This document shows positions 1 to 23,191 of a stretch of DNA of 23,191 nucleotides, one piece after another; within the stretch, counting starts at the first letter, position 1, and each line of letters begins with the position of its first letter. Origin of the DNA: a virus; IMG/VR virus record IMGVR_UViG_3300034791_000091, positions 1-23,191 of that record; one strand, given 5' to 3'. A program made the translations under genes and the position numbers. The notes under the pieces are model-generated. The model was not told the DNA's origin. It saw only the letters and a program-made list of their open reading frames with translations, and made no database searches.

Positions 1-2
1 TT

Positions 3-194
3 TTTTATCAACTACGATTAAGTTTTGAAGAAGGTGGGTTTTTAGGATTTAAAAACTTAAACCCTAATCCAGTAAACAATAAAAGTCCTTTTAACAATAG
101 TGGTATAAATGCATTTATGGTACATTGCAAAGGTAAGGGTAAAGAAAAATTGCATAATAAATTTTTAAAACGTTTTAGCATACAGAGTTCATAA
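3..194 (+). CDS. C-terminal end of an unidentified protein (partial at the left edge)
   Basis: An open frame enters from the left edge and ends at TAA 192-194, giving the last 63 residues of a protein whose start lies outside the window. The tail is basic and rich in Asn and Lys. A short stretch reading AFMVHCKGKGKEKL faintly recalls the His-x-x-Gly-Lys ending of some GT-A glycosyltransferases, which would suit the glycosyltransferase genes that follow, but this is only a guess. The stop overlaps the start of the next gene (TAATG), suggesting co-transcription and translational coupling. No function is assigned. Confidence 0.6.
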   Translation, partial: FYQLRLSFEEGGFLGFKNLNPNPVNNKSPFNNSGINAFMVHCKGKGKEKLHNKFLKRFSIQSS

Positions 195-826
195 TGCACA
201 TACTGATAGCATGCGACCAAGCATATTATGACAAATGGGGTATAGAACTTTTAAAAAGTACTAGATATTATAATCCCCATAGTTGGTTAAATTTACATTG
301 TCATATAGTAAATCCTAGGCTAGGCTTTGAGCAAGTAGAAGGAGTCGACTATACAACAGAAGTAAACTCTAATGTATCTATTGCATATTTACAAGCAGTT
401 AGATTTATAGTTGCACAGGGCAAATTGCCTAAAGATGACCTAGTAATGATTTTAGATGCAGACACAGTATGCACTAAAGAATTTACAAAAGAAGAATTTA
501 TCGAAGCAACTTCTAATATAACAATATTAAAACATCATAAATCCGGAGCACTACATCAGTGGTTGTGCGGAATGGTTACGTTTGGTACTGGTAAGTTTAG
601 ACACGACTATGTCCATAACTTATTAAAGAAGAAAATTCCTGAATGGGAATACGGGCACGACCAAGATATACTTAATTTGTGTGCTGAACATTATGAATTT
701 AATAACGCACATCCGGACTGGATATGTATGGGTAAACAAAATTTAAATAGTGTATTCCTAACACTTAAAGGAACTCACAAACTTAATCCTAAATATACAA
801 ATCAATTTGAAAGGTATAAATTTTAA
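194..826 (+). CDS. GT8-like (GT-A fold) glycosyltransferase
   Basis: Probable nucleotide-sugar-dependent glycosyltransferase of 210 residues, acting in the cytoplasm. The N-terminus (MHILIACDQAYYDKWG) fits a first Rossmann strand. A hydrophobic strand leads into the metal-binding DxD motif, ILDADTVC, with DAD at residues 88-90. A second acidic motif, GHDQDILN (DQD at 156-158), is placed like the conserved DQD-x-x-N of GT8-type enzymes. Donor and acceptor cannot be told from the sequence. Its start overlaps the preceding stop and its stop overlaps the next start (TAATG at 824-828), so it is in a tightly packed operon. It is the first of three DxD-type transferases in the island; the others start at 4553 and 6958. 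Confidence 0.75.
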   Translation: MHILIACDQAYYDKWGIELLKSTRYYNPHSWLNLHCHIVNPRLGFEQVEGVDYTTEVNSNVSIAYLQAVRFIVAQGKLPKDDLVMILDADTVCTKEFTKEEFIEATSNITILKHHKSGALHQWLCGMVTFGTGKFRHDYVHNLLKKKIPEWEYGHDQDILNLCAEHYEFNNAHPDWICMGKQNLNSVFLTLKGTHKLNPKYTNQFERYKF

Positions 827-1404
827 TGGAGCAATTTCCAATGACTACACTAGCACCACACTTAGGCGGACACATGAATAAGACACATGTGGACCAAGGC
901 GCATTTGAATGGCTAATTTCTAACGGAGTAAAAAGCTTTTTAGATATTGGATGCGGACCCGGCGGCATGGTAGAACTTGCACACCAACGAGGCCTTGCTA
1001 CTCTCGGAGTAGATGGCGATCATACTATTACTAGATTTAATATTGAATCCTTTATTATACATGATTATACTACAGGCCCAGTTATAGTAGAAGACAAGTA
1101 TGATGTAGTATGGAGTGTAGAATTTTTAGAACATGTAGAAGAAGAGTACATGCCAAACTATATGAAAACATTCCAGTGTGCAAAATCAGCAGTGGTTACA
1201 TATGCACCTCCAGGATGGAACGGTCATCATCATGTTAATTTGCAAGAAGAAGATTACTGGGTTGCAAAATTTGAAGAGTATGGATTTATACTAAATGAGA
1301 GTAAGACTAAAGAACTTCGGGCTAATTCTACCTTAAACTTAGGTAAGAAAGGACGTAAGGCATTTGTAAAAAATAGAGGTTTGTTCTTCGATAATGCAAA
1401 GTGA
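826..1404 (+). CDS. Class I SAM-dependent methyltransferase
   Basis: A 192-residue methyltransferase. Motif I, FLDIGCGPGG (about residues 39-48), is the classic SAM-binding glycine loop, followed by an acidic strand end, GVDGD. The post-motif signature VVWSVEFLEHVEEEY is typical of the Methyltransf_11/23 group, and VVTYAPPGW fits the strand carrying motif IV/post. The substrate is unknown; the neighbours make a sugar or glycan plausible. The start at 826 overlaps the upstream stop, and an in-frame ATG at 841 (MTTLAPHL) is an alternative start. The last 11 nt overlap the next gene. Confidence 0.8.
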   Translation: MEQFPMTTLAPHLGGHMNKTHVDQGAFEWLISNGVKSFLDIGCGPGGMVELAHQRGLATLGVDGDHTITRFNIESFIIHDYTTGPVIVEDKYDVVWSVEFLEHVEEEYMPNYMKTFQCAKSAVVTYAPPGWNGHHHVNLQEEDYWVAKFEEYGFILNESKTKELRANSTLNLGKKGRKAFVKNRGLFFDNAK

Positions 1405-2314
1405 TCTAAAAGTTGTTGGCATTGAAGGATCGTACCGTACACATCCATTGCCTAATCTTCCAAATTTTAAAGTAGTTCCGTGGACAGATCAAGAAACTAT
1501 CCAAAATGCTGATGTATATGTACAAGCTAACATTTTAGAAAACAAGTTCTTTCGTAAGTTTAGACCACAGTACGAACATATAAGAGACAGCGGCAAGCCT
1601 TATATTGTTGTTGAAAGTAGTGTGTTTAGACGCAACATGCCGCAACCTCCAAACACAAAAGCGTACCATAGATACAGTTGGACCAGTTACTTTAGAGATG
1701 AAGGTAATTATAATAATCAAAATTGTCCACCTGATCGTTGGGAGCAAATACAAAAAGATCAACGTATTGAAATTAAAGACTGGCGCAATGACGGCGAATA
1801 TATACTACTAGCAATGCAACGCCCGGGTGATAGTAGTTTAAAAAACTTAATGGCAACACACAAAACCTTTGATAACTTTATAGCTTGGACAATTAAAGAA
1901 ATACGCAAGTATACAGATAGACCTATTGTCTGCAGAATGCATCCTGCACGAATGGATAGACAGCGTCAAGCACTTGCAAAGATTGACACTAGCGGAATTA
2001 CAATGAGTACAAACATGCATGGCTCAGGAAATCTTGAAGGTGGCGCAGGATTATACGAAGACTTTAAAAATGCATATGCTGTAGTTGGATTCAATAGTAA
2101 TGCACTTACTGAAAGTATCTGTGAAGGAATACCAACGTTTAGTCTATGCCCTAGTTCAATGGCGTGGGAGTGTTCAAACAAGAACTTAAATACACTTGAG
2201 CATCTTGAATACTTTGATAGACAACAGTGGCTTAATAACTTAGGTTATTGCCAATGGCGCGAAGACGAAATTGCTAGGGGCGACCCGTGGCATCATTTGA
2301 TAAAGGGAATATAA
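1394..2314 (+). CDS. GT-B-like putative glycosyltransferase, paralogue family member 1
   Basis: 306 residues. One of four related proteins in this window (also at 5217, 6023, 7796). Shared landmarks in order are: an N-terminal part ending in a KPYIVVE-like strand (about 68-74); the hinge block DWRNDGEYILLAMQRPGD (129-146); KEIRKYTDRPIVCRMHPAR (168-186); a late Rossmann-like segment YAVVGFNSNALTESICEGIP; and a C-terminal QQWLNNLGYCQW tail. The pattern 'candidate loses face in the open (NSN), then E-x-x-x-x-GIP' resembles the C-terminal donor domain of KpsC/LipB and CDP-glycerol-transferase-like GT-B enzymes. That is inference from layout, not an established family assignment. It overlaps the methyltransferase upstream by 11 nt and sits 1 nt before the GSCFA gene. 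Confidence 0.6.
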   Translation: MQSDLKVVGIEGSYRTHPLPNLPNFKVVPWTDQETIQNADVYVQANILENKFFRKFRPQYEHIRDSGKPYIVVESSVFRRNMPQPPNTKAYHRYSWTSYFRDEGNYNNQNCPPDRWEQIQKDQRIEIKDWRNDGEYILLAMQRPGDSSLKNLMATHKTFDNFIAWTIKEIRKYTDRPIVCRMHPARMDRQRQALAKIDTSGITMSTNMHGSGNLEGGAGLYEDFKNAYAVVGFNSNALTESICEGIPTFSLCPSSMAWECSNKNLNTLEHLEYFDRQQWLNNLGYCQWREDEIARGDPWHHLIKGI

Positions 2315-2315
2315 T

Positions 2316-3278
2316 ATGGCTAAGGCTAGACTAGCAAATGCAATGGCAAATTCAAAAGGCAGCGGCAAAATGTCTGCAGGCAACGTTGATTTAAAGAAAA
2401 GCAAATGGCACACTAATAATTTAATAAGCTATTTTCCTAAAGAAAAATCACAGTTTGATGATTTAGAGACACTAGCAAAGGAATATGTGTTTGCAGAATA
2501 TGGACCTGCAAGTCCTATTTTCCCTGCAGATGGCACTGTAGTTACAATGGGCAGTTGCTTTGCTGAACGTCTAAGAAATTGGTTAAAAGCAAATGGTAAG
2601 AATAGTGATTACATTAATGTTCCAGAAGGACTTAATAATTCATTTGCTGTAAGACAATATCTTGAATGGGCATTAACTGGCGACCGTAGTACTGATGCAT
2701 ATTGGTACGATAATGATCCAACAGCTGGAGCATATCAATGGGAGCCTGAAGACGAACAAAAGGCTCTATTGGAGCATTTTAAAAACACAAAGGGTGTAGT
2801 AGTTACATTTGGGTTAGCCGAAGTGTGGCGAGATAAGGCTACTAAAAATGTATTTTGGAGAGGAGTTCCTGCAAAGTATTTTGATCCTGACAAGCATGAA
2901 TGTGTTACTAGTACTGTACAAGAAAACGTAGATAACATGAAACGTATATATGATTTAATTGTGCAACATGCAGGATTAGACACAACAATTATTTTTACAC
3001 TAAGCCCTGTTCCACTTAATGCAACGTTTATGGGCAGACCAACTATTATTAGTGACTGTGTTAGTAAGTCGACATTACGTGTAGCGATTGATCAATTCTT
3101 TAACGAATATAAAAATGCAACTAATGCATACTACTGGCCAAGCTTTGAAATGGTACGCTGGGTAGGAGCACATACTGACTTCCCCACATTGTTTGAAGAT
3201 GGCACTCCGAGGCATGTTAACAACAAAGTAGTATCAATTATTATTGAAAACTTTGTTAGAAAGTTTTTTGTAAAATGA
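2316..3278 (+). CDS. GSCFA-domain protein (SGNH-hydrolase-like)
   Basis: 320 residues. The family-naming motif is present: VVTMGSCFAERL, with GSCFA at residues 79-83. The other family landmarks follow in order: VVTFGLAEVWRD, FTLSPVPLNATF, and the YWPSFEMV segment near the C-terminus. GSCFA proteins belong to the SGNH/GDSL esterase-like superfamily and are usually found with polysaccharide genes; their reaction is poorly defined, with acyl or acetyl transfer or removal on glycans the usual guess. A purine-rich AAAGGGAA about 7-14 nt upstream can serve as ribosome binding site. It ends with an ATGA overlap into the next gene. The first 40 residues are Lys/Ser-rich and look unstructured. Confidence 0.8.
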   Translation: MAKARLANAMANSKGSGKMSAGNVDLKKSKWHTNNLISYFPKEKSQFDDLETLAKEYVFAEYGPASPIFPADGTVVTMGSCFAERLRNWLKANGKNSDYINVPEGLNNSFAVRQYLEWALTGDRSTDAYWYDNDPTAGAYQWEPEDEQKALLEHFKNTKGVVVTFGLAEVWRDKATKNVFWRGVPAKYFDPDKHECVTSTVQENVDNMKRIYDLIVQHAGLDTTIIFTLSPVPLNATFMGRPTIISDCVSKSTLRVAIDQFFNEYKNATNAYYWPSFEMVRWVGAHTDFPTLFEDGTPRHVNNKVVSIIIENFVRKFFVK

Positions 3279-3760
3279 AATTAGAATTCGGTTGTGGTGA
3301 ATCACCAACCTATCCAGATTATAAAACTTGTGATATTAGAAATTTACCAGGTATTGATTTTGTATGTAATGCTTGGGACATAGATAAACATGTTATAAAA
3401 AATTCTGCAACACATATTTTTTCAAGACACTTTTTAGAACATCTAACATTTGAACAAGGTGAACGCTGGCTCAAATCATGTCTTACAATATTAGACTCAG
3501 GCGGCGAGATGCACTTAATGCTTCCTAATATGGACTTTCATATACACCAGTGGGTAGTAGGTAAAAATATTGCTCATGCACGAGGAGGATTTTGGGGATG
3601 GCAAAGAGAAGCCGAAACTGGAGAAACTTGGGATATACACAAGAGTGGATATAATGCAGTACAGCTAATACAACTATTAGAATCTTGCGGTTATATAAAT
3701 TGTCGCTCCTTGCATAAACCAAACAATAAACATCTTGGAATAGCTTGCTACAAACCATAA
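3275..3760 (+). CDS. SAM-dependent methyltransferase, short (COG4627-like)
   Basis: 161 residues. The SAM-binding loop is at the very N-terminus (KLEFGCGESP), followed by YKTCDIR, whose Asp is in the usual ribose-binding position. Then come HIFSRHFLEHLTFEQGERWL and a GGEMHLMLPN strand. This FEHL/LEHL-then-LKPGG-like arrangement is typical of the small predicted methyltransferases that occur in LPS and O-antigen clusters. The substrate is unknown. ATG overlaps the upstream TGA (ATGA). The gene is followed by a 37-nt gap that holds a late-type promoter. Confidence 0.75.
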   Translation: MKLEFGCGESPTYPDYKTCDIRNLPGIDFVCNAWDIDKHVIKNSATHIFSRHFLEHLTFEQGERWLKSCLTILDSGGEMHLMLPNMDFHIHQWVVGKNIAHARGGFWGWQREAETGETWDIHKSGYNAVQLIQLLESCGYINCRSLHKPNNKHLGIACYKP

Positions 3761-3797
3761 TAAATATACATCATTAACTACGCACATAAATATCTAC
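3761..3797 (+). promoter_or_regulatory. Intergenic gap with a T4-late-like promoter box (CATAAATA, 3785-3792)
   Basis: The octamer CATAAATA at 3785-3792 differs by one base from the T4 late consensus TATAAATA, which in T4 occupies about -13 to -6. Counting from that spacing puts +1 at 3798, exactly the A of the next ATG. No Shine-Dalgarno sequence lies between the box and the start codon. A weaker AATAAATA occurs at 3759-3766. The function is inferred from position and match, not shown. Confidence 0.5.
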
Positions 3798-4553
3798 ATG
3801 AGCAAAGTAGTTTTAGTTACAGGCGGATTCGATCCGCTACACAGTGGGCATATTGCCTATTTTAAAGAAGCAAAGAAATTAGGCGATCGATTAGTAGTTG
3901 GCCTAAATTCAGATGAATGGCTAGAGCGTAAAAAGGGCAAAGCATTTATGCCTTGGAATGAGCGACTATGCATTGTAAACAATTTACAAATGGTCGATGA
4001 AGTTTTTACATTTATGGACGATGATGATTCTGCTATAAATTTTATAAAACAAGTTAAAGCACATCACCCTAAGGATCATTTAATTTTTGCAAACGGCGGC
4101 GATAGGACAGAACAAAACATTCCAGAAATGTCCGTTGAAGGTGTCGAGTTTGTATTTGGTGTAGGCGGTGGCAATAAAGCTAACAGCAGCAGTTGGATTC
4201 TTAAAGAATGGAGTCATCCTAGTACAGAACGTGCTTGGGGAAAATACACTGTGTTAGACAACGGCAAAGGCTATCAAGTTAAACAACTTGCATTTGGCTC
4301 TAAAAAAGAATTAAGCGATCAAAGACATTTTAAGCGTAGTGAACATTGGCATGTTGTTGAAGGTAATATAAAAATGGTATTGGAATATGAAAACGGTGAC
4401 ATAACATACACAACTCATACATCAGGCGACAGTATTGATATTCCAATTAATACATGGCACAAAGCAATTAATGTAGGTCAAGAAACAGCAAAGGTTATAG
4501 AAGTTTGGATGGGCGATGAACTTACAGAACAAGATATAGAAAGAAGAGATTAA
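3798..4553 (+). CDS. Fusion of HxGH nucleotidyltransferase and ManC/PMI-type cupin
   Basis: 251 residues with two domains. The N-terminal part (about 1-135) is a TagD/RfaE-type cytidylyltransferase: TGGFDPLHSGH carries the catalytic HxGH at residues 15-18, followed by a typical VVGLNSDEWL strand. The C-terminal part (about 143-245) matches the type II phosphomannose-isomerase cupin found at the end of ManC: RAWGKYTVLD (145-154), YQVKQL, and the metal-ligand region RHFKRSEHWHVVEG with His 177, 183 and 185. The enzyme may activate a sugar or polyol phosphate with CTP, with the cupin as isomerase or epimerase; the substrate is not known. The gene overlaps the following one by a single base (TAATG) and is probably under the late-type box just upstream. 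Confidence 0.75.
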   Translation: MSKVVLVTGGFDPLHSGHIAYFKEAKKLGDRLVVGLNSDEWLERKKGKAFMPWNERLCIVNNLQMVDEVFTFMDDDDSAINFIKQVKAHHPKDHLIFANGGDRTEQNIPEMSVEGVEFVFGVGGGNKANSSSWILKEWSHPSTERAWGKYTVLDNGKGYQVKQLAFGSKKELSDQRHFKRSEHWHVVEGNIKMVLEYENGDITYTTHTSGDSIDIPINTWHKAINVGQETAKVIEVWMGDELTEQDIERRD

Positions 4554-5230
4554 TGAAAGTATTTGTAGGTTACGACACAAGAGAAGACATGGCATACCAA
4601 GTATGCAAGCACAGTCTTGAAGCACGTAATAAAGATGTAATTGTAAAGCCTTTGAAGCAAGCAGAGCTTAGAGAATCAGGCTGGTATACTCGTCCTATAG
4701 ATAAACTTGCAAGTACCGAATTTACATTTACAAGATTCCTCGTACCAGAACTAACTAACTTTAATGGGTGGGCATTGTTCTGCGATAGTGATATTATCTT
4801 TTTAGAAGATGTCAAAGAACTGTTTGATCAAGCAGATGACAAGTATGCAGTAATGTGTGTTAAGCATGACTATGCACCTAAAGAAGGTATTAAGATGGAT
4901 GGACAGACACAAACAGTTTACCCACGTAAGAATTGGTCAAGTGTTATGTTGTTTAACTGCGGACATCCTAGCAATGCTAGGCTTGACATGGACCTAGTTA
5001 ATGAACCAGAAATAAACGGAGCGTACTTACATCGCTTCAGTTGGTTAATGGACGAAGAGGTTGGAGAACTAAGTCACGAATGGAATTACTTAGTTGGACA
5101 TTATACAGGCGGTAGCCCAAAGGCACTGCATTACACAGAAGGCGGACCGTGGTTTGAAAACTATAGAAACTGCGAGTTCCATACAGAATGGAAACAAGAA
5201 CTACAGGATATGATGAATGACGGAAACTAA
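4553..5230 (+). CDS. GT8-like glycosyltransferase
   Basis: 225 residues. KVFVGYDTREDMAYQVCKHS at the start is the typical opening of GT8-like enzymes ('vyigyD.re..ay.v...S'). The metal-binding motif is LFCDSDIIFLED (DSD at 78-80). SSVMLFNCGHPS (129-140) fits the conserved 'S-x-M-x-F-N' region. HEWNYLV and ALHYTEGGPW (HY at 193-194, PW at 199-200) match the His- and Trp-containing tail that contacts the donor in this fold. Sugar and acceptor are unknown. It starts on the last base of the upstream stop and overlaps the next gene by 14 nt if that gene begins at 5217. Confidence 0.8.
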   Translation: MKVFVGYDTREDMAYQVCKHSLEARNKDVIVKPLKQAELRESGWYTRPIDKLASTEFTFTRFLVPELTNFNGWALFCDSDIIFLEDVKELFDQADDKYAVMCVKHDYAPKEGIKMDGQTQTVYPRKNWSSVMLFNCGHPSNARLDMDLVNEPEINGAYLHRFSWLMDEEVGELSHEWNYLVGHYTGGSPKALHYTEGGPWFENYRNCEFHTEWKQELQDMMNDGN

Positions 5231-6026
5231 GATGTTAGCAATTGATACTAGAGATGCTATTGTAAGTTGTTTTGCACAAGGTACTCAAGCAGAAGAAATC
5301 GAGGGCTGGAAAAACCTTGATAATTTGGATCCTACAATACCAGTTGTATTTCGTAGTATGTCTCAGCGTAAAACTGTTAAAATGTGCGAATACCAAAACC
5401 GCCCTTACTATTATATCGACACAGGATATATTGGAAATCTAAATAAGAAAAAACATTGGCATCGTGTTGTGCCTAATGGTATGCAACATAGTAACCCTAG
5501 ATTTGATTTACCTGCTGATAGATTCGATAAGTGTATTGACAGTCAAGATATTAGGTTTAAAGGCTGGCGGCGGAATGGTAGTGCTATATTACTAGTAACA
5601 CCATCCGGCAAGCCTTGTTCGTTTTACGGAATTGATCGAGATGTATGGATAGAAGAAACTGTTGCTGAAATTAAAAAATATACTGACAGAGAAGTAATTG
5701 TCAGAAATAAAGGACTTAGAAGAGAACGAGTTAGGTCGCATAGTATATACTCGCAGTTCGAAGAAGATAATATTTTTGCAGTTGTAACATATAACAGTAT
5801 TGCTGCAACTGAAGCAATTGGTTATGGCATTCCGGCATTTACATTAGCACCAAATGCTGCTGACTTTGCATGTGGAACTGACCTAAGTAAAATTGAGACG
5901 CCGTTATACGTAGAAGAAGAAAAAGTAATTGGTTGGCAGAACTGGTTGGGATATTGTCAATTTAACCCGCAAGAGATGGTGGCTGGAACAGTGCTACCTA
6001 TGCTAAAGGAGTATGAAATCCAATGA
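5217..6026 (+). CDS. GT-B-like paralogue family member 2 (divergent, lacks the HP motif)
   Basis: 269 residues, the shortest of the four paralogues. It keeps the block FKGWRRNGSAILLVTPSGKP (114-133), EIKKYTDREVIVR (151-163), the AVVTYNSIAATEAIGYGIPAF segment and the WQNWLGYCQF tail. Where the other three have Arg-x-His-Pro after the second strand, this one reads RNKGLRR (163-169), so the His-Pro pair is gone. That may mean altered or lost catalysis, or a scaffold role. An in-frame ATG at 5232, just after the upstream stop at 5230 and with GGAA 6-9 nt before it, is a credible alternative start. The last 4 nt overlap the next paralogue. Confidence 0.55.
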   Translation: MTETKMLAIDTRDAIVSCFAQGTQAEEIEGWKNLDNLDPTIPVVFRSMSQRKTVKMCEYQNRPYYYIDTGYIGNLNKKKHWHRVVPNGMQHSNPRFDLPADRFDKCIDSQDIRFKGWRRNGSAILLVTPSGKPCSFYGIDRDVWIEETVAEIKKYTDREVIVRNKGLRRERVRSHSIYSQFEEDNIFAVVTYNSIAATEAIGYGIPAFTLAPNAADFACGTDLSKIETPLYVEEEKVIGWQNWLGYCQFNPQEMVAGTVLPMLKEYEIQ

Positions 6027-6961
6027 CAATACAAGTAGCAAGTTACTTGATGGGGATACCTCCAGGCAACACTAATTCTGAAAAGCCAACTATTATTGTT
6101 AACGCCATTGAAGGTGTATGGGCAGCTGGAGACAACGGCACGATAGTAACAGATTACAATGTAGTTGATTGTGACGTAGCAGTAATGCAAGGCTTTGTTC
6201 ACCCTGGAAGTAAAAATACAAAACATTTAGATCTTAGAAAACGAGTAATGGAACATCAACAAAAAAGAGGAAAACGCACTCTTATTGTTGATGCTAATTT
6301 ATTTTTATATGCAGATCCTGGTAATAGTAATAAGTTTTTAAGATATAGTTATGATGGAATCTTTCCTACTACTGGCGAGTATTGTAACGGCAACCCTGAT
6401 CCTGCAAGATGGGAATTAATTAAATACCGACTTGGATTAGAGTTAAAACCATGGAAGACAAACGGAAGCGTTATTTTATTATGTTGCCAACGAGATGGTG
6501 GCTGGAGTATGGACGAACAGCCTTTACTTCCTTGGGTTGTAAGAACAGTACAAAATATTAGGAAATATTCAGATAGAACAATAGTAGTAAGATTTCACCC
6601 AGGCGACAAAAATCAAATAGAACACAAAAGATCTATTGCTAGATACAGACTGCCTAATGTTAGAGTTTCTAATTCAGAAAGTATTATGCATGATTTACAA
6701 ACTGCACATTGCTTAGTAAATCATAATTCAAGTCCAGGAGTAGTAGCTGCTATTGAAGGAATTCCTGTATTTTTAACAGATCCAGATAGAAGCCAAGCTA
6801 AGGATGTAGCACATAATAATTTTGCTGACATTGAAAATATAACAAAGTTTGATAGACAGCCTTGGATTGAAAAGATGGCAATGATGCATTGGACACTTGA
6901 CGAACTTAAATCCGGCACAGCTTGGAAACACCTTAGACAATGGGCGGACAAACCACTATGA
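6023..6961 (+). CDS. GT-B-like putative glycosyltransferase, paralogue family member 3
   Basis: 312 residues. It aligns by eye to its neighbours over the whole C-terminal half: DPARWELIKYRLGLELKPW, TNGSVILLCCQRDGG (146-160), NIRKYSDRTIVVRFHPGD (178-195, HP at 192-193), CLVNHNSSPGVVAAIEGIP and the RQPWIEKMAMMHW tail. The N-terminal part keeps the DCDVAVMQGF strand and the KRTLIVDANLF strand expected for the first Rossmann-like domain. It follows member 2 directly with an ATGA-type overlap, which points to tandem duplication. Donor and acceptor are unknown. It ends with an ATGA overlap into the glycosyltransferase at 6958. Confidence 0.6.
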   Translation: MTIQVASYLMGIPPGNTNSEKPTIIVNAIEGVWAAGDNGTIVTDYNVVDCDVAVMQGFVHPGSKNTKHLDLRKRVMEHQQKRGKRTLIVDANLFLYADPGNSNKFLRYSYDGIFPTTGEYCNGNPDPARWELIKYRLGLELKPWKTNGSVILLCCQRDGGWSMDEQPLLPWVVRTVQNIRKYSDRTIVVRFHPGDKNQIEHKRSIARYRLPNVRVSNSESIMHDLQTAHCLVNHNSSPGVVAAIEGIPVFLTDPDRSQAKDVAHNNFADIENITKFDRQPWIEKMAMMHWTLDELKSGTAWKHLRQWADKPL

Positions 6962-7806
6962 AAGATATAACAGTACTAACAACATTTCATCAAGAAGGTC
7001 TTGATGTATACGGACAACGGTTTTTAGATAGCTTTGCAACTAACATTGACAAGCGTATTAAGCTATTAGTATATGCAGAAGATTGTACACCAGTAAATCC
7101 AGACCCAGAACAGATTACAATACTTGATGCAAAGAAAGTGTTACCTAAGCTAGTTGCGTTTAAAATGAGATGGGGAGCAGTTCCAAAAGCAAATGGTATT
7201 CCACCAGATGATATTAAAGCACGTAGACCACGCGACTGGCACAAGGAATTTAAGTGGGACGCAGTACGCTTCGCTAATAAGACATATGCTGTGTATGACG
7301 CTGTACAACGCTCTAAGGACTGGTGTGTGTGGATGGATGCTGATACATTTGTACATAGCACATGGGCATACGAAGACTTTCTAAAACAGTTACCAGACAA
7401 TGCTTGGATCACTTATGTAGGCAGAGGCAAAGGATCACAGACATGGCCGGAGTGTGGCTTCTACGGATTAAACTTAAATCATCCTGTGTGTCACGAGTTC
7501 CTTAAAGAGTTTGAAAGAGTATACGAAGAAGCAGACGACGGTATCTTTAAACTTGAAGAATGGCATGATAGTTTTGTATTTGGAACTATCTTAAATAAAA
7601 TGAAAGAAGACTTTCCAACAGTATTAGATTACAGTGCTAACATATATAACAACCCAGCTAAGACTGGTGGAGGCGGACATCCTTTAATTAATTCTGATTT
7701 AGGCAAATGGATTGACCACTTAAAAGGTGCAAGAAAAACTGAAGGACGGAGTAAAGCTAAGGATCTTATGAGCCGCCGGCAGGAAGCGTATTGGAATGAA
7801 GTTTAG
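6958..7806 (+). CDS. DxD glycosyltransferase (GT-A-like)
   Basis: 282 residues from the ATG at 6958, chosen because it forms an ATGA overlap with the preceding stop; an in-frame ATG at 6940 would add six residues. The start MKDITVLTTFHQEGLDVYGQ looks like a first strand plus donor-base loop. The metal site is DWCVWMDADTFVHS (DAD at 127-129). ECGFYGLNLNHP and EWHDSFVFG, with an acidic pair that could be the catalytic base region, follow as in family-2/8-like transferases of phages and O-antigen loci. The specificity is unknown. The final 11 nt overlap the next gene. Confidence 0.7.
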   Translation: MKDITVLTTFHQEGLDVYGQRFLDSFATNIDKRIKLLVYAEDCTPVNPDPEQITILDAKKVLPKLVAFKMRWGAVPKANGIPPDDIKARRPRDWHKEFKWDAVRFANKTYAVYDAVQRSKDWCVWMDADTFVHSTWAYEDFLKQLPDNAWITYVGRGKGSQTWPECGFYGLNLNHPVCHEFLKEFERVYEEADDGIFKLEEWHDSFVFGTILNKMKEDFPTVLDYSANIYNNPAKTGGGGHPLINSDLGKWIDHLKGARKTEGRSKAKDLMSRRQEAYWNEV

Positions 7807-8647
7807 TTTATGGAGACAGTATGGCGCACTCAATAGTAGAACAGTTTTTGATGCCTTTGCTTCTAGTTTGCTGGATGCTGGTCATGTTGTTTCTAACAAT
7901 GATATTAGCAGCGATGTTGATGTTATTTGGAGTGTTCTTTGGAATGGCCGTATGGCTGGAAACGAACGTATTTGGAAAGATAACAAACTCAAACAAAAAC
8001 CAACTATAGTATTAGAAGTCGGCGGCATACAACGCGGAACAACATGGAAAGTAGGATTAAATGGCATTAATAGGGACGCTTATTTTGGCCCTGTGGGTAA
8101 TGATTCTGTACGTGCTGATAACCTTGGGTTATCTTTAAAGCCTTGGCGCACAACAGGAAAATATATCCTTATTTGTGGTCAGCATGAAAAAAGTCAACAG
8201 TGGGAACTAATGCCTAATATGACTGCCTGGTTAGGCAATACTATTAATAACATTAGACAATATACTGATATGGATATTGTTTGGAGGCCTCATCCTAGAT
8301 ATCCAGTACAGTATGTAGAACAAGACTTTAAAGATGTTATACGACAAACGCCTAACAAATTAGAAAGCACATATGACGATTATGATTTTGGTGTAAGAGA
8401 TGCATGGGCTACTGTATGCGAAAGTTCTAATCCTGGCTCACACAGTATTATTGCAGGAATTCCAGCATTTGTAAGTAATAGTTCATTAGCGTACGATGTC
8501 GGCAACGATATATCCTTTATGCACGATATAGGTAATCCTTATATGCCTGATAGACGCCAGTGGCTTAACGATTACGCACATACAGAATACACCCTCTCAG
8601 AAATATCTGCAGGATTACCATTAAAACACTTGACATCTAAGCTATAA
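7796..8647 (+). CDS. GT-B-like putative glycosyltransferase, paralogue family member 4
   Basis: 283 residues, the last gene of the glycan island. It shares with members 1-3 the DVDVIWSVLWNGR strand, KPTIVLEVGGIQRG (69-82), LSLKPWRTTGKYILICGQ (112-129), NIRQYTDMDIVWRPHPR (152-168, HP at 166-167), a WATVCESSNPGSHSIIAGIP segment and the RQWLNDYAHTEYTLSEI tail with a final KHL. Divergence between members is large, so the duplications are old or fast-evolving. A sigma70-type promoter is embedded in the final codons: its -35 box lies inside this gene and the stop TAA (8645-8647) is part of an AT-rich stretch just before the -10. Confidence 0.6.
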   Translation: MKFSLWRQYGALNSRTVFDAFASSLLDAGHVVSNNDISSDVDVIWSVLWNGRMAGNERIWKDNKLKQKPTIVLEVGGIQRGTTWKVGLNGINRDAYFGPVGNDSVRADNLGLSLKPWRTTGKYILICGQHEKSQQWELMPNMTAWLGNTINNIRQYTDMDIVWRPHPRYPVQYVEQDFKDVIRQTPNKLESTYDDYDFGVRDAWATVCESSNPGSHSIIAGIPAFVSNSSLAYDVGNDISFMHDIGNPYMPDRRQWLNDYAHTEYTLSEISAGLPLKHLTSKL

Positions 8648-8658
8648 TACGTTATAAT
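8630..8658 (+). promoter_or_regulatory. Consensus sigma70 promoter, predicted leaderless start (P1)
   Basis: TTGACA at 8630-8635, a 17-bp spacer, and TATAAT at 8653-8658: both hexamers are perfect matches. The ATG of the next gene is at 8664, only 5 nt after the -10 box, where +1 itself is expected. The -35 is preceded by AACAC, giving the 11-nt block AACACTTGACA shared with the promoters at 19418 and 22423. TACGTTATAATA around the -10 is also shared with the one at 19418. It would drive the uvsW cluster. Confidence 0.85.
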
Positions 8659-8663
8659 ATAGT

Positions 8664-9866
8664 ATGCTTAGAATAGATACTATAGAAGATTGCCTTGAAG
8701 CACTAGCTGGATTCACCAAAGAATCTGTTAGTTTCAAGTTGAACAAAGAAGATTATACTATTATGCATAGTATAGCTCGACAAACTTTTCGTGGTACAGC
8801 ATTGACTGACCGACAATTTGCACTAATGCAAACAAAGCTAATTCCGTATCAAGAACAATTTGATGTATTCGAAGTTCCATTTAAACATTGTATTAAAACT
8901 TTAAGACTTCCACTACGTAGTATAAACAGAGAAAAGTATATTAGGGTAGAAGATACAAAAATCAAAGTTAGGTTTCCTTTTAAAAAATCTGATATTATGT
9001 TGATTAATGAGTTATCACACCAGTCATGGAATGCAGAAGGATATACGCATCAAAAAGGATCGCATGAACATTTCTTTGAATACAATGAAATTAACGTATT
9101 AAATTTATTAGACAGATTTAAAGATAAGTTATTTGAAATTGACAAGGAGTTAACTGAAGTGTATAATCTTATTACTGAAATACGTAGTAATAAGCATCTA
9201 TATGTTCCTGGTATTTACGATATGGAATTACAAAATGTAGATGATAATATGAAGTTATTAATGGAGGCTGAAGTAGGACCATTAAGTAAAGATACTTTCT
9301 TAAAGTACGTAGACAGAAAATTTAAATACGGACTAGAACATATTGACGCCTTTGATCCAATGACTAGTGTAGAAAAATTAGCATGCAGGCAAGGAATAGA
9401 GTATAATAATAAGCCGTCACAACAGACTCTAGAATTGTTATTATCAGACTTCTGGGAGTTAGATCGATTTCCGTTAGTTGTAATTCTTGATAAAATGCAT
9501 GCTGAGAAGCAACTGCACAGTATGTTAAACTTTTATAGAGATATTTTAAACCCAGAACAGCAGAGTGTATTATTTAGATTAGACAAGACGACACCTTTAG
9601 AGACTGAAAGTGACTCATTTAATCAATTAATTAAAGACAGAAAACTCAACAATTGGGTTGACAAAACAACTAAAGTAGTGTATATTAGTAAGAGTAAGTT
9701 ACCAAAATTACTTATTAATAGTGAGTGGATACCTAATACATGCATTGCATTTGATAGTGCAATAGATAGAACTGTATCCACTTACATTACAAGCACTTGT
9801 GACTTAGTTGTTTTTAGAGAAGAATACATGAGTCCATTCAGGAGACACAGTAAAATATATGGCTAG
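8664..9866 (+). CDS. Unknown 400-residue protein upstream of UvsW
   Basis: I do not recognise this protein. It is charged, without signal peptide or membrane segment, and rich in Lys/Asp/Leu. The middle (about residues 110-200) looks helical, and the last 80 residues contain strand-rich stretches such as KVVYISKSKLPKLL and LVVFREEYMSPFRR. It is the first gene behind promoter P1, and its end overlaps the start of uvsW by 8 nt, so a role in replication or recombination next to the UvsW helicase is the natural guess. There is no Shine-Dalgarno sequence ahead of the ATG, since the -10 box takes that place. Confidence 0.75.
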   Translation: MLRIDTIEDCLEALAGFTKESVSFKLNKEDYTIMHSIARQTFRGTALTDRQFALMQTKLIPYQEQFDVFEVPFKHCIKTLRLPLRSINREKYIRVEDTKIKVRFPFKKSDIMLINELSHQSWNAEGYTHQKGSHEHFFEYNEINVLNLLDRFKDKLFEIDKELTEVYNLITEIRSNKHLYVPGIYDMELQNVDDNMKLLMEAEVGPLSKDTFLKYVDRKFKYGLEHIDAFDPMTSVEKLACRQGIEYNNKPSQQTLELLLSDFWELDRFPLVVILDKMHAEKQLHSMLNFYRDILNPEQQSVLFRLDKTTPLETESDSFNQLIKDRKLNNWVDKTTKVVYISKSKLPKLLINSEWIPNTCIAFDSAIDRTVSTYITSTCDLVVFREEYMSPFRRHSKIYG

Positions 9867-11322
9867 TTGCAAATTAATTATTGAAGACGAAGTAAACATT
9901 AAGCTCGAAGGACTTGAAGTAGATGTTCGTAGGAAACTTGCTAATGCCCTTAAATTTGAAGTGCCGTATGCAAAGTACATGCCTCAGTATAAGTTAGGAC
10001 GTTGGGATGGTAAGGTTGCTTTTTTTGGTATTGGCGGCAGTGGCTACGTTAATCATCTTGATGTTATTGTGGATGTTCTACAACGAAATAATGTTGAGAT
10101 TGTTGATATACAAGACAACAGGCATCCTATTACCTTAGACTTTAATCCAGTAACAGAAACATACTGGAAAGACCTAGGCGTTGTTTGGCCCGAAGGCCAT
10201 CCAGCAGCAGGCGAAGATATTATATTGCGTGATTACCAAGTAGAAGCTATTAATAACTTTCTTGCTAATCCGCAAAGTTTACAACAGATTGCAACAGGTG
10301 CAGGTAAAACAATTACAACTGCAACACTGTCACACATAGCTGAGCCTTACGGTCGGTCACTTGTGATTGTACCTAACAAATCGTTAGTGTCACAAACAGA
10401 AGAAGACTATATTAACTGTGGGCTCGACGTAGGAGTGTACTTCGGAGATCGAAAGCAATTAGGTAAGACTCACACTATATGCACTTGGCAGAGTTTAAAT
10501 ATACTCGACAAGAAGCACAAGGATGGCACGGCTGTTTTAAGCCTAGCAGAATTCCTAGACGGTGTAAGCACTATAATCGTCGATGAAGTACATCAAGCGA
10601 AAGCAGAAGTTCTTAAGAACTTGCTTACTCGCAACCTACGTAACGCTCCAATACGTTGGGGACTAACTGGTACTGTACCTAAGGAGAAGTTTGAGTTTGA
10701 AAGTATTCATGCAAGCTTAGGTCCAGTTATCGGAAACATTACAGCAAAAGAATTACAAGACAAAGGAGTGCTATCTAATTGTCACGTTAATGTAGTACAG
10801 TTAATTGACACAGTAGCACACAGTAACTATCAAGAAGAATTAAAATATCTTGTTACTAACAAAGACAGGATAGATTATATAGGCAACATGTTACATCAAA
10901 TCTCACAATCAGGCAATACACTTATACTAGTAGACAGAATCTCAGCAGGACAAATGCTTGCAGAACTAATTCCAGACAGTACGTTTGTTAGTGGTGCAGT
11001 AAAAGTAAAAGATAGAAAAGATACTTATGATGAGATTAAAGAAGGAACTAACAAGGTTATTATTGCAACATATGGTGTTGCAGCTGTAGGAATTAATATT
11101 CCTCGTATTTTTAATCTTGTGTTATTCGAACCTGGTAAGAGTTTTGTTCGAGTTATCCAATCTATAGGCAGAGGCGTCCGTAAGGCAAAAGACAAAGACT
11201 TCGTTCAAATATGGGACTTAACTTCTACGTGCAAGTTTGCGAAGCGACATTTGACACAGCGTAAGAAGTTCTACAAGGAGGCTCAATACCCCTTCACCAT
11301 AGAAAAGGTAGATTGGAATTAA
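9859..11322 (+). CDS. uvsW: UvsW-type RNA-DNA/DNA helicase
   Basis: 487 residues, close to T4 UvsW (about 500). T4 UvsW is an SF2 helicase that unwinds R-loops and branched DNA, shuts off origin-dependent replication and promotes recombination-dependent replication. The sequence shows the N-terminal substrate-binding domain (PQYKLGRWDGK near 42-52), a Q-like motif ILRDYQVEA (122-130), Walker A ATGAGKT (145-151), DEVH box (242-245), motif III LTGT (269-272), and C-terminal RecA-domain motifs ATYGVAAVGINIP and QSIGRGVRKAKDKDF (motif VI). All helicase motifs appear intact. It is translated from within the end of the preceding gene. Confidence 0.92.
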   Translation: MASCKLIIEDEVNIKLEGLEVDVRRKLANALKFEVPYAKYMPQYKLGRWDGKVAFFGIGGSGYVNHLDVIVDVLQRNNVEIVDIQDNRHPITLDFNPVTETYWKDLGVVWPEGHPAAGEDIILRDYQVEAINNFLANPQSLQQIATGAGKTITTATLSHIAEPYGRSLVIVPNKSLVSQTEEDYINCGLDVGVYFGDRKQLGKTHTICTWQSLNILDKKHKDGTAVLSLAEFLDGVSTIIVDEVHQAKAEVLKNLLTRNLRNAPIRWGLTGTVPKEKFEFESIHASLGPVIGNITAKELQDKGVLSNCHVNVVQLIDTVAHSNYQEELKYLVTNKDRIDYIGNMLHQISQSGNTLILVDRISAGQMLAELIPDSTFVSGAVKVKDRKDTYDEIKEGTNKVIIATYGVAAVGINIPRIFNLVLFEPGKSFVRVIQSIGRGVRKAKDKDFVQIWDLTSTCKFAKRHLTQRKKFYKEAQYPFTIEKVDWN

Positions 11323-11325
11323 TAT

Positions 11326-11832
11326 ATGAGAATACTAACATTAGACGATAAATGCTTTAGCTTAGAAGACCTTCCAGATCAAATTGATGATGATGTACGC
11401 TTTAGTGTACTAGACAACAGTGATCCTAAAGAGCCAGACTCCTTCTTTGTGCCTTTAATTTTCCTAGAAAGTTTTAGTGCGCCGGCTATGGTATTAGAAA
11501 TTGGCGGACAAGAAATAACTATGCCGGTAGATTGGAGCATTGCAGTAGGATGTTCTGAAAGCGGTATGGATATTGAAATACTTCCATTAACTAGCATTAA
11601 CGATAGAGGCTTTGAAGCATTCTTGTTTAATCCACTATCGGGCTTCAAGTTTGACTTTGCACCAATAAATATCATTAACTTTTACACAGATGTTAAATGG
11701 TATTTTCCTAAAATGAAAAACGGCCAATTACTAACTGTACCTATTACAGAAGGATCTCAACCTCCTTGTGCATTTTTTGTTAAAGACATATCTAGACAAT
11801 GCGAAGTCATTGAATATTCAAAGTTAATATAG
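11326..11832 (+). CDS. Unknown acidic protein downstream of uvsW
   Basis: 168 residues, acidic, no membrane segment. Not recognised. The N-terminus (MRILTLDDKCFSLEDLPDQI) is followed by beta-rich segments and then a Phe-rich central stretch, FEAFLFNPLSGFKFDFAPIN, that is unusually aromatic. KWYFPKMKNGQLLTVPITEG near the C-terminus suggests a compact beta domain. It starts 3 nt after uvsW, so it is probably in the same transcript and may be a virion-assembly or replication accessory protein; nothing in the sequence decides this. Confidence 0.7.
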   Translation: MRILTLDDKCFSLEDLPDQIDDDVRFSVLDNSDPKEPDSFFVPLIFLESFSAPAMVLEIGGQEITMPVDWSIAVGCSESGMDIEILPLTSINDRGFEAFLFNPLSGFKFDFAPINIINFYTDVKWYFPKMKNGQLLTVPITEGSQPPCAFFVKDISRQCEVIEYSKLI

Positions 11833-11843
11833 AAAGGATTATT

Positions 11844-12497
11844 ATGGGATGGGTATCAAAAAATGAGAAGTTAGAAGGTGAAAATATATATCACCGACAT
11901 TTAAAACTTCCATTCGGTATAAAGAAATATCATTTGTTAATGGATACTATACCAGACAGTGTACAACATGTTGATATTAATCCATATAGAGATCCTTTGA
12001 TAGATGCCCTTCATACAGAACTAGGGTTGTTTATAAACCATACTGAAGTATTCTACACCCCACCTAACGGCGGAGAATTACCTATCCATACTGACGAAGC
12101 GACATACGATAACCGAGCAAAAATTAATGTCACATGGGGGCCAAGTGTAGGAACTGTTAGATGGTGGAAGTCAGATAAGGCAAAGCCTATTACTGACTTA
12201 GCTTCTGCAAAAGAAATGTTAGGTGATGAACTACAGCCAGACGAAGATTTTTCAAAAAGACAACATTCAAATATTTTAGCTAAAAAAGAAGATTGTACAT
12301 TAGTACATGAAGCTAATACTAATATTGTTAGCTTAGTAAATGCAGGCCAACTGCATTCAACATACAACCCTCACCCAACAGAGGGACGATGGACTTTATG
12401 CTTTGTCCCAGGTAGTTGGGGCATTAGGAACGGAGCACACTTAACATTCGAAGAAGCATGTGAAGTGTATAAAGATTATATTATAGGAGAGATATGA
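11844..12497 (+). CDS. 2-oxoglutarate/Fe(II) oxygenase, aspartyl-hydroxylase-like
   Basis: 217 residues. The iron-binding facial triad is visible: HTD (82-84) after ELPIHTDEATYDNR, and the distal His 171 in GQLHSTYN, followed by Arg 182 in GRWTLCFVPG, which would bind the 2-oxoglutarate carboxylate. The HxD...H...R spacing and the 'H-S-x-x-N' context resemble the aspartyl/asparaginyl beta-hydroxylase fold. The insertion between the two halves (about 105-155, VRWWKSDKAKP onward) is charged. A ribosome binding site, AAAGGA, lies 6 nt before the ATG. The target (protein side chain, nucleotide or sugar) is unknown. It overlaps a cupin gene by 4 nt. Confidence 0.75.
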   Translation: MGWVSKNEKLEGENIYHRHLKLPFGIKKYHLLMDTIPDSVQHVDINPYRDPLIDALHTELGLFINHTEVFYTPPNGGELPIHTDEATYDNRAKINVTWGPSVGTVRWWKSDKAKPITDLASAKEMLGDELQPDEDFSKRQHSNILAKKEDCTLVHEANTNIVSLVNAGQLHSTYNPHPTEGRWTLCFVPGSWGIRNGAHLTFEEACEVYKDYIIGEI

Positions 12498-12850
12498 TGG
12501 GAATTAAAGCAGGAAAAGTATGGGGTGGAACAGAATTAATCCACGCTAATGGTGTACTAGAATTTCACCGTATTGAATTTAATAAAGGATTCAAGTGTTC
12601 AGAACATGCACATGAATTCAAATGGAACGGATTCTTTGTTGAATCGGGCAAGATGATTGTCCGTGTTTGGCAAGATGATCAAGGTGGTCTCGTTGATGAA
12701 ACCATCCTTGGTGCTGGGGATTTTACTCAAGTTAAACCGGGTAAGATCCACCAATTTGAAGGCCTCGAAGATGGAGTAGCTTTTGAATTGTACTGGGCAG
12801 AATTTAATCACAACGATATAGTGAGAAGAACTGTTGGTACAAAAATTTAA
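12494..12850 (+). CDS. Small cupin-fold protein
   Basis: 118 residues, one cupin domain. Metal-ligand motif 1 is GFKCSEHAHEF with His 38 and His 40; motif 2 is GAGDFTQVKPGKIHQFEG with Pro 82, Gly 83 and His 86. This is the pattern of mannose-6-phosphate-isomerase-like and dTDP-sugar-epimerase-like single cupins, but the reaction is not determined. ATG overlaps the oxygenase stop (ATGA), and a second in-frame ATG follows immediately. Translational coupling with the oxygenase suggests they work on the same substrate. It is a different cupin from the one fused to the nucleotidyltransferase at 3798. Confidence 0.75.
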   Translation: MMGIKAGKVWGGTELIHANGVLEFHRIEFNKGFKCSEHAHEFKWNGFFVESGKMIVRVWQDDQGGLVDETILGAGDFTQVKPGKIHQFEGLEDGVAFELYWAEFNHNDIVRRTVGTKI

Positions 12851-12878
12851 CAATATAAACAGGAAGGATTTTTTATAG

Positions 12879-13499
12879 ATGTTTAATATTTTTAAAAACG
12901 TAGACAGAAGTATGCTTATGAAACTAGTAGCACTTCATGTTATTGTTATTACAGTTTCAAACGCACTTGTAGGTATTCCAGTAGAAATATTTGGAATTAA
13001 ACTTACATGGGCAGCATTTACGTTTCCACTAGTTGTTCTTGCAACTGACTTAACAGTTAGGTTGTTAGGTAAGAGTATTGCAAGGTCGACAATTGCCGCT
13101 GCATATCCTTTAGCAATTATTGGTTCTATTGCTGTAGTAATGTTAGAAGGTGCGCCGACTAGTGTAGCACTACGTATTGGCTTTGCAAGTGCAACAGCTT
13201 ACGGCGTTGGTACATTTCTTGACGTATATGTATTTCAGTATTTAAGAGAAAACTGGAGTAAACAGTGGTGGATTGCACCAGCAGTATCAACTGTTGCAGC
13301 AAACATTATTGATACATATGCATTCTTTTATGTTGCGTTTGCAAACAGTGCAGATGAATACATGTCAGCAAATTGGATGGAAATTGCAGGTTCACAAGTT
13401 GTAATTAAAATTGCAGTAGGCTTAATAATCTTCCTACCAGCTTATGGAGTATTACTCCGTTATCTCAAAAATAGAGTAGCTGATGGCGATCAAGGGTAA
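12879..13499 (+). CDS. yhhQ: YhhQ/VUT-family queuosine-precursor (preQ0) transporter
   Basis: 206 residues with about six hydrophobic segments and Lys/Arg-rich ends, so an inner-membrane protein. FPLVVLATDLTVRLLGKS (FP at 49-50, Asp 57, Gly 64) is the signature loop of the VUT family (PF02592), whose E. coli member YhhQ imports 7-cyano-7-deazaguanine. Phages use preQ0 either to make 7-deazaguanine-modified DNA that resists restriction enzymes, or to boost tRNA queuosine. No TGT/DpdA-like transglycosylase or que genes are seen in this window. A strong ribosome binding site, AGGAAGGA (12861-12868), lies about 10 nt before the ATG, in contrast to the promoter-proximal genes. Confidence 0.85.
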   Translation: MFNIFKNVDRSMLMKLVALHVIVITVSNALVGIPVEIFGIKLTWAAFTFPLVVLATDLTVRLLGKSIARSTIAAAYPLAIIGSIAVVMLEGAPTSVALRIGFASATAYGVGTFLDVYVFQYLRENWSKQWWIAPAVSTVAANIIDTYAFFYVAFANSADEYMSANWMEIAGSQVVIKIAVGLIIFLPAYGVLLRYLKNRVADGDQG

Positions 13500-13770
13500 A
13501 TTGATACCTGGAGAAGCATTGATATATGAGCGGGCCAACGGTGTTGTGTTCGCTCATTATCGAGACCCCCCGCATAACAAAATACCTCGTTGGATCATTG
13601 GTGGTGACAAAGATGGTGTGGACCGTGCTACAGCAAAAGAACAGGGCGATTTGTTCACATACAGAGACTGGCAGGACATAAACGAAATGGCTAAGACACA
13701 TAAGACATTGTCTGTCTATTTAAATAAGATATTTGACATATACTTGATGACAAAGGAAACAAAGAAATGA
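13483..13770 (+). CDS. Small conserved phage protein, function unknown
   Basis: 95 residues, soluble. It contains FAHYRDPPHNKIPRWIIG, a block that looks conserved and that I associate with small hypothetical proteins of T4-like marine phages, though I cannot confirm this without a search. The C-terminus is Lys-rich. It overlaps the transporter gene by 17 nt and the kdsA gene by 4 nt (ATGA), so it is part of the same packed operon. Confidence 0.7.
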   Translation: MAIKGKLIPGEALIYERANGVVFAHYRDPPHNKIPRWIIGGDKDGVDRATAKEQGDLFTYRDWQDINEMAKTHKTLSVYLNKIFDIYLMTKETKK

Positions 13771-14564
13771 TTACAATAATTGCAGGACCGTGTCAGCACG
13801 AAAGCTTAGAACACAGTTTGAATATTGCAAAGCATTGTAAAGATATATGTGACAAGTATGGCGCAGAGTATATTTTTAAAGCTAGTTTTGATAAGGCCAA
13901 TCGTAGTAGTATGCAAGGCAAGCGTGGTGTAGGTTTTACAAATACACTACATGACTTTGAAGAGATTAGAGGCGAAGTGGGGTGTAAGACGCTCACAGAC
14001 GTTCATACAGTAGAGCATATTACAAACATAACAACTTACTATAACAACGCAGTAGACGTACTACAAATACCCGCATTCCTTTGTAGACAAACTGATTTAC
14101 TACAAGCGGCATGTGCAACTGATAAGATTGTTAATATTAAAAAAGGACAGTTCCTAGCACCTTGGGATATGAAGGGAATACTGTCTAAGACTGAAGGTGC
14201 TAGAGAGGTTTGGATAACCGAGAGAGGAACTAGCTTTGGATACAATACTTTGGTTGTGGATTTTACCGGCTTGGATTACATGCTTAATAATTATAACTAT
14301 CCTGTGGTTTTGGATGCCACCCACAGTGTACAGAAACCAGGCGGCAACGGAGGCAGTAGCGGCGGCAATAGGGATTACGTTCCTGGCCTATGTCGTGCAG
14401 GCAGTGCTTTGGGCATTAGGAATTTCTTTTTAGAAGTACATCCAGATCCAGACAACGCACCCAGTGATGGTCCAAATATGCTTCGTATAGAAGACTTTGA
14501 TAAAGTAGTAGGAGAGATACATGAATACAGCTATACTAATTCCAGCGAGAGCAGCTTCAACTAG
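13767..14564 (+). CDS. kdsA: 3-deoxy-D-manno-octulosonate-8-phosphate synthase
   Basis: Condenses phosphoenolpyruvate with arabinose-5-phosphate to give Kdo-8-phosphate, the first step towards the Kdo of lipopolysaccharide and some capsules. 265 residues, slightly short of the usual 275-285. Signatures in order: IIAGPCQHES, FKASFDKANRSS, KTLTDVHT, VLQIPAFLCRQTDLL, VNIKKGQFLAPWDM, ITERGTSFGYNTLVVD, LDATHSVQKPGG, and FLEVHPDPDNAPSDGPNML. These are the active-site blocks of KdsA; nothing looks broken. The final residues (EYSYTNSSESSFN) run through the start of kdsB, an overlap of 44 nt, and look like an added tail. Confidence 0.93.
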   Translation: MITIIAGPCQHESLEHSLNIAKHCKDICDKYGAEYIFKASFDKANRSSMQGKRGVGFTNTLHDFEEIRGEVGCKTLTDVHTVEHITNITTYYNNAVDVLQIPAFLCRQTDLLQAACATDKIVNIKKGQFLAPWDMKGILSKTEGAREVWITERGTSFGYNTLVVDFTGLDYMLNNYNYPVVLDATHSVQKPGGNGGSSGGNRDYVPGLCRAGSALGIRNFFLEVHPDPDNAPSDGPNMLRIEDFDKVVGEIHEYSYTNSSESSFN

Positions 14565-15198
14565 GTTTCCTGATAAACCTCTAGCATTGCTTAACGATGT
14601 ACCGATGATACGTAGAGTGTACGATCGTTGCTGTATGACGGGCTTAGACACCTTTGTGCTTACTGATAGCAAGCGTATTGCAAGCTTATTTCCAGAAGGT
14701 AATGTGATTGTTGATTACACTGATTATGCTAACGGCACAGAACGATGCTGTGGGGCAGTTGATAAGCTTCCCCAAGAGTATGACCAAATTATTAATGTCC
14801 AAGGTGACATGCCTGACGTTACACAAGAAATGATTAAGAAGATTGAACTTACATTACAGTACGATTCACTAGCAACATTATGGGCCGACTTTCCAGATAA
14901 GAGCTTGACAGATGATCCTAATAGTGTTAAACTAATACATAACTGTTCTTATGCTAACTGGTTTGGTAGAGGATTTGCATATGGAAGTTGGCACTTAGGT
15001 GTGTATGGATTTAAGACTCACGTACTAAAATTGTACAATGGATTAAACGTACCACCTGAAGAAGATATCGAAAAACTAGAACAGTTACGTTGGATACAAG
15101 CTGGCTATAGAATAGCATTAGGTAAAGTATTATTTAACGGCGTAGAGATTAACACACCAGGGGACTTAGTAGAATGGCACAGCAAAAATTACCTTTAG
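14521..15198 (+). CDS. kdsB: 3-deoxy-manno-octulosonate cytidylyltransferase (CMP-Kdo synthetase)
   Basis: Activates Kdo with CTP to CMP-Kdo, the donor for Kdo transferases. 225 residues, a little shorter than the usual 245-250. Diagnostic blocks: AILIPARAASTRFPDKPLA at the N-terminus (nucleotide-binding loop), FVLTDSKRI, ANGTERCCGAV, INVQGDMPDV with the catalytic acidic pair, SWHLGVYGF, and LEQLRWIQAGYRI. The gene directly follows and overlaps kdsA, so the pair forms a CMP-Kdo module. KdsD (isomerase) and KdsC (phosphatase) are not in the window, and the host would have to supply those steps. The last 25 nt overlap the next gene. Confidence 0.92.
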   Translation: MNTAILIPARAASTRFPDKPLALLNDVPMIRRVYDRCCMTGLDTFVLTDSKRIASLFPEGNVIVDYTDYANGTERCCGAVDKLPQEYDQIINVQGDMPDVTQEMIKKIELTLQYDSLATLWADFPDKSLTDDPNSVKLIHNCSYANWFGRGFAYGSWHLGVYGFKTHVLKLYNGLNVPPEEDIEKLEQLRWIQAGYRIALGKVLFNGVEINTPGDLVEWHSKNYL

Positions 15199-15635
15199 CA
15201 GAACAGCTTGCAGGTATTGACACAAATAGTAAAGGCCTATGGAAAGAGTTTGATGCTGAACAACGTAAGAGTGTTAGTCACTGGTTATTGAATAGATGGA
15301 TTAGTTCTGTTGAAGGCGATAGAGCGGCACAGGAACATGCTATTCATATGACAAATGAAATGTATAACATTAATTGGAACGTGTTAGGTGCAAAGCATCC
15401 GCAGTTACAATGGCAATTAATGTGTGCTACGCATAACAATAAGTCATCAATCAAACGTCACAAATGGATTGGTTTTAAAAAGAAGACTAGCAATAACAGC
15501 AAAGGTGCAGCTTTACTAGAAAAAATATATCCTAATATGAAATTAAAAGAGGTAGAATTACTTGCTAGCATATCTACAAAAAAAGAACTTAAACAACTTG
15601 CAGAAGAACACGGTTTTGAAAATGTCAAACTCTGA
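15174..15635 (+). CDS. 62: Probable clamp-loader small subunit (gp62-like)
   Basis: 153 residues, soluble. It shows the pattern I associate with phage clamp-loader A subunits: SVSHWLLNRWISSVEGDR (33-50), MTNEMYNINWNVLGAKHPQL, and a C-terminal KKELKQLAEEHG resembling the Lys/Leu-rich end of T4 gp62. In T4, gp62 joins four gp44 ATPase subunits to load the gp45 sliding clamp. gp44 is not in this window. The start is taken at 15174, 25 nt inside kdsB; the first 13 nt of the next gene overlap its end. Identification is by pattern only, so moderate confidence. Confidence 0.55.
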   Translation: MAQQKLPLAEQLAGIDTNSKGLWKEFDAEQRKSVSHWLLNRWISSVEGDRAAQEHAIHMTNEMYNINWNVLGAKHPQLQWQLMCATHNNKSSIKRHKWIGFKKKTSNNSKGAALLEKIYPNMKLKEVELLASISTKKELKQLAEEHGFENVKL

Positions 15636-16314
15636 AAAACCATATGTATGCGAATACTGTGGTTCAGGATACACTCGCGAAAAGACATTAGCTGTACATA
15701 TGTGCCAGCCCAAGAGACGGTTTTTGCAGCGTAAGGAAAAGCGTATCCAGTTAGGATTGATTGCATTTAATAAATTTTATAAACTAAGTGCAGGTTCAAA
15801 AAAAGATAAAACGTATGACGAGTTTGACAAGAGTCCATACTACAATGCATTTGTAAAGTTTGGTAGCTTTGTATCTAATGTAAAACCTTTGTATCCTGAA
15901 AAGTATATTGAACATGTTGTAACTAGTGGCGTTAAGTTAGATCACTGGTGTAGAGAAGAAATGTATGAAGCTTATGCAATTGAGCTAATTAAGAAAGAAG
16001 GTGTTGAAACTGCACTTGAACGTAGTATAATGACTATGATGGAATGGGCTGACGAACAGACGCAAGCACCATGGAATCATTATTTTCATCATGTAAGTTT
16101 GAACAGAGCAGTATGGCATATTAAGGACGGCAAGATTAGTCCGTGGCTTATACTTAATTGTACAAGCGGAAAAGACATGTTAAGTAAGTTCAATGATGAA
16201 CAATTGGAAATTATCTATCCAATGATAAACCCTGAACATTGGGGGGTACGGTTTAAGAGACAAACTAGCGATGTTCAACTAGTAAAAGATGTAGTGAAGG
16301 AGAGTAGCCTATGA
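15622..16314 (+). CDS. Zinc-finger phage protein, function unknown
   Basis: 230 residues from the ATG at 15622; the frame is open further up to an ATG at 15562, but that would run 60 nt more through the gp62-like gene and its residues look like noise. The N-terminus holds a C2H2-like finger with a Cys in the last position: YVCEYCGSGYTREKTLAVHMC, Cys 10, Cys 13, His 26, Cys 28. Then comes a basic stretch, KRRFLQRKEKR, and an all-alpha-looking body. A nucleic-acid-binding role is likely, perhaps in transcription or replication. Its end overlaps the next gene by 4 nt (ATGA). Confidence 0.7.
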   Translation: MSNSEKPYVCEYCGSGYTREKTLAVHMCQPKRRFLQRKEKRIQLGLIAFNKFYKLSAGSKKDKTYDEFDKSPYYNAFVKFGSFVSNVKPLYPEKYIEHVVTSGVKLDHWCREEMYEAYAIELIKKEGVETALERSIMTMMEWADEQTQAPWNHYFHHVSLNRAVWHIKDGKISPWLILNCTSGKDMLSKFNDEQLEIIYPMINPEHWGVRFKRQTSDVQLVKDVVKESSL

Positions 16315-16748
16315 AGATACTAATATTTGGATTGCCTGGAAGTGGTAAGTCAACACTTGCAGAACCGTTTGCTAAAGACATTGGAGGCGTGTGGATTAAT
16401 GCTGATGCTGTTAGAGCAGAATATGATGACTGGGACTTTAGCTTAGAAGGCAGAATAAGACAAGCACAACGAATGCGCCACTTATCTGATGGAGTAGTCA
16501 TGGCCGGCAAGATTGCAGTTGCTGACTTTGTGTGCCCCACAATGCGTACTAGACAAGAATTTAGTGCAGACTATTCAGTATGGATGGACACAATTAAACT
16601 TGGCAAATACGAAGATACCAATCAAATGTTTGAAAAGCCAACTGATGATTTTATTCGAACTGACTACATAGTAAGTGAATGGTTTACAGATACCCATAAG
16701 CAATTAACTAAAGTTGTAGAAAGGTTTCAAGAGTTACATGTTCAATAA
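16311..16748 (+). CDS. APS-kinase-like P-loop kinase
   Basis: 145 residues, shorter than CysC (about 200). The P-loop is FGLPGSGKST (6-15). NADAVRAEYDDWDFSLEGR fits the 'DGDNVR...L.FS..DR' segment of adenylylsulfate kinase, and MAGKIAVADFVCPTMRTR fits its 'dAGlivi.sfISPfr.dR' segment. It may phosphorylate adenylylsulfate, or another nucleoside or polyol 5'-phosphate; the shortened C-terminus argues for caution. It overlaps the small nucleotidyltransferase that follows by 11 nt, a pairing that recalls the ATP-sulfurylase/APS-kinase pair. Confidence 0.7.
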   Translation: MKILIFGLPGSGKSTLAEPFAKDIGGVWINADAVRAEYDDWDFSLEGRIRQAQRMRHLSDGVVMAGKIAVADFVCPTMRTRQEFSADYSVWMDTIKLGKYEDTNQMFEKPTDDFIRTDYIVSEWFTDTHKQLTKVVERFQELHVQ

Positions 16749-17148
16749 TCAAAAACCAACAGCACAGATGCTAGGCAGATGGCAACCGTGGCACGATGCA
16801 CATACTGAGTTATTCAAACGTGCTTTAGCTGAAACTGGACAAGTATGTATAATGGTACGCGATGTAAGTTTCATAGTAGGTGAAGATGCAGGCGCAGGCC
16901 GCACAGTTGTACAAGACGATAATCCTTTCAGTTACGATTATGTAGTAGATGGCATTGAAGAAGGACTACACAATGCGGGGTTTACAAGAGGCACAGAGTA
17001 TGTTATAATGAAAGTACCTAATATAGTAGACATTAGTTATGGACGCGGAGTAGGTTATACATTTACCGAACATGATTTAGGTACAGAGCTACATGACATA
17101 AGTGCTACACAAATTAGAGCTAAATTAAGAGAACAAGGAAAATTATGA
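16738..17148 (+). CDS. Small HxxH nucleotidyltransferase (cytidylyl/adenylyl-transferase-like)
   Basis: 136 residues, a single Rossmann-like domain. The catalytic loop is LGRWQPWHDAH (12-22), with His 19 and His 22 as the HxGH-type pair. The C-terminal ISATQIR (121-127) matches the conserved ISxTxxR of the superfamily (NMN adenylyltransferase, phosphopantetheine adenylyltransferase, ATP sulfurylase). A middle loop, GEDAGAGRTVVQDDNPFSYD, may hold the substrate pocket. The substrate is unknown; NMN, sulfate and polyol phosphates are all possible. It overlaps the kinase before it and the deformylase after it (ATGA). Confidence 0.7.
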   Translation: MFNNQKPTAQMLGRWQPWHDAHTELFKRALAETGQVCIMVRDVSFIVGEDAGAGRTVVQDDNPFSYDYVVDGIEEGLHNAGFTRGTEYVIMKVPNIVDISYGRGVGYTFTEHDLGTELHDISATQIRAKLREQGKL

Positions 17149-17660
17149 AACTATTATATTACCCAGATAAGTTTTTAGATAAAAAAGTTAAGCAGGTTGA
17201 TCTAGAAAACCCAGGGTTTGATCCAAAAGAACTGCGTAAAGAAATGGTCGACTTAATGCTAGCAAGTAGCGGTGTTGGGCTGTCCGCTAATCAAATTGGA
17301 TTAGATGCAGCAGTATTTGTTATGGGTGATAAGCCTGACAATACAAACATTTGTATTAATCCAACTGTGTTAGAGTATACTGAAGAAACTGTTTTAGACT
17401 TAGAAGGGTGTTTAAGTTTTCCTCATGTATATGTAAGGCTACCTAGGCCTAAAGAAATACTTGCAGAGTATTATGACGAAAACTTAGAAAAACAAACTGT
17501 AAAGATTGATGGATATAGTGCTAAGTGTTACTTGCATGAACTTGATCACTTGTTAGGAATTACTATGAAAGATCGTTGTAGTAAACTTAAATGGGATATG
17601 GCAATAAGGAAATCAGTTAAGTACAAAAAACTATTTGAGGCTAATAATATAAATGCCTGA
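17145..17660 (+). CDS. def: Peptide deformylase
   Basis: Removes the formyl group from the N-terminal Met of nascent proteins. 171 residues, full length. All three motifs are intact: motif 1 GVGLSANQIG (43-52), motif 2 EGCLSFP (87-93, Cys 89 as metal ligand), and motif 3 HELDH (131-135, two His ligands and the catalytic Glu). It is known as a phage-borne gene in marine T4-like phages, where it may speed processing of newly made proteins. It sits in the operon between the nucleotidyltransferase and the mini polymerase-like gene, overlapping both by 4 to 8 nt. Confidence 0.93.
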   Translation: MKLLYYPDKFLDKKVKQVDLENPGFDPKELRKEMVDLMLASSGVGLSANQIGLDAAVFVMGDKPDNTNICINPTVLEYTEETVLDLEGCLSFPHVYVRLPRPKEILAEYYDENLEKQTVKIDGYSAKCYLHELDHLLGITMKDRCSKLKWDMAIRKSVKYKKLFEANNINA

Positions 17661-18216
17661 TATTGATATTGACTTTGCTGACAGGACTGTTGTGCTTGCA
17701 CAAATTAAACATCGTGTGGCAAAATTAGATACAGGAAAGAAACACAACACCGGAGTCTATGCAAACGAGATTCCTCATAACCCAGTTGACGGGCTGTCAA
17801 CAATAGAACATAAGACTGCGGAAGAACGCGGCTACTTTAAACTAGACTTTCTTAATGTAAGCATTTACAAGGAAGTTAATAACGAAGCACATTTAACAGA
17901 GCTAATGGAAAGGAAACCACTATGGCAACTTCTGGAACACAAGGACTTCAGCGACAAAGTCTTTCATCTGAACGGGCACGACGAACTATTGAAACAATTG
18001 AAACCTACTTCGGTACAACAATTAGCAGCGACACTAGCGATCATTCGTCCAGCGAAACGATATCTAGCAAACAAGGATTGGGAAACAATAATGAAGGAAG
18101 TATGGATCAAACCGACTAATGGTGATTACTTCTTTAAGAAAGCACATGCTGTTGGCTATGCAATGGCATGTGTAGTACACATGAATTTAATTTGTGAAAA
18201 CTTGGATAAGGATTAG
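17653..18216 (+). CDS. Miniature DNA polymerase III alpha-like protein
   Basis: 187 residues against about 1,160 for bacterial Pol III alpha. It keeps the family-C active-site landmarks in order: MPDIDIDF (Asp 5 and Asp 7, equivalent to the PDFDVDF pair), YFKLDFLNV (Asp 65, equivalent to the third catalytic Asp in 'FDFLGL'), VFHLNGHDELLKQLKPTS with LAIIRPAKRYL (104-138, like the 'VFQLES...L.RP' finger region), and FFKKAHAVGYAMACV (160-173, like the 'F.KSHAAAYALVS' block). The PHP domain, thumb, OB fold and clamp-binding tail are absent. It could be a degenerate yet active mini-polymerase, a regulator or decoy, or a remnant. Its stop is interlocked with that of the convergent gene (4-nt overlap). 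Confidence 0.75.
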   Translation: MPDIDIDFADRTVVLAQIKHRVAKLDTGKKHNTGVYANEIPHNPVDGLSTIEHKTAEERGYFKLDFLNVSIYKEVNNEAHLTELMERKPLWQLLEHKDFSDKVFHLNGHDELLKQLKPTSVQQLAATLAIIRPAKRYLANKDWETIMKEVWIKPTNGDYFFKKAHAVGYAMACVVHMNLICENLDKD

Positions 18217-18587
18217 TCTTTAGGAGGTCTTCGTACTAATTGTACAGACTTTCTTTTAATTCGTTTAACAGCTAGATTATTTAAATTAACACAAGGGCCT
18301 ATAGTAACTTTTACGTCCTTGCTGTTCATTGTCATTATACAATATTTAAATGTTCTCATTTCACCAGCCATAAAAATGTTGATTGGAATCATTCTATTTG
18401 ACTCCCACCACCACACTTCGCCTAGTTCGAGAAACCGTTGTTGTTCTACTTTTGTGTTTAATTCTGTGTATACGTACATACTGGTTACACTAGCATCTTG
18501 GTTAATTACTACCCCAACATACTCTTGTCCACCGTAATTTACTACACTTAAAAATGGAAAGTTATTTTCAATGTCTTTTGTTAACAT
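18213..18587 (-). CDS. Unknown protein, the only minus-strand gene
   Basis: 124 residues. Not recognised. It starts MLTKDIENNFPFLSVVNYGG and contains an aromatic run, GEVWWWESNRMIPINIFM, and a basic C-terminus (VKRIKRKSVQLVRRPPKD) that could bind nucleic acid. No membrane segment is seen. It is convergent with the mini-polymerase gene (stops overlap) and divergent from the late gene at 18619, with only 31 nt between. I recall small reverse-strand genes in similar positions in marine T4-like phages, but cannot check this. A separate promoter on the minus strand is needed; none is clear. Confidence 0.7.
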   Translation of the reverse strand: MLTKDIENNFPFLSVVNYGGQEYVGVVINQDASVTSMYVYTELNTKVEQQRFLELGEVWWWESNRMIPINIFMAGEMRTFKYCIMTMNSKDVKVTIGPCVNLNNLAVKRIKRKSVQLVRRPPKD

Positions 18588-18606
18588 GGGATAGATAATT
18601 AATTCC

Positions 18607-18614
18607 TATAAATA
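18607..18614 (+). promoter_or_regulatory. T4-type late promoter TATAAATA with predicted leaderless start
   Basis: A perfect match to the T4 late promoter octamer, at 18607-18614, in the 31-nt divergent gap between the minus-strand gene and the next gene. With the T4 spacing (octamer at -13 to -6), +1 falls at about 18620, within the ATG at 18619-18621. No ribosome binding site lies between the box and the start. In T4 this box is read by the gp55 sigma factor with gp33 and gp45. Confidence 0.8.
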
Positions 18615-18618
18615 CATT

Positions 18619-19407
18619 ATGCAATTGTTGTCAAGATATTTAGTCGATAATACAACCACACTTGTCGCAGATGTGGCAGGATTCATAACGGAGTACAGAC
18701 CAGTGTATAATAGAGGTATAGAAGTATATAAAGGTATAGACAATGCCTTACAGTTTAGATTATTAAATGCAGATCAAAAGCCAGTCAATGTAGCCACAGG
18801 TTATACACCTAAGTTTGAAGCTTATGATGAAACTGGAAGACTACTTATTACACGAGACTGTACAATACAAGATGACGGCAGTACTGTTACTAGAGGTAAG
18901 TTTAAACTTACAATATCCGAAAACGATCTTAAAAATGTAAAGCAACAATTTCTTTCTTATATTGTTTACCTAGTTGAAACCGACGGCGACAAAGTTCTTA
19001 CATATTCGCAGTCTAACTTTAAAAACAACGGAACTATATTTGTTAATGCAAAAGCATTACCTGGCCCAAACAATTCAATTACAGTAACTACCCTTACTGA
19101 AACTAATGCAAGCTCAGAGATTTGGGTTACACAGCCAATTGGTGCAGAGCCAGGTATTAATGGCAATGAAGCATTACATACTGCTGCCATATATCCAGTT
19201 AACTTTGCAGGCACTGTTACTGTACAAGCAACATTAGCTAATCAAGTTACTAGTGGAACACCTTGGGCTGACGTTGCAACACAGACACTAATAGGCACTG
19301 AGACATGGCCGGTTTCGGTAAACTTTAACGGCGTGTTCACGTATGTACGTTTCAAAACTACTGTTGATCCAACAGATAAAATAACCAAAATTCTCGTAAG
19401 AAATTAA
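18619..19407 (+). CDS. Probable virion/baseplate protein with BppU-like N-terminal domain
   Basis: 262 residues. The N-terminal 130 residues, with YKGIDNALQFRLLNADQKPV and FEAYDETGRLLITRDC, look like the Ig-like BppU_N domain of phage baseplate upper proteins ('..GD...l.F.l.d..g.pvdls'). The C-terminal part (about 140-262) is Thr/Asn/Val-rich with repeated beta strands, ITVTTLTETNASSEIWV and GTVTVQATLANQVTSG, as in fibre and decoration domains. There is no catalytic motif. The perfect late promoter before it supports a structural role. It is the only clearly virion-like gene in the window. No ribosome binding site precedes the start. Confidence 0.6.
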   Translation: MQLLSRYLVDNTTTLVADVAGFITEYRPVYNRGIEVYKGIDNALQFRLLNADQKPVNVATGYTPKFEAYDETGRLLITRDCTIQDDGSTVTRGKFKLTISENDLKNVKQQFLSYIVYLVETDGDKVLTYSQSNFKNNGTIFVNAKALPGPNNSITVTTLTETNASSEIWVTQPIGAEPGINGNEALHTAAIYPVNFAGTVTVQATLANQVTSGTPWADVATQTLIGTETWPVSVNFNGVFTYVRFKTTVDPTDKITKILVRN

Positions 19408-19417
19408 TCAAAAACAC

Positions 19418-19446
19418 TTGACAAATTAACAAAACTACGTTATAAT
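19418..19446 (+). promoter_or_regulatory. Consensus sigma70 promoter, predicted leaderless start (P2)
   Basis: TTGACA at 19418-19423, a 17-bp spacer, TATAAT at 19441-19446, in the 45-nt gap before the primase gene. The ATG is at 19453, 6 nt after the -10. It shares AACACTTGACA with the promoters at 8630 and 22423, and TACGTTATAATA with the one at 8630. It would drive the primase cluster. Confidence 0.85.
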
Positions 19447-19452
19447 AGTATT

Positions 19453-20433
19453 ATGAGTGTAGTCAATGAAACAGTTCTGACATATCTGCCGCCTAAGCGG
19501 AAAACAACGCCAAGCGGATGGCTTTCATTCAATGCGCCTTGTTGTCATCATAATGGCACTTCATCTGATACTCGTCTACGTGGTGGACTAATCCTTAACC
19601 CGGATGGCGTAAGCTATCACTGTTTTAACTGCGGTTATAAAGCAAGTTGGCAACAGGGGCGCAACCTTAGTATTAAAATGCGTAAGCTATTGCAATGGAT
19701 GAATACTCCTGATGATGTGATTAATAAACTAGCACTAACTGTTATGCAAGAGAACGAAGGGTTAGAGGTCAAATTAAGAATGACCGAAATGCCAGAATTC
19801 AATACAGTACCTATGCCAGAAGATGCTATTAAGATATCAGACATTACAGACGTTAACAAGCATAGTATGGCTATACTTGAGTATATGAGCCAACGAAAAT
19901 TGTTCTTAGAAGATTATACTTATTACTGGTCACCTAGCTTAGGTTACAGAGATCGCTTAATAATTCCATTTTACTTTGAAGGTCGAATAGTAGGCTGGAC
20001 AGCTAGAACTATAAAAGATAATTCTAAATACAAGTACATGTCTGAACAGCAACCTGGCTATGTGTTTAACTTAGACAATCAAGGATATCGTAAAATATTT
20101 GTTATTGTTTGCGAAGGTCCTATTGATGCTATACATATAGAAGGAGTTGCACTACTAGGAAGCGAAGCCAAAGATCAACAAAGAATGTTGATCAATAGGT
20201 TAAGTAAAGATGTAATAGTTGTTCCGGACAGAGATCATGCAGGTTCAAAATTAGTTGAACAAGCTATTGACTTCGGATGGGGTGTTTCAATGCCACAGTG
20301 GGACAATGATATAAACGACATCGGCGATGCTGTAGAACGGTATGGTAGAATTTTTACATTACATAGTATAGTAAGTCACGCTCAGACATCACCGCTTAAA
20401 ATTAGACTAGGAGCAAAAAAATGGTTTACCTAA
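19453..20433 (+). CDS. 61: DNA primase (gp61-type)
   Basis: Makes RNA primers for the lagging strand as partner of the gp41 helicase. 326 residues, near T4 gp61 (342). The N-terminal zinc-binding region shows Cys 30, Cys 31, His 33, then Cys 57 and Cys 60 in YHCFNCGYKASW. RLIIPFYFEGRIVGWTART is the RNA-polymerase-like core. The TOPRIM part has VCEGPIDAI (Glu 221) and VVPDRDHAG (Asp 259, Asp 261), the two acidic metal-binding sites. The zinc site ACC-x-H is slightly unusual for the CPxC form but still supplies ligands. Leaderless start; see P2. The 3' end overlaps the small gene that follows by 13 nt. Confidence 0.92.
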   Translation: MSVVNETVLTYLPPKRKTTPSGWLSFNAPCCHHNGTSSDTRLRGGLILNPDGVSYHCFNCGYKASWQQGRNLSIKMRKLLQWMNTPDDVINKLALTVMQENEGLEVKLRMTEMPEFNTVPMPEDAIKISDITDVNKHSMAILEYMSQRKLFLEDYTYYWSPSLGYRDRLIIPFYFEGRIVGWTARTIKDNSKYKYMSEQQPGYVFNLDNQGYRKIFVIVCEGPIDAIHIEGVALLGSEAKDQQRMLINRLSKDVIVVPDRDHAGSKLVEQAIDFGWGVSMPQWDNDINDIGDAVERYGRIFTLHSIVSHAQTSPLKIRLGAKKWFT

Positions 20434-20543
20434 AAAAGATTTGGTCATGGATTACCTGGCCCTATCACAAAATAAAAGAAGAACTTGCATATCGCAAAAA
20501 AATAAAAGAACTTAGAAAACGAGATCCGTTTATCTACAAATAG
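20421..20543 (+). CDS. Very small conserved basic protein (40 residues)
   Basis: 40 residues, strongly basic. It begins with an aromatic patch, MVYLKKIWSWITWPYHKIKE, and ends in KIKELRKRDPFIYK. The start has a ribosome binding site, AGGAGC, 6 nt upstream, inside the primase gene. I recall very similar tiny proteins beside gp61-region genes in marine T4-like phages. The aromatic N-terminus followed by a charged helix suggests a membrane-surface or protein-binding role. Its stop TAG is part of the TAGGAG ribosome binding site of the next gene, which suggests coupling. Confidence 0.75.
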   Translation: MVYLKKIWSWITWPYHKIKEELAYRKKIKELRKRDPFIYK

Positions 20544-20552
20544 GAGAAAAGA

Positions 20553-20843
20553 ATGTTATTAGAAGTACCGTACAAAGTAGGCGACACTATTAGTTTAAAG
20601 CTATCAACAGGTGAAGAACTTGTAGCACGGCTTGACGCAGAAGATGCAAAGACATATACTGTAAAGAAGCCGATGGTATTAATTGCAAGTGAAAAAGGGT
20701 TAGGTCTAGCACCATTTATGTATAGTGTAAGTCCAGATGGTAAGTTTGTACTAAATGCTAACACAGTTACTTGTATGGGCAAGACTGAAGGTGAAATTGC
20801 TAAACAGTATACCTCTACTACTAGCGGCATCCAAATGGTTTAA
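20553..20843 (+). CDS. Small beta-barrel (Sm/LSm-like) protein
   Basis: 96 residues. YKVGDTISLKLSTGEELVARL followed by YTVKKPMVLI looks like the strand order of an Sm/LSm-type small beta barrel ('v.v.l.dG....g.l...d..n'), which often binds RNA. I do not know its partner. It is in a tight operon: a strong ribosome binding site, TAGGAGAAAAG, lies at 20541-20551, and the methyltransferase starts 10 nt after its stop. Confidence 0.65.
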   Translation: MLLEVPYKVGDTISLKLSTGEELVARLDAEDAKTYTVKKPMVLIASEKGLGLAPFMYSVSPDGKFVLNANTVTCMGKTEGEIAKQYTSTTSGIQMV

Positions 20844-20853
20844 GGAATACAAT

Positions 20854-21486
20854 ATGAATACGCAAGAATATCGAAATACACTTGTTAACATTGCTAGTAA
20901 GCATTGGAAGAAAGCTCCTGGTGCAAAGTATATACACAAGTGGGATTTGTACATGCTTGAAAAACAATTTTGTGTAGACAACATGAACTTTGACGGCGTT
21001 GACTCTATTCTTGAAATTGGATGCGGCATGGGAATGTTAGCACACCTAATGCAACAAAAAGGTGTTAACGATATTGAACTAACTGACGTAGATGAGTTCT
21101 TTGATGGCAAAGACAAAGGTGCTTTGTACAAAGAATGTTGTGACGTATTAGGTTTCAAACGTTTCATAATGTACGTTAACATGAACGAGCCTATGAAGTT
21201 AGATAGACAGTATGATATGATTGTAGCTACACGTACAGTGTTTGATAGAGAGTGTTTAGTGCCCGGAACTATATTTAATTACGAGTACTGGCTAGATGAT
21301 TGTTTCAAGTATTGTAAACGAGTGTTTGTAAAAACAAACTTTGCAGGAGGAGGTAAAAGCTTTCCTGATTACATGCGTCCTTACCTATGGTGGCCTACAG
21401 GTCCAGAAGGTGAGTCACTTGGTAAGCCAAGGAGAGGATGGTATATTAGAGTTGACAAAGACGAATGGGAGAATCGCAACAAATGA
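20854..21486 (+). CDS. Class I SAM-dependent methyltransferase
   Basis: 210 residues from the ATG at 20854; the frame is open further upstream but those residues overlap the previous gene. Motif I is ILEIGCGMGMLAHLM, followed by IELTDVDEFF as the acidic strand end. YDMIVATRTVFDRE is in the post-I position. The C-terminal half carries aromatic loops (YLWWPTGPEGESLGKPRRGW) that may hold the acceptor. The substrate is unknown. Its stop overlaps the start of the carbamoyltransferase (ATGA), so the two probably decorate the same product. Confidence 0.78.
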   Translation: MNTQEYRNTLVNIASKHWKKAPGAKYIHKWDLYMLEKQFCVDNMNFDGVDSILEIGCGMGMLAHLMQQKGVNDIELTDVDEFFDGKDKGALYKECCDVLGFKRFIMYVNMNEPMKLDRQYDMIVATRTVFDRECLVPGTIFNYEYWLDDCFKYCKRVFVKTNFAGGGKSFPDYMRPYLWWPTGPEGESLGKPRRGWYIRVDKDEWENRNK

Positions 21487-22445
21487 TAACTTGGGGAATG
21501 GTTGGAAACAGTCACGATGCTAGTTTAGCAGTATTCAAAAACGAAGAACTACTGTGGGCGGCTCTTGCTAAAGACTTTAGCAAGGTACCCAACGACCCAC
21601 ACTTCAACCCTCCAATGATCGAAACAGCAGAGGCTAAGTTCGGAAAGCCTGATGCTGTACAGTGGTACGAACGTCCTGGGCTCAAAACACTACGTCAGTT
21701 TTATGCTGGACAGGGTTGGTTAGGTAAAGAGAATAACATCAACAAGTACCTCAAGCAATGGTATATTAATGCTCCTATTAGTTATACCCAACATCATCTA
21801 TCACATGCGGCCTATGCGTATTACACCCAGCCACATGATGACTGTGCTGTAATTGTAATAGACAGTATTGGAGAGTTCGAGACCCTGACTATATGGCATG
21901 GTAAGAACAACAAACTAAAGAAGATACACAGTCAAGGCTACCCACATAGCTTAGGGTTGTTCTACAGTGCTATGACTCAACGTGTAGGGCTAGTGCCGCA
22001 ACGTGACGAGTATATGCTTGCTGAGATGGGTGACAAGGGTAACGCTAAGAGACATTTTATAAAGATACTCAACGAGCTAGTATTAACAGACGGGGTTGGT
22101 TGGAACCCTAAGATTAAGATGATAGAAAATTTACACCGTGGTTGTAAATGGTGGAGACCTGAACTACGAAGTCAAGAAGATTTAAACGACATAGCAGCAG
22201 CTACGCAAAAAGTATTTGAATATTGTGTTAACAATTTAAGTGCATGGACTAAGAAACATACAGGTAGTAAGCACCTAGCACTAGCAGGAGGAGGCGCCCT
22301 TAACAGAAGAGCAGTAGACGGCATACGAGACAAATGGAGTGAAGTACATGTTCCACACAATCCAGGTGACCCGGGTAGTTGTATAGGAGCAGTACTAGCA
22401 CAAACGAAAACCAAGATAACACTTGACAAGCAGTGGCAAAGGTAG
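21483..22445 (+). CDS. Short carbamoyltransferase (NodU/TobZ-type, Kae1-like domain)
   Basis: 320 residues from the ATG at 21483, chosen for the ATGA overlap with the methyltransferase stop. WGMVGNSHDASLAVF opens the ASKHA/Kae1 fold; YTQHHLSHAAYAYY (His 104, His 105, His 108) is the metal-binding motif; VIVIDSIGEFET replaces the usual 'DGvGe'; HSLGLFYSAMTQRVG and DEYMLAEMGDKGN match NodU-type active-site loops; LALAGGGALNRRAVDG and NPGDPGSCIGAVL are the last nucleotide-binding loops. Typical NodU/TobZ enzymes run to about 550-600 residues with a YrdC-like C-terminal domain, which is missing here. The missing half would be a partner or be unnecessary. The acceptor (sugar, or nucleotide) is unknown. 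Confidence 0.8.
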   Translation: MITWGMVGNSHDASLAVFKNEELLWAALAKDFSKVPNDPHFNPPMIETAEAKFGKPDAVQWYERPGLKTLRQFYAGQGWLGKENNINKYLKQWYINAPISYTQHHLSHAAYAYYTQPHDDCAVIVIDSIGEFETLTIWHGKNNKLKKIHSQGYPHSLGLFYSAMTQRVGLVPQRDEYMLAEMGDKGNAKRHFIKILNELVLTDGVGWNPKIKMIENLHRGCKWWRPELRSQEDLNDIAAATQKVFEYCVNNLSAWTKKHTGSKHLALAGGGALNRRAVDGIRDKWSEVHVPHNPGDPGSCIGAVLAQTKTKITLDKQWQR

Positions 22446-22451
22446 TATAAT
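22423..22451 (+). promoter_or_regulatory. Consensus sigma70 promoter, predicted leaderless start (P3)
   Basis: TTGACA at 22423-22428, a 17-bp spacer, TATAAT at 22446-22451; the -35 box lies inside the end of the carbamoyltransferase gene. The ATG of the 58-residue protein is at 22457, 5 nt after the -10. AACACTTGACA is again present. It would drive the gp41 helicase cluster. Confidence 0.85.
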
Positions 22452-22456
22452 AAAGT

Positions 22457-22633
22457 ATGGGAATCAACGATAAAATATCTGAAGAAGATAGAATAGCAAT
22501 GCAAGAATGGCTTAAGACCAATGAGGTAAAAGTAGGCAAGACTAAACCTATGCCACCCGAACTTGGTATCAGTAACATTACTTGGAATAATAAATTAACT
22601 CGGGCTGAGAAAAAAATTAAAGATGGCAACTAG
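22457..22633 (+). CDS. Small charged protein (58 residues) before the replicative helicase
   Basis: 58 residues: acidic N-terminal helix (ISEEDRIAMQEWLKTNEV), a proline-rich linker (KTKPMPPELGISN), and a basic end (LTRAEKKIKDGN). Not recognised. It is the first gene behind P3 and overlaps gp41 by 11 nt, so a role with the helicase, such as a loader or regulator, is possible but unproven. The promoter placement and lack of a ribosome binding site match the other two sigma70-type clusters. Confidence 0.65.
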   Translation: MGINDKISEEDRIAMQEWLKTNEVKVGKTKPMPPELGISNITWNNKLTRAEKKIKDGN

Positions 22634-23191
22634 GCAGAACACAGACTACGGACACGATATACAAAAGGTATATCTAGAAATGATGATGACAGATGCTGAG
22701 ACATTTGTTAGATGTCAAGCAGTATTCAATCCGGAGGTCTTTGATAGACGTTTGCAAAAGAGTGCAGAGTTTCTAACAAACTATGTAACTGAGCATAACG
22801 CATTGCCCACGTTCGACATTATTAATGCAGCAACACAGGGTGATCTTAAAGACCCGGGTGTGATGCAAGAGAATCATTATGATTGGCTGTTGTTAGAGTT
22901 TGAAACATTCAGTAGACACAAAGCACTTGAAGCAGCAATTCTTCAAGGAGCAGACTTGCTTGAGAAGGGCGAGTATGGTCCAGTAGAAGAACTAGTCAAG
23001 AAGGCTGTGCAAATTGGACTACAAAAAGATCTAGGTACAGACTACTTTGCTGATCCAAGAGCAAGGCTTATGGCCATTAAAGACAACAACGGACAAGTAA
23101 GCACAGGCTGGGAAGCAGTAGATAGAAAACTGTTTGGTGGCTTTAACAGAGGCGAACTGAATATCTTTGCAGGCGGTTCAGGTGCAGGTAA
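22623..23191 (+). CDS. 41: Replicative DNA helicase (gp41-type), partial at the right edge
   Basis: 189 complete codons are visible and the frame stays open to the window edge. T4 gp41 is the hexameric 5'-3' helicase that moves on the lagging strand and partners gp61. The N-terminal domain is alpha-helical (DAETFVRCQAVFNPEVFDRR). The linker ends in DYFADPRARLMAIKDNNGQV, followed by the DnaB-type entry STGWEAVDRKLFGGFNRGEL and Walker A AGGSGAGK, cut by the edge. The start ATG is inside the preceding small gene. Primase and helicase lie close together, as expected for a primosome module. Confidence 0.9.
   Translation, partial: MATRQNTDYGHDIQKVYLEMMMTDAETFVRCQAVFNPEVFDRRLQKSAEFLTNYVTEHNALPTFDIINAATQGDLKDPGVMQENHYDWLLLEFETFSRHKALEAAILQGADLLEKGEYGPVEELVKKAVQIGLQKDLGTDYFADPRARLMAIKDNNGQVSTGWEAVDRKLFGGFNRGELNIFAGGSGAG

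Follow-up and report, generated by a model that had tools for sequence, protein, structure and literature searches.

Retaining Kdo transferases are glycosyltransferases shown to use covalent double displacement. Their catalytic set comprises the nucleophilic Asp of a QxxxD motif, a (K/R)xHP motif, a phosphate Ser, a ribose Glu and a base Glu, and replacing the nucleophile Asp with Ala (D-to-A variants) inactivates KpsC, WbbB and KrkA (PMC9587256, PMC10148158, PMC12887879). The Gln of QxxxD contacts the Kdo carboxylate (PMC9587256), and the nucleophile Asp has been called absolutely conserved in published work. KpsC (GT107) is the linker beta-Kdo transferase of group 2 capsules, WbbB carries a GT99 module, and KrkA (GT140), a single fused ribosyl/Kdo polymerase, set the precedent for a new glycosyltransferase family with negligible sequence similarity.

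We analyzed a complete 23,191-base IMG/VR virus record (the window), in which four paralogous genes, referred to by their start positions 1394, 5217, 6023 and 7796, lie among other glycan genes. The relevant features are as follows.

194..826, + strand: putative DxD (LDADTV) glycosyltransferase, from sequence reading, with a weak DUF6492 match; position kept in relatives
826..1404, + strand: SAM methyltransferase (Methyltransf_23, E 1.8e-7)
1394..2314, + strand: clade A paralogue 1394 (P0001, 306 aa), predicted retaining Kdo-transferase-like GT-B (AF2, Foldseek, orthologue columns)
2316..3278, + strand: GSCFA-family protein, putative glycan acyl-ester enzyme (PF08885, E 3e-33)
3275..3760, + strand: small methyltransferase-like protein (Methyltransf_23, E 0.001, under cut-off)
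3798..4553, + strand: fusion of a heptose-1-P adenylyltransferase-like nucleotidyltransferase with a sugar-type cupin (rfaE_dom_II, E 8e-22, under cut-off; MannoseP_isomer, E 1e-22)
4553..5230, + strand: GT8-like DxD glycosyltransferase, partner of clade D but here a separate protein (Glyco_transf_8, E 1e-4, under cut-off; phrog_28018, E 6e-54)
5217..6026, + strand: clade D paralogue 5217 (P0002, 269 aa; homology, column counts)
6023..6961, + strand: clade B paralogue 6023 (P0003, 312 aa; AF2, Foldseek, column counts)
6940..7806, + strand: putative GT-A (DxD motif MDADTFV) between clades B and C, from sequence reading; position kept in relatives
7796..8647, + strand: clade C paralogue 7796 (P0004, 283 aa; homology, column counts)
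13767..14564, + strand: KdsA, Kdo-8-phosphate synthase (NF003543 equivalog; PDB 3fs2, E 3e-81)
14521..15198, + strand: KdsB-like CMP-Kdo synthetase, overlapping KdsA (PRK05450 subfamily; PDB matches)

An earlier note had described the four ORFs as divergent members of one GT-B-like family, and their reality and kinship were borne out by blastp, in which all six pairs were significant (E 4.8e-36 for 1394 versus 6023, 4e-23 for 6023 versus 7796, 1e-21 for 1394 versus 5217, 3e-16 for 1394 versus 7796, 3e-9 for 5217 versus 6023 and 6e-7 for 5217 versus 7796). Profile-profile comparisons between clades A to D gave E values from 2e-26 to 3e-57. The motif blocks listed in that note are real and common, but looser than written and approximate only: 5217 has RNKG where HP is expected, 7796 reads ILI, SSNPG...GIP and WLNDYAHTEYTLSE, and 6023 reads NSSPGVVAAIEGIP, without a Glu at that position. 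The N-terminal halves, which had been presented as differing, do diverge more than the C-terminal ones, but they still align across the four clades and place an acid at the same strand end. The DxD glycosyltransferase genes (194, 4553 and 6940) are interspersed with the quartet as proposed, but do not strictly alternate with it, since 5217 and 6023 are adjacent and overlap by 4 bp. The 4553 product gave no meaningful match when compared with the PDB, and the 6940 product gave no family match.

The profile search seeded with the four proteins, suggested as a check, found at least 543 matching stretches in IMG/VR, a large body of marine viral genes that had no annotation and can now be named. 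We kept 80 of these stretches, and an iterated HMM search detected 230 family ORFs in them and the window together, with 4 to 5 copies per contig in the better covered cases. In an unrooted tree of 80 members, each window gene fell into its own clade, and each clade formed one side of a branch (supports 97/79 for A, 94/93 for B, 100/100 for C and 100/99 for D); a fifth clade, E, is present in some viruses. Most contigs with three or more copies showed the order A, nucleotidyltransferase, GT8-like, D, B, GT, C, and the quartet's orthologues are ordered alike in dozens of marine virus contigs. Gene duplication, as the note had it, does underlie the paralogy, but it is old, having produced four separate clades whose order is kept across many viruses; a recent local duplication is ruled out by the tree. 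About 27 relatives encode the GT8-like enzyme fused to the clade D domain in one protein of 470 to 590 aa, and such fusions tie 4553 and 5217 together in function. All four genes are under purifying selection: dN/dS was below about 0.12 for each, like that of the UvsW gene, with quartet dN values of 0.10 to 0.17 and dS values near or above 1.5, which is close to saturation.

No curated family covers the quartet. Pfam and PHROGs scans of the window proteins placed it in no family above cut-off, NCBIfam gave none for 1394, 6023, 7796 or 5217 (the last run as an A2 member), and PF05159 (Capsule_synth) did not match the four window proteins at E 1. Among 91 family members, 2 matched PF05159 and 15 matched NCBIfam TIGR04396 (surf_polysacc) at E 0.01, and relative L116, in an alphaproteobacterial assembly, passes PF05159, whereas the window proteins reach no curated cut-off. 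A direct PDB sequence search with 6023 yielded nothing significant, and a PDB profile search returned WbbB alone, at a nonsignificant E value of 0.69. Thus, a comparison of folds was needed.

Structure models covered 1394 (pLDDT 95.5) and 6023 (pLDDT 96.3), while 5217 and 7796 were placed by homology. For 1394, the top 28 Foldseek matches in the PDB were all KpsC, WbbB or KrkA (E 1.2e-7 to 1.7e-5), and for 6023 the top 22 matches were from the same three proteins, with KpsC the best match for both models; these results agree with the GT-B fold and the KpsC comparison put forward in the earlier note. CDP-glycerol transferases, named there for comparison, are not the nearest ones, as TagF ranked after KpsC, WbbB and KrkA with E values of only 2e-3 and 4e-4, which rules it out as the closest fold. 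LipB, also mentioned there, had no separate match here. TM-scores to PDB entries were mostly 0.3 to 0.55 (about 0.5 for 1394), and a value near 0.5 in these models is to be read as membership of one fold class with shifted domains, and not as close kinship. In an hhalign comparison, the clade A profile matched a KpsC/KpsS-type profile, built from proteins of alphaproteobacterial genomes labeled by PF05159 scores and motifs, with an E value of 2.9e-8 and a probability of 95, and QxxxD, xHP and NS...E were aligned. The probability to KpsC ranged from 77 to 96 across comparisons; given this range and the TM-scores, any transfer of function from the PDB matches is distant.

The likenesses to known enzymes are accompanied by clear differences. 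The QxxxD, xHP, E....R hairpin and NS...E blocks of KpsC align with clade A, but KpsC is larger, with a dual-module architecture and a membrane-anchoring region, its identity is about 12 to 14%, and its nucleophile is absent from clades B, C and D; none of the four window proteins has a predicted membrane segment. The WbbB GT99 module shares the fold, the E-x4-R spacing (Glu158/Arg163 in WbbB, Glu74/Arg79 in 1394), QxxxDS and HP, but the WbbB chain is longer and sequence similarity is negligible. KrkA shares the fold and the double-displacement logic; it differs in having its base Glu on another element and Ser in place of the Lys/Arg of (K/R)xHP. The best explanation of these model-based comparisons is that the quartet consists of predicted GT-B proteins of the retaining beta-Kdo transferase (CMP-ulosonate) superfamily, with the GT99/GT107/GT140 fold. 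The suspicion that the group is undescribed therefore holds for curated families, but not at the level of fold superfamily. That unrelated GT-B proteins share motifs by chance would fit the weakness of short motifs alone, not all of which are common to the four, but blastp, profiles and fold agree, and we regard this explanation as ruled out for practical purposes.

Active-site correspondences were derived from alignment. By this equivalence, 1394 keeps the full catalytic set (E74-x4-R79, Q142RPGD146, R181MH183P184, S235 and E240), and E74, Q142, D146, R181 and E240 are invariant in 41 clade A orthologues. The nucleophile Asp was present in 41/41 members of clade A and 4/4 of clade E versus 0/93 of clades B, C and D, where the position is occupied by Gly in clade B (33/33), Ser in clade C (24/24) and Pro, Val or Ala in clade D (36/36). 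Clade B, with 6023, has QR(N/D)GGWSM in place of QxxxDS, keeps RFHP and carries Asp at the base position (D90 in 6023). Clade C, with 7796, has QHxxS in place of QxxxD and keeps RPHP and the base Glu, which lies in LEVGG of 7796 (Glu or Asp in 24/24). Clade D, with 5217, is without the Gln, the nucleophile and the HP His (K, R or F in 36/36), and retains Asp at the base position, the Arg181 equivalent, the Ser and the Glu. The His of (K/R)xHP was kept in all 57 members of clades B and C, and the Gln in clades A, B, C and E. All 138 clade members have an acid (Glu or Asp) at the base position and Arg at the position of Arg181, the Arg of RxHP, and their S235 position holds Ser or Thr. The A, C and D profiles each put Glu or Asp on the KpsC base motif VEDGFLR in low-threshold alignments, and E74/R79 of 1394 aligned with this motif at low local confidence. 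Although the tree is unrooted, we favor an ancestral Asp lost in clades B, C and D, because Asp is present in KpsC, WbbB and KrkA. Pseudogene decay of the nucleophile-less copies is ruled out by their dN/dS values and by clade-wide fixation. Given this loss in three of the four clades, different chemistry or donors are plausible. That the four enzymes might add different sugars in turn to one glycan, as the earlier note suggested, is a conjecture.

Genes for Kdo supply lie about 5 kb downstream of the quartet. KdsA meets the curated equivalog score (340 bits versus a cut-off of 242 for NF003543; 328.7 versus 314 for TIGR01362). The overlapping KdsB-like gene scored under the curated cut-offs (159 versus 193 bits for the PRK05450 subfamily and 103 versus 155 for TIGR00466), and its 13 PDB matches were all KdsB, the best at E 2e-24. 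KdsA was found in 11 of the 15 family contigs extending at least 3.9 kb past clade C, these contigs being related and not 11 independent events; it was not found in four family contigs with 16 to 60 kb downstream of clade C. No CMP-sugar synthetase was found in the KdsA-less relatives, including the Caulobacter phages and Mosig. Strong KdsA matches were confined to 4 of 50,697 phage records; weaker matches in such records, at 25 to 30% identity, may be DAHP synthases. For phage KdsA/KdsB together with this family, our literature search yielded nothing beyond one general account of a marine viral genome that carries KdsA and other LPS genes.

The window encodes a UvsW-like helicase with 55% identity to that of the Sinorhizobium jumbo phage Phosso and 53% to that of the Agrobacterium phage Atu_ph07, as well as, by reading, primase- and DnaB-like genes, and this gene content places it among the large T4-like myoviruses. 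Two contigs in a Marinimicrobia MAG, one of 335 kb and one of 153 kb, carry the same quartet. In the 335-kb contig, genes for a T4-type terminase and a tail sheath protein, as well as a RecA/UvsX-like gene, fall within a 40-kb stretch that ends just beyond the quartet, and for this reason the contig most probably represents the genome of a jumbo phage that was binned with the MAG. It also carries GmhB-, HldD- and HldE-like genes of the ADP-heptose route, all under curated cut-offs.

We propose, with a probability of about 0.6, that the quartet works in a glycan pathway that depends on CMP-Kdo, with a single retaining Kdo transferase and three paralogues of altered mechanism, the activities, donors, mechanism and acceptor being inferred. 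A lineage of marine jumbo T4-like phages would have kept the four anciently diverged clades together. The clade A enzyme 1394 would most likely transfer Kdo from CMP-Kdo by double displacement, in which Asp146 of QxxxD would attack Kdo, His183 and Ser235 would hold the leaving CMP phosphate and Glu74 would activate the acceptor, while the phage KdsA and KdsB may contribute to the CMP-Kdo supply. By descent, clades B, C and D would share the fold and retain the base-position acid and the cytosine-binding Arg; lacking the nucleophile, they most likely use a mechanism that involves no covalent adduct, such as inversion, with CMP-activated or related donors, or else act on other sugars. The quartet, along with the DxD transferases, the methyltransferases and the GSCFA protein, might build a short decorated Kdo glycan in the cytoplasm, perhaps with heptose in relatives. 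These data suggest that the phage synthesizes for itself an unusual glycan that contains Kdo; should the products indeed contain Kdo, the phage would be producing inner-core-type sugars of its own. Moreover, one phage lineage that maintains a form with the Asp next to three relatives sharing its fold but not the nucleophile amounts to a natural experiment on the origin or loss of the mechanism. A bolder version, which we hold to be improbable, is that loss of the nucleophile, with the base acid retained, turned B and C, and perhaps D, from double-displacement retaining into single-displacement inverting CMP-ulosonate transferases; one phage would then make both Kdo-type anomers and its own LPS-inner-core-like glycan.

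Two alternatives concern the enzymes themselves, and both appear rather unlikely to us. The same fold might serve another donor, either a CMP-activated acid sugar (pseudaminic acid or another nonulosonate) or a different nucleotide sugar, with KdsA and KdsB working in a separate pathway such as topping up host LPS. A KpsC homologue is reported to transfer pseudaminic acid (PMC12887879), and both the absence of KdsA and any CMP-sugar synthetase from some family-bearing phages and the nucleophile-less state of clades B, C and D fit this possibility; yet the two genes, rare in phages, stand near the quartet in most of the informative contigs, and the carboxylate-contacting Gln is kept in four clades. 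Gram-negative hosts, besides, usually make CMP-Kdo. Clades B, C and D might instead be noncatalytic pseudo-glycosyltransferases that bind the acceptor or partner enzymes, clade D for instance being the acceptor-binding domain of the fused GT8-like enzyme, with clade A alone active. The missing nucleophile, the inactivity of the published D-to-A variants and, for clade D, the additional loss of Gln and HP His and the fusions all point this way, but the cytosine-contact Arg and the base acid are invariant, the phosphate Ser (or Thr) is kept, the active-site motifs GGWSM and QHxxSxQW are nearly fixed and clade specific, and purifying selection is strong.

Where the proposed Kdo glycan would reside is a separate matter. 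The inner core of LPS contains both Kdo and heptose, and the addition of Kdo takes place on the cytoplasmic face. This, and the heptose genes of the 335-kb relative, would suit a remodeling of host LPS or capsule during infection, for receptor masking or superinfection exclusion, a possibility that we take seriously but lean against. Similar proposals have been made for marine phages with LPS genes (PMC5332604). On the other side, no lipid A or lipid-carrier transferase was recognized, a crude hydropathy test of the window and of 60 kb from a relative picked out no membrane gene resembling that of a flippase or a polymerase, and in the Caulobacter phages CcrColossus and CcrSC the two family genes adjoin a tail gene, between it and the lysis genes. 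The glycan would thus more likely decorate a virion protein than form an exported polymer.

Homologues in cultured phages make part of this proposal testable in the Caulobacter phages. CcrColossus gp127/gp128 and Pelagibacter phage Mosig gp185/gp187 are paired and lie beside other glycosyltransferase genes as in the window, but these phages have two copies only, clade-D-like or outlying, and no KdsA/KdsB. The annotated start of CcrColossus gp128 gives a shorter protein than the ORF analyzed here.

Two tandem genes of the GT-B family were present in each of two cultured Caulobacter phages, where their neighbours are a tail gene and a gene resembling an alpha-2,3-sialyltransferase; the family genes are annotated as hypothetical.

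CcrColossus (L090), 5958-7633: two tandem family genes
CcrSC (L106), 3790-5468: two tandem family genes

The family's fold is also shared by several proteins of the giant algal virus Tetraselmis virus 1, with E values down to 5e-16 in BFVD (matches A0A2P0VP54 and A0A2P0VNK4).

Near-identical copies of the phage island, the conserved cluster holding the four family genes, were found on the 335-kb and 153-kb contigs (L085 and L086) of a single Marinimicrobia MAG. These are probably phage contigs misbinned into that MAG, and one of them may represent the same virus assembled a second time. The 335-kb relative carries a heptose-type gene cluster, the content of which suggests that ADP-heptose synthesis is encoded by the phage itself.

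L107 (stretch of the 335-kb relative), 1474-5708, minus strand: GmhB-, HldD- and HldE-like genes with a cupin and a 2OG-Fe(II) oxygenase

Elsewhere in the window, a short carbamoyltransferase-like protein (21465-22445) spans the N-terminal Carbam_trans domain alone, and a phage-encoded transporter of the Vut_1 type (putative vitamin uptake) lies at 12879-13499. The gene array is plus-strand except for a minus-strand ORF at 18213-18587, where the GC skew also falls.
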